Positions 1-64,000 of a stretch of DNA of 64,000 bases are shown in pieces (the stretch's first letter is position 1; every line of letters begins with the position of its first letter). The translations under genes were made by a program, and so were the position numbers. Location of the stretch: assembly GCA_017849435.1 (NCBI GenBank), contig JAFIGY010000019.1, positions 186,001 to 250,000 of the forward strand, given 5' to 3'. The DNA comes from Chitinophaga niabensis (lineage in GTDB: Bacteria; Bacteroidota; Bacteroidia; Chitinophagales; Chitinophagaceae). The notes beneath the pieces are model-generated. The model was given only the letters and a program-made list of their open reading frames with translations, searched no databases and was not told the origin of the DNA.

Positions 1-630
1 ACATTACACTACCTCGGGGATCAGCTGCCGGGATCTAATATGGACTTCCTCTACGGTCGCAGATGGCTGGATGTTTCCAACAATAGCAACGGCCTGCAAT
101 GGATGTTGCTGGAAACCCCGATGGCAGAGCCCGGGAGCATGATCGATGAACGCAAGGTGATCATGCAGAGCCATAAAGAATGGAAGAAAGAAGGGCAACC
201 CACTACCACCTGGTTCAGCTATGTGATGAACAATTACTGGCATACCAATTATAAAGCCGATCAGGAAGGACAGAGCAGCTATCATTATGCACTGCGTCCA
301 CACGGTGCGCGAGATGCTGCAGCACTTGAAAAAGCAGCCGCAATGTTTACACAACCGTTGCTCGGCTTCCCGACAAAGCAGGATGCCGCTGCCAGCCTTT
401 TCAGCCTCACCAATCCGGGGATTGTGGTAACGAGTATCACGCCGCAGGAGAACGGCGGGTATTTGATCCGGCTGTTCAATCCCGATCAGGCAGCACAAAG
501 CACGCAATTCAAATGGGGCCGGCTACGGCCTTCCGCCATCACCGCTGTTGCAAAAATGGAAAAGATGAGCGTGGCGGGTAGCTTTATGTTACCGGGAATG
601 GGAGTTTCGGAGTATCTGCTTTTACCATAA
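1..630 (+). CDS. GH38 alpha-mannosidase, C-terminal part (5' end outside window)
   Basis: The reading frame is open from base 1, so the gene starts upstream of the window. The visible 209 residues resemble the C-terminal beta-sandwich of bacterial GH38 alpha-mannosidases. They include a stretch around residues 35-45 (GLQWMLLETPMAEPG) followed by a long beta-rich part with LRPHGARDAA and a terminal FNP-type sandwich. GH38 enzymes are retaining, zinc-dependent exo-mannosidases; the catalytic N-terminal domain is not visible, so activity cannot be judged here. The gene ends at a strong bidirectional hairpin. It lies near a fucose operon and other glycan-trimming genes, which fits a glycan degradation region. 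Family assignment is from sequence flavour only and is fairly, not fully, sure. Confidence 0.72.
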   Translation, partial: TLHYLGDQLPGSNMDFLYGRRWLDVSNNSNGLQWMLLETPMAEPGSMIDERKVIMQSHKEWKKEGQPTTTWFSYVMNNYWHTNYKADQEGQSSYHYALRPHGARDAAALEKAAAMFTQPLLGFPTKQDAAASLFSLTNPGIVVTSITPQENGGYLIRLFNPDQAAQSTQFKWGRLRPSAITAVAKMEKMSVAGSFMLPGMGVSEYLLLP

Positions 631-663
631 ACCGTCCCTTTCCATACATTGTATACACGAAAT

Positions 664-694
664 AAAATAGGCTGGATATATTCCAGCCTATTTT
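664..694. terminator. bidirectional hairpin terminator
   Basis: Perfect 13-base inverted repeat (AAAATAGGCTGGA and its complement) around a 5-base loop. It has A-runs on the left and T-runs on the right, so it can end transcription from both sides. It sits between the GH38 gene and the convergent minus-strand gene fragment. Confidence 0.85.
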
Positions 695-698
695 GGGT

Positions 699-1009
699 CT
701 ACTCCTGAATATCTCTTTTCACTACTACTAAGTAACCTCCATCTTTCCAGTGTTTATTCTTTTCCAGCCACTCCAGCAGCTTTCCCATAAATCCATACCG
801 GATGGCCAATGCTGATGCCAATTCAAATGGGATTTCTCCATCGATATCTCTTACTAAAGTGGTTCTTTTCAGTAGGATTTGGGCCCTTTCTGTATAAATG
901 TAGTGGTATTACCTACTTTAAATATACCACCATCTTCCAATTTCCCGGATGCCCGGACGGATGTAATAATAAAATCAAGGGATACTTTGGGATAACAACA
1001 CTCTGCCAT
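699..1009 (-). pseudogene. small frameshifted gene of unknown function
   Basis: A 46-codon ORF begins with ATG at 1009 (MAECCYPKVSLDF...) and stops at 869. A second minus-strand frame, shifted by -1 and open from about 908 to the stop at 699, reads like protein-coding sequence (TERAQILLKRTTLVRDIDGE at its start, GGYLVVVKRDIQE at its end). It has no plausible start codon of its own. Together they look like one protein of about 110 residues broken by a frameshift near 880-905. The ATG lies only 10 bases after the stop of the 125-residue gene at 1020-1397, so the two were probably co-transcribed. No family was recognised. A sequencing error or a programmed shift is possible, but no classic slippery heptamer lies in the zero frame. 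Confidence 0.45.
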
Positions 1010-1019
1010 AATTATTTTA

Positions 1020-1397
1020 TTACGCAGCTCTCATTTTCAGATGCTGATTTACATAATTATCACCGGTTCCAAACATTCTTTCAAGTAAGAAATCGGATTC
1101 ACTAATGTCATATTTTATAGTACCGTCATCAATGGTTTTCCAGCCTAATGCTTCCAATTCTTTTTCCGCACCGCGACCGAACTTCTCAGTAATGATGCAG
1201 AACGATATGATCGCTTCCTCAATGGCATTAACAACATCTTTCTCATTCTTTGCCACAGTTTCCAGACCAAACAAAGGAAGCTGGATCGATAAGAGGTTTT
1301 CCCGATCATTCCATTTCATCCAAACCGGCACTGCAACAGACAAAGAAGAGATTTTACTTCCCTCTCTGCTAATGGTGATATTTGCTCTGTTAGTCAT
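1020..1397 (-). CDS. hypothetical protein, 125 aa
   Basis: Short soluble protein without signal peptide or membrane segment. The N-terminal half is beta-rich (TNRANITISREGSKISSLSV). The middle has an acidic helix (NEKDVVNAIEEAIISFCI) that loosely resembles HicB-like folds, but no catalytic motif or clear family is recognised. It is followed after 10 bases by the frameshifted small gene at 699-1009, and the pair may be a two-gene unit such as a toxin-antitoxin or immunity pair; that is a guess from layout only. The region is A/T-rich compared with the glycan genes beside it. Confidence 0.55.
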   Translation of the reverse strand: MTNRANITISREGSKISSLSVAVPVWMKWNDRENLLSIQLPLFGLETVAKNEKDVVNAIEEAIISFCIITEKFGRGAEKELEALGWKTIDDGTIKYDISESDFLLERMFGTGDNYVNQHLKMRAA

Positions 1398-1598
1398 AAG
1401 TTGAAAAATTTAAAAGCTTATTTCACTTTTACAATTCTAAGTTAATTCCTGATGACTAACAAAAATAATTTTGAAAATTAACAACCATCGATGCATAACC
1501 GATCAAGTTAATCATCTTACAAAACCCTTTACAGCAAAGTGTTTCAAGCCAATCATATTTGAACAGTATACTTATACCTATGCATGATCTTCGATTAT

Positions 1599-1622
1599 TT
1601 TGATGAAAGAATTATCATCAAA
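1599..1622 (-). terminator. weak hairpin downstream of the fucose operon
   Basis: TTTGATGA and TCATCAAA form an 8-base stem around an 8-base loop, directly after the end of the mutarotase gene. No clear U-run follows on the minus strand, so a terminator role is tentative. The remaining bases between 1398 and 1598 show no gene. Confidence 0.3.
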
Positions 1623-1625
1623 GTA

Positions 1626-2030
1626 TTAAGGTAAATGCATCACTTCTTTCATACCAGACCACGTTTGTCCTGCAGCAGCAGCGTCGGGCAGCGGTATTTG
1701 CGTGGGAGCGGTTTCCTTCCACCAACGCCGGGTTACGGAATCCGCCGCCATTTTTTTCATATCCGTTTCAAAGTTGCTGCCGGTGTACTCGAAGTAGCTG
1801 AAAAGAAAATATCTGCCGTCTATTTCCTTCAGATAAATGGAATAATTGCGGATATGACAGGCTTCAATCGTTTTGACCACACCAGGCCATACAGCAGCAT
1901 GCAAAGCTTTATAGCAGGCAATTTTTTCCGGTTTGATCCCGGTGACCATTCCGTAACGTGAAACGGATACCTGTTGCCGGCAACCGCATAACAGCAACAG
2001 GCATAACAAGAAGCAGATCGCAGTTCTCAT
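1626..2030 (-). CDS. L-rhamnose/L-fucose mutarotase-type lipoprotein (RhaM/DUF718 family)
   Basis: 134 residues. The start MRTAICFLLCLLLLCGCRQ is a lipoprotein signal peptide with a lipobox ending at Cys17. The rest matches the RhaM (DUF718) fold seen in L-rhamnose mutarotases: RYGMVTGIKPEKIACYKALH, then HAAVWPGVVKTIEACHIRNYSIYL, and a C-terminal WW pair (RRWWKE). Members interconvert alpha and beta anomers of 6-deoxyhexoses. Being the last gene of an operon with fuconate dehydratase and a fucose-type dehydrogenase, it probably acts on L-fucose in the periplasm before uptake. A lipoprotein mutarotase is unusual compared with the cytoplasmic RhaM of enterobacteria. It lies 69 bases downstream of the symporter gene. 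Confidence 0.75.
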   Translation of the reverse strand: MRTAICFLLCLLLLCGCRQQVSVSRYGMVTGIKPEKIACYKALHAAVWPGVVKTIEACHIRNYSIYLKEIDGRYFLFSYFEYTGSNFETDMKKMAADSVTRRWWKETAPTQIPLPDAAAAGQTWSGMKEVMHLP

Positions 2031-2099
2031 GCTGAAAAGGAATTGAGGATGAATGAAAATCTGATACCAACAATAATGAGTAGCAACCTAACGGCGTGA

Positions 2100-3725
2100 T
2101 CACCTGAAGATCCAATACAAGATCCCCATTACCAACAGCAGTAATACAGACAGGAACTTATAATTTCCCAACCCTTTCCATCCTTTACCCGTCAATGGTT
2201 CCCGAAGTGATCTCCAATACAATGTTTCACTCCGGCTATCATGTTTCACCGGAAACACAAGTGATAACACTACCTGCATCATCACACAAACCACAAACAG
2301 GTAGAATGCCATCATCATGAAAGGTATTTTCCCAAGCGGGTTATCAGGGTAGAGTTTATTGACAGCATACACTACAGCGCCCAATAATGAACCGGCCCAC
2401 AACGTGAGCTGCGCAGCCTTTGCAGAGGCCCGCCCCCAGAAAATACCCAGTAAAAAAACGCAGGTAATAGGCGGCGCAATATGCGCAATAATATCATTGA
2501 TCCCCTCAAAAAGGCTCTGATAGCGATTTAACAGCGGAAGCAATGCGATAGATAACAGCAATGCGATAGCCGCGGTCCAACGCCCTACAGTTACCAGGCG
2601 TTCGTCGGAAGTTTCCGGCCTGAAACGTTTATAGAGGTCAAAACTGGCGAGGGTGGCAATAGAGTTGAGCGCTCCCGCTATCTGGCTCATAAGACCGGAA
2701 AGAAGTGCCGCTACCAGCACGCCTACGAGTCCCCCTGGCAGCAGCTGCGTGATCATCAGGGTGTAGATGCCTTTGGTATCACCGGCGGACATGCCGGTGA
2801 TATCCAGCTTCCCTGACCGTGCCAGCGTATAGGCGAACAAGCCGGGCAGTACAAAAATAAAAACCGGTAATATTTTGATAAAGCCGCAGAAAAGCGCTCC
2901 CGCACGGGCATGATCCTCATCCCGCGCTCCCAGCACCCGCTGCACAATCGTCTGATCCGCACACCAATACCAGATGCCCAGCACAGGATATCCCAAAAAG
3001 ACGGCCAGCCACGACATGCCGGAGCTGTCGCCTGCAGGCCTTATCATACTCAGTTTGTGCAATGTGTTCTCCTGTTGCAAAACCATCGTCATCGGCCCCC
3101 AGCCTCCCATCTTGTGCCATGCAGCCACTGTAATGATCACGGCGCCGGTGATCAGTACCACGCTCTGAATAGATTCCGTTACTACTACAGCACGCAGTCC
3201 GCCGATGATGGTATATAACCCCGTTAAAGCAGCGATAACGACGATGCTTGTATACATATCTATGCCGAACAATGTTTCCAATACAATGCCGCCGGCGAGG
3301 AAAGAGAATGCAATATGAATGATGATGGCAGACAGGATGGATACGAACGCCAGCCAGTCGCGGCACGCCCGGTTATACCTCCTTTCCAGGAAATCCGGCA
3401 GCGTAGATACGCCCGAACGTATGTAGAACGGTACAAAGAACAAGGCCAGTAATACCAGCGTGAAAGCCGCCATCCATTCGAAATTCCCGTTCAGCAATCC
3501 TGAATCATAACCACTTTGCGCCAGGCTCACAAGATGAAGGCAGGAAATATTGGTAGCGAACAACGCCAGCCCGATCATGGGCCACCGCAGCGTTTTGCCT
3601 GCGAGGAAATATTGCCCCGAGGCGCCGTTAACGCCCTGTTTCCTGCGCATTCCTGACCAGAGACCGATCGTGACGATCAACAGGATGTAACAGATGGAAA
3701 TAATGATATCCGTGGAACCGATCAT
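2100..3725 (-). CDS. sodium:solute symporter (SSS/SLC5 family), probably for L-fucose
   Basis: 541 residues with about 13-14 hydrophobic segments from residue 5 to the C-terminal end (LLLLVMGILYWIF). SSS hallmarks are visible: GQYFLAGKTLRWPMIGLALFA near residue 40, ATNISCLHLVSLAQSGY, the GLYTIIGGLRAVVVTESIQ stretch near residue 170, and WYWCADQTIVQRVLGA, typical of Na+/sugar symporters. It begins 7 bases after the fuconate dehydratase stop, in the same operon. Substrate is inferred from the neighbours and not from residues; related transporters move galactose, glucose or sialic acid. Confidence 0.85.
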   Translation of the reverse strand: MIGSTDIIISICYILLIVTIGLWSGMRRKQGVNGASGQYFLAGKTLRWPMIGLALFATNISCLHLVSLAQSGYDSGLLNGNFEWMAAFTLVLLALFFVPFYIRSGVSTLPDFLERRYNRACRDWLAFVSILSAIIIHIAFSFLAGGIVLETLFGIDMYTSIVVIAALTGLYTIIGGLRAVVVTESIQSVVLITGAVIITVAAWHKMGGWGPMTMVLQQENTLHKLSMIRPAGDSSGMSWLAVFLGYPVLGIWYWCADQTIVQRVLGARDEDHARAGALFCGFIKILPVFIFVLPGLFAYTLARSGKLDITGMSAGDTKGIYTLMITQLLPGGLVGVLVAALLSGLMSQIAGALNSIATLASFDLYKRFRPETSDERLVTVGRWTAAIALLLSIALLPLLNRYQSLFEGINDIIAHIAPPITCVFLLGIFWGRASAKAAQLTLWAGSLLGAVVYAVNKLYPDNPLGKIPFMMMAFYLFVVCVMMQVVLSLVFPVKHDSRSETLYWRSLREPLTGKGWKGLGNYKFLSVLLLLVMGILYWIFR

Positions 3726-3732
3726 ATTTTAT

Positions 3733-4953
3733 CTACTTTAAATCACAGCTGCTGCCCGGCTCCTGCGGCGTAACATAAACACCCTCCTCTATCCTCACCG
3801 GATGTACGAAATGTTCTTTCAGATGCGGGATATGTTCCAGGAACAGGGCTTCATGCCCCATCGCAATGTGATTGAAAAGCACAAGATGCTGGTGCAGCTG
3901 CCCCATATCCCCTACATGCGGTACCACCGGTACCCCGAATTTTTTACAAAGGAGGCTGATGGTGATAAACTCGCTCACACCGCCCACACGCACCGCATCC
4001 ACCTGCATAAAACCGGCGCAGCCCGCCTGCAGATAGTTCTTGAACACAACCCGGTTTGGCACATGTTCCCCCAAAGCAAGCCTGACGGGCGCAATAGCCT
4101 GCGCCAGTTTTACATGCGCCTGTACATCATCCGGGTGCGTGGGTTCTTCTATCCAGTAAGGATGTATCTTCCGCAGTTCCCCGCAAATAGACACAGCCTG
4201 AGGCAGATTCCACTGCTGATTGGCATCCAGCATTACTTTTACTTCGCTGCCAACCGTTTCACGAACGATATGGGCCCTCCGGATATCTCTTTGCGGGTCC
4301 GCCGAGCCGACCTTGAGCTTCATGGCAGTGAACCCCTCATCCAGAGCTTTCCTGCAATTCATTCTCACCATCTCGTCATCGTAATTGAACCAGCCGACAG
4401 AAGTATCGTAGCCCGGATATCCTTTTTCAAGGATAGCTGCGCGGACGGGTGCGCTGTGAGCCGCTTCTTCCAGCAGTGCAATTGCCTCTTCCCGGGTAAG
4501 CACGTCTTCGAGATAGGAAAGGTCCAGCGTGTTCACAATTTCCTCCGGGCGCAGGCTGATGAGCAGCTTCCATAGCGGAACACCGCGTTTCTTTGCCCAG
4601 AGATCAAAACATGCATTGGTTACCGAAGCCAGCCCGAGATGTGTGACTCCTTTGTGCGGGCCCAGCCACCGGAACTGTTGTTCGTCCGCCAGCGACCGGA
4701 ACTTCCTTCCAAAACCGTACATCAACGCTTCAATATCTTCCCCTTTCAGCAAGTCGGCATAAAAACCGGCCGCCCTGCAAACGAGGTCGTTACCTCCCCC
4801 TAAAGTGAAGGCCAGGCCGGTACCGGTGACGCCGCCATCATCCGACAATTGCGTAACTGCGTAAGCATATTGTGGTTCAGTATGAACAGCATCGCTGCCG
4901 GCACCGCCCTTCAATTTGTATCGCTTATCACTGATCGCTATTTGGTTTATCAT
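3733..4953 (-). CDS. fucD: L-fuconate dehydratase (enolase superfamily)
   Basis: 406 residues. Converts L-fuconate to 2-keto-3-deoxy-L-fuconate in non-phosphorylating fucose catabolism. The body matches the FucD/ENOSF1 group, including RWLGPHKGVTHLGLASVTNA, DLWAKKRGVPLWKLL and EEPTHPDD. Catalytic features are in place: KxK at Lys212/Lys214 (MKLKVG), metal ligands Asp243 (DANQQW), Glu269 and Glu296 (GEHV), Asp319, and His346 (PHVGD). The protein ends shortly after VTPQEPGSS, a little earlier than the animal enzymes. The stop lies 7 bases before the symporter, and the SDR gene ends 21 bases upstream. Good confidence on the family; a rhamnonate or galactonate relative is less likely. Confidence 0.88.
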   Translation of the reverse strand: MINQIAISDKRYKLKGGAGSDAVHTEPQYAYAVTQLSDDGGVTGTGLAFTLGGGNDLVCRAAGFYADLLKGEDIEALMYGFGRKFRSLADEQQFRWLGPHKGVTHLGLASVTNACFDLWAKKRGVPLWKLLISLRPEEIVNTLDLSYLEDVLTREEAIALLEEAAHSAPVRAAILEKGYPGYDTSVGWFNYDDEMVRMNCRKALDEGFTAMKLKVGSADPQRDIRRAHIVRETVGSEVKVMLDANQQWNLPQAVSICGELRKIHPYWIEEPTHPDDVQAHVKLAQAIAPVRLALGEHVPNRVVFKNYLQAGCAGFMQVDAVRVGGVSEFITISLLCKKFGVPVVPHVGDMGQLHQHLVLFNHIAMGHEALFLEHIPHLKEHFVHPVRIEEGVYVTPQEPGSSCDLK

Positions 4954-4974
4954 GCAGGATATCAGTTGTTATTT

Positions 4975-5739
4975 TCAGATGAGCGCCCTGTACCCCAGCT
5001 CCGCTCCCCCGCTTACGGGCAAAATGCAACCGGTGATGAAACGCGCCATATCGCTCAAGAGAAACACGCAGGCATCGGCAATCACATCTCCGGAAGGAAT
5101 CGGACCTAAAGGCTGCAATGCATTCAGATACCGTTGCATCGCTGCACTGTCCGGCTGCTCGAGACTCCATTTCTCCAGCATGGGCGTATTCACGGCCGCC
5201 GGTGCTACTGCGTTCACACGCACGCCATACGATGCGTAATCAAGTGCCATCGCTTTCGTAAGCGCATGCACAGCTCCCTTGGTGGCCACATAGGCAGCAT
5301 GGTATTCCTGCCCGATAGTGCCCACCAGCGAACCGGTGGAAAGGATACTTCCCCGGGAAGCTTTCAGGTATGGGATGCTGTACCTGACCATCAGGTAAAT
5401 ACTTTTCAGATTCACATGGAAGAGTGCCTCCCATTCATCTTCGGTGGTTTCGTCAAGCGGACGGGAGGGATGAGCCAGGCCGGCGTTATTATGAACGGCA
5501 TCCAGCTTTCCGTATCGTTTGATCACGGCATCCACTGTTTGCGCTACATCCGTCCCCTTCGTCACATCGCAATAAAAAAAAGCATGTCCGGCGCCGTCCA
5601 GTGAAGGGAGTTTGTCGGCTCCCGACGGATTCTTATCCGCTATGCAAACGGCTGCACCAGCCCGTGCATAAGCCCTGGCACATTCCCAGCCGATACCGTC
5701 GGCTCCGCCTGTAAGGAGGATTACTTTATCTTTTAGCAT
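4975..5739 (-). CDS. SDR oxidoreductase, probable 2-keto-3-deoxy-L-fuconate dehydrogenase
   Basis: 254 residues, classical short-chain dehydrogenase. The NAD-binding TGGADGIG is at residues 10-17, NNAG at 84-87, and the catalytic Ser137, Tyr150 and Lys154 are present (STGSLVG, YVATK). An acidic residue after beta-2 (CIADKNP) suggests NAD rather than NADP. As first gene of the operon ahead of FucD, it most likely oxidises 2-keto-3-deoxy-L-fuconate, but L-fucose dehydrogenases belong to the same family and cannot be excluded. No lactonase or aldolase for the rest of the pathway lies in this window. Confidence 0.78.
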   Translation of the reverse strand: MLKDKVILLTGGADGIGWECARAYARAGAAVCIADKNPSGADKLPSLDGAGHAFFYCDVTKGTDVAQTVDAVIKRYGKLDAVHNNAGLAHPSRPLDETTEDEWEALFHVNLKSIYLMVRYSIPYLKASRGSILSTGSLVGTIGQEYHAAYVATKGAVHALTKAMALDYASYGVRVNAVAPAAVNTPMLEKWSLEQPDSAAMQRYLNALQPLGPIPSGDVIADACVFLLSDMARFITGCILPVSGGAELGYRALI

Positions 5740-5750
5740 CTTGTATCAAT

Positions 5751-5758
5751 CAAAGTTA
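5751..5758 (-). promoter_or_regulatory. candidate -7 element of the fucose operon
   Basis: TAACTTTG on the minus strand matches the Bacteroidota -7 consensus TAnnTTTG exactly and lies 12 bases before the SDR start codon. No clear TTTG -33 partner was seen, so it may depend on the divergent AraC regulator. Confidence 0.35.
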
Positions 5759-5871
5759 ATAGATCACATCTGCGAGCCCTAGCGGGTTATTGACCATTTT
5801 AAGGCTGATATTTGCAAAACAGGAAGTAAATATCCGTTTTTCTGCTAATTTCACATAAGACAAATCATGAC

Positions 5872-6744
5872 ATGAAACCAGTTCGCGCCAGGATACAGGA
5901 AGAAACGCACATGGACGTATTCGCCGTGAGAATGATCAACCTCCCTTTTTTCTCTACGGAATTTCACTTTCATAAGGAATGCCAGCTGGTATATGTGGTG
6001 GAGAGCGAAGGAAGGCGCATTATCGGCGACAGCGTTGAGAATTTCAATCATGATGAACTGATATTGCTTGGGCCGGATATTCCGCACGTCTGGCACAATG
6101 ACAAAAAGTATTTTGAGGAATACAAACATGAAAACCACGCACGCTCCGTGGCATTATTCTTTGATCCGGACAAACTGCGGGAGGCCATGGCCATGTTCGG
6201 GCTTACCAGTCAGGTAGAATCCCTGCTGAGAAAAACCCGGCGGGGCATGAAGTTCTCCGGCCGAACCAAAAGCCTGCTGAAACAGCTGCTGTTCGACATG
6301 GCCAAACAGCAATATTTTGATCGGTTGATCACATTCATACGGATGCTGGAAATACTCACCCGCACCCGCGAATACCGCCTGCTGGTAAGTTCCGGATATG
6401 TGAACACCTATCAGGCAAAGGACAACGATCGTATTGACAGGGTATTCAGATATGTGCTGGAACAATTCAAGACAGACATACAGCTGAACAAAGCGGCGCA
6501 AATAGCCAACATGAGCAAGCAGGCGTTCTGCCGCTATTTCAAAAGCCGTACGCAAAAAACCTTCCTGCAATTTGTGAATGAAGTGCGCATTGGGCATGCC
6601 TGCAAACTGATGACGGACGGACATCGGCATATTGCCAGCCTCGCATACGATTCCGGGTTCAACAATCTGTCCAGCTTCAACCGCTCGTTTAAAGAAATAA
6701 AAGAAGTAACGCCGAAGGCGTACCTGAAGATGCTTTCTGCATAG
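5872..6744 (+). CDS. AraC-family transcriptional regulator of the fucose locus
   Basis: 290 residues. An N-terminal cupin-like sensor (residues 15-80, with FHFHKECQLVYVVESEGRRIIG and LLGPDIPHVWHND) is followed by two helix-turn-helix motifs at about 190-290. The second includes ASLAYDSGFNNLSSFNRSFKEIKEVTP, the AraC signature. Such proteins bind a sugar through the cupin and switch on divergent operons. It is transcribed away from the fucose catabolic operon across a 132-base gap and converges on the GH110 gene with one base between stops. Inducer is inferred to be fucose or a product of it. Confidence 0.88.
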   Translation: MKPVRARIQEETHMDVFAVRMINLPFFSTEFHFHKECQLVYVVESEGRRIIGDSVENFNHDELILLGPDIPHVWHNDKKYFEEYKHENHARSVALFFDPDKLREAMAMFGLTSQVESLLRKTRRGMKFSGRTKSLLKQLLFDMAKQQYFDRLITFIRMLEILTRTREYRLLVSSGYVNTYQAKDNDRIDRVFRYVLEQFKTDIQLNKAAQIANMSKQAFCRYFKSRTQKTFLQFVNEVRIGHACKLMTDGHRHIASLAYDSGFNNLSSFNRSFKEIKEVTPKAYLKMLSA

Positions 6745-6745
6745 C

Positions 6746-8563
6746 TCACTCCCGGATAAAAGGGCTTCCTGACCGAAGGTCACCGGAAACCATATGCTCC
6801 ATCACTACTTTCAATGGCCAGGGCAACGCTCCCGTGTTTTTCTCCATCGTTACATGACCGCAAGCTGTAAGTTGTACAGCGGGTGCAGTCCCTTTACCGG
6901 GAAGCAACGAAGAATACCCGAAACGGTTTCCGGAAAAAACCAATCCGTCCACACTCTTCGCGGTCAGCAGCGGGGTATCGAAACATTTGAACACATTGTT
7001 TTCAATCCGGATGTTGCGGTGTACAAATTTCCCTTCCTGTAAAGTATGATTCTCCGGCGCAATCGCGATCACATAACCGGCATTGTATCCGCATTCCTCA
7101 AAGCGGTTGCTGCGGATAAGTACATGGCGTACGGGACCGGATTCATACCAGCTGGCGGCATCGTCCGCGATAAGGATAGCATGCATGCCCGTCCGGAAGA
7201 ACACATTGTTCTCAATGACCACCTTTCCCCGGGTGGTTACAAGTACGCCGCGGGTGTTGGTCCGTGCGAACCGGCATCCGCGGATTTCCACATCCGGCGT
7301 CCAGGTAAGGTTTTCCACGCAATCCCCTGTCTTCCCTCCCTCCTCTGCCAGCTCCAGTGACATCTCCCGGGCGGACAACATGGTAGCGGATCGTACTTTC
7401 GTATACCCGGTGTATTGTAACGTCTTCGGATCAACGAATGCAACACTGTCTCCCGCCACGAAAGCTTCAAAGCCATAGGTTTGAGGGTGCATAAACCGGA
7501 CGGTGAGCCTGCGCGGTTCCACGGCCGTAATTTTGAGATGCGTGCCGTGTATGTTGACGGCGTCATCATGCAGGCCGGAGGTTCTGCAATCTAAAAGTCT
7601 TACCAGCCCTGCACAACCGGAGAAATGGAATGCGTCCGCGAATGAGCTGATGATGCGGCCTGATCCTTCCGCAGGCTCTACCATCACCCGCCGTAACGTT
7701 ATATTGCGGGAAAACTGGGATACGATGCCCAGTCCGTGCATATAATGCATCTTCACATCCTCCACCGTCACATTACTGCTACGGGAGATAAATGCGCCGG
7801 CATTATCCCGGTAGGGGTCACGCACGGTCAACACATCTCCCGGGTCAAAGCCTGCTTTCGTAAAATCGCCTGTGAATCGCAGTTTCCCCTCCCCCGTCTG
7901 CACCACGGGGGAAGTTTGCAGTTTCCTGAAAGAGGAATACCGCATCAGTTGTTGATCTGTTTTGAATAAAATAGCGTGAGAGGCATTCATCTTCCATCCT
8001 TCACCGTAAAACCGGATCCTGCCATCCTCGATCATATATTTTGAATCCGGGTGGATATCCGCTTCAAGAGCCGTATCTGTCACATTCCTGATCGTCAGTT
8101 CAGACATGGTAGGCCGTTCGTAATCGAACCGGACATTCCTGATGCGGATATTCGTGCTACGCAACAGTGCAAAAGAGATCATCTTGTCATGCAGAACGAT
8201 CTTCGTGTTATTTCCCTCTACCGTCACGTTCCGCATGTCTTCCAAAAGCAGGCCGATGCTTCGCTCTTTCGGCAGGCTGTCGTTTTCCGTTGCGTTGGAG
8301 ATATACAGCGTACGATGAGCGGCCCCCTCGGCCCACAGATCCACCCTTCCCCCCGGAAGCACCAACACCTTGCAGCCCTTACCGCGGCAAGCCTCCACAG
8401 CCCGGGATAACGCTGCGCTTGCGTTGCCCCTGCTATTAGTCTTCACACCAAAATCCGCGACATACAGGGTATCTCCCCGCATGCCGCCTGCAAAACAAAG
8501 TGTACTGGCCCAAAGGGCCACCATCGTGCAAATAATTCCTTTCATATTCTTCTTTTGCTTCAC
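6746..8563 (-). CDS. GH110 alpha-1,3-galactosidase (secreted)
   Basis: 605 residues with a signal peptide (MKGIICTMVALWASTLCFAGG). A right-handed parallel beta-helix follows, with repeated RNVTVEGNN, RIRNVRFDYE, NVTVEDVKMHYMHG and VEIRGCRFARTNTRGVL turns. Its motifs fit GH110, the inverting exo-alpha-1,3-galactosidases that remove terminal Gal of blood-group-B-type or linear alpha-Gal structures. Asp310 (FADAFHFSG) and the pair Asp333-Asp334 (GLHDDAVNIHG) have the spacing of the three catalytic Asp I recall for the Bacteroides and Pseudoalteromonas enzymes. Length is as usual for the family. It overlaps the upstream 814-aa gene by 4 bases, so the two are translated together. Its stop nearly touches that of the AraC gene. 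Confidence 0.85.
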   Translation of the reverse strand: MKQKKNMKGIICTMVALWASTLCFAGGMRGDTLYVADFGVKTNSRGNASAALSRAVEACRGKGCKVLVLPGGRVDLWAEGAAHRTLYISNATENDSLPKERSIGLLLEDMRNVTVEGNNTKIVLHDKMISFALLRSTNIRIRNVRFDYERPTMSELTIRNVTDTALEADIHPDSKYMIEDGRIRFYGEGWKMNASHAILFKTDQQLMRYSSFRKLQTSPVVQTGEGKLRFTGDFTKAGFDPGDVLTVRDPYRDNAGAFISRSSNVTVEDVKMHYMHGLGIVSQFSRNITLRRVMVEPAEGSGRIISSFADAFHFSGCAGLVRLLDCRTSGLHDDAVNIHGTHLKITAVEPRRLTVRFMHPQTYGFEAFVAGDSVAFVDPKTLQYTGYTKVRSATMLSAREMSLELAEEGGKTGDCVENLTWTPDVEIRGCRFARTNTRGVLVTTRGKVVIENNVFFRTGMHAILIADDAASWYESGPVRHVLIRSNRFEECGYNAGYVIAIAPENHTLQEGKFVHRNIRIENNVFKCFDTPLLTAKSVDGLVFSGNRFGYSSLLPGKGTAPAVQLTACGHVTMEKNTGALPWPLKVVMEHMVSGDLRSGSPFIRE

Positions 8564-11004
8564 TTCCCTACTACTTCTGCATTCCCACCGGCTCTGATCT
8601 CCATTTTGATCACAGGTCCGTTTTCTCCGCTATACTTCCCGTCGAAAATAATCTCGTTGCTGCCGCTCTCCAGTTCCGGCAAGGGTTTGGCCAGGTTGAT
8701 GGTCTGCAACAGCTGCCATTGTTTGTTGTACAATTTAACGGTTTTGCCATCGCAATACAGCACCTGGTTTCGTTTCAGGCTCACCGGCAGTACCAGTGCA
8801 TTCTGCTGGTTGATGGTAACGGACGGATTGTCGAATGTTACATCGGGATCACTTTCTCCTTTTGGCGCCATCGAGAGGATAAAAGATACCGGCTGCCGTG
8901 CAGCCGGGTTGTTGAAGCGGAAAGTAGAGAATACCGGTTCTCCCGGCTGCCGGACCTTTTGCTCATGCGTGAAATAAGCATTGTATATCGGCAATAACCG
9001 GTATCCCCCGCCGGGGGCCGCTTCGAGGTGAAATTCATTTTTAACGTCCTGCATCTTCAGTCGCTGTGCGTCACTGAACACTCCCTGTAAACGGGCAGTT
9101 TCCCATAGTTTGATCGCAGCCAGTATTTCATCTTTACGGCCGTGTGTTTGCAATGTTTTGATGCTGGTGGCCAAAGCAAAGCCTGCATTAAAACCGGCCC
9201 CTCTGGTCAGCATCCACTCAATATCCTCCAGCGTGGTCTCCGGCTTGAGACTGAACCAGCCAAGCATGGCCGGCATCAGGTTCCGCTGAAAGAACTTCTG
9301 ATTCCTCAGCCGCAGTTCCAGATGGCTTTCCCGGAAGCCTGCGTACCAGGGTTCGCCCCAATTCATTCTCGTATACATATGCCAGAAGAAATGCCCGGGA
9401 TTACTGGCGTCGTTGATCACCTTTCCTCTCAACTCCGGTTTCAGGTTATCATACCAGGTTTTAGTGAACAGCTGTTTACCATAATCTCCCATTCCCTCGC
9501 TCCAGCAGCCTTCAAGTCCGTCGAAAGAAATTTGCATGAGGCCGGTTTCATTGAAAAGTCTCGCGATGGTACGCGCTATTTCCTGGTCCAGCGCATGATC
9601 TCCCAAGAATACCTGGTAAGCATGGTCCATCAGTTTGCCAACGCTATCCCCTGCCCTGTGCGCCGCAGCCTGCGTTTGAAACGCACCCCGCTGGCAATTG
9701 AGCAGTTTCCACGGGGCGGATGCAGATACGGAGCCATAGCGGATGATCTCATGGCCGATCACAACGGACTTCAGGGTATTATTCCGGAACTGGTTGACGA
9801 AGGAAGTATCATCAACGGGTATCTCCTTCGCTCCCGCATCAATATTTTCCGTGAGCTTCGTATAGCCCACTTTCGCCAAACGCGCATCAGGCACAGGCGT
9901 TACGTAGGGATCGTTGGTGGTGATGAAATTGGATAACGTGTGCAGGCCCAGCCGGATATTCTCTGCACCGGCGATATCCACGCACTTCTTCATGCTGACC
10001 CAGTTTTCAGGGAATTCTTTGCTATGGAGCCTGAAATGCCCCCAGGTCTCAAACGGATCGCCGTGATACAAATACCGCAGGCCTGCCTGATGCGTAAAGG
10101 CCATCGCTTCCCTGATATTGTCAATGCCGAAGTTCATGATCAGATAAGATTCCGAAGCCTTCCTCGAAACCTTTCCCCACACGCCATCCAGCAAGGGATG
10201 CGGCAATCCTTCCGCCTGTTCTATCTTCGAGATCACCGGCAGCACGCCTGCCGTGGCAACACCAAACAAAGCGATGCTGCTGCCAACAACGCCTCCATCC
10301 TGGAATGCCGGCGCCAGATATCTGTCGTGCCCCCAATTCTCAATGATCCGGTCTTTGCTCCTGTTCCTGCAATACGCCTGCAGCATACTCCCGAAAGGAG
10401 CAGGCTTGGCTACATCCCCGCGGTATGATTGCACCGGGTCATAAGAAGGCTGAATATCGTTTTCCGCATCCGGATAACCACCGAGCGTTTTCACGTTCAG
10501 TGCCTGTATGCCAATCGCAAAATCCTTATTGCGCACAACACCTGCCACTTCCCCGATCGTATCGCCGATAGTGGTGGGATAAGGCCCCCAGAGCACCAGT
10601 TCCACATTTTCAGGGCGGGTAAGCGCCGTTAGTTCAAAGCTGATATAGTCGGCGTTCTGTTTCACTTTTACAGTAGCTTCCATCTTTCCCTCCGGCATGG
10701 GATAAGAAAGCGCCAGTTCCGATGACTGGCTCTTCCACACTAATGCGCCCGGCGCAATTATTTTACCGCGCACTTTCATGCTTAATAAAGCGGCCCGCTC
10801 TCCTGCAGGCAAATAATCTTTCTTCGATGCAAGACTCGTGAATTCCGTTAACCGGCCGGTGTTATCAAGACTCAATACACAATGCCTCGTCTGCAGTTTT
10901 ACCTGCGCAGGAACGGGTTGATCTTTACAACATAAAAAGATCAGGATCAGAATGACTGATCTCCGGAGCAATCCGTGCGTTGCTAATTTTCTATTAATGT
11001 TCAT
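8560..11004 (-). CDS. unrecognised 814-aa secreted protein, possible glycoside hydrolase
   Basis: Signal peptide at residues 1-34 (LLRRSVILILIFLCC...PAQ). A beta-sandwich-like N-terminal domain follows (about 35-250), then a region with alternating helices and strands reminiscent of a TIM barrel: YLIMNFGIDNIREAMAF, LRYLYHGDPFETWGHF, RLGLHTLSNFITTND, LMQISFDGLEGCWSEGMGDYG and NDASNPGHFFWHMY. A small insert (about 400-470) and a C-terminal beta domain (about 690-814) are also visible. Acidic residues in SFDGLEG and WSEG are candidates for catalysis. I do not recognise the family. Coupling to GH110 by a 4-base overlap suggests a partner activity on the same glycan, for example fucose or galactose release. 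It is the first gene of that two-gene operon. Confidence 0.7.
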   Translation of the reverse strand: MNINRKLATHGLLRRSVILILIFLCCKDQPVPAQVKLQTRHCVLSLDNTGRLTEFTSLASKKDYLPAGERAALLSMKVRGKIIAPGALVWKSQSSELALSYPMPEGKMEATVKVKQNADYISFELTALTRPENVELVLWGPYPTTIGDTIGEVAGVVRNKDFAIGIQALNVKTLGGYPDAENDIQPSYDPVQSYRGDVAKPAPFGSMLQAYCRNRSKDRIIENWGHDRYLAPAFQDGGVVGSSIALFGVATAGVLPVISKIEQAEGLPHPLLDGVWGKVSRKASESYLIMNFGIDNIREAMAFTHQAGLRYLYHGDPFETWGHFRLHSKEFPENWVSMKKCVDIAGAENIRLGLHTLSNFITTNDPYVTPVPDARLAKVGYTKLTENIDAGAKEIPVDDTSFVNQFRNNTLKSVVIGHEIIRYGSVSASAPWKLLNCQRGAFQTQAAAHRAGDSVGKLMDHAYQVFLGDHALDQEIARTIARLFNETGLMQISFDGLEGCWSEGMGDYGKQLFTKTWYDNLKPELRGKVINDASNPGHFFWHMYTRMNWGEPWYAGFRESHLELRLRNQKFFQRNLMPAMLGWFSLKPETTLEDIEWMLTRGAGFNAGFALATSIKTLQTHGRKDEILAAIKLWETARLQGVFSDAQRLKMQDVKNEFHLEAAPGGGYRLLPIYNAYFTHEQKVRQPGEPVFSTFRFNNPAARQPVSFILSMAPKGESDPDVTFDNPSVTINQQNALVLPVSLKRNQVLYCDGKTVKLYNKQWQLLQTINLAKPLPELESGSNEIIFDGKYSGENGPVIKMEIRAGGNAEVVGK

Positions 11005-11034
11005 TTAATACTTAATGAGATTTGACAGATAAAG

Positions 11035-11046
11035 CTTCATATGAAG
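11035..11046. promoter_or_regulatory. perfect 12-base palindrome upstream of the GH110 operon
   Basis: CTTCATATGAAG lies 31 bases before the start of the 814-residue gene, in the divergent region towards the GH-A lipoprotein. It could be an operator. The rest of the 317-base gap (11005-11321) is A/T-rich and shows no gene; a TAACTTTA at 11116 is a one-mismatch -7 candidate for the plus-strand gene. Confidence 0.3.
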
Positions 11047-11321
11047 GTACTCCATGGCTGTTTTTCGTTCAACGACGATTTTGACTATTTTTAATGGGTT
11101 ATTAACCTGTTGCCATAACTTTATTTTTTTATAATTTAATTTTATTGATACTAGATAAAATAATCTTCCTTAGATCATCCCGGTATCCACGCGCCGAAGT
11201 GGCGAGTGCAAGAAGTTTTCAGCGGAAAAGAAGAGGCAATAGAAAAGTACGCTGGCCGTTATATCTGCGAAAAACCAAAAAAGGACCTGGTCCGGTGAAG
11301 AGAAATTTTAACTATGTCAGC

Positions 11322-12758
11322 ATGAAAAAACAATCTATCAAAATGATGCTAGCTGTGGTGATAGGATTTACAATTCTGTCATGCAGGGCGAAGCATGACG
11401 TGAATCCTTCTATGTCCAACCCCGGAGACACTACTCCCGGTGTAATTGCCACTAATAAACCACTGATGAAAGATTTCATCGGGTTAAACGGGCATTTTCA
11501 GTTCAAGCCGCAACTGTACAATCAGGCATGCCGCCTCGTGCGCAATTATCACAATCTCGACTGGGATGTAAAACAACCCGGCGATCCCATCACCATTCCT
11601 GATGCAGTGAATGGTGTGGACTGGAACAATGATCTGTATAAATTCTGGAAGGAAGCAGGTTTCGAGACCGATATCTGTATACAGTTCGCCAGCCTTGGCG
11701 CGGGTGATAAATTCATTAGTGAATGGAAGGGAAAAGAACAATGGGCCTACAACTACGGCAAAACTATGTCGAAGTATTTTGGTCCCAACGGTCAGAACCT
11801 TGCCACCAGCTTCGAGGTAGGGAATGAACCGGGGCAACAGGTAGATGCGGCCACCTGGCAGATGATCTTCCGCCAGATGGCAAAGGGTCTCCGTGACGGG
11901 GATCCGAAGGCGAAGATCCTCACACCCAGTATACAGGCCCGCACAGCTGATGATTATTACCAGGATGTGCGTACCTTCTATGGCCAGCCGGACGTACTGC
12001 CGCTTTATGATGTGCTGAACGTACACACTTATCCCACTCTTCCTCAGGGTGGAGACGATCCCAATCCCTGGAACCGTACTTATCCGGAAGACACTACCAT
12101 CACTTATCTCAAGCTGATACAGGAAGTGATCAACTGGCGCAACAGCAGCGCACCCGGAAAGCAGGTGTGGGTAACGGAATTCGGGTATGACGCCTGCACG
12201 CCGGAAGCCATGCAGAAACGTAAGGATGAGTTCCTTGAAATGGACTGGCAGGGACATACAGATCTGGAACAGGCGCAATACCTGATACGTTCTTTCCTCG
12301 CTTTCGCGCCCATGGACATCAATCGTGCCTATCTGTATTACTTCAATGATGAAGACGAAGCTTCCTTCCATGCCGCATCAGGCCTTACCCGGAACTTTGT
12401 GCCGAAGATGTCTTTCTATGCAGTGAAGCAGTTCTATAACATATTAGGAGATTACCGCTTTGCCCGCATTATCAAAAAAGAATCCGGCAAAACATTTGTG
12501 TATGAATTCCGCAACGATTCCGGCGACATGATCTGGGTGGCCTGGTCACCAACCGGCGTTAAATCCTATAAAAAAGACGGATACCAGCCCAGAGAAGCAA
12601 AGGTAAGCCTGAGTGATCTTCCGGGTAAGGTGACCGGTGTAAAGGCCATGGCCACAACAGCTTCCGATCCCGGAAATGCAACATGGGATGTAAGCGGTAA
12701 CACCATCAATCTTACCATCGGCGAAAGTCCTGTATATATCTCTATCAAGAAACAATAA
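11322..12758 (+). CDS. clan GH-A glycoside hydrolase lipoprotein
   Basis: 478 residues from the ATG at 11322, chosen because it gives a clean lipoprotein signal (lipobox ILSC, Cys at residue 20). The frame is open further upstream, but that part is not protein-like. The body is a TIM-barrel hydrolase of the GH-A type: the acid/base Glu lies in FEVGNEPGQQ, a barrel strand carries VLNVHTYPTL, and the nucleophile Glu lies in VWVTEFGYD. A small beta domain closes the protein (from about residue 390). Candidate families are GH39, GH158 or a GH5 relative; no choice is safe. A GH16 laminarinase follows, which favours a beta-1,3-glucan substrate. A strong terminator follows the gene. Confidence 0.75.
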   Translation: MKKQSIKMMLAVVIGFTILSCRAKHDVNPSMSNPGDTTPGVIATNKPLMKDFIGLNGHFQFKPQLYNQACRLVRNYHNLDWDVKQPGDPITIPDAVNGVDWNNDLYKFWKEAGFETDICIQFASLGAGDKFISEWKGKEQWAYNYGKTMSKYFGPNGQNLATSFEVGNEPGQQVDAATWQMIFRQMAKGLRDGDPKAKILTPSIQARTADDYYQDVRTFYGQPDVLPLYDVLNVHTYPTLPQGGDDPNPWNRTYPEDTTITYLKLIQEVINWRNSSAPGKQVWVTEFGYDACTPEAMQKRKDEFLEMDWQGHTDLEQAQYLIRSFLAFAPMDINRAYLYYFNDEDEASFHAASGLTRNFVPKMSFYAVKQFYNILGDYRFARIIKKESGKTFVYEFRNDSGDMIWVAWSPTGVKSYKKDGYQPREAKVSLSDLPGKVTGVKAMATTASDPGNATWDVSGNTINLTIGESPVYISIKKQ

Positions 12759-12780
12759 GGCAACCCTATACAGGTGCAAA

Positions 12781-12821
12781 TAAAAGTTGACAGGAATAAA
12801 CCTGTCAACTTTTATTTTTTT
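12781..12821 (+). terminator. intrinsic terminator after the GH-A lipoprotein gene
   Basis: Perfect 14-base inverted repeat (TAAAAGTTGACAGG and complement) around a 6-base loop, followed by seven T. It separates the GH-A gene from the GH16 gene, so the latter probably has its own promoter or depends on read-through. Confidence 0.9.
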
Positions 12822-12859
12822 AGTATTATTTTCCCGTCCCATCTCATAATTCCTGAACG

Positions 12860-13687
12860 ATGAATAAAACCCTGGCGGCATTGCTACTCACAGCTACGGC
12901 TTTTACAGCCTGTAAGGTCACTACCCGGTCCGGAGCGGAAAAGCATCTCTATGTTCAAAAGGAAGGACGTGAACGGAAAGCCTGGAAGCTCGTTTGGAAG
13001 GATGATTTCAATGGTCCGGTACTGGACACCTCTAAATGGACGCGCATTCCACCGGGAAAATCAGACTGGAACAAACATATGAGCACCAGTGACGCCTGTT
13101 ACCGGATGGAGAACGGCCTGCTCTATCTCCGTGGTATTGTCAATCCTGATACGTCTGCCGACAAGCGCCCTTTTATCACCGGCGGTATCTGGAGCAAAGG
13201 TAAATTCGCTTTTCAGTATGGAAGGATCGAGATACGCGCAAAGCTGGAGTGCGCCCATGGAGCGTGGCCAGCGATGTGGATGCTGGCGGAACAGAATAAA
13301 TACGGCGCATATCCGAAAAATGGAGAGATCGATATCATGGAGCATCTGAACTATGACAGCATCATTTATCAGACGACCCACTCCTACTACACCCTCAACC
13401 TGAAACAAACCAACAACCCGCCACATTACGGTACTGCCAGGCTGGATCCGCTCGCATTCAACACCTTTGGCATCAGCTGGTACCCCGACAAGATCGTATT
13501 TCAGCTCAATGGCCGGGATACTTTTACTTACCCGAGACTGAAAAACGCGGACCCGTCCCAATGGCCCTATGATCAGCCCTTCTTCCTCCTGATCGATCAG
13601 CAATTGGGGGGCAACTGGGTAGGAAAGATCAACCCTGCCGATCTCCCGGTGCAGATGGTTGTTGACTGGGTAAAGGTGTATCAATGA
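12860..13687 (+). CDS. GH16 endo-beta-1,3-glucanase (laminarinase-type) lipoprotein
   Basis: 275 residues. Lipoprotein signal with Cys18 (TATAFTACKV). A concanavalin-like GH16 fold follows: WKLVWKDDFNG at about 44, GRIEIRAKLECAHGAWPAMWML, and the catalytic signature GEIDIMEHL holding nucleophile Glu, Asp and acid/base Glu. The methionine between IDI and EH (a beta-bulge) is typical of the laminarinase branch. The C-terminus (VVDWVKVYQ) is the usual GH16 ending, so the gene is complete. It would cleave internal beta-1,3 or mixed-linkage glucan bonds on the cell surface and feed the neighbouring GH-A enzyme. Confidence 0.9.
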   Translation: MNKTLAALLLTATAFTACKVTTRSGAEKHLYVQKEGRERKAWKLVWKDDFNGPVLDTSKWTRIPPGKSDWNKHMSTSDACYRMENGLLYLRGIVNPDTSADKRPFITGGIWSKGKFAFQYGRIEIRAKLECAHGAWPAMWMLAEQNKYGAYPKNGEIDIMEHLNYDSIIYQTTHSYYTLNLKQTNNPPHYGTARLDPLAFNTFGISWYPDKIVFQLNGRDTFTYPRLKNADPSQWPYDQPFFLLIDQQLGGNWVGKINPADLPVQMVVDWVKVYQ

Positions 13688-13767
13688 TCCTTGTAAATGG
13701 CCAGAATCCCCTTTTATTGGTCAACATTCCCCCTCCTGAAATGCCCGTTCTCCAATACCTTTATGGT

Positions 13768-14196
13768 ATGATGCAGGAACAATATCCCAAAATATATTTC
13801 TACCGGCGGCTGGTACAGGCCAAGTTGTTCATTGATACGCACTATGCCGAATCGATAGACCTGGATAACATCGCGAATGAAGCCTGCTTCTCCAAGTTCC
13901 ATTTCATCCGGCAGTTTAAAAGCATCTATCGTAAAACGCCCCATCAATACCTGATCGCTGTCCGGATGGAAAAAGCCAGGGAGCTGTTAAAGAAGGGCCA
14001 TCCCGTTACTGATACCTGCTATGCGGTAGGCTTTGAAAGCGTGAGCACCTTCAGCGGCCTGTTCAAACGCCTGACCGGTCTTAGTCCTTCTTTGTATCTC
14101 GCGCAACAGCAACAGCTAAAGGAACGCATCCGGCAATCCCCCTTCTCCTATGTGCCGGGATGCTTCGCCCATCAGAAAGGCTGGTTGCAAGAATAG
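13768..14196 (+). CDS. AraC-type helix-turn-helix regulator (DNA-binding domain only)
   Basis: About 142 residues from the ATG at 13768. The frame is open back to an ATG at 13684 that overlaps the GH16 stop, and 13741 is also possible; I prefer 13768 because family proteins usually begin with the QEQYPKIY stretch. Two HTH motifs fill the protein: DLDNIANEACFSKFHFIRQF and ARELLKKGHPVTDTCYAVGF, then SVSTFSGLFKRLTGLSPSLY. There is no ligand domain. The VOC gene follows after 68 bases. Such AraC-plus-VOC pairs are common in Chitinophagaceae, where the VOC protein may be the target or partner. Confidence 0.78.
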   Translation: MMQEQYPKIYFYRRLVQAKLFIDTHYAESIDLDNIANEACFSKFHFIRQFKSIYRKTPHQYLIAVRMEKARELLKKGHPVTDTCYAVGFESVSTFSGLFKRLTGLSPSLYLAQQQQLKERIRQSPFSYVPGCFAHQKGWLQE

Positions 14197-14264
14197 CAAT
14201 TTTGAAGAATCGGAAAAGCTGCGGATAACGGTTCTTTGTAAAACCAAACCAAACATCATCCGAC

Positions 14265-14678
14265 ATGATCACCAAAATGACGCACACCAGCCTGTATGTA
14301 CTGGATCAGGGCAAGGCACTGGACTTCTACACCCATAAACTCGGTTTCCGGGTCATTACCGATGTTCCCATGAACAAAAACGACCGCTGGCTGACCGTAT
14401 GCCCGCCTGATATGGAAGATTTCCAGATCGTGCTGATGCCGATCATGGATAGCATGTTCTCCAAAGAAACCGCTGCGCTGCTGCGGGAACTGGTATCCAA
14501 AGGCACCTTCGGCGTTGGTATTTTCACCTGTCATGATATCTATGCCACATACGAGGAAATGTCCGCCCGCGGCGTGGAGTTCACCAAGCCGCCCAAAAAG
14601 GAGTTCTATGGCACCGAGGCCATCTTTAAGGACGATTCCGGCAATTGGTTCTCACTCGCACAACTGGGTGAGCCATGA
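14265..14678 (+). CDS. VOC-family (glyoxalase/bleomycin-resistance-like) protein
   Basis: 137 residues. The paired beta-alpha-beta-beta-beta modules of the vicinal-oxygen-chelate fold are visible: TSLYVLDQGKALDFYTHKLGFRV at the start, and GIFTCHDIYATYEEMSARGVEFTKPP plus EAIFKDDSGNWFSLAQ in the second half. Metal-ligand positions are His9, Glu and Asp-like residues, but the substrate cannot be told. The stop codon overlaps the ATG of a decayed DUF1569 gene. Probably co-regulated with the AraC gene upstream. Confidence 0.82.
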   Translation: MITKMTHTSLYVLDQGKALDFYTHKLGFRVITDVPMNKNDRWLTVCPPDMEDFQIVLMPIMDSMFSKETAALLRELVSKGTFGVGIFTCHDIYATYEEMSARGVEFTKPPKKEFYGTEAIFKDDSGNWFSLAQLGEP

Positions 14679-14891
14679 AGACGGTTTTGGATAATGCCAC
14701 GAGGGATTCGCTCAATGGTCTCCAACAGGCTAAAAACAAAACGGATGTCTATCAGTTACCTCTTCAGCAGGATAGCAATGCGAAGCCTGTTGAAAGATGA
14801 CCGTTCCATGCCCCGCCACGCGACGAGTGCGCGCGAGTTCGTAGTGGTGGGGGCCGGGGATAAAATTTACATTAAATTAACACACCCATAA
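14675..14891 (+). pseudogene. decayed DUF1569 (DinB-like) gene remnant
   Basis: An ATG overlapping the VOC stop opens a 41-codon frame that begins like a DUF1569 protein (MKTVLDNATRDSL, then KTDVYQL where the family has a KMNVYQM-like stretch) and stops at 14800. A second frame, open to 14891, carries what looks like the middle of the same family: YLFSRIAMRSLLKDDR, then SMPRHATSAREF and VGAGD. So the gene has lost about 20-30 codons and its frame, and also its C-terminus. A complete DUF1569 paralogue lies at 25427-25876. Family likeness is from memory, not from a search. Confidence 0.55.
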
Positions 14892-14944
14892 TATTTAATT
14901 AGTCAATTTCGCAGCACCGGAGTATTCCCTTCAGTCTGCAAACT

Positions 14945-15640
14945 ATGAGATTACTAATTATCGAGGACGAAAAGCCACTTACGAAAAGCATCCATAGCTA
15001 CCTGCTGCAAAGTAATTTCCTCTGTGACACGGCGTACAGTTATGGAGAGGGAAAAGATAAACTCGAAACCGGCTCCTATGATTGTATCGTTCTGGACATT
15101 ACCCTGCCGGGCGGGAATGGCCTGGATCTCCTGCAGCATATGAAGCGGCGCAAGGTTACCGCCGGTGTTATTATTATATCCGCCAGGAATTCCCTGGACG
15201 ACAAAATCAACGGACTGGAAAAAGGAGGCGATGATTATCTGACCAAACCCTTCCACCTCGCGGAACTGACTGCCCGCATCAATTCCATCATCCGTAGAAA
15301 AAAATTTGAAGGGAACAATGTCATTGCTCTTGACAAACTTACGGTCAACATCCTGAATAAAACGGTGAAGAGTGGCGAAGACGACATTCATCTTACCAAA
15401 AAAGAATATAAACTGTTGCTATACCTCATCAGCAACAGGAATCGCATCGTGACCAAAGAAGCCATCGCAGATCATTTGTGGGAAGACCACGCCAATCTCG
15501 GATACAGTTTCGATTTCGTATACTCCCATATTAAAAACCTCCGGAAAAAACTGGTGGACAACGGCTGCCCGGACTATATAAAAGCACTCTATGGCATGGG
15601 GTATAAGTTTGTAGTAGAAGAAGAAATCCGGATAGCATGA
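14945..15640 (+). CDS. OmpR/PhoB-family response regulator
   Basis: 231 residues. The receiver domain (1-120) has the acidic pair in IIEDE, phospho-acceptor Asp51 (CIVLDITLPG) and Lys101 (LTKPFHL). The winged-helix DNA-binding domain (about 130-228) includes LTKKEYKLLLYL and the YSHIKNLRKKLVDNG recognition part. The stop overlaps the histidine kinase start by four bases (ATGA), a coupled two-component pair. Target genes are unknown; the outer-membrane receptor 75 bases after the kinase is the obvious candidate. Confidence 0.93.
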   Translation: MRLLIIEDEKPLTKSIHSYLLQSNFLCDTAYSYGEGKDKLETGSYDCIVLDITLPGGNGLDLLQHMKRRKVTAGVIIISARNSLDDKINGLEKGGDDYLTKPFHLAELTARINSIIRRKKFEGNNVIALDKLTVNILNKTVKSGEDDIHLTKKEYKLLLYLISNRNRIVTKEAIADHLWEDHANLGYSFDFVYSHIKNLRKKLVDNGCPDYIKALYGMGYKFVVEEEIRIA

Positions 15641-16893
15641 AGCTGATAGCGCATTATAATCGTCATAATTTTCTTGTATTAACCCTGTTGTTCATCTTAT
15701 CCGGTATCTGCAGTTACGTGCTGACCAGAAATGTGCTGTATAACGAACTGGATGAAAGCCTGGAATCCTCCATGAACCGGGTAAATAATTATGTGCAGCG
15801 TTATCATGTACTACCCTCCCCCACGGCCTATGACAATTTGAAGGTTTCCACCGAAGTGACCGACAAGCCGGTTCATACCCCTTATCTTATTTACTCAGAC
15901 AGATATATTACAGATAACGGGAAAAAACATGCAGGACGAGCATTGATCTTTTCCGTTCATCTCAATAACCAGATCTACAAGATCAGGATCAGCAAGCCGT
16001 TGGAAGGTATAAAACATATCACGCAAACCGTAGCGCTCACCACTATAACGATGATCCTGCTGTTAGTGGTGATCCTTGCAATCGCCAACCGTTTTTTTAT
16101 TGCAAGGCTATGGAAGCCTTTCTACAGTACCCTGAACAGTTTAAAGAATTTCAGGCTGAATACCCCCGGCCCTGTTGAATTTGAGAAAAACAACATCGAG
16201 GAATTCAGCGTATTGAATGATCATCTGAAAATAGTTACCACCAATGCCCGGAAGGAATATCACTTACTGAAAGAATTCACTGAGAATGCCTCGCATGAAC
16301 TACAAACCCCTTTAACCATTATCAGGTCAAAACTGGATGTACTGATACAACAGGATAATTTCACCGAGCAGCAGGTAGAGCTGTTAGCGGATGCCTATGG
16401 GGCTGTTACGAGGTTATCCGGCCTAAGCCAGTCCCTGTTGCTGCTCGCAAAAATTGAGAATAACCAGTTCAGTGATCAGCAGGAAATTGCCCTGCACGAA
16501 ACGATCCGGCGGAAAACAAGCCAGTTCGAAGAAATATGGGAAGATTGCGAAATTTCCTGCCAGCTTCAGGTACATCCTTTGTTTATTAAAATGAATGCCG
16601 ATCTGCTGGACATCCTGCTGAATAACCTGTTCAGTAATGCCACCCGTCATAATAGCCCGGGTGGTAACATTGCGATCTCCCTGGATACGGGATCGATGCG
16701 TATCTCTAATACCAGCCCGGATGCGGCGCTGGATGGGGAAAAAGTATTCTCCAGGTTCTATAAAAGCGTCGTGAATAACGAAAAAAACGGTCTTGGACTT
16801 TCCATCGTACGGCAAATATGCCTTTCTTCCCATATCACCCCTTCCTACGAGTACAAAAACGGACTGCACAACTTTAGCTTCTACTGGTATTAA
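15637..16893 (+). CDS. sensor histidine kinase
   Basis: 418 residues. Two membrane helices (about 12-32 and 130-152) flank a periplasmic sensor of about 100 residues. Next come a HAMP-like linker, the dimerisation box with phospho-acceptor His220 (NASHELQTPL), and an ATPase domain with N-box LLNNLFSNATRHN and G-box GLGLSIVRQI. The C-terminal part is compact and complete. Cognate kinase of the overlapping response regulator. The signal sensed is unknown. Confidence 0.92.
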   Translation: MKLIAHYNRHNFLVLTLLFILSGICSYVLTRNVLYNELDESLESSMNRVNNYVQRYHVLPSPTAYDNLKVSTEVTDKPVHTPYLIYSDRYITDNGKKHAGRALIFSVHLNNQIYKIRISKPLEGIKHITQTVALTTITMILLLVVILAIANRFFIARLWKPFYSTLNSLKNFRLNTPGPVEFEKNNIEEFSVLNDHLKIVTTNARKEYHLLKEFTENASHELQTPLTIIRSKLDVLIQQDNFTEQQVELLADAYGAVTRLSGLSQSLLLLAKIENNQFSDQQEIALHETIRRKTSQFEEIWEDCEISCQLQVHPLFIKMNADLLDILLNNLFSNATRHNSPGGNIAISLDTGSMRISNTSPDAALDGEKVFSRFYKSVVNNEKNGLGLSIVRQICLSSHITPSYEYKNGLHNFSFYWY

Positions 16894-16968
16894 CGGGTTG
16901 TTTCCCTTTTCTACAGAAAGCTTCCAGAATTCCCCACTAACTTGCAGCGCATAATTATGGGATGTTCT

Positions 16969-19446
16969 ATGAGTTTTAAAAAAATAGCGCCGGTAGTGGT
17001 CTTCTTTCTTTGCCCTCAGTTCAGTCGCGCGCAAACTTCGAAATCCGTCATCCCACCTTCCATAAAAGCCGTTGTAAGAGATGCGTCCAGCCACCAGCCT
17101 CTGGAAAGGGCTACGGTTTTCGTTACAATAGCAGGAACTAAAAAAACATACAGGTCCGCATTTACAGATAATGCAGGCATCTTTGTACTCGATCATCTCC
17201 CACCTGCAACCTATAGCCTCACGGTGGGATATGCCGGTTACACACCTTACAATGAACAGCTTACGATAACGGAGGGCACAACTGTTGAAAAGGAAATTCT
17301 GCTGCATACCCTGAGTAAAACGCTCAATACCGTGCAGGTTACCGCCCAGAAGAAACTTGTTGAGCACAAAATAGACCGGCTCGTTTACAATGTTGAAAAG
17401 GATGTGACATCACAGGGCGGTATGGCCGCTGATGTATTAAGGAAAGTTCCGCAGGTGACAGTTGACGCTTCCGGGAATGTAGAGTTGCTGGGAAACCCCA
17501 GTGTACAGTTCCTGATCGATGGCAAACCCTCCACAATCTTCGGGACAAACATTGCCGATGCTCTTCAATCTATACCCGCTTCGCAGATACAAAGCATCGA
17601 AGTGATAGCGAGCCCGGGTGCGAAATACGATGCCCGGGGAACAGGCGGAATCATCAATATCATCCTCAAAAAGAATAAAACCCAGGGCTTCGGCGGCACA
17701 GTGAATGCTACCGCCGGCAGCCGGCTTGAGAATGGGTCAGTCAACCTGTACTATAAAGCTAACAGTCTGGCCGTGACAGGCTATTTCAACGGCAGCGCGC
17801 AATTGAGGGTCAAAACAAGAAATGAGTTGCAACGAAACGCAACAGACAATGTTTCCACGGACAAATACTATCTGCAGCAAAGCGGTGTGAATGATTTTTA
17901 CCGCCATAGTTATCAGACCGGCCTGGGAGTGGACTGGAGCGTTACTGCGAAAGACAATTTTTCTTTCTCACTTGGTTATAATCATTTCGGTAATGATAAC
18001 GACGGTGTGATCCATCAGTATACCAACAAGCGGGACGTTAACGGACAATTGCTGGAAGAAGCGTCCGGTATCAGGAATGCCTTTACCAAAGTGAACAATG
18101 GGGCACTCGATCTTTCCCTTGATTACCGGCATAAGTTCAGGCGTGACAAGCAACAGTTATCGATCGTATTGTATAACAGCAATAGTAATAACCGGATATC
18201 GTATGCGCAAACCCAGCATAACGTGAGTGATCAGGTTGTCTTTTCCGGATCCAACAGTAATAACCCGGGAACAGACCGGTTATTCAGCTGGGCAATCGAC
18301 TATGCACAGCCGGTTTCCGAAAAGATCTTGCTGGAAGCGGGCTTGAAAACAGGACTGGAAACGCTCTCCAGCAGTGCGCGGGTATTCACCTTTGATCCGG
18401 CCGTAGATAAATTTCTGCCGGACGATAAACAGTCCTACGCTTCTGTTTTTAAACGCGAGATATATGCAGGATACGTTTCCGGGAACATGAACCTGCTCAA
18501 CTTCCTGAATGTTGTGGCCGGCTTTCGCTGGGAATATACCACCAATCACGCTACGTACAACAAAACAGGTCCTGCCGGAATTCCCGACTACAGCAATGCA
18601 GGGCCATCGCTGACCATAGCGCACACCTTTAAAAATCAGCAAATGCTGTCCTTCAGTTATGCATACAGGCTGGAACGGCCGGACTACCGCGATCTGAACC
18701 CGTTCGTAAACCTGAGTGACCCGCATAACATCACCACGGGCAATCCTTTTTTACAACCTGAGATCGGGCGGGACTTTAAACTGGCTTTTAACCAGAATTT
18801 CAATGGCGATAATAATCTGAACGTTGTACTGTTGTATACGCGTAACAGTCCTGATATAAAATCCTACACTACATTCCATCCTGAATTTACCATTGGTGAT
18901 TCCACATACAGCAACGTAAATGTAACGCAGAGAAGCAATATTGCGGCTGAGACAAGGATAGGTATGAACATTTCCGGTGCGGTGGCCCTTGGCCATACTG
19001 TGAATATAAGACCCAACATTCAGTTGTACAGACGGGAGACGAATAATGCATACGCTACTCCTTCCCGGATAAGTGGATTTGAGTATCGCTTCAACCTGAA
19101 TGCCAGTTGGCAAATCTCGAAAGACCTGATTGCAGAAGCTTTCGGCAATTACAAGTCCGGCATAAAATGGCAAGGCCGGCAGGCGGATTTCCTGTCCTAC
19201 ACCATCGCTTTTAAAAAGCAGCTTTTCAATAATAAAGGGAGTATTGGCCTGGTTGCTGTAAATCCTTTTACGAAATACCTGGAACAGAAAACTGTACAGG
19301 AAACCGGCAATGCAAACGCGACCAATGTCTTATACATTCCCTACCGGTCATTCGGAATCAACTTCATGTACAAGTTCGGGAAAATAAAGGTGGCCAGGTC
19401 GAAGGATGCAGAGAATCTGCTGACCAAACCTCCGGTGGAGAATTGA
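16969..19446 (+). CDS. outer-membrane beta-barrel receptor (TonB-dependent-receptor-like)
   Basis: 825 residues from ATG 16969, which gives a normal signal peptide (FKKIAPVVVFFLCPQFSRAQ). Starts at 16957 or a TTG at 16942 are also in frame. Residues about 25-110 form a carboxypeptidase-regulatory-like domain (ASSHQPLERATVFV), 115-220 a plug-like domain (MAADVLRKVPQVTVDASGNV, IQSIEVIASPGAKYDARGTGGIINI), and the rest a 14-stranded-type barrel of the OMP_b-brl_3 group. This group is often tied to two-component systems or export, and its ligand is unknown. A TAACTTGC at 16937 resembles a -7 box. Confidence 0.85.
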   Translation: MSFKKIAPVVVFFLCPQFSRAQTSKSVIPPSIKAVVRDASSHQPLERATVFVTIAGTKKTYRSAFTDNAGIFVLDHLPPATYSLTVGYAGYTPYNEQLTITEGTTVEKEILLHTLSKTLNTVQVTAQKKLVEHKIDRLVYNVEKDVTSQGGMAADVLRKVPQVTVDASGNVELLGNPSVQFLIDGKPSTIFGTNIADALQSIPASQIQSIEVIASPGAKYDARGTGGIINIILKKNKTQGFGGTVNATAGSRLENGSVNLYYKANSLAVTGYFNGSAQLRVKTRNELQRNATDNVSTDKYYLQQSGVNDFYRHSYQTGLGVDWSVTAKDNFSFSLGYNHFGNDNDGVIHQYTNKRDVNGQLLEEASGIRNAFTKVNNGALDLSLDYRHKFRRDKQQLSIVLYNSNSNNRISYAQTQHNVSDQVVFSGSNSNNPGTDRLFSWAIDYAQPVSEKILLEAGLKTGLETLSSSARVFTFDPAVDKFLPDDKQSYASVFKREIYAGYVSGNMNLLNFLNVVAGFRWEYTTNHATYNKTGPAGIPDYSNAGPSLTIAHTFKNQQMLSFSYAYRLERPDYRDLNPFVNLSDPHNITTGNPFLQPEIGRDFKLAFNQNFNGDNNLNVVLLYTRNSPDIKSYTTFHPEFTIGDSTYSNVNVTQRSNIAAETRIGMNISGAVALGHTVNIRPNIQLYRRETNNAYATPSRISGFEYRFNLNASWQISKDLIAEAFGNYKSGIKWQGRQADFLSYTIAFKKQLFNNKGSIGLVAVNPFTKYLEQKTVQETGNANATNVLYIPYRSFGINFMYKFGKIKVARSKDAENLLTKPPVEN

Positions 19447-19457
19447 TATATCTTATT

Positions 19458-19489
19458 AAAAACCCCCGTAGTTTCCTACGGGGGTTTTT
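19458..19489. terminator. bidirectional terminator between convergent genes
   Basis: 14-base perfect stem (AAAAACCCCCGTAG and complement), 4-base loop, flanked by A- and T-runs. It lies between the receptor gene at 16969 and the convergent phosphatase gene. Confidence 0.93.
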
Positions 19490-19495
19490 AATGTT

Positions 19496-20929
19496 TTATT
19501 TCGTTATCGTAAAGGTATCCAATTCTTTCCCGTCTTCTGACAGCTGCCGGAATATGATCTTGTTCCCCACAACATCCGCTACAGTAAAGGAGTGAATAGT
19601 GGAAATGAATTTGTAGGTGAACTTCTGCCAGGAATCCGGATCATCCTGCTGGTCTTCATTATACAATTCCTGACCGCCTGCGCCTGTTACCAGGTAAATG
19701 ACGCCTTTGGGCCTGGTTTGAGCGCTGCCGTCAAAATCTTTATCCAGTTTCCATTTCCCGGGTACCACCCGTCCGCGGATGGTTTTGTTGTCTTTACCAC
19801 CTACCAGCAAAGTTCCTTTTTTATCGGGCCGGAAAGTCATGGGAAAGCTGCGTTGATAATTGTGTACATGGCCGTTCAATACCACATCCACATTCCCGGC
19901 TTCCAGTACAGGCGATAATAAACGCATTTGTTGTTGTTCGAAATGATCCCGGGCGGAACTAAACCCGGGATGATGAAATACGACTATTTTCCAGGTCGCG
20001 TCAGTGGCGGATCTCAGATCATCTGCCACCCATTTCAATAACGTGCTGTCTGTCCAGTCAACATACGTATCAGAATCCACGAATGTCCAGTGGGTATTCC
20101 CATAGTTGAAGGAAAAATTCCCCATCACCGGGTAAGCTTTACCGGCGGCCGTTTCAAAGGCATGCCTGTTTTCTGGGTTTGCTTTGAGCAATGGCACTAC
20201 CGGGCCACCCTCCTTACCTGCTAACCCGTTCAGAGGCTGGTCCCAGAAGGAGTAGTAAGCCAGGGCATCGGGATAGCCGTCGAGATCCCTTGTATCACCA
20301 TCGTGGTTGCCTATGGCCGCCACAAACGGTATGGAACGCATGAGCGGAGCACCTTCATTGCTGATACTGTCTGCATTATATACCGGCCAGAATTTGGTGC
20401 GGTACTCGGATATAAGTCCCCGTTCGTAAACAATATCTCCGGGAACTACCGCCAGATCAGGATTTGCCGCTAATGCCTGTCCGGCCAGTTTCCTGGCGCT
20501 GGGTGTTCCGGCACCTATATCACCGAAGGCCACAAAACGATAGGGCTGCTCCACTGCTTTGGGTGCTTTGCCTTTTGCGGTGAACACTATTTTTCTGTTC
20601 TTCAATACCCGATAGTTAAAACTATTTCCGGATGGGAGTTCGGACAGCAGCACCCTGTACACAAAGTGCACATGAATATTGGCGACAGCCACCCGGGTCG
20701 CCTCCGGCCGGGCGGCCTTCTTCCAGCTGCCCGCCTCCCCGGCCCTGTACTCCACTTCCCAACCAGCGCTGCTATCTGCACTATGCCACAGCAATTCCAG
20801 TGTAGTAGCGGAAGGCCGGTACCCTATCTGCAGATAAGGCGGTGCAATGAAACTGCTGTTTGTTTGCGCTGTCAGCACTCCGGAGAGCATGAACAGCACG
20901 AGTAATAAAATATAAGTCTTCCTCGCCAT
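19496..20929 (-). CDS. secreted purple-acid-phosphatase-like metallophosphoesterase
   Basis: 477 residues with signal peptide (ILLLVLFMLSGVLTAQ). An N-terminal fibronectin-like purple-acid-phosphatase domain (about 27-120) precedes a dinuclear metallophosphatase domain. All metal-site blocks are present: FGDIG (about residue 137), PGDIVYERG, GNHDG, FHHPG and GHVHNYQRS. It would hydrolyse phosphate esters in the periplasm or outside. Last gene of a three-gene cluster with a TonB-dependent receptor and a beta-helix lipoprotein, 17 bases after the latter. The cluster composition suggests phosphate or phospho-ester scavenging. Confidence 0.9.
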   Translation of the reverse strand: MARKTYILLLVLFMLSGVLTAQTNSSFIAPPYLQIGYRPSATTLELLWHSADSSAGWEVEYRAGEAGSWKKAARPEATRVAVANIHVHFVYRVLLSELPSGNSFNYRVLKNRKIVFTAKGKAPKAVEQPYRFVAFGDIGAGTPSARKLAGQALAANPDLAVVPGDIVYERGLISEYRTKFWPVYNADSISNEGAPLMRSIPFVAAIGNHDGDTRDLDGYPDALAYYSFWDQPLNGLAGKEGGPVVPLLKANPENRHAFETAAGKAYPVMGNFSFNYGNTHWTFVDSDTYVDWTDSTLLKWVADDLRSATDATWKIVVFHHPGFSSARDHFEQQQMRLLSPVLEAGNVDVVLNGHVHNYQRSFPMTFRPDKKGTLLVGGKDNKTIRGRVVPGKWKLDKDFDGSAQTRPKGVIYLVTGAGGQELYNEDQQDDPDSWQKFTYKFISTIHSFTVADVVGNKIIFRQLSEDGKELDTFTITK

Positions 20930-20946
20930 TGTAAGCTTTTAAAAAA

Positions 20947-22356
20947 TTAGTGTTTATTTCCGTAACCATTTAACTGATAGCAACCGATATCTTTTCCCGG
21001 TGGCGTGATCTCTGTGGCGCCGTATACAGGATCCACCGGCACATCCGCACGGGGCGAAAACCCGATGAACCCTTTCCCAACGCAGGGCGAAGTGGGCTTC
21101 AGCCTGAAATTATAATTACCAACAAAGGAAATATCCCGCAGGTTTAACCCGGCGGGCATGGGGCAGGGACCATTCACGAACTGCGGGTTGTTGGCGCCAA
21201 GTATCGCGGGATTGGCGCTGTAGGTAGCACCGGGCGTCCAGTTAGCGGGCAGGAAGGAAGACGGTGTTGGCAGGTCACTGGCGGGAGCTTTGCTGATGCA
21301 TACGCTGATCGCCATGGTAGGATATATATTATTGGCGACAGACAGGGAATCCGCATACGTGAAATTGTAACCGTAGCTTAAATTGGCGGTATCGGCAATA
21401 GGGTTCTGTACCACCCTCAATCCGAACTTACAGTTAACGATCAGGTTATTGAATGCCATTCCTCCCGCACCTTCCTCAAAATTGATCGAACCGCCACGGC
21501 CGGCTGACGATCTTCTGTAGCCGCAGTTAACAATGGTATTATTGTACATCCGCATATTACTGCCGGGTACTCCGGCAATAGCGCCCGCATTGGAAAGTTT
21601 GGGGCCGTTGGTAGCCATGCCTATGCAAAGGTTATACGCAAAATCGCCCCTCAGTCCGGCTTTGCCGTTCATCGCTTCTCCACCCGTATAACCACATTTT
21701 TCGAAAGTGTTACGCATAATGGAAACCTTGCCGCCCAAAATCCTGAGGGGATCATCCACACTTCCGTATATCCAGGAGTCTTCCATCACAAATACACCAT
21801 TCGGGTTCTGGAAAAACAGTGGGTATGGACTCGTGTAGATCTGGCGTATAGCGCTTGCCGTGGGAATAGCCGCGCCGCCAAACTCGATGCGGGTCCATTT
21901 TACCACCATTAACGGACAGGTGGGCCCGCCTATAATACCCACCCAGCGGCCGCGAAGGGCCGGATCCTGATTAGGGTCAGCTCCGTAGGTATCTGTTTTT
22001 GTGGCGCCGGGAAAAGTGAACAGGTTCGGCTTTTCCTGCGTGCCCAGGGATATCAGCGTGCCTCTTACGCCCAATCCGTAATTGCCGTTGAACTTGATCG
22101 TCACGCCTTCCTGAATGATGAGCGTATCATTCTCGTTCACAAAAATATCACCACATACGGTATAGGTCTTCCCCGCCAGCATCACACCTTTGATAGCGTT
22201 GTTCAATGGGTCCGACCCGAGGCATACGGCATCGCTTACCGGGGTTGCAACGGCTTTGGGCGCTTTGTAGAGGTTTTTGGTATCTGCTTTTTTATCACAT
22301 GCCACTGTGCACATCAGCAAGAGCAAAAGAGAAACGATATTGATATTATATTTCAT
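20947..22356 (-). CDS. beta-helix-like lipoprotein of unknown function
   Basis: 469 residues. Lipoprotein signal with Cys20 (LLLLLMCTVACDK). After a GKTYTVCGDIFVNENDTLIIQEG stretch typical of proteins with short right-handed parallel beta-helix coils, repeats of the type NTFEKCGY, NNTIVNCGYR and NNLIVNCKFGLRV follow. The end (YNFRLKPTSPCVGKG, GYGNKH) resembles Bacteroidota proteins that sit next to receptors. No catalytic residues recognised; probably a surface-exposed binding protein that works with the TonB-dependent receptor 11 bases upstream. Its DACLG-like cysteines could form disulfides. Confidence 0.7.
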   Translation of the reverse strand: MKYNINIVSLLLLLMCTVACDKKADTKNLYKAPKAVATPVSDAVCLGSDPLNNAIKGVMLAGKTYTVCGDIFVNENDTLIIQEGVTIKFNGNYGLGVRGTLISLGTQEKPNLFTFPGATKTDTYGADPNQDPALRGRWVGIIGGPTCPLMVVKWTRIEFGGAAIPTASAIRQIYTSPYPLFFQNPNGVFVMEDSWIYGSVDDPLRILGGKVSIMRNTFEKCGYTGGEAMNGKAGLRGDFAYNLCIGMATNGPKLSNAGAIAGVPGSNMRMYNNTIVNCGYRRSSAGRGGSINFEEGAGGMAFNNLIVNCKFGLRVVQNPIADTANLSYGYNFTYADSLSVANNIYPTMAISVCISKAPASDLPTPSSFLPANWTPGATYSANPAILGANNPQFVNGPCPMPAGLNLRDISFVGNYNFRLKPTSPCVGKGFIGFSPRADVPVDPVYGATEITPPGKDIGCYQLNGYGNKH

Positions 22357-22367
22357 GCTGTCTTTTT

Positions 22368-25166
22368 TTAAAGTTTATATCTGAAACCAAATAAAAAGGA
22401 AGTTCTGTAGTAGTCCTTCTGCACAACGATCTTGTTGTCGGAACCCGACTGCTGGCTCAGTGGTACATTGGTTTTTTGTAAATAGGTGTTATAAGGCAAA
22501 TGCATGCTGGTGATGGCAGGTGCATTGGTGAGGTTATTAATCTTTCCGTAGCAGGTTAATCCCTTGTATATGCGCTGTTCAAATGAAAGGTCCAGCTGCG
22601 TAGTAGGCTGTAACCAGTAGTGCAGCCCCGCATAAGTATTCAGCACGGCCAGCCTTTCTCCGGTGTACACCATGGCAACCTGGAGGTCCGACCCTGTTTT
22701 TGTGTTCTTGTAGAGCAGCGACAAGTTGCCGATATGATCAGCCTGCCCCTGCATGGGCCTGCTTTCTGCAATATACTTGTCCGTAATACCCAGCTGCGCA
22801 TCTCTGTATTTGAAAAGCATACTGTCATTGGTAATGCGGGAATGGGTATAGGTATAGTTGGCTGATATGCCAAAAGCCCCGATGTATTTCACAAATACAG
22901 CTTCAAAGCCATAGTTGGTAGCGGCTGTTCCGATGTTCACCGGTTTGAACACCTGTGTATTGTAACCAAATTTCCTAACCGACAGCTCGATCGGATCGTT
23001 GATCTTCTTATAAAATACACCCAACAGTAACTGATCTGCTTTGCCGGGGAAAAGCTCATACCTGAGCTCAAAGTTATGAGCCGTGGAATGTTGCAGCCCT
23101 TCCGGGTTCCCTCTCTCCTTGAACAGCTCGTAGTTATCCGGCCCGTCCGGTATCAGTTCAGAAAACTGGGGTCTTGCGATGGCTTTGTAGTAAGCAAGAC
23201 GGAACACCTGATTGTTGAACATCTGATACTTGAACTGCAGGCTCGGTAACAGATCGGTATAGGAAATGGTACCATCTTTATAGTCAGCCGTGGGCGGAAG
23301 CTGGGTGTTGTATCGTTGCTGTGTATGTTCGATCCGCAAACCGCCTAATGCTTCCAGCTGCCGGGCGAATTGCCATTTTCCCTGCAGATAGCCGGCAGAA
23401 ACGGTTTCCCTGAAAGTATAATTATTGCCGTTCAGCTGTGCGGTAGCATCTGAGCCTATAAAAGTGAACCGTGCTGCATCAACAGTGGTATACAACTGGT
23501 TTGCTCCTGAGGTGCGCAGGGGATTCAGGTTATAATAGTTGTAGAAATTGTCGCGGTATTTATTCCGGTATAAAGCCCCACCCTTCCATTCAAAAAATTT
23601 TTTGAACAATTTCGTTGTTTTGGTATAGTTGGCGTAAAAGGACAGATCCCTGTCACTGTTCCGCATCCAGCTGCGGGTCATCGCATTTAAAATATCGTCA
23701 CCGGTAAGTTGCACTTTGCTCCCGGTTCTGTCAACGCTTAACCCGCCATGGGAAAAGGAGGTTTGATCAGGGATGCTGTTCCTGGCGATGGAATACGCGG
23801 CCGACCAGTCAATTTTGCTGGTACCGGTTATTTCATGAGTGCCTTGTAAAGTGGCGTTGTAGATGGACTGATACTGCCAGGTAGTTCTGTAGGAATAAGA
23901 GAGGGTTTGGTTGATCGCATTGGTGGTATCAATGGACTCCCTTACCTGCTTATCGTCCAGCTTAACATAGGTGGAGAACAGGGATATCTTGTTCTTTCGG
24001 TTAAACCGGTAATCTATCTTGCCCGTTAAGCCGATGCGCCGGGTATGAGTGGAATATCTTCTTTCCCGTAAATATTCAAAGGAAGGGATATTATCCACGT
24101 TGGGGGTGGTGGCAGTAGTAAAAACGGAAGTGGCCGTTCCCCTGTACTGATCCTGGTAACTGCCCGATAAAATGACCCCCAGGTTTTTATTCTTACCAAA
24201 GCGGTCGCCGATGCTGATCCCCGCCGTTGTATTGACAGGAGCTGATCTGGATGTATACTTCAGGTGATCCAGCGAAAACTCGGATTCTTTAGCGGTATAG
24301 GCAGCGCCATTGATCTGGTTGGGCGATCTTTTGTTCATTGAGCTGCTGGAAAAGGATTGAAATGGCTGCTGGTCGAAAATATTGTTATAGCCGCCTGCAA
24401 CATTCACCTGCAACAACCTGGACGCGGGCGCATCTTTCATCACCAGGTTGATAGTACCGCCAATGGCATCTCCTTCCATAGAGGGCGTAAGGCTTTTGCT
24501 AACCTCCAGTCTTTCCAGCAGTTCTGAAGGGAACAGGTCCAGCGGAATGAACCTGCTTTTATTATCCGGACTGGGTATTTTGATGTTATTGACGAGGGTA
24601 TTGATATATCGTTTATCCATTCCTCGTATAATGGGGTAACGCCCCTCCCCTGAGCTTCCTTTTTCAACGGTCACACCACTCACCCTTTGCAAAGCATTCG
24701 CTACCGTGATGTCCGGCAAAAGCTGCAGCGTTTTGGACGACAGTACATTCACTACCTGGTTGGACCTTTGCTCCAGGCTCCTTGCACCCACATCTCCGCT
24801 CTGGGAGCCGGACACAACAGTGATGCCCGAAAGATCGCTGTGCAGTGGCAACGCAGGAATGTCTACAACTTCCACATCGTTATCGGATTTAATCTGCACA
24901 GGCCCTGCCTTTGCCACCGAATAACCAAAATGGGTAGCCATAAGTTCATAGCTGCCGGGCTTCAGGTTCTTAAAATGAAAAGACCCGTCCAGTTTTACGA
25001 CGGCCTTGGCGGAATGCCCTTTCAGAATTACCGTGGCGCCTACTAACGGCTCGCCGGTTATGCCATCCGTTACCCGTCCTTTAATGGTTTGCGGGTAGGC
25101 CTGGAGTGTAAGGAATGTGAGAAAAGCGAAAAAAAATAGTTGCGTGATCTTCTTTGCAGTGGCCAT
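22368..25166 (-). CDS. TonB-dependent receptor of a putative phosphate-scavenging cluster
   Basis: 932 residues with a signal peptide (residues 1-25). A carboxypeptidase-regulatory-like domain (about 28-112, GRVTDGITGEPLVGATVIL) is followed by a plug (about 130-240, VANALQRVSGVTVEKGSSGEGRY and GDAIGGTINLVMKDAP), then a large barrel ending in the canonical aromatic YRTSFLFGFRYKL. The plug has the long SGVTVE version seen in receptors of the oar-like or TonB-dep-Rec group, distinct from SusC; no SusD partner is present. It is the first gene of the cluster with the beta-helix lipoprotein and the phosphatase, so a phosphorylated ligand is the best guess. Confidence 0.87.
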   Translation of the reverse strand: MATAKKITQLFFFAFLTFLTLQAYPQTIKGRVTDGITGEPLVGATVILKGHSAKAVVKLDGSFHFKNLKPGSYELMATHFGYSVAKAGPVQIKSDNDVEVVDIPALPLHSDLSGITVVSGSQSGDVGARSLEQRSNQVVNVLSSKTLQLLPDITVANALQRVSGVTVEKGSSGEGRYPIIRGMDKRYINTLVNNIKIPSPDNKSRFIPLDLFPSELLERLEVSKSLTPSMEGDAIGGTINLVMKDAPASRLLQVNVAGGYNNIFDQQPFQSFSSSSMNKRSPNQINGAAYTAKESEFSLDHLKYTSRSAPVNTTAGISIGDRFGKNKNLGVILSGSYQDQYRGTATSVFTTATTPNVDNIPSFEYLRERRYSTHTRRIGLTGKIDYRFNRKNKISLFSTYVKLDDKQVRESIDTTNAINQTLSYSYRTTWQYQSIYNATLQGTHEITGTSKIDWSAAYSIARNSIPDQTSFSHGGLSVDRTGSKVQLTGDDILNAMTRSWMRNSDRDLSFYANYTKTTKLFKKFFEWKGGALYRNKYRDNFYNYYNLNPLRTSGANQLYTTVDAARFTFIGSDATAQLNGNNYTFRETVSAGYLQGKWQFARQLEALGGLRIEHTQQRYNTQLPPTADYKDGTISYTDLLPSLQFKYQMFNNQVFRLAYYKAIARPQFSELIPDGPDNYELFKERGNPEGLQHSTAHNFELRYELFPGKADQLLLGVFYKKINDPIELSVRKFGYNTQVFKPVNIGTAATNYGFEAVFVKYIGAFGISANYTYTHSRITNDSMLFKYRDAQLGITDKYIAESRPMQGQADHIGNLSLLYKNTKTGSDLQVAMVYTGERLAVLNTYAGLHYWLQPTTQLDLSFEQRIYKGLTCYGKINNLTNAPAITSMHLPYNTYLQKTNVPLSQQSGSDNKIVVQKDYYRTSFLFGFRYKL

Positions 25167-25426
25167 ATATTTATTTTAGCACTGCAAATGTGTATAGTTA
25201 TTGTATCAGGCGATAGCGTGGTGGCGCGATTTCACTAAAACATAATTAATTCATCATACTTCTGTAACAATTTCTTCAGAAAATTTCCAGAATTGGGATG
25301 TAAGTTATCCTGACGGGCCAACGGCCCGAATGCAAGGTTTGGCGCTGACTTCTTCATTACACCTAAAACTACCCTCGGACTACAGATGGGGACTGATACG
25401 GAACAGAAGTGTGCTAATGAACTTTA

Positions 25427-25876
25427 TTATGCTCCGAATTGCCGGAGATGATGATCCGTATGATTGTAGTTAAGCTTTCCCCAGTCATCCCGGCTGAACT
25501 TACCCGCCAGCTTATTCTCCGGCAACAGGTTCTCTCCGCCGAATTTGCTGACGGCCTGTATCAGGCGGCTTTTCTCCTCCTCAAAAGAAGCAGGCTCAAC
25601 ATGATTTTCCACCATGTTCATTTCCCGGAATGTTTCTGTTTTTTCTTTGGGAGGTCTCACATTCAGTAAAAAAAATTTCAACAGCCATTTAGGCATTTTA
25701 GGAGGATGAGGATGCGTTGGGTTTAGTTCCCCGTTAGATATCTGAAATGCCATCGCCATATGCCTTAACGCCTGGTTAATGCTCATCCTGCCCCATTGGG
25801 CTTTTGAGGATGGTGACAGGGAGTCAATCCGCCCGAGGATCTCCCGTCTTACGTCTTCTTTTAATAAATTCTTCAT
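25427..25876 (-). CDS. DUF1569 family protein (DinB-like fold)
   Basis: 149 residues from the ATG at 25876; the frame extends 13 codons further up, but MKNLLKEDVRREIL is the usual family start. Motifs: SSKAQWGRMSINQALRHMAMAF near the N-terminus, then a basic-proline linker (HPHPPKMPKW) and a C-terminal DWGKLNYNHTDHHLRQFG. The His residues in LRHM, NHTDHHLRQ fit the metal-binding triad of DinB-superfamily four-helix bundles. The substrate is unknown. It is a monocistronic gene between two receptor clusters, with no obvious terminator. Confidence 0.75.
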   Translation of the reverse strand: MKNLLKEDVRREILGRIDSLSPSSKAQWGRMSINQALRHMAMAFQISNGELNPTHPHPPKMPKWLLKFFLLNVRPPKEKTETFREMNMVENHVEPASFEEEKSRLIQAVSKFGGENLLPENKLAGKFSRDDWGKLNYNHTDHHLRQFGA

Positions 25877-26031
25877 ACTGATCGATTTTGGAAATTTATG
25901 TCGATAAGGTAGCAAAAAATTCCCAAAACTGAGCAGGTTGACAAGTGTAATGATCCCTCACCGGAAACACGGTGCATATCCGAAGTTAGTACTATCTTTC
26001 CGGAGATTCTTTAACGGTAAATCATCATAGC

Positions 26032-26682
26032 ATGCTCATAAATAAACTGTTATTATCCGCTACCCTCTTTTTGGGAATTCTTCCCGCTATGGCCCAGCAA
26101 ACAATCAGCGTCGATCTTAAAAGCGCATACCGGCAAAAAAAATTGCAGGTGGTAAATCGGCATGCTGATGTTACGCAGGAAGGATTGCATGTTGATGAGC
26201 AGCCGGGAGCGGGGATTGTCTGGCTGACAGGCATCCAATTCACCAATGGGGAACTCACGTTTGACGTAAAAGGCAGGGATGTTCTGCAGAAGAGCTTTGT
26301 AGGGATCGCCTTCCACGGGCGGAACGATTCTACCTACGAAGCGGTTTACCTGAGACCCTTCAATTTCAGGTCAGCGGATGCCACCAGAAAAAGCCATTCA
26401 TTGCAATACATCTCGATGCCTGACAATGACTGGGAAAAGTTACGGGAAGCATTTCCCGGCAAGTATGAAAGAGCCTTGGAACCGGCTCCCCACCCTGATG
26501 AATGGGTACACGTACGGATCGTCGTGAAAGATAAGCAGATAGCAGTATACATAGGGCAACAGCCCAAGGCCATATTGGAAGTCACTTCACTCAGCCGCCA
26601 GGCTGGCGGTAAGCTGGGACTATGGACAGGCAACAATTCAACAGGCGACTGGCGAAACCTGCAGATCAGGCCCGCGCCGTAA
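26032..26682 (+). CDS. secreted concanavalin-like (DUF1080-type) protein
   Basis: 216 residues with signal peptide (LLLSATLFLGILPAMAQQ). The rest is a beta-sandwich similar to DUF1080/3-keto-disaccharide-hydrolase domains: FTNGELTFDVKGRDVLQKSFVGIAFHG, YEAVYLRPFNF, EWVHVRIVVKDKQIAVYI and GKLGLWTGNNSTGDWRNLQI. Usually such domains bind or cleave glycans, but no catalytic residues can be named. The FecA-like receptor gene follows after 174 bases in the same direction; whether the two are linked is not clear. Confidence 0.72.
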   Translation: MLINKLLLSATLFLGILPAMAQQTISVDLKSAYRQKKLQVVNRHADVTQEGLHVDEQPGAGIVWLTGIQFTNGELTFDVKGRDVLQKSFVGIAFHGRNDSTYEAVYLRPFNFRSADATRKSHSLQYISMPDNDWEKLREAFPGKYERALEPAPHPDEWVHVRIVVKDKQIAVYIGQQPKAILEVTSLSRQAGGKLGLWTGNNSTGDWRNLQIRPAP

Positions 26683-26855
26683 TTACGCCGCCATTTATGC
26701 CATCCATGTGGCACAATATAAATTGAACTTTATGACAGGATGATCCGGAAGGTGGATATTTTTCCGGATATGATCTGTTTTTTTCCGTATTCGAGTAACT
26801 GTCCGCTTCAGCCGTAGATAACTTCGCCGCCGGTTTTAAAGCACCGTTCATTTAT

Positions 26856-28919
26856 ATGAGAGCATTGCATACGGCCTGCCTGTTTTCCGCTTTCCTTTTC
26901 AGCCATAGTATGAAAGGGTATGCACAGGAAACACAAACAGGTAGCAGGAAGAAAGCAGCTGCAGACAGTCTGTGGAGCATATCGTTACAGGACGTTACCG
27001 TTACGTCCAATGGCATCAACAACAAGATCAAAGACCTTGCGAGTACGGTCAACATCGTCAACAACAGGCAGATAAAAGAGCTGGGCATCCAGTCAGTAGG
27101 CGACGCCATCAGGCTCATCCCCGGCGCCAATTACCAGGATGAGGACGGGCGCGGCCTGAAACCAGGCATCGGACTACGTGGCCTTAACCCCGGAAGGAAC
27201 GGCTATGTAGTGGTATTGGTGGACGGTAAAATCCCGCTGGGCCAGAGTTACGGTCAGCTGGGTGCATACTATATGCTTCCCATTGCCTCACTGGAAAGGA
27301 TCGAAGTGATCAAAGGCGCTTCCCCGGTATTGTACGGCGCCGGGTCCATTGGCGGGGTCATTAATCTCATCACCAAAAAAGGACAAGGCAAACCCAATGT
27401 GGAAGCCGGCGTTGAAGCAGGCAGCTACCGCTACCTGAATGCCAATGCTGCTGCGTATGGCGATAATGGCCGGTTCAACTACTATGTGAATTACAACCGC
27501 AGGCAGGGCGACGGGTTCCGTACCAGCAGGTCCGCCTTCAACACCAACGATATCACTTTCCGCATAGGCGCCCGCCTGGATTCAACCAATGAACTTTCCT
27601 TGTCGGGGAATGTCTATACGGAAGATGCAGAAACCCCGGGTGGATTGTCCGCACAACAGTATAAGGACAACTACCGTCAGAGCGTGAATCCTTTCGACCA
27701 GTTTTACGCCCAGCGCTATTCCACCGCCATCACTTACAAAAAAAGCCTGGATGCGACTAATACGCTATCGCTCTCTGTTTTTGCTAATTATTTTAAAAGG
27801 AACTGGTGGTACGATACTAACCGCGACAAAAAATCCATCCTTGGTGACCTGAGGAGCATCTTCACCGGAGGAGCAGTACTCGAATATAACCGGACCAATC
27901 AGTTGCTCGGCTTTAACAACTCCCTGATAGCCGGCCTGAAATACCTGGGCGATCAAACCAACAGCATCAAGGTGATGGGAACCGACCCGTTGCAGCATAT
28001 CGGGAAAACCACTTTCTCCACTACGGTCCCCACGAACGTAATGGAAGGATATATCCAGAACGAGATCCATTTTTCGGATAAGTTCAGTTTTACACCGGGC
28101 CTGCGTTATACCTCGATCAATTATGGCCAGAGCAACTATATCAGCGGTCAAAAACTGTCTACTCAAACCAGTGTATTCATATATTCATTCGGGTTATTGT
28201 ACAAACCGGCGGAACAATTCAGAGTGTATACAACAGTTTCCAAAGGATATAACCCGCCTGTTCTATACGCCGCGCTGGATCCCGGTACGGTGAAAGACGG
28301 AAACAGCCTGGGTGCTGAAACATCCAACAACTATGAGATCGGCATCCGTACCACCCCTGTGCGCTGGCTGGATCTGAGCCTGAGCGGATATATTCTGGAT
28401 TTCAATCACAAGCTTACTGAAGAAGGCGGTGTTTTCTCCAACGCAGGCAAAGCGCTGCACAAGGGACTGGAAGTTGAGCTGAACGTGCTGCCCTTCAAAG
28501 GGATGCGGGTGTATGCTACCGGAGCCCTGCAACGCGCCACCTTCGGCGAAGGGACCTACAAAGGCAACCTGCTGCCTTATGCACCGCAACAGTTGTTCAC
28601 TGTGGGTGCCAAATACCAGGTAACGCTTGGATCCGGGGAACTGATCGTAAATGCTTACAACACATTTACCGGCAAGCAATATAACGATGCCCTGAATACG
28701 GAAGAAGAATCCACCGACGGGAACAATGGTGCGATCCCTGCCTATAACCTGCTGAACCTCTCCCTGAATTATAACTGGCGGAACTGGGGAGTGAGCCTGA
28801 CGGCGAATAACCTGCTGAATGAACGGTACTTCACCCATCGTTATGATTTCTGGGGAGGGAAGTTCCCGGGGGCGCCAACTACCGTAAATGCGGGTATCTC
28901 CTATCGGCTTCATCGTTAA
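26856..28919 (+). CDS. FecA-like TonB-dependent receptor
   Basis: 687 residues with signal peptide (TACLFSAFLFSHSMKGYAQ). There is no carboxypeptidase-regulatory domain; the plug starts at about residue 45 (SLQDVTVTSNGINNKIKDLAST, GDAIRLIPGANYQDEDGRG, IKGASPVLYGAGSIGGVINLI). The barrel ends in TTVNAGISYRLHR with the terminal Arg/aromatic pattern and the TonB-receptor C-terminal box LLNLSLNYNWRNWGVSLTANNLLNERY. This short architecture is typical of receptors for ferric siderophores or vitamin B12. Substrate unproven; no TonB or siderophore gene lies nearby. Confidence 0.85.
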   Translation: MRALHTACLFSAFLFSHSMKGYAQETQTGSRKKAAADSLWSISLQDVTVTSNGINNKIKDLASTVNIVNNRQIKELGIQSVGDAIRLIPGANYQDEDGRGLKPGIGLRGLNPGRNGYVVVLVDGKIPLGQSYGQLGAYYMLPIASLERIEVIKGASPVLYGAGSIGGVINLITKKGQGKPNVEAGVEAGSYRYLNANAAAYGDNGRFNYYVNYNRRQGDGFRTSRSAFNTNDITFRIGARLDSTNELSLSGNVYTEDAETPGGLSAQQYKDNYRQSVNPFDQFYAQRYSTAITYKKSLDATNTLSLSVFANYFKRNWWYDTNRDKKSILGDLRSIFTGGAVLEYNRTNQLLGFNNSLIAGLKYLGDQTNSIKVMGTDPLQHIGKTTFSTTVPTNVMEGYIQNEIHFSDKFSFTPGLRYTSINYGQSNYISGQKLSTQTSVFIYSFGLLYKPAEQFRVYTTVSKGYNPPVLYAALDPGTVKDGNSLGAETSNNYEIGIRTTPVRWLDLSLSGYILDFNHKLTEEGGVFSNAGKALHKGLEVELNVLPFKGMRVYATGALQRATFGEGTYKGNLLPYAPQQLFTVGAKYQVTLGSGELIVNAYNTFTGKQYNDALNTEEESTDGNNGAIPAYNLLNLSLNYNWRNWGVSLTANNLLNERYFTHRYDFWGGKFPGAPTTVNAGISYRLHR

Positions 28920-28939
28920 CGATAACGTATAGATGAAAA

Positions 28940-28976
28940 ATCCTCAGGCGTTCTTTACTCAAAGAATGCCTGGGGA
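28940..28976 (-). terminator. hairpin terminator at the end of the truncated GNAT gene
   Basis: Imperfect stem (ATCCTCAGGCGTTCTTT with the complement at 28961-28976) that includes the GNAT stop codon. On the minus strand it is followed by five T, so it can end the fucosidase operon and also serve the convergent receptor gene. Confidence 0.7.
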
Positions 28977-29287
28977 TATTCTACCATCCCTTTTACATCC
29001 TTAAATGCACCCGGATTGAGTATTTTTATCATACAATTCTCTTCCGGTACATCAAAGGGGAACGCAATGCCATATTGTTTGGCGGGAACATAACCCGCAA
29101 TTTGACCGTTGATCTCCGCCACCAGGGATAATTCCGGAATAAACGCATCCGAGATCCTTAATCGCTCTACTAAATACTGCTCACGATGATCGGAATGCTC
29201 CATCGTTTCGAATGCTGCTTTCACCAGGTCGAAAACGGCTTTATGGTCTCTTTGCTCTTCTTTGCGAATAATTAAATGATCATTCAT
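28955..29287 (-). pseudogene. internally deleted GNAT acetyltransferase gene
   Basis: The 110-codon frame is intact, but it joins the first about 65 residues of a YhbS-like N-acetyltransferase (LIIRKEEQRDHKAVFDLVK, then the ELSLVAEINGQIAG strand) directly to its last about 45 residues (PAKQYGIAFPFDVPEENCM, KGMVEYPQAFFE). The acetyl-CoA-binding core with the Q/RxxGxG/A loop is absent. The join lies at GYV / GFV-like codons, fitting an in-frame deletion of roughly 60 codons. The product could not bind acetyl-CoA in the usual way. It follows the alpha-fucosidase gene by 11 bases, so it may still be transcribed. Confidence 0.75.
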
Positions 29288-29298
29288 TGTATTAAAGC

Positions 29299-30900
29299 TT
29301 AGAGTGCCCCATCAATCCTGAAAACCGCCGTGTATCCTTCACCGGATGCCGCCGGTATCATTATGCGCAACTCATCATCCCCCTGTTTAAAATCAATTTT
29401 CTGTTTACTGCCCAATAAGCGGACTTCCGTTACTTTCCCGGGAGTATATGCAGACCTCAAACCCAGAGAAGGAATAACCAGTTCGCCGGCAGCAGGTTTT
29501 AGCACAAATACATAAAGGTGCTTCCCTTTAACGGTAAACCGGACCTCCCGGCTGGAATAAGGAGGGCTTGCAATCGTGCGTTCATTGAAATCCTCCGCTG
29601 CCCCTTGTTTCTTTGAAGCCTCCGCATCTGTTATGCTGACCTCTCTTGTACGTACAATTCCGTTTAAATTATCTCCAAATATCTTCCATGGAGTAGACGC
29701 ATAAATGGCCTCTTTGTTGCGGTTCATCCACCTTCCGATGGTATCCAGTATCCTTTTATGATCCGCCGGGATCGTTCCGTCCGGCAACAGTTCCACATTT
29801 AAAAGCAAATTGCCGTTCTTGCTGATCATGTCCGTAAAAGATTCGATCACCGTTCTGGCATTGTGGCGGGAAGGAACATCCTTTTTATAGAACCAATGTG
29901 TAAAGGTCATGGTACCCTGCCAGGGATAGGGCAATATCCCGGATGCTCCTCCCCGTTCGATGTCTCTCAGTACCATGGGCTCATTGTTGATTTTACCCGC
30001 TACCACTACGGACAGATTCTTGTGCTTTTGCAAATGATAGTTCAAAAAGGCCGCGCTTGCTTCCTTACCATAGTTGCCGTAAGGAAATCCGTACCCATCA
30101 AACCAAAGCATGTCAATATCATATTTCGTTGCCAGTTCCACATGACGTTCCAGCCAATTCTTCTTCACGCCTTCTATCCACTCTTTTGTCCTTTTTTCAG
30201 GCGGTAGTCCGTAGAGATCCGCCGGATCCAGTCCTTCCCACCACTTGCCCGTTCCATCGGCCCGGGTGAGATACCCGTCATACTTCACGCCCTTCTTTGG
30301 GCCGGAGGTATCGGCGCCAAAAGCGGGCAGCCACCAGCTCAGGAACCGGTCGTCATGAGAGCTGACGCCAAAAGGGATATGGTACTTCGCGGCCGATTCC
30401 CGGAACAAACCGATGATATCCTTATGTGGACCAACATTCACCGAGTTCCAGGCATGATGGGTTGAATTAAAGTTATCAAAATGATCATGATGAGCAGACA
30501 GCGCGACAAAATACCGTGCGCCGATACTTTTGAAGTAAGCCATCAGGGCATCTGTATTCAGCTTTTCCGCTTTCCACTCATGGATTACATCTTTAAATCC
30601 TTTTTCAGAGGGATGGCCGAAATGGCGTAAATGATATGGATACGCGTTAGCACCGAACTTCTCCCCGCCTACGTTCTGCATATACATATGCCGCGCATAC
30701 CATCCGCCACCGCTATCCGGCAGCGTTTGCGCTCCCCAATGCACCCAGATGCCCAGCTTTGCTTCCGTAAACCATTTAGGGAACTGATACTGTTTCGTCA
30801 ATTGCTCCCAGCTTTGCTGTTGCGCATAGGCATGCGAAGCCAGCTGCATCATAACAATGAGGCATAAGAGCCGATGGTTTTTTCTCTTTATTCCTTTCAT
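29299..30900 (-). CDS. GH29 alpha-L-fucosidase (secreted)
   Basis: 533 residues from the ATG at 30900; the frame also has a TTG codon at 30909. Signal peptide to about residue 26 (MMQLASHAYAQQQ). GH29 hallmarks: WFTEAKLGIWVHWGAQTLPD, RYFVALSAHHDHFDNFNS, and the nucleophile Asp in DMLWFDGYGFPYG. A C-terminal beta-domain (about 430-533) is present. Retaining enzyme that releases terminal L-fucose. Five bases separate it from the GH97 gene upstream, so the two are co-translated. Which linkage (alpha-1,2, 1,3, 1,4 or 1,6) cannot be read from sequence. Confidence 0.9.
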   Translation of the reverse strand: MKGIKRKNHRLLCLIVMMQLASHAYAQQQSWEQLTKQYQFPKWFTEAKLGIWVHWGAQTLPDSGGGWYARHMYMQNVGGEKFGANAYPYHLRHFGHPSEKGFKDVIHEWKAEKLNTDALMAYFKSIGARYFVALSAHHDHFDNFNSTHHAWNSVNVGPHKDIIGLFRESAAKYHIPFGVSSHDDRFLSWWLPAFGADTSGPKKGVKYDGYLTRADGTGKWWEGLDPADLYGLPPEKRTKEWIEGVKKNWLERHVELATKYDIDMLWFDGYGFPYGNYGKEASAAFLNYHLQKHKNLSVVVAGKINNEPMVLRDIERGGASGILPYPWQGTMTFTHWFYKKDVPSRHNARTVIESFTDMISKNGNLLLNVELLPDGTIPADHKRILDTIGRWMNRNKEAIYASTPWKIFGDNLNGIVRTREVSITDAEASKKQGAAEDFNERTIASPPYSSREVRFTVKGKHLYVFVLKPAAGELVIPSLGLRSAYTPGKVTEVRLLGSKQKIDFKQGDDELRIMIPAASGEGYTAVFRIDGAL

Positions 30901-30905
30901 ATATA

Positions 30906-32789
30906 TCAATTAACCGGCCTTAACCAGATCGCCTCCCCTCCGGACGGAAGCAGGCGACCGTTTAAAACAGTGGATGCATCTACCGTCATTTGCTTCATCG
31001 ATACTTTTGTGCGTACCGGGGATGCGGGGTCATCGTAATAAATAGTGGCTTTATATTTCCGGCCGGGAGTTAAAAATGAGCAGTTTATTTTCAGATCCCG
31101 GGCATCGTTATTCGTGATACTTCCAACGAACCATTCGTTATTGCTTTTACGGGCGACGCTGATGTATTGCCCGATTTCGCCATCCAGCACTTTTGTATCA
31201 TCCCACACCGTTGGCACACGGTCAAAAAATTCCAGCTCCGGCTCTTCCTGTGAATCCTCCGGTTTATCATACCAGTACATAAACTGCAACGGGCTGTAAT
31301 AAACAACGGATAAAGCCATCTGGTGCACCGATGTGGTTTTCAGTACCTTCTTATTCTGCGTTTCTGCCAGTCGTTTCTTTAATTCCGGTCTGTGGTAATA
31401 GCAGATCGTGTAATCCGCCGGGCCGCACAGGAACCGGGTAAAAGGCAGCACCGTGTTATGGGTGGCGTCCGGCATTTCCTCATTGCCCCTTATCCCTTCC
31501 TGCGTAAGCAGGTTCGGATAAGTACGGCTAAATCCGGTAGGCCGGTACTCGTCATGGATATCTACCATTAAATGATGCTGCGCACATTTCTTAACAGCAT
31601 CGTGCAGCCATTTGGTCCACGTAAACGATCCTACATTCACGAAACCGAATTTGATACCTGCGATGCCCCATTTCTCGTACAGCGGCAGCACCTCATCCAG
31701 TTGCCGCTGCAGCGCTTTTTTATTGAGGTATAAAAACACGCCAATACCTTTTTGTTTAGCATAGCGGATTACCTCCTGCAGGTCCAGGTCATTCACCGGG
31801 TTCCGGCGGGGGTCTACATTTACGCGGGTTGCATCTGCCGCCGCATCTTCCTCATAACCATACCAGCCGGCATCAAAATGAATGTACTGCAGATGCCGCT
31901 TTACGGCAAAGTCCACCACATCCTTTGCCCCTTTTGTTGACAACGACATTTCTCTGATGACCTTACCCGGCTTGATCCAGCCCGTGTTCCTGATCGCGCA
32001 GGGCGGATTCAGGTTCAGCAGCAGATCGTTATTCTGCAAAAGCTGCGTTGGCTTTGCAGCCAGCATGATCACCCTCCATGGAGTGGCAAAGGGCGTTGCC
32101 AGCACCACCTTATCATACATGGCACAGGCAATTGTATTGGGTTTGGAAGGATGCAAAACGAATTTTGTTCTGCAGTAATCCACCACCTCCGCCTCCGCCA
32201 GCGATGCATATAAACCGTTGGGCAATTTCAGGGTCAGCGGGCGCTCCGCTTCGTCAGGCCATTTATCTAAAGACAACAACTGATAGCTGCCCTGCGCACG
32301 GTTCGTAAACCATGCTTTGGTATCAGCCGGGAGGGAGAACTCCGTCAGGTCCTTACTGATCGTGATTTCGTTTGTTCCGGAAGATCCACCGGGAAAAGAA
32401 TAACGGAAAGCGACCCCTTCATTATAAGCCCGTACCTCGATCTGCATAGATTCATTCGATCCTGCGTTCTTCATAAATGTAAAGAACAATGCCCGATAGC
32501 GGTCACGGATGCGATTCCTTTCCCCATAAACCGGTTTCCAGAGATCATCCTTTGATGCAGCCCGTACCGCCTTCAGCCTTAAACCGTTTTGCCAGCCTTC
32601 AAGCCCCAGTGCGGATCCTTTCATAACCTCCTTCTGCTGAAAGGATACATCATAGTGGAGAGCACCATCCACGGTAACGGACAAACGAAACTGTACGCTT
32701 CCATCCGGTGACTTTAATACAGATGGGGCTTGCGCAATGGCTTCAACCGTTGTGATCGACAATAAAATAAAAAAAACAAGTCTGTTCAT
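30906..32789 (-). CDS. GH97 alpha-galactosidase (retaining type)
   Basis: 627 residues with signal peptide (residues 1-20). The N-terminal GH97 beta-sandwich (about 22-275) precedes a TIM barrel (HFDAGWYGYEED, GVFLYLNKKAL, WGIAGIKFGFVN) and a C-terminal beta domain ending about 627. GH97 splits into inverting alpha-glucosidases and retaining alpha-galactosidases. In the latter an Asp sits in the IHDEYRP motif; here it is Asp413, matching the nucleophile position I recall as Asp415 of the Bacteroides thetaiotaomicron enzyme. So an alpha-galactosidase is likely. First full-length gene of the operon with GH29; a 43-codon signal-peptide ORF lies just upstream. Confidence 0.87.
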   Translation of the reverse strand: MNRLVFFILLSITTVEAIAQAPSVLKSPDGSVQFRLSVTVDGALHYDVSFQQKEVMKGSALGLEGWQNGLRLKAVRAASKDDLWKPVYGERNRIRDRYRALFFTFMKNAGSNESMQIEVRAYNEGVAFRYSFPGGSSGTNEITISKDLTEFSLPADTKAWFTNRAQGSYQLLSLDKWPDEAERPLTLKLPNGLYASLAEAEVVDYCRTKFVLHPSKPNTIACAMYDKVVLATPFATPWRVIMLAAKPTQLLQNNDLLLNLNPPCAIRNTGWIKPGKVIREMSLSTKGAKDVVDFAVKRHLQYIHFDAGWYGYEEDAAADATRVNVDPRRNPVNDLDLQEVIRYAKQKGIGVFLYLNKKALQRQLDEVLPLYEKWGIAGIKFGFVNVGSFTWTKWLHDAVKKCAQHHLMVDIHDEYRPTGFSRTYPNLLTQEGIRGNEEMPDATHNTVLPFTRFLCGPADYTICYYHRPELKKRLAETQNKKVLKTTSVHQMALSVVYYSPLQFMYWYDKPEDSQEEPELEFFDRVPTVWDDTKVLDGEIGQYISVARKSNNEWFVGSITNNDARDLKINCSFLTPGRKYKATIYYDDPASPVRTKVSMKQMTVDASTVLNGRLLPSGGEAIWLRPVN

Positions 32790-32834
32790 CTTTGTAATAA
32801 TAAATGTGTTTTAACAGGCACTCCATTATGTCTG

Positions 32835-32963
32835 TCATGGATTGATCTTCAACGCATCCTTCCATTTCAAAAGTACGAGGATGTTGTGCTGTTTTGACTG
32901 GGCAGATACCGGTATGTTACCCATCAGGACAATGATCAGCAGCAGTAGTTTTCGCAGAAACAT
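32835..32963 (-). pseudogene. 42-aa signal-peptide mini-ORF, likely remnant of a deleted secreted-protein gene
   Basis: ATG at 32963 and TGA ending at 32835. The first 22 residues are a clear Sec signal peptide (LRKLLLLIIVLMGNIPVSAQ), followed by KQHNILVL and then a C-terminal LKWKDALKINP that looks like the tail of a larger enzyme. So it reads like the two ends of a secreted protein joined in frame after an internal deletion, as in the GNAT gene at 28955. It lies 45 bases upstream of the GH97 gene in the same direction and may be the first cistron of the operon. It could instead be a true small secreted peptide. Confidence 0.5.
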
Positions 32964-33088
32964 AGAATGAACTTACATCTATAAACTAACTGGTGCTGGT
33001 ATTATTTTATCTGAGTCCAATGGTATCTTTTGGAAATCCGATCGGGAGTAAGGAAGATAAGTCTGATCAAATACGTATAACTTAGCGT

Positions 33089-33934
33089 ATGCATTCTAAA
33101 AGAGAGCTGGTGGTTGATAAAGAGATCAGGGATTCGTTTAAAATTTCCAGGCTGGCAGATACCGGATCTAATGGATCACCATCTGTCAGCGTGACCTATA
33201 ACCGGATCTTTGTTCTTCCTGAAGCAGCCGGAACCATACAAATAGATCGTAGAGATCACCCCATTGGCGGCAAAGAAGTTTTCCTCGTCGCTAAAGGACA
33301 GGTATTTTCCCTCACAGCGGATACAAGACTGCAGGGATTTGAAATAATGTTTGGGGATTGCTTTTGGGAAAGAACACCGGCGAGCGCATCGAACTGCAAG
33401 ACCGTTCTGTTCAATAATGTCGCCTTAAATCAAAGACTGCCTTTAGCAATGGACTTAATGCCGGTCTGCGAAATGCTGTTACAGGAATATTCCAGTGATG
33501 ATTATCCCAACAAACTGGACGCTATGGCTGCTTATCTGAAGATCATCATGATCAAGCTGGCCAACATCCAGGCCTCATCGAATTGTGAATTCAACAATTT
33601 TGATAATGTACTCTACCAAAGATTCCTCGAACTGGTAAGCGTCAAATTTAACCTGACCCGCGAAGTGGCCGACTTTGCCCAAGAGCTCTCCGTTTCAGCC
33701 CGCAAGCTCTCCGAACTTTGCAAACAAAAGAGTGGATATGGTGCCAAGGAGATCATCAACGGGTATCTCATTGCAGAAGCCAAACGTTCTCTTCAATTCA
33801 CCGCAAAGCCAATAAAGCAGATAGCCTACGATCTGTCATTCGCTACGCCCGAACAGTTCAGTCACTTTTTCAAGAAAAACACCAACGTTTCCCCGGCGGA
33901 CTATCGCGACATCTTCGTAAATATTGGCAGGTAA
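33089..33934 (+). CDS. AraC-family regulator divergent from the GH97/GH29 operon
   Basis: 281 residues. N-terminal sensor domain (about 1-175) of beta-sheet type (VTYNRIFVLPEAAGTIQID, VFLVAKGQVFSLTADTRLQGFEIMFGD). The C-terminal AraC double HTH spans about 185-281: EVADFAQELSVSARKLSELC, then KQIAYDLSFATPEQFSHFFKKNTNVSPADY. The N-terminal part has no His-rich cupin metal site. It reads away from the alpha-galactosidase/fucosidase operon across a 300-base region that also holds the mini-ORF, so it probably controls that operon. The inducer may be galactose or fucose; this is inferred. Confidence 0.87.
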   Translation: MHSKRELVVDKEIRDSFKISRLADTGSNGSPSVSVTYNRIFVLPEAAGTIQIDRRDHPIGGKEVFLVAKGQVFSLTADTRLQGFEIMFGDCFWERTPASASNCKTVLFNNVALNQRLPLAMDLMPVCEMLLQEYSSDDYPNKLDAMAAYLKIIMIKLANIQASSNCEFNNFDNVLYQRFLELVSVKFNLTREVADFAQELSVSARKLSELCKQKSGYGAKEIINGYLIAEAKRSLQFTAKPIKQIAYDLSFATPEQFSHFFKKNTNVSPADYRDIFVNIGR

Positions 33935-33973
33935 AGCGCAGTTTCTGACATTCCCCGTGCGGCGGCTTCCTTT

Positions 33974-33981
33974 TAGTTTTG
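33974..33981 (+). promoter_or_regulatory. candidate -7 element for the HD-domain gene
   Basis: TAGTTTTG matches TAnnTTTG exactly, 20 bases before the ATG at 34002. No TTTG -33 box at 19-21 bases was seen, so only the -7 part is supported. Confidence 0.4.
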
Positions 33982-34001
33982 CTGCAACAAATCTTTTAAT
34001 T

Positions 34002-34652
34002 ATGTCAGTAAACCGATTAAAATCAGTAGCAGGAATTACCATTCCTGACAGCAGGATCGCAACAGAAGCTACCGAATTGTTGCTGGAACACGGTACCGAG
34101 TTCATTTACAACCATTCCCTGAGAGTATTCCTGTTTTCATCATTAAACGGGAAAAGATTGAATGTACAGTACGATGCGGAGTTACTTTATGTAAGCGCTG
34201 TATTTCATGACCTCGGACTGGTTCCTCATTACAGCAGCCCGGGCCTGCGGTTTGAGGTGGATGGAGCGAATGCGGCCAGGGATTTTTTAAAAAGTCATGG
34301 TGTACCAAAGGAGCAGCTGCAGCTTGTTTGGGACACGATTGCCCTTCATACCACCATAGGGATTGCGGAACATAAAGAACCGGAAGTGGCCCTGATGTAT
34401 TCAGGGGTGGGACTGGATGTTATGGGAGAAGGGTACGAACATTTGAGTGAAGAATATCGACATGAAATTATCCATGCGTTTCCGAGAACAGGTTTCAAGA
34501 AAAAGATCATCCCTACATTCTTTGGTGGCTTTGAACACAAAACAGATACAACGTTCGGCAATATAAAAGCCGATGTTTGTGCTTACATGATCCCCGGATT
34601 TCAGCGGAAGAATTTTTGCGATTGCATTCTTCATTCGCCATGGAGTGAGTAA
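34002..34652 (+). CDS. HD-domain hydrolase (cyanamide hydratase-like)
   Basis: 216 residues from the ATG at 34002, which follows the promoter; the open frame reaches 33924 but that region holds the promoter. An HD phosphohydrolase-like helical domain is visible: FIYNHSLRVFLFSSL (first His), LLYVSAVFHDLGLVPHY (His-Asp pair), then WDTIALHTTIGIAEHKEPEVALMYSGVGLDVMGEG. The C-terminal part (GFKKKIIPTFFGGF...) fits the cyanamide-hydratase/urea-producing group. Substrate unknown. It ends before a perfect hairpin and reads toward the convergent pirin gene. Confidence 0.8.
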   Translation: MSVNRLKSVAGITIPDSRIATEATELLLEHGTEFIYNHSLRVFLFSSLNGKRLNVQYDAELLYVSAVFHDLGLVPHYSSPGLRFEVDGANAARDFLKSHGVPKEQLQLVWDTIALHTTIGIAEHKEPEVALMYSGVGLDVMGEGYEHLSEEYRHEIIHAFPRTGFKKKIIPTFFGGFEHKTDTTFGNIKADVCAYMIPGFQRKNFCDCILHSPWSE

Positions 34653-34679
34653 GCTACGGGCAGCGAGGTATTTATTGCA

Positions 34680-34710
34680 GCGTGTTGAAAACTGGCTGTT
34701 TTCAACACGC
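34680..34710. terminator. bidirectional terminator between HD and pirin genes
   Basis: 13-base perfect stem (GCGTGTTGAAAAC and complement) around TGGCT. A short T-rich stretch follows on the plus strand and an A/T stretch on the other. It serves both convergent genes. Confidence 0.75.
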
Positions 34711-34721
34711 TGTTTGCACGA

Positions 34722-35600
34722 TCATTGTTCGTATTGTATCTTACCATATCTGCCTTCAAAAAAATCACTGTAGGCGGTGGCTATTTCACTTTGTGTGTTC
34801 ATTACAAAAGGTCCCTGAGCAACAACAGGCTCTGTATAAGGCGCTCCGCCAAATACAATGATATCAACAGCTGCATCAGACGGATTCTCCAGTGCAATAA
34901 CTCCTTCCTTCGTATCAAACAGCAGTAACTCCCGCTCCTCATATACTATCCCATTTACCACCGCACTGACAGCAGGAAGGAACACGGCATATTCCAGGTT
35001 TTCTCTGGCATTCAATGAAAATGCCTTGCCGGGTTGCAGTTGAATGTGATAGATGAGTTGTTCCAGGTAAGCAGGTATGGGAGATGCGTGGCGTTCATAT
35101 TCTCCGGCGATCACTTTTAACCACCCTGCGTTCTCTTCCAATGCAATCTTCGGCATTTCATCTGCCTGCACAGGGCGATAATCCGGCTTTTCAGCTTTAT
35201 TTTTAGCCGGCAGATTCACCCAGAACTGGAAACCGTGCGTAAGTCTGTCCCCTGCATTGGGATCCGGATTCATGGCTTCATCATGAATGATGCCGGTACC
35301 GGCTTTCATCCATTGTGCGCCACCTGAGTACACCCTGGCATGATGCCCGTTACTGTCGAAATGATCTGCTTCCCCGTTCAGCACATAAGTTAAAGTGGCA
35401 ATCCCCCGATGCGGGTGTGCTCCTTCCCCGTTCACTATCCTGCGAGGCTCATCTGCAGCATGCAGAATTTGCGGTACATAATCCAGAAAAACAAACGGCC
35501 CTACTGCTCTGACCTCGTGGTTAGGGAGTATCCGGTAAATTTTATATTCTCCAACATCGGCTCTCCGGCCTTGCTTATTGGCAATAACTTTCTTTTTCAT
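34722..35600 (-). CDS. pirin family protein (bicupin)
   Basis: 292 residues from the ATG at 35600 (MKKKVIANKQGRR); an earlier ATG at 35684 would add 28 residues without family likeness. Pirin signature: FVFLDYVPQ, then HPHRGIATLTYVLNGEADHFDS with the first metal-site His residues, and GGAQWMKAGTGIIHDEAM. The C-terminal cupin runs from about 180 to 285 (FGGAPYTEPVVAQGPFVMNT). Some pirins are quercetinases or transcription cofactors; no function can be fixed here. The gene is followed by a terminator shared with the HD gene. Confidence 0.9.
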   Translation of the reverse strand: MKKKVIANKQGRRADVGEYKIYRILPNHEVRAVGPFVFLDYVPQILHAADEPRRIVNGEGAHPHRGIATLTYVLNGEADHFDSNGHHARVYSGGAQWMKAGTGIIHDEAMNPDPNAGDRLTHGFQFWVNLPAKNKAEKPDYRPVQADEMPKIALEENAGWLKVIAGEYERHASPIPAYLEQLIYHIQLQPGKAFSLNARENLEYAVFLPAVSAVVNGIVYEERELLLFDTKEGVIALENPSDAAVDIIVFGGAPYTEPVVAQGPFVMNTQSEIATAYSDFFEGRYGKIQYEQ

Positions 35601-35819
35601 AACAATCCTTTTTAAGTGACTTGGCGAATAATTCAAATTAACAACACAAAGATGCTGCGACAGGAGCACAGGAAACGATGCCAAATGACATTAAATGGTG
35701 TTGATATTTATCAATGACATTTTTTCCTACTTCGTATCATAGCAGCCGCCGGCATTCGGAAATTCTCCTCACGCCCTGAGAGGTCACAATTTCCCTACAG
35801 AGATTCTTTCACTAAATAT

Positions 35820-35850
35820 TTTGGTGATTGATTTTAATGAATTACATTTG
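35820..35850 (+). promoter_or_regulatory. Bacteroidota-type promoter for the membrane protein/XRE operon
   Basis: TTTG at 35820-35823, a 19-base spacer, then TACATTTG at 35843-35850. This matches the -33/-7 consensus and its usual spacing. Predicted start of transcription about 35854, 56 bases before the first ATG. The rest of the 309-base gap (35601-35909) shows no other element. Confidence 0.72.
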
Positions 35851-35909
35851 TAACCTATACTACTCATATAGAGAACTTAATGTTACATTAAACACATAGC
35901 AATAAAATC

Positions 35910-36350
35910 ATGAATATGAGCATTTCTTTGATTGAACAACTGGATAAATCAAGGTACAATTTGATCAGGTGGCTGACCATCGGCTGGACAACCTGGTTCG
36001 GAGCATTCACCGTAAAAGACTGGATTGACAACAAACTGACGCTCGGCCTTCTCATTCTTATTGGGCTTGTAGGGTGGATACTTTTTGTAGTAAGTCTGGT
36101 TAATTTTTTGAGATTGAGTGGAAAAGTCAATGCAGATACCAGGCTAAAAGAAGCATTAAATAATGAAATGCATCAGTTGTATGCCTACAAATCTTTTTTG
36201 TGGGGGTTTGCGACTGTCATAACTGTTATTTGTATTCTGCTAACAATTTCTCTTTTCTATAATATGCCCGCCCTGATGGTATGTAAGATTGTTTTATTCT
36301 TTGGCATATCATCTCCATTAATTGCCGGATTGATTTATAATAAGGGATGA
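35910..36350 (+). CDS. four-helix membrane protein of unknown function
   Basis: 146 residues with four predicted membrane segments (about 25-35, 45-68, 98-118 and 125-143). A short amphipathic stretch between the second and third is the largest loop. The N-terminal part includes SLIEQLDKSRYNLIRW. The stop is one base before the ATG of an XRE regulator, a common pairing in Bacteroidota where the regulator controls its partner membrane protein. No family name can be given. The gene sits at the start of an A/T-rich segment. Confidence 0.72.
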   Translation: MNMSISLIEQLDKSRYNLIRWLTIGWTTWFGAFTVKDWIDNKLTLGLLILIGLVGWILFVVSLVNFLRLSGKVNADTRLKEALNNEMHQLYAYKSFLWGFATVITVICILLTISLFYNMPALMVCKIVLFFGISSPLIAGLIYNKG

Positions 36351-36351
36351 T

Positions 36352-36564
36352 ATGGAGAAGTGGAAATTGAACAACCAGATAAGAATACAGCGGGCAATAA
36401 AAAATATTACCCAGGAAGAGTTGGCTGCCGAGATCGGGGTAACAAGAAAAACCATCAATACGATTGAGAACGGTAAATTTATCCCTTCAACGATCCTGGC
36501 AATCAGATTAGCAAAATTCTTCGGAATGAGTGTTGAAGAATTGTTCGAATTAATTGAAGAGTAA
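36352..36564 (+). CDS. XRE-family helix-turn-helix regulator (70 aa)
   Basis: 70 residues, Cro/C1-type HTH: NQIRIQRAIKNITQEELAAE and then IGVTRKTINTIENGKFIPSTILAIRLAKFFGMSVEELF. The whole protein is the DNA-binding domain, similar to the YozG/plasmid-type repressors of about 66-72 residues. It begins one base after the upstream membrane-protein gene, so the two form an operon under the promoter at 35820. Probably represses that operon; this is inferred. Confidence 0.88.
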   Translation: MEKWKLNNQIRIQRAIKNITQEELAAEIGVTRKTINTIENGKFIPSTILAIRLAKFFGMSVEELFELIEE

Positions 36565-36621
36565 TACCGGATGTATATAGTTGGCCGTGTCCACATCAAC
36601 CAATGACAAACAACAACATCA

Positions 36622-37596
36622 ATGAAGAAAATACTGATAATTCTGATCTGCACACTTTTCACGAATGTTACATTCGGACAGCAGGAAGATGCAGCATATA
36701 AAACGGTTTTGGACAGTTTTCAGAAAAATTACAACGTCGGCAATTTCGACAGCATTTTCTCAAGCTTTTCTATCGGTATGCAAAACTCAAAATCACCTGA
36801 GGATACGAAAGGTTTTCTGTCGCATCTTAAACAAAACGTGGGGAATATTAAAGCAAGAGAATTTATACGATACGATCAGCATTCTGCCGTATACAAATCC
36901 ATCTTTGAAAAGGCAACCATGCTTTTAAATGTATCCATCGACAATGAATGGAGAATCACCGGTCTTTCTGTCGTTCCGATTGCGAACAATGATCTTCCGG
37001 AGTCCAAACGCAACAAAATCAGGCTGGTATTGCCCTTCAAAGACGAATGGACCGTAGTTTGGGGTGGTGACACGAAAGAACAGAATTATCATATAGTATC
37101 TAAAGCACAAAAAGGAGCTTTCGATTTTCTTATTAAAGATGAAGCAGGCAGCACGCATAAAACAAATGGTTTGACTAATGAGGACTATTATGCGTTCGGA
37201 AAGGAAATAACTGCTCCCTGTGATGGGGAGATCTCCATGGCCGTTGATGGAGTTAAGGATAACGTACCTGGTGTCATGAACCCGGTTTACCTGCTGGGCA
37301 ATTCCGTTATTATCAAGACGGCCGACAGCACTTACCTGGTATTTGCCCATTTCAAACAACACTCGATTGCCGTCCAACAAGGACAAAAAATAAAAAAGGG
37401 GCAGCGTTTGGGGCTTTGCGGCAACTCCGGAAATTCGTCTGAGCCTCATTTACATTTTCACATGCAGGATATAGAAAACATGAACATTGCTACAGGTGTA
37501 AAATGTTACTTTGACGAGATATACGTAAATGGACAAATAAAAACAGATTATTCACCGGTACAGAAAGACAAAATTAGTACCGTAAAAAGAAACTGA
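36622..37596 (+). CDS. M23-family peptidase with DUF3887 domain
   Basis: 324 residues with signal peptide to about residue 19 (LIICTLFTNVTFGQ). N-terminal DUF3887-like domain (about 25-115, FQKNYNVGNFDSIFSSFS, with VSIDNEWRITGLSV). The LytM/M23 domain lies at about 155-300. Its typical HxGxD first motif is replaced by a longer H...D stretch (YHIVSKAQKGAFDF), while the HxH motif is intact (PHLHFHMQD). Both metal-site halves are thus present in altered form, so activity is possible but not certain. Ends before an imperfect hairpin terminator. Confidence 0.85.
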   Translation: MKKILIILICTLFTNVTFGQQEDAAYKTVLDSFQKNYNVGNFDSIFSSFSIGMQNSKSPEDTKGFLSHLKQNVGNIKAREFIRYDQHSAVYKSIFEKATMLLNVSIDNEWRITGLSVVPIANNDLPESKRNKIRLVLPFKDEWTVVWGGDTKEQNYHIVSKAQKGAFDFLIKDEAGSTHKTNGLTNEDYYAFGKEITAPCDGEISMAVDGVKDNVPGVMNPVYLLGNSVIIKTADSTYLVFAHFKQHSIAVQQGQKIKKGQRLGLCGNSGNSSEPHLHFHMQDIENMNIATGVKCYFDEIYVNGQIKTDYSPVQKDKISTVKRN

Positions 37597-37669
37597 ATGT
37601 AATGAGGCAGCCATCATGATACGGGTAAATGATAGTAATAAAACCCATTTGACAAAATAGCATTCATAA

Positions 37670-37704
37670 GAATGGCGAAACCACACTGGTTCGCCATTCC
37701 TTCT
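37670..37704 (+). terminator. terminator after the M23 gene
   Basis: GAATGGCGAA pairs with TTCGCCATTC, with one bulged A near CC/GG, and is followed by CTTCTTTTATTT. It lies at the 3' end of the convergent GNAT gene. Confidence 0.55.
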
Positions 37705-37705
37705 T

Positions 37706-38152
37706 TTATTTCCACCAATAGTAATAATTGTGCAAACCGTCATATTCAAATCCACAACGAGGGTAAAGTTTATTGCCGATATCATTTGTCTTTTCGGTTT
37801 CGAGCATCAAGCCGCAAGCTCCCGTTTCATCGCACCATTGCTTACTACGGTCTATCAGGGCGACAGACAACCCTTTCCCCCTGTAATCGGGATGAACGAA
37901 CAAATCGCTCAATAACCACTGTTTTGCCAGTTTAATGTAATGATAGATTTTGTACAGCTGAACAAATCCCACAGCTTTATCTCCCACATAAACCAGGAAA
38001 ATATTGGACTGTTCATTGTCTAGTCTTTCCCGTATGAACTTTTTGCATTTTTCATAATCGTCTGCCTGGCGGTAGAAAATCCGGTACAGGTTGAACAATT
38101 CTGCGGCATCGTTTAAGTCTTCCAGACCTACCTTTTTAATTTTGTAATCCAT
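37706..38152 (-). CDS. GNAT-family N-acetyltransferase
   Basis: 148 residues. Acetyl-CoA-binding features are complete: LLSDLFVHPDYRGKGLSVALIDRSKQWC (R/QxxGxG/A loop, YRGKGL) and LMLETEKTNDIGNKLYPRCGFEYDGLHNYYYWW at the end. Good length for the family. The gene is divergent from the MocR regulator and shares the palindromic operator region with it. Substrate unknown; MocR-linked GNATs often acetylate amines. A/T-richer than the genes around 40-60 kb. Confidence 0.88.
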   Translation of the reverse strand: MDYKIKKVGLEDLNDAAELFNLYRIFYRQADDYEKCKKFIRERLDNEQSNIFLVYVGDKAVGFVQLYKIYHYIKLAKQWLLSDLFVHPDYRGKGLSVALIDRSKQWCDETGACGLMLETEKTNDIGNKLYPRCGFEYDGLHNYYYWWK

Positions 38153-38180
38153 TGCTATAAATTATATGAAGTTAGATGGC

Positions 38181-38188
38181 AAAATTAT
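38181..38188 (-). promoter_or_regulatory. candidate -7 element of the GNAT gene
   Basis: TAATTTTG on the minus strand fits TAnnTTTG exactly, 28 bases before the GNAT start codon. The operator palindrome at 38195-38220 covers the place where the -33 box would be. Confidence 0.5.
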
Positions 38189-38194
38189 CTTTTA

Positions 38195-38240
38195 ACTGGA
38201 CTACATTTGTAGTCCAGTTTTTATATAAAAGGTAGTCCAG
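38195..38240. promoter_or_regulatory. operator and promoter region of the divergent GNAT/MocR pair
   Basis: A perfect inverted repeat with 12-base arms (AACTGGACTACA and complement, 38195-38206 and 38209-38220) is followed by a third half-site GTAGTCCAG at 38232-38240, ending at the MocR start codon. A perfect -7 box TACATTTG at 38203-38210 lies inside the palindrome. The layout fits autoregulation by the MocR protein, with repression or activation of both genes. Confidence 0.75.
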
Positions 38241-39683
38241 ATGTTTCCGTACGAACACATTATTCTCATAGAGAAAGAAAGCAAAATACCTGTATACAGG
38301 CAAATAGCCGTTTCTATCATCCATGCCGTAAGGAATGGGACGCTAAAAGCCGGAACACATTTGCCGGGTAGCCGGGAATTAGCAAAAACTTTAGGGGTAC
38401 ATCGAAAAACCGTAATTGCAGCTTATGAAGAATTGGACGCGCAGGATTGGATCAGGATTGTTCCAAGGAAGTATGTTGCGGTATCGGAACGCATTCCGAT
38501 GCTTAACCCACAAAAATGGAATGCACCGGGTATACTTACATCGTATAAAAATGACTTGAATGTACCATTTAGAATTATCGAAGAAAATGCAACAGAGGAT
38601 AGCGGTATTGCTATTCCTGATATAGTTATTGATGATGGGCATCCCGACATCAGGCTATCCCCCATAGATAATTTGCTGAAAACATACCGTTCGCTTACAT
38701 CCCGGAAATATGCCATTAAGAGTGCAAATACAGGAACAGCACAAGGAGCATTAAGGCTTAGGCAAGAATTGGTCAATTATTTGTCGGAAACAAGAGGATT
38801 AAACTTTTCTGCTCATAATCTTTTAATTACACATGGCGCGCAGATGAGTATTTACTTGTCCGCTCAACTTCTTTTGGATCATTCATCCAACATCATTGTT
38901 GGCAAACCAAATTATCCGGTAGCGAACAAGGCTTTTGAAGAAACCGGAGCGAAAATTATTGAAGTAAATGTGGATAACGAAGGTATTGATACGGATGCTA
39001 TTGAAATGATCTGCAAAAAGAAAAAAATAAATGCCATATATGTAATTCCGCATCATCATTATCCGACTACCGCAACTTTAAGCGCAGAAAGGAGAATGAA
39101 ATTATTGGATCTTTCCAAACGATTTTCATTTGCCATTATTGAGGATGATTATGACTATGATTATCATTACACATCTTCCCCTCACCTTCCGTTGGCAAGT
39201 GCCAATCACAACGGAAACGTGATTTATATCGGTTCATTTTCCAAAATGCTGGACCCCTCCTTAAGAATTGGATTTATGGTAGCCCCGAAAAATTTTATTA
39301 TGCAATGTACCGCGTTCAGAAAAATTATCGATGTCAGCGTTGACGGGTATATGCAGAACGCTTTGGCTGCATTGATAAAGGATGGTGAGCTAAAAAGACA
39401 TCTTAAAAAGGCAAAAAAAATCTATCACCAACGCAGGAATTTTTTGGATAAGTTGTTAGAAGAAAAATTAAGTGAATACATTTCTTACATCCTGCCCACC
39501 GGCGGAATGGCAATTTGGATAAAACTAAAGCCAGATTTGCCTGTCACACGACTCGCTTCGAACACAAAACTCCAAATTATCAGGATTGATGTGGAGCAAA
39601 ATGCATTCAGATTTGGATTTGCATCAAAGGATGAAAAAGAACTGGAGCAGATAGTTGACTTTCTAAAAGAGCAATTGCGGTAA
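38241..39683 (+). CDS. MocR/PdxR-family regulator (GntR HTH fused to aminotransferase fold)
   Basis: 480 residues. N-terminal GntR winged helix (about 12-80): VYRQIAVSIIHAVRNGTLKAGTHLPGSRELA. The PLP-dependent class I aminotransferase domain (about 110-480) has the Schiff-base lysine in GSFSKMLDPSLRIGF and an aspartate in IIEDDYDYDYHY. These proteins sense PLP or an amine and do not act as enzymes as a rule. It reads divergently from a GNAT gene and has a conspicuous palindromic operator at its promoter. Visibly A/T-rich compared with the MocR gene at 57213, so the two are not recent duplicates. Confidence 0.9.
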   Translation: MFPYEHIILIEKESKIPVYRQIAVSIIHAVRNGTLKAGTHLPGSRELAKTLGVHRKTVIAAYEELDAQDWIRIVPRKYVAVSERIPMLNPQKWNAPGILTSYKNDLNVPFRIIEENATEDSGIAIPDIVIDDGHPDIRLSPIDNLLKTYRSLTSRKYAIKSANTGTAQGALRLRQELVNYLSETRGLNFSAHNLLITHGAQMSIYLSAQLLLDHSSNIIVGKPNYPVANKAFEETGAKIIEVNVDNEGIDTDAIEMICKKKKINAIYVIPHHHYPTTATLSAERRMKLLDLSKRFSFAIIEDDYDYDYHYTSSPHLPLASANHNGNVIYIGSFSKMLDPSLRIGFMVAPKNFIMQCTAFRKIIDVSVDGYMQNALAALIKDGELKRHLKKAKKIYHQRRNFLDKLLEEKLSEYISYILPTGGMAIWIKLKPDLPVTRLASNTKLQIIRIDVEQNAFRFGFASKDEKELEQIVDFLKEQLR

Positions 39684-39787
39684 GCTACTTCCCAAAGGCA
39701 GGGGTTTAGGTGCCCGAATGGTTAGAACAACTTTATTTTATGCTGAATATTTCGTGAAAACCAAACTGATTAATGTGTTTAAACGAA

Positions 39788-39813
39788 AAAAGGTACGATT
39801 ACTCGTACCTTTT
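39788..39813. terminator. terminator shared by tRNA-Lys and the MocR gene
   Basis: 10-base perfect stem (AAAAGGTACG and complement), 6-base loop, T-runs on either side. It follows the tRNA on the minus strand and the MocR gene on the plus strand. Confidence 0.85.
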
Positions 39814-39814
39814 G

Positions 39815-39887
39815 TGATCCCGCTGGGACTCGAACCCAGGACCCATACATTAAAAGTGTATTGCTCTACCAACTGAGCTACGGAATC
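39815..39887 (-). tRNA. tRNA-Lys(TTT)
   Basis: 73 bases. Acceptor stem GATTCCG/CGGGATC with one G-T pair, a D-arm with GCTCAGTTGGTAGAGC, an anticodon loop CTTTTAA with anticodon TTT flanked by the ATACA/TGTAT stem, and a T-arm CTGGG-TTCGAGT-CCCAG. The discriminator base is A; CCA is not encoded. The promoter and terminator are adjacent on either side. Confidence 0.96.
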
Positions 39888-39913
39888 ATCCCTTTATTTT
39901 GCAATTGGGAGTG

Positions 39914-39944
39914 CAAAGATATGTATTAAATTATTTTCCCCAAA
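39914..39944 (-). promoter_or_regulatory. Bacteroidota-type promoter of tRNA-Lys
   Basis: On the minus strand TTTG (39944-39941), a 19-base spacer and TATCTTTG (39921-39914), the exact -33/-7 consensus. Predicted start of transcription about 39910, giving a leader of some 23 bases before the tRNA. Confidence 0.8.
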
Positions 39945-39991
39945 TAATTCGCAAAATAAAATTTCATGATCCCCTCAACCCCACGCCCCCT

Positions 39992-42406
39992 CTACCTTTC
40001 AGCCTTAAAAAAAATCTTCCCCATCAAGCCTTTTACTTCCTTGCCCTTCTCATATATGTGCAGGGAATAATATTTTCCATCCACCCAATCATCCACCATG
40101 TTATCATAAAACGCACTCCCCGGATTCCCACTCTGTCCTCCGGGATATATCCCGAACGCTTTCGTCTCTTTCCCCAACTCCACTACCATCCGCCAGGAAG
40201 GACCGTTCACTTTCTTGGTGGCGTTGATGATGTGCGTCCCGCCGCCGGTGTTGAGGTGCATGCGACTGAACGCAGGGATGCTGCGGGTGAGGTGACGGAT
40301 GTCTGTGCCACGATATTTGCCAAGCGGCAGCTGCCCTTCCTTGTCGAGTTTGGCAGCTTCGGTGGCAGCGGTTTTGAAGGATTGTAGCACTAATTGCGAC
40401 AGCGTTTCCTTCTCTGGTGTACGAATGTTATCGATGAAATGCATGGAGCTGTCGCGGAGCAGCCAGAGCAGCGTTGTTTTCTCCTGCGGGATCCGCAGCG
40501 CGATACTACTATCCCGCGCGAGTTCATCATCCCATATCTCTTTCTGCAAATCTTCCCACCAAAGCTGGAACAAGGTGGCGGCTTTGCTGCCGGCATTGCA
40601 CATACCATCCCAGGCGAACATCATCTTCCAGTATTCCTTCTCCTGCGCGGTGAGCGCTGAAGGATCGAGGTGCTGACTGAAGAACGGGATAGCGGTGGCG
40701 GCGAGGAGGTTCATGTTATCGTTCTGCAGCTTCATCATGTCTTCCGGTGTGATGCCATACATCGCGCGGAGGCGTTCGTTGATGCGTTTGCCGCGGAAAA
40801 GATCGTATTCGCCGATCATGTGATAAGGATAGGTACTGTCTGTAGGCACCTGATTGGCCGAACTGACAAAGCCCTGTGCCGGGTTGTAGACGTGCGGGTT
40901 CTCGCTTTGCGGGATATAGCCCTGCCAGGCGTAGGAAGAATCGGAACCGGGCATAACGAACTTGCCCTGATCTTTCCAGCGCAGCGGATATTGTCCGTTA
41001 TGCCAGATGGCGATGTTCCCGTCTTTCCCGGCATAAATGAAGTTCTGGGCGGGACAGGTAAACACCTTGATCGCTTCCAGGTAATCGTTGTAATTCCGGG
41101 CGTGATTGAGGCGGTTAAAAGCCAATAGTTCGTTGGAAGGATCGTGCGCTTTCCATCGCATAGCCAGGAAACCCTCATGCGCTGTACCATCCGGATAACT
41201 GTCATCGTAGATCACCGGTCCCCATACGGTATAAGCCACCGTATCCATGAATGGCTTTTGTCCGCGTATCCTGATCTCCTCCACCCGCTGTTCCGCTTTC
41301 CGCCAGGAGCCGTTGAAAAGATATTCCCGCTTGCCGTTGCGAAACTGCATCTTGTAATAGTCCAGCACGTCTTCGCTGCCGTTGGTAACAGCCCAACCCA
41401 TATGATCGTTAAAACCAATGACGATACCGGGCGCGCCGGGAAGGGAAACGCCATAAACATTCATCTGCGGTGTGCGCAGTTGCATTTCATACCAGAGGGA
41501 GGGAAGACTGAGGCCAAGATGCGGATCGTTACAGAGAATGGGCGCCCCGGAGCGGGTTTTGCTGCCGGCTACCGCCCAGTTGTTGCTGCCGTTATCGGGA
41601 TCGGGTTTATCTTCTTTGAAATGAAAGTAATGATCGGTGGCCTGCAATACGCTGTCCGGTGGCGCTACAGCTTTTACGGAAGGAACATCAAATGTGGTAC
41701 CGCGGGGGACGATGGGATCCAGCGTATCCGAAAAATCCGGGTACATTTGCCGGAAATCCGCCATACCAAAGAGTTGCCGGACATTGGTATTTTCCAGATC
41801 ATGGTTGTTATACGCCAGATCGTAGCTCATGTATTTCAGCAACAGCGCCGTTTTCAGGTTATTCCAGGGCTCCGGGCGATAACCGAGGAGTTTATATTCC
41901 AGCGGGTAATGACGGGGTTTTAAAGTGTTGATATACGCATTAACACCTGCAGTATACGCATCCGCCTGTGCCTTTGTAACGGGGTCCTTCTCCATCGTTC
42001 TTACTGCCTGTTCCGCGGCAAACACCATCCCAAGGCGGCGTTGACGGCGGTCATAATTCAGCATCTTCGGGCCGAGGATCTCGCAGAGCCGTCCCGCTGC
42101 GGCAAAGGCCTGCAATTCCATCTGCCAGAGGCGATCACGCGCATGCACATATCCCTGTATGAAGTAGAGATCGCTTTCATGTTCTGCAAATATGTGTGGT
42201 ACCATCCGTTCATCCAGCCATACTTCCGCATTTCCTTTCAACGCGGAAAAGGAAAAATGTTCTTCTCCGGTGCTGCTCACCGGGTCGGCCTGCTGCCAGA
42301 AACCATGCTGCGGACTGAGGAGCATGCCCAATGCAGGAAGGCTGCCCCAACGCTGGTTCAGCGCCCATAACAGGGCTATCGTAATAATCAGAGGGATGAT
42401 TCTCAT
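39992..42406 (-). CDS. penicillin acylase family (Ntn-hydrolase) protein
   Basis: 804 residues with one N-terminal membrane/signal segment (PLIITIALLWALNQRW). The alpha-subunit part (about 45-270) includes VPHIFAEHESDLYFIQGYVHARDRLWQME. The autocatalytic cleavage point precedes Ser274 in DNGSNNWAVAGS, which would become the N-terminal nucleophile of the beta subunit. Asn and Asp residues of CNDPHLGLSLPSLWYEM complete the typical site. The family includes penicillin G acylase, quorum-lactone acylases and aculeacin acylase; a distinct substrate cannot be told. It follows the 173-residue gene by 9 bases. Confidence 0.9.
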   Translation of the reverse strand: MRIIPLIITIALLWALNQRWGSLPALGMLLSPQHGFWQQADPVSSTGEEHFSFSALKGNAEVWLDERMVPHIFAEHESDLYFIQGYVHARDRLWQMELQAFAAAGRLCEILGPKMLNYDRRQRRLGMVFAAEQAVRTMEKDPVTKAQADAYTAGVNAYINTLKPRHYPLEYKLLGYRPEPWNNLKTALLLKYMSYDLAYNNHDLENTNVRQLFGMADFRQMYPDFSDTLDPIVPRGTTFDVPSVKAVAPPDSVLQATDHYFHFKEDKPDPDNGSNNWAVAGSKTRSGAPILCNDPHLGLSLPSLWYEMQLRTPQMNVYGVSLPGAPGIVIGFNDHMGWAVTNGSEDVLDYYKMQFRNGKREYLFNGSWRKAEQRVEEIRIRGQKPFMDTVAYTVWGPVIYDDSYPDGTAHEGFLAMRWKAHDPSNELLAFNRLNHARNYNDYLEAIKVFTCPAQNFIYAGKDGNIAIWHNGQYPLRWKDQGKFVMPGSDSSYAWQGYIPQSENPHVYNPAQGFVSSANQVPTDSTYPYHMIGEYDLFRGKRINERLRAMYGITPEDMMKLQNDNMNLLAATAIPFFSQHLDPSALTAQEKEYWKMMFAWDGMCNAGSKAATLFQLWWEDLQKEIWDDELARDSSIALRIPQEKTTLLWLLRDSSMHFIDNIRTPEKETLSQLVLQSFKTAATEAAKLDKEGQLPLGKYRGTDIRHLTRSIPAFSRMHLNTGGGTHIINATKKVNGPSWRMVVELGKETKAFGIYPGGQSGNPGSAFYDNMVDDWVDGKYYSLHIYEKGKEVKGLMGKIFFKAER

Positions 42407-42415
42407 AAGCGATGA

Positions 42416-42937
42416 CTATTTGGCGAGGGATGTTTCGGCAGACCTGGATACCCATATTTCCGTCATTCTCTGCCGGATGGAGGCATACATTCCCAAAACC
42501 TGCTTCAGCAATGCGTATAATTCTTTGTAGTTGGAGAATACGGGCTTCGGAGGCTGACCTTTGTCTCCCATCAGTGCCGGTATTTTTGAAAAAGAAACTT
42601 CGATCTTCCGGCTGATGCCCATATCGAATACCATGGTCAGTTCCAGCGAACCTCCTGCAAGATCAAGCAGCACACCGGCGCCGAGCCCTCCGGCCAGGCG
42701 GCTCTCCTCTTCTTCTTCCAGCACGAAAATACCCTGCTCCTCATGATACCTCGTTTTCCTGTAACCAAATTCCGCAATCATGTCCCGCACTTCGGAAATG
42801 CTGAAATCTGTGAAGGGAGGAGACGTTTGAAAGGATGCCGAAAGTTCCTTGTACCAAACCGGAAAATGCAATTCGTGCAGGATCTTATGCAGGATGGGAT
42901 GTACCTCCGTGGCTGGTTTTGAGGATCGCGGTTCCAT
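42416..42937 (-). CDS. hypothetical protein, 173 aa
   Basis: Soluble protein without signal peptide. The acidic block VLEEEEESRLAGGLGAGVLLDLAGG near residue 70-95 and the C-terminal helix (FSNYKELYALLKQVLGMYASIRQRM) are the visible features. No family recognised. It is followed directly by the penicillin-acylase gene and may share its promoter; a TAAATTCG at 42943-42950, four bases before the ATG, is a one-mismatch -7 box. Confidence 0.65.
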   Translation of the reverse strand: MEPRSSKPATEVHPILHKILHELHFPVWYKELSASFQTSPPFTDFSISEVRDMIAEFGYRKTRYHEEQGIFVLEEEEESRLAGGLGAGVLLDLAGGSLELTMVFDMGISRKIEVSFSKIPALMGDKGQPPKPVFSNYKELYALLKQVLGMYASIRQRMTEIWVSRSAETSLAK

Positions 42938-43005
42938 AAAACGAATTTAGGTGAGGAATTCTTTGTTAATATACATCTTTTACCGAATACGCCCATCAAT
43001 CGATG

Positions 43006-44124
43006 TTAAATCTTTATGGCTGTTGTAAGACGGGCCACTTCTGCTTCCGTATTGAAACTGTGCAACACCACCCGCAGGCGCTCCTGCCCTCTCGGCACTG
43101 TCGGATGCAGGATGGCGCGTACATCCAGCCCGTCGTGCTGCAACATCGCAGCCAGCTGCCGGGCTTCCGCATTTCCCGGTACCATCACGATCTGAATCGG
43201 CGTAACGGAATCCAGTCGCCGTTCCTGCGGCACCGCTTCCCTGAACTGATGAATGAGCCGGTAAAGATGCGCACGTTCTTCATGCATATCCGGGAACACG
43301 TCGTAACTGGCGAGGATCACTGCAACGGCATGCGGCGGCAATGCGGTGGTATAGATGAAGGAACGGGAAAAGTTGATGAGATAATCCCTCAACACTCCGG
43401 ACCCCAGTATCACAGCGCCATGACAGCCCACCGCTTTCCCAAAAGTATGCATCCGCGCAAAACAGTCGTTCTCTAACTGCAACGCCTGTACGAGCCCCTC
43501 TCCCCGCTTCCCGATCACGCCCGTGGCATGCGCTTCATCCACGATCAGCAGAGCATCGAACTCCCTGCATAACTGCACGATCTCCACCAATGGCGCCATA
43601 TCCCCGTCCATCGAGTAAACGGACTCCACGGTCACGAATAAACGCCCTCCGCCCGGGGCTGCATTCTCCAGCTTCTTCCGCAGGTCTTCCACGCTGTTAT
43701 GCACAAAAGAAAAGGCCAGCGCGGCGGACAGCCGTACACCATCCCGGATGGAAGCATGTATCAGCTTATCATAAATGATGGTATCCCCTTTCTGCGGCAC
43801 GGAGGAAAAAAGGCCGAGGTTAGCATCGTAGCCGGAATTATAGATCAATCCTGCTGCCGCCGCGTGAAATGCAGCCAGCAACCGCTCCGCCTGTTCCACC
43901 AAAGCATAGTTCCCCGCCAGCAGGCGGGAACCGCCACTGCCGTGCACTTGCGGCAACTGCCGGCTGATCGTCAGCGCAGCTTCCTGCACACGCCCGTTCC
44001 GCGCGAGACCCAGGTAATCGTTGGAACAAAAGTCCACAGCGGCGCCAGGCAACCGCAACTGCCGGAACGCATGCTGTTCCAGGCGCTTGTCCAGTGCGGC
44101 GGAAAGAAAGTCCTCATTTTGCAT
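43006..44124 (-). CDS. bioF: 8-amino-7-oxononanoate synthase (BioF-type)
   Basis: 372 residues, complete. Alpha-oxoamine synthase family: the glycine-rich GSGGSRLLAGNYALVEQAE at about 62-80, Asp and His of VDEAHATGVIGKRGEGL at about 195-211, and the PLP lysine Lys230 in HTFGKAVGCHGAV. Catalyses pimeloyl-ACP plus alanine to 8-amino-7-oxononanoate in biotin synthesis. The other bio genes are not in the window. 2-amino-3-ketobutyrate-CoA ligase is the nearest alternative. A perfect -7 box lies four bases before its ATG, so the mRNA may be leaderless. Confidence 0.87.
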   Translation of the reverse strand: MQNEDFLSAALDKRLEQHAFRQLRLPGAAVDFCSNDYLGLARNGRVQEAALTISRQLPQVHGSGGSRLLAGNYALVEQAERLLAAFHAAAAGLIYNSGYDANLGLFSSVPQKGDTIIYDKLIHASIRDGVRLSAALAFSFVHNSVEDLRKKLENAAPGGGRLFVTVESVYSMDGDMAPLVEIVQLCREFDALLIVDEAHATGVIGKRGEGLVQALQLENDCFARMHTFGKAVGCHGAVILGSGVLRDYLINFSRSFIYTTALPPHAVAVILASYDVFPDMHEERAHLYRLIHQFREAVPQERRLDSVTPIQIVMVPGNAEARQLAAMLQHDGLDVRAILHPTVPRGQERLRVVLHSFNTEAEVARLTTAIKI

Positions 44125-44128
44125 AGTT

Positions 44129-44136
44129 CAAAACTA
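44129..44136 (-). promoter_or_regulatory. candidate leaderless promoter (-7 box) of bioF
   Basis: TAGTTTTG on the minus strand, four bases before the bioF ATG. With this box transcription would begin on, or one base from, the start codon. Confidence 0.5.
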
Positions 44137-44178
44137 AGTATCTTCTCTGTAACTTCGTGCCTTCAATATTAACAAGCC

Positions 44179-44778
44179 ATGAGCAGTAAAGTTTCCATCC
44201 TCGGCCTGAAATTACCAACAGATCCCCGCTGGGTGAACCTGGCGTCCATCTCTCTCGAGGAAGTGCTGACAGATCACGCATTCTGCGAACAGAAAGCCGC
44301 CACTTCCTGCATTTCCCTGATCCAGCGGTATCCGGAGAAACAGCGGCTGGTGGAAGAACTGGCGCCGATCGTGACGGAAGAATGGGGACATTTCCGGCAG
44401 GTGCTCGCCGAAATGAAGAAACGGGGCTTTACACTCGGGAAGCAACGGAAAGATGAATATGTGAATGCGCTGATGACACATCAGATCAAAGGCGGCGCTC
44501 CCTCGGAAGTGCTGCTGGACAGGCTCCTGATCTTCGCCCTCATCGAAGCCCGCAGCTGCGAACGCTTCCGGCTGCTCAGCGAAGGGCTGGAAGATGCCTA
44601 TCTCCGGGAATTCTACCGCAAGTTCATGGTTTCCGAAGCCGGACATTACCGCCTCTTCATAGAACTCGCCAACGAATACATCCCGGAAGAAAAAGTAAGG
44701 AAACGCTGGCAGGAATGGCTGAAACTGGAAGCGGAGATTATCGCGGGATTGAAAATGCGGGGGGACAGGATGCATTAA
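44179..44778 (+). CDS. miaE: tRNA 2-methylthio-N6-isopentenyladenosine-37 hydroxylase (MiaE-like)
   Basis: 199 residues, ferritin-like diiron protein. Iron-ligand patterns of MiaE are visible: EEVLTDHAFCEQKAATSCI, TEEWGHFRQVL (ExxH), EARSCERFRLL and SEAGHYRLFIELA (ExxH). It would hydroxylate the ms2i6A37 modification of tRNAs that read codons beginning with U. The divergent gene is bioF with only 54 bases between. Overlaps the stop of the convergent patatin gene by 4 bases. A TAACTTCG at 44150 is a one-mismatch -7 box. Confidence 0.87.
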   Translation: MSSKVSILGLKLPTDPRWVNLASISLEEVLTDHAFCEQKAATSCISLIQRYPEKQRLVEELAPIVTEEWGHFRQVLAEMKKRGFTLGKQRKDEYVNALMTHQIKGGAPSEVLLDRLLIFALIEARSCERFRLLSEGLEDAYLREFYRKFMVSEAGHYRLFIELANEYIPEEKVRKRWQEWLKLEAEIIAGLKMRGDRMH

Positions 44779-47009
44779 AAATGGAACCCCAGGTTCACAT
44801 ACGCCTTCAAATACCTCGCCTGATCACTGTACATCACTGTAGCCTCTAACGGCCCCAGGCGGGTGCTATAGCCCAATGTTACCCCATAGCCCGTTACATA
44901 GTTGTATTTGGTGGCGGAAAGCCCGTTCAGGTCAAACAGCGCCACCGAGCCTCTGGGGATCACGAAAAGATTCCTGACAGCTTCGTATTGCCAGCCCAGT
45001 TGTATGGAGGCAGCACTGGCAGTATTCACCTCCCCTTCATATAATCCTACAAAAGGTATCTGGTTCCGGCTGAAATCCGTGATGCCGCCGATGAGAAAAT
45101 CATTGACCAGCTGTTGATCATAGTTGAAGTTGAAACCGGCGTAGCCGCCCACATGCAGGGAGGAGCGGCGACCGAAGGGGAAGTAATAGTTCATCTTCAG
45201 CAGCAACCGCTGATAGTTCTCGAAACGCACACCCAGGCTGTCCAGCGGCAGCTCTTCCCCTTGTAGATGCACCCGGAATTTGGGATTCTGGTTATAGATC
45301 ATTCCGGTCTCCAGTTGTATATCTGCGCCCCTGGTGGGAAACTGCTTGCGGTTCACGGTATTGAGGCCGTAGTAGAAAAAGGTGTTCAGTTGTTTGGTAT
45401 TCCCGTCTATCTCCAGGTTGGGAGACAATTTCGGTTTCAGCCGGATGTATTCCCAGCGGGTACCCACGCCCACGGCCATCACGCGATTCAGCATGTACTG
45501 CATATGAATGTCGAACGCGGCGTATTTGTTACGGTATTCCAGGGATTTTTTGTAATCCTCGTAGAAATTGAGCGGATCGTTCTCGTAATAGGCGCCCAAA
45601 CCGAATCCCACATTTCGTTTACGGCCGAGGTATTTAAAATACTCCGCACGGAGGCGCGGGTTTTCACTGATGGCAACGGTCACGTATGCACGAGAATTGG
45701 GCACGATGAAATTCCGTTGGGTGATGTTCACAATGGCACTCACATTGGTGAAGGAATTGTAATGCAGCGCGAATTTCACGTAGGTCAGCGGGTTTTCCTC
45801 CACATCTATCTCCAGCTGGCTGCGGCTGTGGCCGAGCGGGTTCAGATGATAGGTGATCTGTTTGTAGAAGCGCGTACCATATACATTCAATACGGCTTCT
45901 CTTATCTGATCGGGCGTATAGCAACCGTCGGGTTGAAGACCGAGGCGGCCGCGAAAGAACTTTTCATCCGAATGGATCAGTCCTTTGATGACGATATCGC
46001 TGATCTCCACATCCGGTGTGAGGGGGAGGCGGTTCTTTAAAGGAGGGGGTTCGGGGTAGAGGGCGTTGAGCGAGTCCGCCAAACGCTTGAAAACAGGATA
46101 CATCTCCCGCCCTTTCCGCTTCCCTTCTTCAAGGATGGAGTCTACACTCCCGAAACTGGCTGCTGTATAGTTTTTCAGGGAATGATGGACATAAATATCC
46201 GTGATCTTCCGCGCCTTCACAAAATCCTCCGCGTCTTTATAAAAACCAAGCTGATAGAGGATATCAACAGGCGTGATCAACTCATCCGCCGGGCGTAGCC
46301 CGTTTGTTACATTACTGCCGATAATGATGTCGGCCCCCATCTGCTTAGCCGTGATAGTCGGGAAATTACGAACCACGCCGCCGTCTACCAGCTTCCGGTC
46401 CCCGATCTTCACCGCAGTGAAGACGGAAGGGATGGCCATACTGGCACGGATACACGAAACGATCTCCCCCTGATCCAGCGTCACGATCTGGCCGGTGGCC
46501 ACATCTGTTGCGATACACTTGAAGGGGATGTTGAACTTCGAGAAATCCTTCACATCCCGCACCGGCCAGCTGAGCCGTGCAAGTTCCAGCCAGAGCGCTT
46601 CCCCGGAGATCACGCCGGACGTGAGCTTGGGTTTGCCGTATTCGAACGGCACTTCAATCATATAACGGTTGTATTCCGCTCTTTCTTCAAAACTGACTTC
46701 CTTCAGGGACGGCTGGTTGGAGAAAAGCGTGTTCCAGTCGAGCTGACGGGCCTCTATTTCAATGGTATCCCCGGAATATCCCATGGCGTACAAAGCGCCG
46801 ACAATACTGCCCATACTGGTACCGGTGATATAGTCGATCTTCAGGCCCGCGCTGTCAATCGCCCGCAGGATGCCAATATGTGCCAGCCCTTTGGCGCCAC
46901 CGCCACTCAGGGTCAGCCCGACGCGGGGCCGGTGGCCGGAAGCCTGCTGTGCAAACAGGGAATAAGGATAGAGGCTTGCTACGAGGAGTAAAAAAAATAA
47001 TCGACACAT
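44775..47009 (-). CDS. patatin-like phospholipase with C-terminal BamA-type barrel
   Basis: 744 residues from the ATG at 47009, which gives a signal peptide (LFFLLLVASLYPYSLFAQ); the upstream in-frame start at 47075 adds 22 unlikely residues. Patatin domain (about 28-310): GGGAKG oxyanion part at about 36, nucleophile Ser65 in GTSMGS, catalytic Asp in LVDGGVVRNF. A POTRA-like part (about 330-410, VEISDIVIKGLIHSD) and a surface-antigen barrel (about 420-744) follow. This architecture equals the bacterial PlpD-type autotransporters (type Vd). It would display a phospholipase at the cell surface or in the periplasm. Confidence 0.9.
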   Translation of the reverse strand: MCRLFFLLLVASLYPYSLFAQQASGHRPRVGLTLSGGGAKGLAHIGILRAIDSAGLKIDYITGTSMGSIVGALYAMGYSGDTIEIEARQLDWNTLFSNQPSLKEVSFEERAEYNRYMIEVPFEYGKPKLTSGVISGEALWLELARLSWPVRDVKDFSKFNIPFKCIATDVATGQIVTLDQGEIVSCIRASMAIPSVFTAVKIGDRKLVDGGVVRNFPTITAKQMGADIIIGSNVTNGLRPADELITPVDILYQLGFYKDAEDFVKARKITDIYVHHSLKNYTAASFGSVDSILEEGKRKGREMYPVFKRLADSLNALYPEPPPLKNRLPLTPDVEISDIVIKGLIHSDEKFFRGRLGLQPDGCYTPDQIREAVLNVYGTRFYKQITYHLNPLGHSRSQLEIDVEENPLTYVKFALHYNSFTNVSAIVNITQRNFIVPNSRAYVTVAISENPRLRAEYFKYLGRKRNVGFGLGAYYENDPLNFYEDYKKSLEYRNKYAAFDIHMQYMLNRVMAVGVGTRWEYIRLKPKLSPNLEIDGNTKQLNTFFYYGLNTVNRKQFPTRGADIQLETGMIYNQNPKFRVHLQGEELPLDSLGVRFENYQRLLLKMNYYFPFGRRSSLHVGGYAGFNFNYDQQLVNDFLIGGITDFSRNQIPFVGLYEGEVNTASAASIQLGWQYEAVRNLFVIPRGSVALFDLNGLSATKYNYVTGYGVTLGYSTRLGPLEATVMYSDQARYLKAYVNLGFHF

Positions 47010-47136
47010 AAGCGGGTAGACATCCTTGTATTGCAATAAAGATAACGGTTTTTCCTGACGCAAAATCCTGCGCACACAGGAGATGATTTTATTTATTAAA
47101 GTATTTTTCTATCTTTTCCGGACAGAATTTCACTTT

Positions 47137-48621
47137 ATGAGCCTTTCCAATTCCAAGCAAAATATCTGGCAGGTGATCTTTGCTTCATCCGCCGGCACCC
47201 TGATCGAATGGTATGATTTCTATATTTTCGGCAGTCTTTCCCTGATCCTGTCTGAAAAATTTTTCCCTGACAGTAATCCGACCCTCGCCTACATTGCTAC
47301 CCTGGCCACCTTTGCCGTAGGCTTCATCGTTCGCCCTTTCGGTGCCATCGTCTTTGGCCGTTTGGGAGATATGGTGGGACGTAAATACACATTCCTGCTC
47401 ACATTGCTGATCATGGGCGGCTCCACTTTCGCGATCGGCCTCATCCCTTCCTATAAAACCATCGGCCTGCTGGCGCCTGTACTCGTACTCATCCTGCGGC
47501 TCCTTCAGGGACTTGCGCTGGGAGGAGAATATGGCGGCGCTGCCACCTATGTGGCGGAACATGCGCCGGACAACCGCAGGGGATACTATACCAGCTTTAT
47601 CCAGACCACCGCCACTCTCGGCCTTTTCGTTTCTCTCGGCGTGATCCTTATCACCCGCACTTCCATGAAACCGGAAACGTTCAACGACTGGGGCTGGCGT
47701 GTTCCCTTCTGGCTGAGCGTTTTTCTGGTGCTCATGAGCTACTACATCCGTACGCGGTTGCAGGAATCACCCCTCTTCGCACAGTTGAAAGCGGAAGGCA
47801 AAACTTCCAAAAATCCACTGAAAGAAAGCTTTGGCAATAAGGAAAACCTGAAACTGGTGCTGCTTGCGCTCTTCGGCGCAGCGATGGGACAAGGCGTGAT
47901 ATGGTACACAGGGCAATTCTACGCGCTTTCCTTCCTGCAAAAAACAATGCATATCGAATTCGTGCAATCCAACATAATCATAGCGGTGGCTTTGTTGATC
48001 GGCACACCATTCTTTATCTGGTTTGGACATTTATCCGATAAGATCGGCCGCAAGAAGATCATGATGGCCGGCATGCTCATCGCCGCCCTCTCCTACTACC
48101 CGATCTACAAAGCGATGGACAGTACGGTGGATATGAGCAAAAAAACTGAGATCCCCGGCATGTACCGCGTGGAAGGTTCCATTACACCCAATCCCGACGG
48201 TACTGCGACTGATAAAACCTCGCGGATACGCACTTATTCAGACAGTACCGTTGTGAACGAAACCACTACACTGGCGAACGGCAAAAAAGAAGTGAAAACG
48301 GAAATAACAGTCGGTTCCCGCGATCAGATAATGCTGATCATCCTCATATTCATACAGGTAGTGTTCGTGACGATGGTATACGGACCGATAGCTGCTTTCC
48401 TCGTAGAGCTCTTCCCCACCCGTATCCGCTACACTTCCATGTCGCTCCCCTATCACATCGGGAATGGCGTGTTTGGCGGCCTGTTACCGGCTATTGCAAC
48501 GCTCATGGTACAGAAAACGGGGAATCACTTCGCAGGGCTGATCTATCCGATCGCCATTTCGCTGATCTGCCTCGTAGTGGGCCTCATCTTCATTAAAGAA
48601 AAGAAAACGACGGAGGCATAG
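47137..48621 (+). CDS. MFS transporter, metabolite:H+ symporter (MHS) type
   Basis: 494 residues from ATG 47137; the frame is open 18 codons further up, but that start lacks family likeness. Twelve membrane helices. The MHS signature is present: ASSAGTLIEWYDFYIFGSLS near the N-terminus, GRLGDMVGRKYTF after TM2, and RLLQGLALGGEYGGAATYVAEHAP. An unusual hydrophilic insert (about residues 330-400, with NPDGTATDKTSRIR and TTTLANGKKEVKTEI) sits between the GRKKIMMAG stretch and TM10. Substrates of MHS members are mono-, di- and tricarboxylates, betaine and the like; unknown here. Confidence 0.88.
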   Translation: MSLSNSKQNIWQVIFASSAGTLIEWYDFYIFGSLSLILSEKFFPDSNPTLAYIATLATFAVGFIVRPFGAIVFGRLGDMVGRKYTFLLTLLIMGGSTFAIGLIPSYKTIGLLAPVLVLILRLLQGLALGGEYGGAATYVAEHAPDNRRGYYTSFIQTTATLGLFVSLGVILITRTSMKPETFNDWGWRVPFWLSVFLVLMSYYIRTRLQESPLFAQLKAEGKTSKNPLKESFGNKENLKLVLLALFGAAMGQGVIWYTGQFYALSFLQKTMHIEFVQSNIIIAVALLIGTPFFIWFGHLSDKIGRKKIMMAGMLIAALSYYPIYKAMDSTVDMSKKTEIPGMYRVEGSITPNPDGTATDKTSRIRTYSDSTVVNETTTLANGKKEVKTEITVGSRDQIMLIILIFIQVVFVTMVYGPIAAFLVELFPTRIRYTSMSLPYHIGNGVFGGLLPAIATLMVQKTGNHFAGLIYPIAISLICLVVGLIFIKEKKTTEA

Positions 48622-48624
48622 GCG

Positions 48625-49599
48625 CTACTGCCCGAAATACTTTTCTTCCTCCTCCATGTGCAGGTAAGGATGCGCCGCAATGAGTGCCTTTGTCTTTTTC
48701 GCGTATGCGCTAAGGAATTGCAGGTGTTGCGGCGTGGAGGGGTTAAATGCCTTATGCTGCCGCGCCCGCAGGATATCCGCGACCTGTTTCAGCAGCTGTT
48801 GCGCGTCCGGATGCAGGCAGCTGCCTGCAAAATGATCCCAGACGTATTGAATGGCCAGCTCGTTCGGGTGAACGAGGTCTTCCTTGTAAAAACGATAATC
48901 CCGCAGATCATCGATCACCAGTTCATAAGCAGGGAAATAGAAAAGACGGTTGAATTTGTTGACAAGATGATGTACGGCCTGCAACAGAATCGCTTTGCTG
49001 AGATTATTCTCCACTACACCGTCCCGCACATAGCGGACAGGACTGACCGTAAAGAGGATGTTCACCTTGTTATTGGCAAAGAACAGCCGGTGCATCATAT
49101 TGTCCAGCGCGGCGATGATCTCGTCTGCCGTCAATAATCGTTTGTAGAATGCCTGATCAGGCACTTTGTGGCAGTTCGCCACGATCTTTCCATTTTCCTT
49201 TAATACATATACATATGCCGATCCCAGGGTGATGATCAGCCAGTCGGCCTCCCGCAAACGCTTTGCTGCAGCAGCCTGTGATGCATTGATCGTTTCCAGC
49301 GTTGTAGCGGCTGAAGCGGAGGAGAAACGGGAATGGTGATCCCAGCTATGCCAGAGGTCTTCATGCAGAAAGATATCCTGCTCCCGATATACCCTGCCAT
49401 CCATATAACTTTGCAGGCTTTGCGCGATGCTGAGCGGATTAAAGAGGATGCCGTTCGGGTTGACCTGAACGTTGAACTTGTGTTGTTGCAGACGGCTGCC
49501 GATCTCTTCTGCAAAGCAGGAGCCGGTAAGCAACAGTTTGTCAGGATATTGCAGCGAAGGCTCGAGGGGAGCCACCGGAAAGGTCAGGCGAAAGTTCAT
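48625..49599 (-). CDS. GSCFA-domain protein
   Basis: 324 residues. The defining GSCFA motif is at residues about 26-31 (LLTGSCFAEEIG), then NPNGILFNPLSIAQ, WLIITLGSAYVYVL and VSPVRYVRDGVVENNLSKAILLQAV. The N-terminal catalytic-like part resembles the SGNH/GDSL hydrolases that modify polysaccharides; function is not established. Stop-to-stop spacing to the convergent MFS gene is three bases. A perfect -7 box TACTTTTG lies four bases before its start codon. Confidence 0.82.
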   Translation of the reverse strand: MNFRLTFPVAPLEPSLQYPDKLLLTGSCFAEEIGSRLQQHKFNVQVNPNGILFNPLSIAQSLQSYMDGRVYREQDIFLHEDLWHSWDHHSRFSSASAATTLETINASQAAAAKRLREADWLIITLGSAYVYVLKENGKIVANCHKVPDQAFYKRLLTADEIIAALDNMMHRLFFANNKVNILFTVSPVRYVRDGVVENNLSKAILLQAVHHLVNKFNRLFYFPAYELVIDDLRDYRFYKEDLVHPNELAIQYVWDHFAGSCLHPDAQQLLKQVADILRARQHKAFNPSTPQHLQFLSAYAKKTKALIAAHPYLHMEEEEKYFGQ

Positions 49600-49603
49600 G
49601 CTG

Positions 49604-49611
49604 CAAAAGTA
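49604..49611 (-). promoter_or_regulatory. candidate leaderless promoter (-7 box) of the GSCFA gene
   Basis: TACTTTTG on the minus strand, four bases before the ATG at 49599. Confidence 0.45.
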
Positions 49612-49621
49612 TTAAATTCGA

Positions 49622-50470
49622 TCAATGCCGGAACACCTCGTCCGCCAGCGCCCCCGCTTTGAACAATGCTTCCTTGTCCAGCGGTATCCCGATCCCCCGC
49701 TTTTCGCAGAAAGCTACCATGTTCTCGGTGGCGATATTCCCCACCAGGTCGTCCTGCGCCATAGGGCATCCTCCGATACCATGCATGGCACTGTCGAAAC
49801 GCCGGCAGCCGTTGTCATATGCCGCAGCAATCTTCTCTTCCCAGGCCTGCGGCGTGGAATGGAAATGCGCACCGAATTCAACGCCCGGATAGGCCGGGAT
49901 CAGCCGGGAAAACAACGTAGCGATATCATCCGGTTTTGCTACGCCCACTGTGTCCGCAAGGGAAAGGATGGAAATACCCATTTCCGCAAACCGCTCCGCC
50001 CATTGCAACACTATTTCCGTACTGTAAGGATCGCCGTAAGGATTCCCAAATCCCATGGAAATATAGATCACCAGCTGCTTCCCGTGCTTGAGGCAGAGCT
50101 CCTGTATCATCTGCACTTCTTCGAGGGATGCGGCGATGGTTTTGTTGGTATTGCGCAGCTGAAAGGTTTCGGAAATAGAGAAAGGAAAACCCAGATAGCT
50201 GATCGCATCGAAAGCCAGCGCATCCGTAGCGCCGCGTACATTGGCGATAATAGCCAGGAGCTTTGTGTTGCCGGCGGGCTTCAGACCTTTGAGCACTTCT
50301 GTGGTATCTGCCATTTGCGGGATCGCTTTGGCGGACACGAAACTGCCGAAGTCGAGGGTATCAAAACCTACATCCAGCAACGCATTCAGGTACCTGATCT
50401 TGTCTGCCGCCGGAATATGCTCCGGCCAGCCCTGCATGGCATCGCGGGGGCATTCGATGAATCGCATCAT
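49622..50470 (-). CDS. hydroxymethylglutaryl-CoA lyase-like protein
   Basis: 282 residues, TIM-barrel HMGL-like family. An N-terminal RDAMQGWPEHIPAADKIRYL holds the start of the barrel, FGSFVSAKAIPQMADTTEV follows, and the C-terminal GIGGCPMAQDDLVGNIATE carries the cysteine of the HMG-CoA-lyase signature. The metal-site His are in FGAHFHSTP. The enzyme would cleave HMG-CoA into acetyl-CoA and acetoacetate, as in leucine breakdown; other 3-hydroxyacyl lyases share the fold. It is translated right after rlmB (5 bases), an odd functional pairing. Confidence 0.87.
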   Translation of the reverse strand: MMRFIECPRDAMQGWPEHIPAADKIRYLNALLDVGFDTLDFGSFVSAKAIPQMADTTEVLKGLKPAGNTKLLAIIANVRGATDALAFDAISYLGFPFSISETFQLRNTNKTIAASLEEVQMIQELCLKHGKQLVIYISMGFGNPYGDPYSTEIVLQWAERFAEMGISILSLADTVGVAKPDDIATLFSRLIPAYPGVEFGAHFHSTPQAWEEKIAAAYDNGCRRFDSAMHGIGGCPMAQDDLVGNIATENMVAFCEKRGIGIPLDKEALFKAGALADEVFRH

Positions 50471-50475
50471 AACGG

Positions 50476-51249
50476 TTATTTTTTCATCCTTTGCTTCATG
50501 GCTTCGTACAAGATGATGCCTGCCGCAACGGACACGTTAAATGATTCAAAATTATGCTGCATCGGGATGTGGAACTGTATATCCGCGGCCTTTAACAGTG
50601 CCGGATACACGCCTTTGTCCTCCGAGCCCATGATCACGGCCACCGGCTCCTGCCAGGGGCAATCGAATAGTTGCTGCTCCGCTTCCATTTCACTGGCAAA
50701 CACCCTGATACCGTTCAGGTGCAGCGTGTCGATGGCTTTGAGGAGACTGTCCACCCGGCAAACACTGATCCTTTCCAAAGCGCCCGCGGAGGATTTCACG
50801 GCTTCTTCATTCAGCGCCGCAATTCCCCTGTCTGGAATGATGACGGCCTGCGCGCCGCAGCAGACGGCGCTTCTGGCGATGGCGCCAATGTTGCGTACAT
50901 CCGTGATCCCGTCGAGAATGAGGAAAAGCGGGGTTTCGCCTTTATCCACCACATGGGAGATCACATCCTGCAGGTCGAGGTAAGCCACCCTGGCCGTTAT
51001 GGCTACAACGCCCTGGTGGTTGGCCTGGGTAAGACTGTTGAGTTTTTCCACCGGTACGGTGTTGATGGGAATACGCTGTTCGGCGGCCAGCTGCCGGAGC
51101 TGGGGAATAATATCGCCGGTGGCGCTTTTCAGCAGGAATATCCTTTCAATGGCCTTTCCCGCTTTCATGGCTTCCAGCAACGGCTGGCGGCCGATGATCA
51201 GTGATGACTGTTTCGGTTTGGGAGGTGATGGCTTAAATCTGTTGTTCAT
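50476..51249 (-). CDS. rlmB: 23S rRNA 2'-O-methyltransferase of the TrmH/RlmB type
   Basis: 257 residues. N-terminal substrate-binding part (about 15-95, IIGRQPLLEAMKAGKAIERIF) and a SPOUT domain: LDGITDVRNIGAIARSAVCCGAQAVIIPDRG, VIMGSEDKGVYP and the knot ending FHIPMQHNFESFNVSVAAGIILYE. The family methylates G2251 of 23S rRNA in E. coli; a tRNA Gm18 role is less likely given the two-domain form. A perfect -7 box (TATCTTTG) lies five bases before the start. Operon head with the HMG-CoA-lyase-like gene. Confidence 0.9.
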   Translation of the reverse strand: MNNRFKPSPPKPKQSSLIIGRQPLLEAMKAGKAIERIFLLKSATGDIIPQLRQLAAEQRIPINTVPVEKLNSLTQANHQGVVAITARVAYLDLQDVISHVVDKGETPLFLILDGITDVRNIGAIARSAVCCGAQAVIIPDRGIAALNEEAVKSSAGALERISVCRVDSLLKAIDTLHLNGIRVFASEMEAEQQLFDCPWQEPVAVIMGSEDKGVYPALLKAADIQFHIPMQHNFESFNVSVAAGIILYEAMKQRMKK

Positions 51250-51254
51250 TGCCG

Positions 51255-51262
51255 CAAAGATA
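51255..51262 (-). promoter_or_regulatory. candidate leaderless promoter (-7 box) of rlmB
   Basis: TATCTTTG on the minus strand, five bases before the rlmB ATG, giving an mRNA leader of about one base or none. Confidence 0.5.
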
Positions 51263-51264
51263 AC

Positions 51265-51822
51265 TCAAAGCTCCCCTTCCAGCATCATCAGCCTGATCTT
51301 TTGAATAGCGGCAATGGAGAGGGAATCCGTAATCCGGTGTTCTTTCACCATCCGGTAAGCCTCTTCAAAGGGTATCTTCTTCACGAACAACTGCTCCGTT
51401 TCTTCCGGTTCAGCTTCACGTTGCTCCAGTTCCCGCGCGAGGTATACGATCCCGGATTCGTCACTCACGGAATTGGAAAGATGCATCTGCACGATGGGCG
51501 TCCAGCTGGTGGCTACCAGGCCGGTTTCTTCCAGCAGTTCCCGCTGTGCAGATAGTAAGGGATCTTCCCCCACAGGGCCGCCGCCTTCAGGTATCTCCCA
51601 GCTGAAAGCTTCCAGCGGGAAACGGAACTGCCCTACCAGGTAAATGTGTTGCTGCGCATCCAGCGCTACAACGCCAATGGCTATATTTTTGAAATGCACT
51701 ACACCGTAGATGCCCTTGCCCCCGGAAGGGTTCGTCACCTGGTGCTCGGTGACACGGATCCATTTATTCTCGTACTGAACGGCAGTTTCATTGATCTGCC
51801 AGGGGTTTTGCTGCATGTCCAT
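51265..51822 (-). CDS. Nudix hydrolase, ADP-ribose pyrophosphatase-like
   Basis: 185 residues. Nudix box complete: a glycine-rich start (PEGGGPVGEDPLLSAQ) joined to RELLEETGL. The strand before it (IYLVGQFRFPLEAFSWEIPEG) is typical of ADP-ribose pyrophosphatases (NudF/ADPRase). Hydrolyses ADP-ribose or a related nucleoside diphosphate sugar to AMP and ribose-5-phosphate. Start at 51822; ATG at 51816 is in frame too. It is 21 bases downstream of the GNAT gene. Confidence 0.88.
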   Translation of the reverse strand: MDMQQNPWQINETAVQYENKWIRVTEHQVTNPSGGKGIYGVVHFKNIAIGVVALDAQQHIYLVGQFRFPLEAFSWEIPEGGGPVGEDPLLSAQRELLEETGLVATSWTPIVQMHLSNSVSDESGIVYLARELEQREAEPEETEQLFVKKIPFEEAYRMVKEHRITDSLSIAAIQKIRLMMLEGEL

Positions 51823-51843
51823 AAGGACAAAATAAACTAAAAA

Positions 51844-52290
51844 TCACGATTGCAGCGAGAGATAGTAATAATAAAACTCATCATCCCGCTGAAAGCCTGT
51901 ATCCTCATACAGTGCCTGCGCGCCGGCATTAGTGATGTGCGTTTGCAGCATGATGTAACGGGCGCCGGTAGCTTCTCCCAGGTTACGGGAGGCCGCGATC
52001 AATGCGCGGGCGGCTCCTTTCCTCCGGTGTTCCGGTGTCACAAAAAGGTCGTTCAGTATCCAGGCTTTTTTCATACCGACGGAAGAAAATACCGGGTAGA
52101 GCTGCGTAAACCCGATCAGTTCATCTTCATATACGGCCACGTAGATCTCACTTTCCTTCCGCGCCATCCGGTCGGAAAGGTATGCTTTGGCCCCTTCCGG
52201 ATCGGGCGCCTGTTCATAATGCTGGCGATAGGCGTCGAATAGTACAGCGAGTGCGGGAAGATGCGCAGCGGTAGCTTTAATAATTTGCAT
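51844..52290 (-). CDS. GNAT-family N-acetyltransferase
   Basis: 148 residues from the ATG at 52290; a start at 52311 is possible, but the family begins with MQIIKATAAHLPALA. Acetyl-CoA loop in LNDLFVTPEHRRKGAARALI and the terminal NAGAQALYEDTGFQRDDEFYYYYLSL. Similar in layout to the acetyltransferase at 37706-38152 (both end in a tyrosine-rich FYYYY/NYYYWW tail and share a YRQxYxQAP-like helix), so a shared subfamily is likely. The start overlaps the GNAT-DinB gene by 14 bases. Confidence 0.87.
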   Translation of the reverse strand: MQIIKATAAHLPALAVLFDAYRQHYEQAPDPEGAKAYLSDRMARKESEIYVAVYEDELIGFTQLYPVFSSVGMKKAWILNDLFVTPEHRRKGAARALIAASRNLGEATGARYIMLQTHITNAGAQALYEDTGFQRDDEFYYYYLSLQS

Positions 52291-53212
52291 GAACGGGAAA
52301 TATTTGATCAAGATGATGATTGAGATGACGAAGATAATCTTCCGCCACGTATTGTAATGTCACCGGTGTGTTGGCCCCGATCACGCAAATATGCTGCAAA
52401 GCTTTTTCCGGGATCAGTGGAAGGATGCGGATGATGTGCTGGTTCAGGGTTTTCCATAGATGGATCAGCTCCAGCCAGTCCGTCCGTTGATACTGCCGCG
52501 CATCCACCCAGAAATCCTGGTTATAACCGGGCATTTCCGTATACTCGGATTGTTGTCCTCTTACGAAACGGGGATAATTGTTGATCGCGGAATCTGTCAG
52601 ATGGCCCAATATCTCCTTCCTGCTCCATTTTGAAGGCAGCGGCTTTGCGCCGGCTTCTTCATCGGAGTAACGCAGGAGTTTTTCTACCGTTTGATCCACC
52701 ACCTTTTGCAAAGACCTTGCAAGGCCGGCGAGCGGCACCACCGGAAGCGGGATCTCCATCTTGATATTACATCTTTCATATCCTCCCTTCTCCAGTTCAA
52801 CTTCCACAAAACCCAACTTGCGGTACATATTGATGGCCGGCGCCAGTTTAGTGTTAGAGTAAAGGACCATGCGACTAAAACCCGCTTCGGCAGCGCGCTG
52901 CAGTACGGCACAACCCAGCAGCCAGCCCAGCCGGCGGCCTTTAAAAGCGTCGCTCACCGCCATCTTCGTCATTTCCACCGTATCCTCATCTATTTTCTTG
53001 TACGCTACGGTGCCTACAATTTCATTATCAACAGCCACAAAAATAATATCGCCGCCATGGGAAATGATGTGTTCTTCAGGATCAGTAAGCACAGCCTTAT
53101 CTATCGGCTCCATCTCAAAATCCTTACTGATCCACGCGCTGTTCAACTGCTCGAATTGAGGCTGATATCCGGGGTGCCAGCTGAGTATCCGGATCTCGTT
53201 TGCTGCGTTCAT
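52277..53212 (-). CDS. GNAT acetyltransferase fused to a DinB-like domain
   Basis: 311 residues. Residues 1-155 are a complete GNAT domain (EPIDKAVLTDPEEHIIS, EMTKMAVSDAFKGRRLGWLL with the acetyl-CoA loop, INMYRKLGFVEVELE). After VVPLAGLARSLQ a DinB-type four-helix bundle (about 175-311) follows: KPLPSKWSRKEILGHLTDSAINN, YNQDFWVDARQYQ and LRHLNHHLDQIF. The metal-ligand His of DinB proteins are in GHLTDS, LNHHLDQIF. Such a two-domain fusion is rare. Its start overlaps the preceding EamA gene by 89 bases, unusual for this genome. Confidence 0.8.
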   Translation of the reverse strand: MNAANEIRILSWHPGYQPQFEQLNSAWISKDFEMEPIDKAVLTDPEEHIISHGGDIIFVAVDNEIVGTVAYKKIDEDTVEMTKMAVSDAFKGRRLGWLLGCAVLQRAAEAGFSRMVLYSNTKLAPAINMYRKLGFVEVELEKGGYERCNIKMEIPLPVVPLAGLARSLQKVVDQTVEKLLRYSDEEAGAKPLPSKWSRKEILGHLTDSAINNYPRFVRGQQSEYTEMPGYNQDFWVDARQYQRTDWLELIHLWKTLNQHIIRILPLIPEKALQHICVIGANTPVTLQYVAEDYLRHLNHHLDQIFPVHANY

Positions 53213-54107
53213 AACTTTTCTTGTTTTTGTTAAAAGCGTTATTCACCAGGTAAACGCCCAGTACGGTCACCAGGCAGGATACCCCTATCATCCAGTTCAG
53301 TTTTTCATTGAGGATGAGCCACCCGAGCGCCACCGCCACGAGGGGATTGATGTAGGCGTAAATAGATACCAGCGAAGGCGGCAGGTTGTTAAGCGCGTAC
53401 ACATAAGCAGAGTACCCGAGAATGGAGCCGATGAAGATCAGGTAGAGCAGACTGCCCCAAAGGTCGGGCGCAAAGTTCTCCGCCCGCAGGTGCTGCCCCA
53501 TCCCGAAAGCGATCCCCAGCATCACGATACCGCTGAACAACATCTGGAACCCTGCGCCATACAAGTAATTCACCCCCAACGCCCACTTGGCCGTCAACAC
53601 CGAACCCAGCGCCCAGAAAACACAGGCACTCGTTACAAGTACCACACCAAAACGATATTGCGGATCCATCAGCTCTTTGAGATGATCATAGAAGATGCCT
53701 CCAATGCCCAGTAACCCGATGATCATGCCTAATACCAGTTGCACGGTGATCTTCGTCCGCTGCACGAGGAAATAGCTGAATATCGTGATCCATATCGGCA
53801 CGGTGGCCGCAATGATGGCGCCCATCCCGCTCGGGATGTACTGCATGGCCCAGGTCATCAGGCCATTGCTGCCGCAGAGCATCAATACTCCTATAACGAA
53901 GAGTTTCGACAGTATGGGCACTTGCGGGATTTTAAATCCTCTCAACAGGAAAAACCCTGTCAGCAAAATGCCTGCCGTGGTTTGCCGCAAACCGGCCAGC
54001 ATCATCCCATGCATATGCTGCACCCCGATGCGGGAAGCCAGGTAAGTAGTGCCCCAGAAAAAACTGACGATGACCAGTGCGATGTATGCGTTTGTGTTCT
54101 TTTTCAT
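53124..54107 (-). CDS. EamA-family drug/metabolite transporter
   Basis: 327 residues from the ATG at 54107 (MKKNTNAYIALVIVSFFWGTTYLASRIG); an earlier in-frame ATG at 54185 is unlikely. Ten membrane helices in two EamA repeats: AGLRQTTAGILLTGFFLLRG in the first, YINPLVAVALGWLILNEKLNWM in the second. After the last helix (VYLVNNAF) the frame continues for about 35 basic residues that lie inside the next gene's coding region in another frame, so the tail may be an overlap artefact of a lost stop. The PLP-decarboxylase gene is 87 bases upstream, so this may export a decarboxylation product. Confidence 0.85.
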   Translation of the reverse strand: MKKNTNAYIALVIVSFFWGTTYLASRIGVQHMHGMMLAGLRQTTAGILLTGFFLLRGFKIPQVPILSKLFVIGVLMLCGSNGLMTWAMQYIPSGMGAIIAATVPIWITIFSYFLVQRTKITVQLVLGMIIGLLGIGGIFYDHLKELMDPQYRFGVVLVTSACVFWALGSVLTAKWALGVNYLYGAGFQMLFSGIVMLGIAFGMGQHLRAENFAPDLWGSLLYLIFIGSILGYSAYVYALNNLPPSLVSIYAYINPLVAVALGWLILNEKLNWMIGVSCLVTVLGVYLVNNAFNKNKKSYERSKRDPDTQLAPRISASIRAVEQRVDQ

Positions 54108-54193
54108 TTTTTCTTTTTCAATATGGTTAGCGGGAAAACAAAAACCGGCAACGGGTAGAAACCCATCGCCACTTACTAATATCAACCTCTAAA

Positions 54194-55609
54194 TCATTTG
54201 TTATCTACGATGGCAGACAGGTCTGAAATTGTTGCGGCGACAGCTTCCAGCTCTTCCATGGCTGTATCAATGTCCGCCGCGGTAGTTCGCCAGTTCACGA
54301 GCGCTGCGCGAATGGCCGGCGTGCCTTTGTATTGCGTAGGCGTCAGGTACACTACACCACGCTCTTCCAGCTTTCGAAGGAACAGCGGCACCTTTCGTTC
54401 GTCTTCCTTCAGCGTAAAGCAGACGACGCACATCCTCACCGGCGCCAGCAACCGGAAATGCCTGCTCTTCGCGATACGCTCTCCCAATTGCTGTGCCTGG
54501 CGGATGTTGGATTCAACCAGATCTCTGTAACCTTCAGCCCCGTATGCTTTTAAAGAGAACCATGCCGGTAGCGAGCGCAACCGCCGCGAATTCTCCGGAG
54601 CGTAATGTATATAATTGAAATTTTCTGCAGGGTCGCCCAGATAAGCGGCGCCGGTATTCTGGAAAACCGCCAGCTGCAGGGAAGGATGGCGTGTAAAGAT
54701 CAGGGCGGAATCATAAGGCACGTTCAGCCATTTATGTGCATCGATCGTAATGCTGTCCGCCGCTTCCCATCCGTTCAATAAATGTTTGTATTGCGGACTC
54801 ACTGCTGCAAAACCGCCAAACGCCGCATCCACATGCAACCAGAACGGATGTTCCTTTCTCAGTTCCACCAGCGCGGCGATATCGTCAAAATCAACCGTAT
54901 TCACCGTACCGCCGCTGGCTACGAAAATGAACGGCTGGCCCGGGTTATAGGCGATCCACTGTTTCAGGGCCTGCATATCCACCGCTTCCCGGTCCGGCAA
55001 AGTCGGCAATTTTACAAGGGCGTTGCGGCCGAGACCTAACATAGACAATGCTTTGGACACACTTGAATGCGGTGTGGCCGCCAGCACCCTGATCTCCTTC
55101 ACAACACCTACTCCTTCCTCCCCGATATCCACGCCCTGCTGCAATCCGATCCACTGGCGCGCAGCAGCGAGACCTGTGTAATTAGACATGGTGGCGCCGG
55201 TCACAAAACAGCCCAGGAATTCCTCCGGCAGTCCGAACAACTGCTTCAGTAATGAGATCGTTTCCATTTCGATATGAAAACCAACCGCGGATTTGTCCTG
55301 TGCATTCATATCCACTGTGCTCGCCACCCAGTCGCCAACCAGCGCCGCGGGCGTTACGCCTCCCGTCACGAAACCGAAATAACGCGGACCGGCATTGGCA
55401 GTAAGATGTTCACCATAGCGTTCATCAAAGAGCGCCTGCGCTGCTTCCGCCCCGATTCCCTGTTCCTGCAATTCCGAAGCCGGGAAAACAGGCATGCGTT
55501 TGCCGGGCGCCAGATCGTTCAAACGCTGCAGGAACTGCCCGGCATACCGGGCCGTACCTTGCAAAAGTTCATTAAACTGTAACTGGTCCTGGCGGAAAAT
55601 TGCATTCAT
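54194..55609 (-). CDS. group II PLP-dependent decarboxylase (aromatic amino acid/DOPA-decarboxylase type)
   Basis: 471 residues. The family's active-site lysine lies in SITIDAHKWLNVPYDSALIF, with HVDAAFGGFAAVSP (PLP-binding Asp-Ala-Ala) before it and a typical N-terminal FGFVTGGVTPAALVGDW. In this family His and Lys residues bind PLP and a carboxylate-binding pocket determines the substrate: aromatic amino acids, glutamate, histidine or 2,4-diaminobutyrate. No choice is safe. It is followed by an EamA exporter and preceded by a 36-base motif shared with the MocR promoter, which suggests amine- or PLP-linked control. Confidence 0.85.
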   Translation of the reverse strand: MNAIFRQDQLQFNELLQGTARYAGQFLQRLNDLAPGKRMPVFPASELQEQGIGAEAAQALFDERYGEHLTANAGPRYFGFVTGGVTPAALVGDWVASTVDMNAQDKSAVGFHIEMETISLLKQLFGLPEEFLGCFVTGATMSNYTGLAAARQWIGLQQGVDIGEEGVGVVKEIRVLAATPHSSVSKALSMLGLGRNALVKLPTLPDREAVDMQALKQWIAYNPGQPFIFVASGGTVNTVDFDDIAALVELRKEHPFWLHVDAAFGGFAAVSPQYKHLLNGWEAADSITIDAHKWLNVPYDSALIFTRHPSLQLAVFQNTGAAYLGDPAENFNYIHYAPENSRRLRSLPAWFSLKAYGAEGYRDLVESNIRQAQQLGERIAKSRHFRLLAPVRMCVVCFTLKEDERKVPLFLRKLEERGVVYLTPTQYKGTPAIRAALVNWRTTAADIDTAMEELEAVAATISDLSAIVDNK

Positions 55610-55670
55610 GATCGATGGTTTCGAGGATGCTGTTTTAACACCTCAAAATTCCGGGTTTTCCACTTAAAAA

Positions 55671-55706
55671 AACAGATTCAGTTTTGTAAATTTTGACCAG
55701 ATCAGA
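55671..55706. promoter_or_regulatory. copy 1 of a 36-base motif upstream of the decarboxylase gene
   Basis: It reads AACAGAT, then a variable part, TTTTGACC and ATCAGA at its end. It aligns without gaps to 57161-57196 with 26 of 36 identical bases. Lies about 60 bases upstream of the decarboxylase start and 20 bases upstream of a one-mismatch -7 box (GAATTTTG at 55651-55644). Probably the binding site of the MocR protein encoded at 57213. Confidence 0.6.
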
Positions 55707-55751
55707 TGGGCTGATCAAGAATAATGATCCATGATGAACGCGATTCGTCAT

Positions 55752-56258
55752 TCAGAACAACAGGTGATCGTTCTCATGATCCAGCAGCCATTGTTTCCGC
55801 CAGAGCCCGCCGGCATACCCGGTGAGCGAGCCATCACTGCCGATCACGCGGTGGCAGGGCACGATGATGGAAATGCTGTTACGTCCGTTGGTAGTGCCTA
55901 CGGCCCGGATGCTCTTCACATTCCCGACCCTTTTGGCAAGCGCGAGGTAGGTAATGGTCTGGCCGTACGGAATGGTGGTCAGCTGTTGCCATACCTGTTG
56001 CTGAAAGGCTGTTCCCTGTTGTTGCAGCGGGAGATCAAATTGTGTTCTTTTCTTTTCGAAATATTCAAGTAGTTGTTGTGCGCAGGCATGCAGCAGCGGG
56101 GCGGCTTCCGGGGTGGGTTCCGTTGCTGCCCCGTCTATAAAGAGCACAGCGCTGATATAGTCTGCCGTGCCGCGGATAGCGATGCGGCCGACAGGAGAAT
56201 CCATATAGATCAGCTGTTCATCCCTGATAGAGGGAGCGCCAGCAGTAGAAGGTTGCAT
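55752..56258 (-). CDS. ogt: methylated-DNA--protein-cysteine S-methyltransferase
   Basis: 168 residues. The alkyl-acceptor Cys135 is in IIVPCHRVIGSDGSLTGYAGG, preceded by the helix-turn-helix AVGTTNGRNSIS. The N-terminal domain is short and has no Ada-type zinc Cys cluster, so it is a stand-alone Ogt/MGMT. It transfers O6-methyl from guanine (and O4-methyl from thymine) to itself. Overlaps the AlkA gene by 41 bases, forming an alkylation-repair operon. Confidence 0.93.
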   Translation of the reverse strand: MQPSTAGAPSIRDEQLIYMDSPVGRIAIRGTADYISAVLFIDGAATEPTPEAAPLLHACAQQLLEYFEKKRTQFDLPLQQQGTAFQQQVWQQLTTIPYGQTITYLALAKRVGNVKSIRAVGTTNGRNSISIIVPCHRVIGSDGSLTGYAGGLWRKQWLLDHENDHLLF

Positions 56259-57117
56259 AAGCTGCGTGATTTTGCCAGTGGTCAGTGAACGATCTTACTT
56301 CCTCCATAGTGGGTTTGGCGGGCAGTTGGAGGCGGTGCCGAAGGGCGTTGTGCAAACCGGCATCTTCCAGCGGCAGCGCCTGTGGATGCTGCGCAAATTT
56401 CATCAGCACGTAGTTCGCGCTCCAGTTGCCGATGCCTTTAATGGCTACCAGCGTGTCCCGCGCTTCTTCGTACGGCATCGCCTGCATGCCTGATTCGCTG
56501 ATATGCCCGTCCGCCATCAGTCGCGCCACCCGGATAATACCTTCCGCCTTGCTCCGCGAGAACTGCATCGGCAGCAGGTCTGCCGGCTGCAATGCGGCGA
56601 TCACCCCGGGATGCGGATAAAGGTAATACGATTCTCCTTTCTCTTCCAGCACATACCCGAATTCCTGTACCAGCCGCTGTTTCAACGTGTAGGCAAAAGC
56701 CAGGTTGATCTGTTGCCCGGTGATGGTCCAGGTGATGGCCTCGAACAGGTCCGGTATACCGATCAGCCGGAGGCCGTTGAACTCCCGGGTGAGCGGCCCC
56801 AGCAAAGGATCTTCCGCGGCGAAAGCGTAGAAAGCGGTCATGCTGCCATCCAGATGTAGCCATTTGTTGAGGAAGCCTTTAATATAGGCGACACCGTTAG
56901 TACCCACCTCCCCTTTCAGAACTTCGGCCACCAGCGCCTGTTGTGCCGCATCTTCCCGTATCCGCACTAAAACCGGACTACCTTCCGGCGCGAGCAGCTT
57001 GTACACAGCCCGGTCCTTTACCCGGTGAAGGCATTCTCTGTCTGAACGATTCAGGAAAAGCAGGCATTCATCAAAACTGAAATGCGCATGGTCTGTTACA
57101 GGGGCGATGATTTTCAC
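56218..57117 (-). CDS. alkA: DNA-3-methyladenine glycosylase II (AlkA-type)
   Basis: 299 residues. N-terminal AlkA-type domain (about 1-90), then a helix-hairpin-helix-GPD domain: LVAIKGIGNWSANYVLMKF and the catalytic Asp in LPLEDAGLHNALRHRLQ. TITGQQINLAFAYTLKQRLV is the typical barrel-helix motif of the family. Excises 3-methyladenine and related alkylated bases. The start lies next to the operator at 57161-57196, so MocR control cannot be excluded. Overlaps ogt downstream. Confidence 0.9.
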   Translation of the reverse strand: MKIIAPVTDHAHFSFDECLLFLNRSDRECLHRVKDRAVYKLLAPEGSPVLVRIREDAAQQALVAEVLKGEVGTNGVAYIKGFLNKWLHLDGSMTAFYAFAAEDPLLGPLTREFNGLRLIGIPDLFEAITWTITGQQINLAFAYTLKQRLVQEFGYVLEEKGESYYLYPHPGVIAALQPADLLPMQFSRSKAEGIIRVARLMADGHISESGMQAMPYEEARDTLVAIKGIGNWSANYVLMKFAQHPQALPLEDAGLHNALRHRLQLPAKPTMEEVRSFTDHWQNHAAYATFYCWRSLYQG

Positions 57118-57160
57118 GATGTAAAAATGGATGATAAAATTAGGAAATTAAATCAAAATA

Positions 57161-57196
57161 AACAGATCACATTTCCGTAATTTTGACCGTATCAGA
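57161..57196. promoter_or_regulatory. copy 2 of the 36-base motif in the MocR promoter
   Basis: Same order of blocks as at 55671 (AACAGAT, TTTTGACC, ATCAGA). A perfect -7 box TAATTTTG at 57178-57185 lies inside, and the MocR ATG at 57213 follows after 27 bases. Fits autoregulation. Confidence 0.6.
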
Positions 57197-57212
57197 ATTA
57201 AAATCCTTCGTG

Positions 57213-58628
57213 ATGGATCATTTATATCTCCAGGTAGCGGATCGTATTCAGGCGATGATCGAAAAGGAGGTTATCCGCATCGGCGACAAGCTGCCTTCCG
57301 TACGCTCACTCAGCAAAGAGCAGGGTATCAGCATGAGTACCGTCTTTCAGGCCTATTACCACCTGGAAAGCAAAGGTTATATCGAGCCGCGGCCCAAATC
57401 GGGGTATTATGTGAAGTTCTCCCCCCGCCGCCTCCCCGAAATGCCGAAGATCTGCCGTCCCGTCAAGAAAGCATCCGAGGTAAATGTGAGTGAAATGATC
57501 ACGGAAGTGTTCTATCATATGTCGCCGGACGATGTGCTCCGTTTTTCCCTCGCCGCTCCGCCGGATGAATTGCTGCCTTCCGCGAGGCTGAGCAAGTCGC
57601 TCATACAGGCAATGCGCGCCTTGCCGGCAGGCGGCGTGCATTACGATAACCTGCAGGGGTTCATCCCGCTCAGGCGCCAGATCGCCCGTATGTACATGCA
57701 GGGCGGCAGCCCGGTTACGGAAGATGACATTATCACCACTACCGGCTGCATGGATGCACTCACCCTTTGCCTCTCCGCCGCCACACAGCCCGGCGATGTG
57801 ATAGCACTGGAAAGTCCCGCCTACTGCGGCACCTTCCAGCTCGCGCAAAGCCTTGGACTGAAAGTACTGGAAATACCCACCAATCCGGTATGCGGCGTAG
57901 ATCTGGAGTATCTGGACAAAGCCATTCCCAAGTTCAGGATCAAGGCCTGCGTGTTCGTCACCAATTTCAACAACCCGCTCGGCGCCTGCATGCCTGACAA
58001 AAACAAGCAGGAGCTGGTGAAGCTGATGAACAAATACGATATTCCCTTGATCGAGGATGATATCTATGCCGATACCTATTTCGGAAAACTGCGGCCTTCC
58101 AGCTGTAAGCAATATGACCGGAACGGGAACGTGCTGCTCTGCAATTCCTTTTCCAAATCCCTCGCCCCCGGCTACCGCGTGGGCTGGACCATGCCCGGCA
58201 AATACAAGGAGAAGGTGCTCCGTCTCAAACTCAATCATACCGTAGCCAGCGCCACGCTTCCCCAAGCCGCCATCGCGCATTTCCTGGAGAACGGCCGTTA
58301 CGAACATCATATGCGGAACCTCCGCAAGATCCTCCACACCCAATGCCTCCGTTACCAGCAGGCCATTGCGGAATATTTCCCGGAAGATACCTGCGTAACC
58401 CGTCCCCAGGGCGGTTACGTGCTCTGGCTGGAACTCAACCAGGCGATCAATACGGTGGAATTATACGAACAGGCGCTGAAACGCAAGATCAGTTTTGCAC
58501 CGGGAAGGATATTCTCGCTGCAGGACCGGTATAACAACTGTTTGCGGATCAGCCATGGTAACCCCTGGAGCAAACGGGTGGAAGACGGGTTAAAAACCAT
58601 CGGGAAGCTGGCGCATCAGATGATATGA
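57213..58628 (+). CDS. MocR-family regulator or GntR-HTH aminotransferase
   Basis: 471 residues from the ATG at 57213; the upstream TTG at 57183 lies inside the operator, so it is not a start. The GntR winged helix (residues about 5-65, IRIGDKLPSVRSLSKEQGISMST) is fused to a class I aminotransferase fold with PLP lysine in CNSFSKSLAPGYRVGW and an Asp in IEDDIYADTYF. Normal length. It is divergent from the alkA-ogt operon. Shared motif copies link it to the PLP-decarboxylase/EamA unit, which it probably controls. Confidence 0.88.
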   Translation: MDHLYLQVADRIQAMIEKEVIRIGDKLPSVRSLSKEQGISMSTVFQAYYHLESKGYIEPRPKSGYYVKFSPRRLPEMPKICRPVKKASEVNVSEMITEVFYHMSPDDVLRFSLAAPPDELLPSARLSKSLIQAMRALPAGGVHYDNLQGFIPLRRQIARMYMQGGSPVTEDDIITTTGCMDALTLCLSAATQPGDVIALESPAYCGTFQLAQSLGLKVLEIPTNPVCGVDLEYLDKAIPKFRIKACVFVTNFNNPLGACMPDKNKQELVKLMNKYDIPLIEDDIYADTYFGKLRPSSCKQYDRNGNVLLCNSFSKSLAPGYRVGWTMPGKYKEKVLRLKLNHTVASATLPQAAIAHFLENGRYEHHMRNLRKILHTQCLRYQQAIAEYFPEDTCVTRPQGGYVLWLELNQAINTVELYEQALKRKISFAPGRIFSLQDRYNNCLRISHGNPWSKRVEDGLKTIGKLAHQMI

Positions 58629-58680
58629 AATGATACAACCCATGCACAGTTGTAAATAAAGTGAACATCCTCAAAGCATC

Positions 58681-59799
58681 TTACACCCGTTTCCTGTAAT
58701 TCCATATCGCCACACTGTTCAGCACAGCCGCAAACAACAGCATAACGCCGAAATAATACCGGATATCTGCCCAGCCGCTGCCTTTCAGCATCACCATCCG
58801 GATCATTTTCACAAAATATGCCACCGGGTTAAACAGGGTGATCCGCTGCGCCCATTCCGGCATACTTTCGATGGGCGTGAACAGGCCGCTCATCAGGATG
58901 AAAATGATCATAAAGAACCAGGAAATGAACATGGATTGCTGCTGCGTATCCGTGAAAGTAGAGATCAGCAGCCCCAATCCCAGCATCACCAGCAAATAAA
59001 TGGCGGCGAAGAGGTATATCCATGCAATGTTTCCCACGAAAGGCAGGCCGAATACCAGCTTGCCGACTATCATTCCGAAAGCAAGCTCAAACAAGGCAAT
59101 GATCCAGAAAGGCATTAGCTTTCCGATGATGAAATGATGTTTTCGTATAGGCGTTACATTTAACTGTTCGATCGTTCCCATTTCTTTTTCCTTCACGATG
59201 TTCATGCCGGACAGAAACGCCCCTATCAGCGTCACCAGCACCACGAGGATGCCGGGTACCATGAAGTATTTATAGTTCATGTCAGGATTGAACCAGTAAC
59301 GATAGCTGACATCAAAATGCTCGGGGCCGTCGTTCTCTTTCAGCGCCAGCCAATTCAGACGGATGCTGCGGTTGAAGCTGTTGATGATGCTGAGGGCGTA
59401 TCCATTCGCAAGCCCTGCTTTGCTTCCGTTGATCGCATTCACCAGCATCTGCAATTGCGCTTTGTTCTCCCGAACAAGGTCCCGTTCAAAATGCCGCGGG
59501 ATATTCAGTATCAGGTCCGCCCTCCCTCCTTCCAGGTCCGCATACGCTTCCTTTGTACTGTGCGTTTGCCGGTGAAGTGAGAAATAACCGGAGGCCAGCA
59601 GCTTGTCGCGGAGCTGGCGGCTCCAGGTGGATTGATCCTGATCCACGATGTCGATGGAAAGATGCTTTATCTCATAATTCGCTGCAAAAGCCAGCACCAG
59701 CAGCTGCACTACCGGCACCACAAAAATGATGGGTAACATGATGCGGTTGCGGAATATCTGCAGGAATTCTTTTTGCAATATGAAGAAAATGGTACGCAT
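58681..59799 (-). CDS. ABC-2 type permease (YbhR/YhhJ-like)
   Basis: 372 residues. Membrane helix near the N-terminus (LPIIFVVPVVQLLVLAFA), a large extracytoplasmic domain (about 45-170), then five C-terminal helices. NIVKEKEMGTIEQLNVTPIRKHHFIIGKLMPFWIIAL is the ABC-2 signature between helices. Last gene of the efflux operon; its first base is shared with the stop of the upstream permease. It would pair with the other permease to form the membrane part of a drug or metabolite exporter. Confidence 0.92.
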   Translation of the reverse strand: MRTIFFILQKEFLQIFRNRIMLPIIFVVPVVQLLVLAFAANYEIKHLSIDIVDQDQSTWSRQLRDKLLASGYFSLHRQTHSTKEAYADLEGGRADLILNIPRHFERDLVRENKAQLQMLVNAINGSKAGLANGYALSIINSFNRSIRLNWLALKENDGPEHFDVSYRYWFNPDMNYKYFMVPGILVVLVTLIGAFLSGMNIVKEKEMGTIEQLNVTPIRKHHFIIGKLMPFWIIALFELAFGMIVGKLVFGLPFVGNIAWIYLFAAIYLLVMLGLGLLISTFTDTQQQSMFISWFFMIIFILMSGLFTPIESMPEWAQRITLFNPVAYFVKMIRMVMLKGSGWADIRYYFGVMLLFAAVLNSVAIWNYRKRV

Positions 59800-60905
59800 C
59801 AGCTTAACCGGGTTTTAAAATTGCGGATACTCAGCAGGAGGAAGAACAGCGTCATCCCGCCAAGGATCAGGGTGGGCAGCCATACCTGCTCCAGTCCCGC
59901 CCCCTTCAGCATCACATCCTTCAAAATAATATTGAACCATTTGGCCGGAATAATATTAGCAAGCAGCTGTAAAGGCAGCGGCATACTTTCCAGCGGGAAA
60001 ATAAAGCCGGAAAGCAGCATGGTAGGCAGCAACAGGCCCATCATAGACATCATCATGGCCGTCTGTTGCGAGTTCGCTACGCTGGAGATGAGGACGCCGA
60101 GGGACAATGCCGCGAGCCCGAACAGGGCACATTCCATAAAAAGCAGCAGCAGGCTTCCCTTCACCGGCATGCTGAATATCCAGAAGCCCATCAGCAGGAT
60201 GATCAGTGCAATGATGAATGACAGTACAATGTACGGTACTACTTTACCGGCAACGATCAGGAGCGGCCGCAACGGCGACACCAGCAGTATTTCCATCGTG
60301 CCCAGTTCTTTTTCCCGGGTAATGGTGATCGACGTCATCATAGCGGATACGAGCATCAGGATGAGCGTCATCACTCCCGGCACAAAAAGGAAAACGCTCT
60401 TCAGGGACGGGTTGTACACCATCCGCACTTCTGTGTGGATCGTTAGCGGTAATGCAGGATGACCGGTGATCTCCTGCTGATATTGCAGGATGATGGCATT
60501 GGCATAATTGACCAGTGTAGTGGCGTTGTTCGGATCGGAAGCATCTGTGAGCAACTGCACCGCGGCTTTACGCTGGTGATAGAAATCGCTGCCGAAATCC
60601 GGTGGGATCACGATCACCATTCTCACTGCTCCTTTTTTGAAAAGAGGTTCAATCTCCCGTACGGAATGCAGGTTCTGGTACAGATCGAAATAACCGTTGG
60701 ACGTGATCCGTTCTGTCAGCCGCCGGCTGTAAGTATCCTGCGCCTCGTCCAGCACCGCGATGGGCGAATGGTGTATCTCGTTGGTGATGGCGAAGCCGAA
60801 CAGCACGATAAGAATCACGGGCATGCCGAAAAGGATCAGCAACGTTCGCCGGTCGCGGAAAATGTGATAACATTCTTTTCGTACAAATACCAGGAATTGA
60901 CGCAT
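59799..60905 (-). CDS. ABC-2 type permease (YbhS-like)
   Basis: 368 residues from the ATG at 60905, one base after the upstream ATPase gene's stop; the upstream ATG at 60947 lies within that gene. Same design as the downstream permease: N-terminal helix (LLILFGMPVILIVLFGFA), external domain, and five helices with ITREKELGTMEILLVSPLRPLLIVAGKVVP as the ABC-2 motif. The two permeases are similar to each other, as in the E. coli YbhF-YbhS-YbhR system. Confidence 0.92.
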   Translation of the reverse strand: MRQFLVFVRKECYHIFRDRRTLLILFGMPVILIVLFGFAITNEIHHSPIAVLDEAQDTYSRRLTERITSNGYFDLYQNLHSVREIEPLFKKGAVRMVIVIPPDFGSDFYHQRKAAVQLLTDASDPNNATTLVNYANAIILQYQQEITGHPALPLTIHTEVRMVYNPSLKSVFLFVPGVMTLILMLVSAMMTSITITREKELGTMEILLVSPLRPLLIVAGKVVPYIVLSFIIALIILLMGFWIFSMPVKGSLLLLFMECALFGLAALSLGVLISSVANSQQTAMMMSMMGLLLPTMLLSGFIFPLESMPLPLQLLANIIPAKWFNIILKDVMLKGAGLEQVWLPTLILGGMTLFFLLLSIRNFKTRLS

Positions 60906-60906
60906 G

Positions 60907-61641
60907 TTACGATGATTTTGCCCTTGCCAGTTGCAGGAATACCTCATTCATGGAATCCGCCCCGAACTGCGCTTTCAGCCTGCCGGGCGTGTCCAGTGCT
61001 TTGATCTTCCCATCCACCATGATCGAAATACGGTCACAATATTCTGCTTCGTCCATATAATGCGTGGTCACAAAAACCGTTACGCCGCTGTCTGCCGCTT
61101 CATAGATCAGATCCCAGAACTGCCTGCGCGTGATTGGGTCCACCCCGCCGGTAGGCTCATCGAGGAAAACGATAGAAGGATCGTGGATAACGGCGATGGA
61201 AAATGCCAGTTTCTGCTTCCAGCCCAGGGGCAGGGAACTGACCAGTTGCCGCGCCTCCCGCTCCAGTTGCAGTTTCTGCAACAATTCAGCGGTCTTGCTT
61301 TTGATCTGCCGGTAATTCAATCCGTAAATCCCTCCGTAGAAGCGGATATTCTCTTTTACGGTCAGGTCTTCATACAACGAAAACTTCTGGCTCATGTATC
61401 CGATGCGTTTCTTCACCTGTTCCGTTTGGGTATAGATGTTGTACCCTGCAATGATGGCTTCTCCGCTGGTGGGGGTCAGCAATCCGCACAACATGCGCAT
61501 AGCGGTGGTTTTACCGGCTCCGTTCGCGCCGAGGAAACCGAATATCTCTCCCTTCGCCACCTCGAATGTGATGGCATCCGTGGCGGTGAAATGGCCGAAG
61601 CGCTTCGTCAGCGCTTTTGTTACGATCGCATAATCGCTCAT
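60907..61641 (-). CDS. ABC transporter ATPase
   Basis: 244 residues. Walker A at about 36-43 (GANGAGKTT), Q-loop in IGYMSQKFSLYEDLTVKENIRFY, and Walker B with FLDEPTGGVDPI. The signature loop is degenerate: SSLPLGWKQKLAFS lacks the usual LSGGQ. H-loop in VTTHYMDEAEYC. Overlaps the other ATPase by four bases. Degenerate signature sites are seen in one half of heterodimeric ABC pairs. Confidence 0.92.
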   Translation of the reverse strand: MSDYAIVTKALTKRFGHFTATDAITFEVAKGEIFGFLGANGAGKTTAMRMLCGLLTPTSGEAIIAGYNIYTQTEQVKKRIGYMSQKFSLYEDLTVKENIRFYGGIYGLNYRQIKSKTAELLQKLQLEREARQLVSSLPLGWKQKLAFSIAVIHDPSIVFLDEPTGGVDPITRRQFWDLIYEAADSGVTVFVTTHYMDEAEYCDRISIMVDGKIKALDTPGRLKAQFGADSMNEVFLQLARAKSS

Positions 61642-62552
61642 ACCGTTTCGTTTTGTTCCTGCATCAGCCGGATGAAGGCATCTTCAATACCGGCCGTAGT
61701 GGATTGTATGACGAGGTCTTCATGATGGCGGGCCGTCAGCCAGGCTTTTGCATCTTCTATACCGGTATGCAGCGTGAGGTGCAGGTATTCGCCGAAAGCA
61801 TAACAGCTGTCCGTTCCCTCGTACGCCCGCAGATCGCGGAGCAGATGGAACATATTGCGCGCACGCACGGCCCATATCGGTTTTTTAAAATCGGCAATAA
61901 TGGCGGCCGGTGTATTGATCTGCATGATCTCTCCCTTCTGGATAAGCGCCACACGATCGCACAACACGGCTTCATCCATGTAGGGCGTGGAAACGAGGAT
62001 AGGGATCCCTTTCTGCTTCAACCGCTGTAACATCTCCCAGAACTCTTTCCGGGAAACGGGGTCCACACCGGTGGTAGGCTCATCCAGGAAAAGCACAGCC
62101 GGTTTGTGCACCAGCGCGCAGCAGAGTGCAAGTTTCTGCTTCATTCCTCCGGATAATTTGCCGGCAGGCCGTTTTTTGAATGGCGCGATCTGCTCGTAGA
62201 TATCACGGATCAGTTCATAATTCTCTTCTACGGAGGTATGGAAAATGGTGGCAAAGAAATGCAGGTTCTCTTCCACGGAGAGGTCCTGGTACAGGGAAAA
62301 CCTCCCCGGCATATAACCTACCTGCCGGCGGATGCTGCGGTAATCTTTCACTACGTGCAGGCCATTTACGGTGGCTGTGCCTTCATCTGCCAGCAACAAA
62401 GTGGTGAGGATGCGGAACAGGGTGGATTTTCCGGCGCCATCCGGACCGATCAGCCCGAACAGCTCCCCTTCTTCCACCGTAAAGGAAATATTACGCAGGG
62501 CTTTCACATCCCCGAAACGCTTGTGAATGTTCTGAACAACGATAGGTTGCAT
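61638..62552 (-). CDS. ABC transporter ATPase with intact signature
   Basis: 304 residues. Walker A (IGPDGAGKSTLFR, near residue 37), signature KLSGGMKQKLALCC, Walker B VLFLDEPTTGVDPVS, H-loop in VSTPYMDEAVLC (Pro replaces the usual Thr-His, so the H-loop His is missing). A C-terminal extension of about 70 residues follows. With the neighbouring 244-residue ATPase it makes a heterodimeric motor: signature intact here and degenerate there. Starts 8 bases after the HlyD gene stop. Confidence 0.92.
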   Translation of the reverse strand: MQPIVVQNIHKRFGDVKALRNISFTVEEGELFGLIGPDGAGKSTLFRILTTLLLADEGTATVNGLHVVKDYRSIRRQVGYMPGRFSLYQDLSVEENLHFFATIFHTSVEENYELIRDIYEQIAPFKKRPAGKLSGGMKQKLALCCALVHKPAVLFLDEPTTGVDPVSRKEFWEMLQRLKQKGIPILVSTPYMDEAVLCDRVALIQKGEIMQINTPAAIIADFKKPIWAVRARNMFHLLRDLRAYEGTDSCYAFGEYLHLTLHTGIEDAKAWLTARHHEDLVIQSTTAGIEDAFIRLMQEQNETV

Positions 62553-62560
62553 AAGCCTGA

Positions 62561-63460
62561 TTATTTGGATAACCTGATCTCGCCCGGCATCCCGATCTTG
62601 AGACTGCCATCGTTCTGTACGCGTACTTTTATGGCATATACCAGCTGTACTCTTTCATCACGGGTCTGGATCGTTTTGGGTGTGAACTCTGCTTCTCCTG
62701 AGATCCAGCTCACGGTTCCGGTCCAGTCTTTCATCTTTCCGTCCGGCTGGTCCGTCTGTACCGTCACCTGCTGCCCGATCTTCACCTGCGGCAGCTGCGC
62801 CCCGCTGATGTAGGCCCGGAGGTACATCGTGCGCAGATCGGCGATCTTGTACAGCGGTTTCCCGAAGTTCACCACCTCTCCTTTCTCCACATATTTCACC
62901 AATACTGTTCCTTCCACCGGGTTCACGACCCTGGACTGTGCCAGCTGTTCCCTTACCTGTTCCACCTGCATTTGCAGGGGATGTGTTTCGCTGTTGAGGC
63001 CACTCACCTGTGTGTTCAGGGAAGAGGCGGTGGACTGGTATTGCTTTTCCAGCACGGCGATCTGCGCGTTGATATCGTCCAGCTGCTTGGAAGTGGCGGC
63101 ATTGGCTTTCAGCAGGTTTTGCACCCTTTGCTGCTCGCGTTTCTGCGTGGCGATCTGCTCGCGGATCACTTCCAGCTGTGGTGTAACATCCGGGCGCTTG
63201 CTCAGCACTGCTTTGATATTGGCGCCCAGCTGCGCTTTTTTCAGGTACAACTGCGTGGAGTCGATCCCTCCCACTACGGCATCAGCCTGCAACACCGCCC
63301 CTTCTTCCACATCAAAAGCCAGTAAACGTCCGGTGGCCTCCGCAGACACCACCACTTCCACGGATTCAAAATTGCCGTAAGCGTCGGCGGTATCATCCTT
63401 GGAGCGACAGGCGGCCAGGGTGACGATAAAAAATATAGCCGTTAACGTTGTTGTTTGCAT
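62561..63460 (-). CDS. HlyD-family periplasmic adaptor lipoprotein
   Basis: 299 residues. Lipoprotein signal with Cys18 (IFFIVTLAACRSK). A biotinyl-lipoyl-like N-part (VVVSAEATGRLLAFDVEEGAVLQ) is followed by a coiled-coil hairpin of about 100 residues (KREQQRVQNLLKANAATSKQ and beyond), then a beta-barrel domain (VNPVEGTVLVKYVEKGEVVNFGKPLYKI). Connects the ABC permeases to the TolC outer-membrane channel. One base separates it from the TolC gene. Confidence 0.92.
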   Translation of the reverse strand: MQTTTLTAIFFIVTLAACRSKDDTADAYGNFESVEVVVSAEATGRLLAFDVEEGAVLQADAVVGGIDSTQLYLKKAQLGANIKAVLSKRPDVTPQLEVIREQIATQKREQQRVQNLLKANAATSKQLDDINAQIAVLEKQYQSTASSLNTQVSGLNSETHPLQMQVEQVREQLAQSRVVNPVEGTVLVKYVEKGEVVNFGKPLYKIADLRTMYLRAYISGAQLPQVKIGQQVTVQTDQPDGKMKDWTGTVSWISGEAEFTPKTIQTRDERVQLVYAIKVRVQNDGSLKIGMPGEIRLSK

Positions 63461-63461
63461 G

Positions 63462-64000
63462 TTATAATCCTTTTATGACCTGATAATATAATGTGGCATA
63501 TATCCATTGAATTTCATGTGTTCTTTGCGCGATCACCGCCTGTGTTTCCGCATTGAGATCACTGAGGTAGTCGTGCATGGTAAGCACGCCATTGTCCAGC
63601 TGCGCAGCAGATACCGCTTTCACCCTGCTGCGGAGACTTACGATCTCCCTGTCTTTCTCCATCGCTTCCCGGAGGTTCTGTATCTCGGACGATTGTTGCA
63701 GCAACTGCGCTTTCGTGTTCAGGGCAAAGGCTTCCGACTGGGCGCTGACGGATTGCTGTTGCTGCCGGAGGATGGCACGTTCGGTGCGATTGTAATGCCA
63801 GTTCCAGAGCGTCCAGTTCAGGCGGAGGCCGGTGAGGTAATAAAAATCGAATTTGTTCTCGAGCATGTTCAGTCCGGGTTTACCATAGCCGCCCTGTGCG
63901 AAGGCGCTTATTTTGGGGAGGGAGCGTGTTGCGGTCAGGCGGGATTGTTGCTGAAGGGCGTTCTGTTGCAGCTGGTACAAACGCAGTTCCGGGCGACGCA
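63462..64000 (-). CDS. TolC-family outer membrane channel, C-terminal part (5' end outside window)
   Basis: The frame is open through base 64000, so the start lies beyond the window; the codon at 63980 is a TTG inside the gene. The visible 178 residues contain the second half of a TolC repeat (RPELRLYQLQQNAL, then NWTLWNWHYNRTERAILRQQQQ and helical AKAQLLQQSSEIQNLREAME). It would form the outer-membrane exit duct of the efflux operon. First gene of the operon, with the HlyD gene one base after its stop. Confidence 0.9.
   Translation of the reverse strand, partial: RRPELRLYQLQQNALQQQSRLTATRSLPKISAFAQGGYGKPGLNMLENKFDFYYLTGLRLNWTLWNWHYNRTERAILRQQQQSVSAQSEAFALNTKAQLLQQSSEIQNLREAMEKDREIVSLRSRVKAVSAAQLDNGVLTMHDYLSDLNAETQAVIAQRTHEIQWIYATLYYQVIKGL

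Follow-up and report, generated by a model that had tools for sequence, protein, structure and literature searches.

Among the described glycoside hydrolases, families GH36 and GH27 form clan GH-D, and the nucleophile of GH29 is an aspartate at the end of barrel strand 4. The architecture of GH29 is less similar than those of GH36, GH31 and GH101 to an N-terminal beta domain followed by a barrel, the arrangement predicted for an 814-residue protein (here called T) encoded in Chitinophaga niabensis. The window analysed was a stretch of 64,000 nucleotides (contig JAFIGY010000019.1, positions 186,001 to 250,000), to which the coordinates below refer. Relationship of the T family to GH29, GH36, GH27 and GH31 was the best explanation of its features. 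It is reasonably probable that T combines the properties of an exported protein, a retaining alpha-glycosidase of an unclassified family and an enzyme acting on fucosylated glycans, and action on fucosylated glycans, taken by itself, is likely.

The gene of T (8560-11004, reverse strand) starts with ATG and contains no internal stop. The earlier note took the reading frame as real, and it is not a chance ORF, since 274 of the 287 stretches which matched T peptide patterns in the contigs of a one-genome-per-species collection encode relatives; the best 80 of these 274 were kept, with 45-68% identity and alignment over most of the length. Residues 1-34 (10903-11004, reverse strand) probably form an export signal, as had been proposed, judging from a charged N-terminal start, a hydrophobic stretch at about residues 11-27 and an overlapping helix (residues 8-27) in the AF2 model.

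The N-terminal beta domain (residues about 33-250, 10255-10908), the TIM barrel (residues about 255-660, 9025-10242) and the C-terminal beta domain (residues 662-814, 8563-9021), all on the reverse strand, had been recognized before and were found in the AF2 model, the two beta domains by DSSP and the barrel also by fold comparison. An inserted beta domain between barrel strands 3 and 4 (residues about 378-470, 9595-9873, reverse strand), also seen in DSSP, had been overlooked. The N-terminal beta domain falls within whole-chain alignments with GH36, which start at residues 31-35. Searched alone, residues 661-814 gave no Pfam match at E 0.01. WD40/beta-propeller matches in the PDB covered stretches of 19-20 residues in the C-terminal domain, and were set aside because the T family profile finds no sequence in the PDB. 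Some members matched phage-tail beta domains weakly in Pfam (13 of 44 for Rcc01698_C, with a best E of 0.00063), and such a match was placed in one relative only (L078, residues 511-552). The region of the inserted domain also showed weak structural matches to phage distal tail proteins. Matches of T in the viral library were weak and were set aside.

T had no match in Pfam and none in NCBIfam in an HMM search, which agrees with the earlier view that it belongs to no known family. It is well supported that T represents a retaining alpha-glycosidase family with no model in the Pfam and NCBIfam copies searched, novelty being judged against these two libraries and not against CAZy, and automatic annotation will therefore likely have left the family hypothetical. 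A literature search of titles and abstract openings found no description of it. Relatives occur in Bacteroidota, Verrucomicrobia, Planctomycetes, Calditrichaeota, Gemmatimonadota and other lineages according to record titles, and 18 of the 147 genomes from the taxonomic family of C. niabensis had a match in a profile search. The aligned matches revealed at least four further subfamilies (B to E), T itself belonging to subfamily A. A distant paralogue of subfamily E, 25-29% identical to T, lies on the same contig outside the window (G000:C13:176167-178392, equal to L084 8117-10396) and aligns an N with E551 of T. Two distant relatives (30% identical, not annotated there) were observed in a plasmid collection, in records of the actinomycete Embleya (L201 and L202). 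Sequence set A1 comprised 43 of the 80 loci, and locus L091 is probably on the same contig as L019.

The motif SFDGLEG (residues 493-499, 9508-9528, reverse strand) is situated at the end of barrel strand 4, and D495 (9520-9522), the predicted nucleophile, ends this strand in DSSP of the AF2 model. All 81 subfamily A proteins share D495 with 18 further aligned proteins (2/2 additional A-type copies and 16/16 B-E proteins), so the choice of this motif as catalytic was strengthened. The other candidate of the earlier note, the glutamate in WSEG, was rejected as a catalytic acid: the family consensus is WSTG and the column is outside the conserved lists. E551 (9352-9354) in NWGEPWY (residues 548-554, 9343-9363, reverse strand) fits better as the predicted acid/base. 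It follows a two-residue strand (546-547), which by topology may be read as barrel strand 6, so that E551 would stand after strand 6, and all aligned proteins of subfamilies A to D keep this residue, against one of four in subfamily E. We infer the roles of D495 and E551 from position and conservation. Attack on the anomeric carbon would come from D495, with E551 serving as acid and afterwards as base.

That T is a binding protein, or an enzyme whose activity has been lost, seems very improbable. We know of no enzymatic activity or assay for any member of the family, and the loss of E551 in three of the four subfamily E proteins would agree with such a role, but the barrel acids of subfamily A and several aromatic residues are invariant across several phyla, which is unlikely in a dead enzyme. 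S493 and D532 were found in 81/81 subfamily A proteins; in all 16 B-E proteins residue 493 is D and residue 532 is G, C, T or M. This exchange of acids could mark a substrate switch between subfamily A and subfamilies B-E.

A GH110-like alpha-1,3-galactosidase gene (6746-8563, reverse strand) runs in the same direction as T. Its product contains Pfam GLAA-B barrels and a beta helix, and its solved relatives bear the names alpha-1,3-galactosidase B (best E 4.5e-84) and glycoside hydrolase family 110, as the first assignment had it. The described four-base overlap of the two genes (GTGA, 8560-8563) exists only with a GTG start of the GH110 gene at 8563; with the alternative ATG at 8545, six codons further in, the genes are 14 bases apart and the signal sequence looks cleaner by eye. 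A point against the best explanation is that some GH110 enzymes are reported to be inactive on B antigen (PMC7939477). The supposed special tie between T and GH110 turned out to be weak, with GH110 within 8 kb in 2 of 80 relatives, and GH110 was rejected as an obligate partner.

An AraC-family regulator (5872-6744, forward strand) stands tail to tail with the GH110 gene and is divergent from a group of four genes on the reverse strand, namely an SDR which is probably L-fucose dehydrogenase (4975-5739), L-fuconate dehydratase (3733-4953), a sodium:solute symporter recognized by Pfam (2100-3725) and an L-fucose mutarotase of the RhaM family (1626-2030). The dehydratase is matched by solved L-fuconate dehydratases at E about 1e-102 and by mitochondrial enolase superfamily member 1 at E 4e-108, and the mutarotase by a solved relative at E 1.1e-29. 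The SDR scored 161.8 bits against NCBIfam FucosDh, below the cut-off of 300; among solved proteins it is closest to HSD17B14, for which L-fucose dehydrogenase activity has been shown (PMC11293516). It is well supported that this group is an L-fucose operon, as had been suggested, because its closest solved relatives are L-fuconate dehydratases and an L-fucose mutarotase and its SDR is nearest to HSD17B14.

Upstream of T, two divergent genes on the forward strand had a borderline glycosidase-barrel match (11145-12758) and a GH16 match (12860-13687). A GH29 alpha-L-fucosidase (29299-30909, reverse strand; PF01120, E 2.6e-69) was also observed in the window. It is one of 16 GH29 matches in the whole genome, which has 5 GH95 matches besides; the idea of a genome without other fucosidases was thus ruled out, and T is not needed as a fucosidase.

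Gene runs were drawn for 79 of the 80 loci (L067 was left out), many of them cut by contig ends, and 13 of the 79 contained a GH29 or GH95 fucosidase while 66 did not. For a Pfam scan, 67 near neighbours were picked by hand from 154 listed, for the most part the closest one of 200 aa or more on either side; excluded were T paralogues, many near-duplicate loci (e.g. L011, L016, L035, L046, L047, L054 and L072) and a few others (e.g. L006, L029 and one side of L022, L042 and L063). GH29 was the commonest family among them (7), followed by F5/8 domains (6), sulfatase (5) and GH95 (3). A family of about 690 aa with no Pfam match, which is GH36-like by profile (95.5%, E 1.4e-8), was found beside or near T in 9 of 79 runs (e.g. 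L047 5798-7870), and 2 of the 79 runs contained GH110. Another family of 928-1018 aa, with a GH97 Pfam match that is weak and below cut-off, lies downstream of T in 6 of 80 loci, directly so in 5 (e.g. L061 10443-13322).

L-fucose catabolic genes occurred within 8 kb in 4 of 80 loci (L030, L035, L066 and, with a lactonase alone, L036), and in L030 and L066 both FucP and L-fucose dehydrogenase were above curated cut-offs. By raw counts no excess of fucose genes was shown at the T loci (16/80) over GH36 control loci (3/20), a rough control whose loci differ in length and taxonomy. None of the 17 loci of subfamilies B-E had fucose genes, one of them (L147) having a 22% GH95-like stretch below cut-off. 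With no proven excess, tight linkage and a fusion are what the neighbourhood argument depends on. GH20, GH29 and T stand in line at a further A-type locus (L150), and in a Phycisphaerales MAG (L025 5611-9354) T is in frame with a complete GH29 alpha-L-fucosidase domain in a protein of 1247 aa. The fusion is found on one MAG contig, with a small chance of a chimeric assembly; no more were found among 246 genomes of the phylum of this MAG, and by ORF length it is the only one in the 80 loci.

Other neighbours of T are GH20, GH123 and sulfatases, with GH38/GH92 in Chitinophaga, and these point toward other sugars, against the best explanation. Such variation agrees with another reading, quite unlikely in our judgement, in which T is an endo-acting enzyme (GH101-like) or an alpha-glycosidase for another or modified sugar, the five subfamilies differing in substrate. 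The restriction of S493 and D532 to subfamily A, with D493 and no acid at 532 in B-E, would agree with it too, and GH101 was first in the Foldseek comparison of the whole T model, where ZgGH129 was also listed. However, the GH101 matches, spread over long multidomain chains, had an rmsd near 20 A, and PF12905 (GH101) matched none of the 44 T members at E 0.1. In a GH101 search, 5 of 148 genomes of the phylum gave a hit, always below cut-off.

For GH129, PF11308 matched 0 of 44 members at E 0.1, and profile comparison of T with 12 GH129-family proteins gave 0.2-9%, the 9% coming from the N-terminal domain and nothing from the barrel. These 12 (set A5) were taken from the GH129 loci fetched, L180, L182 and L200, retrieved on the wrong strand, and partial or unneeded others being left out. 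No GH129 was found in 148 genomes of the phylum, but no control genome matched either, so this null carries no weight. GH31 gave 0.2-0.3% by profile against only 4 GH31 proteins and no Pfam match in the 44 members. Weak Pfam matches to a xylose-isomerase-like TIM barrel (18/44 members, best E 0.00025) and to GH71 (2/44) were regarded as barrel likeness only. Pyruvate kinase, which has a beta domain inserted after barrel strand 3, matched the barrel-only model, probably through the beta domain inserted there in T, and was absent from the rows of the later barrel comparison.

From the computed family, predicted fold, conservation and neighbours, the following catalysis, mechanism, substrate and order of action may be proposed. 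T would work in enzyme sets which dismantle fucosylated glycans. In C. niabensis, T and the GH110 galactosidase would act on a glycan with alpha-galactose beside fucose, and the enzymes of the neighbouring operon would oxidise the fucose. T may take off a blocking sugar either ahead of alpha-1,3-galactose or following it, as the earlier note had it. Trimming of this kind is a step needed in the breakdown of complex glycans. If T does trim fucosylated glycans, it would supply a step missing from models of how mucin-, glycolipid- and fucan-type glycans are broken down, and might be of use in glycan editing. Its function can be tested directly through the fused GH29 relative and the prediction of D495 and E551.

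The AF2 model and structure comparison upheld the assignment of T to the TIM-barrel glycosidase fold, and like GH36, GH31 and GH101 it has an N-terminal beta domain and a barrel. At fold level the barrel is superposable on GH36/GH27 with 7-13% identity. T may, although this is rather unlikely, act on the same fucosylated glycans in a GH27/GH36-like manner and take off alpha-linked D-galactose, GalNAc or galactosamine, complementing GH110, for example on an A-antigen-like cap beside fucose. Against this, the DDGW of GH36 and its K-W-D at the nucleophile, which do not vary among 13 GH36 proteins, are replaced in T by YHGDPF and S-F-D (S493 in 81/81), the motifs being paired by barrel position as no alignment covers both. 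PF02065 (GH36) matched 0 of 44 T members at E 0.1, and GH29 is nearer by profile. Our best guess for the sugar removed, a tentative one, is alpha-L-fucose. It is slightly preferred over alpha-D-galactose or GalNAc, since T lacks the sugar-binding motifs of GH36 and has GH29 as its nearest profile.

GH29 (PF01120) was the best profile match of the T barrel (75-79%), with profile matches spanning about 60-85 columns around strands 1-3, short of D495 and E551. PF01120 itself matched 0 of 44 members at E 0.1, and no GH29 chain was among the matches listed for the T structure comparisons, although likeness of fold may still exist. In T, YHGDPFETW (His-x-x-x-Phe-x-x-Trp) aligns with GH29 KHHDGFALW, the fucose-binding motif of strand 2, and of the 81 subfamily A proteins 77 retain its first His, and all 81 its Phe and Trp. 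By eye, T lacks the second KHHDGF histidine and also the HWG motif of GH29. T resembles GH29 in the Asp, predicted as nucleophile, that ends strand 4 and, in the genomes, in linkage to GH29 genes and one fusion, and differs from it in the N-terminal beta domain and the inserted beta domain. It is possible, if hardly the expected outcome, that T represents a new glycoside hydrolase family linking the GH29 alpha-L-fucosidases to GH36/GH27, a fucosidase of GH36-like architecture with a rewired pocket (S493/D532 in subfamily A versus D493 in B-E), partnered by GH110, the GH36-like family or a fused GH29.
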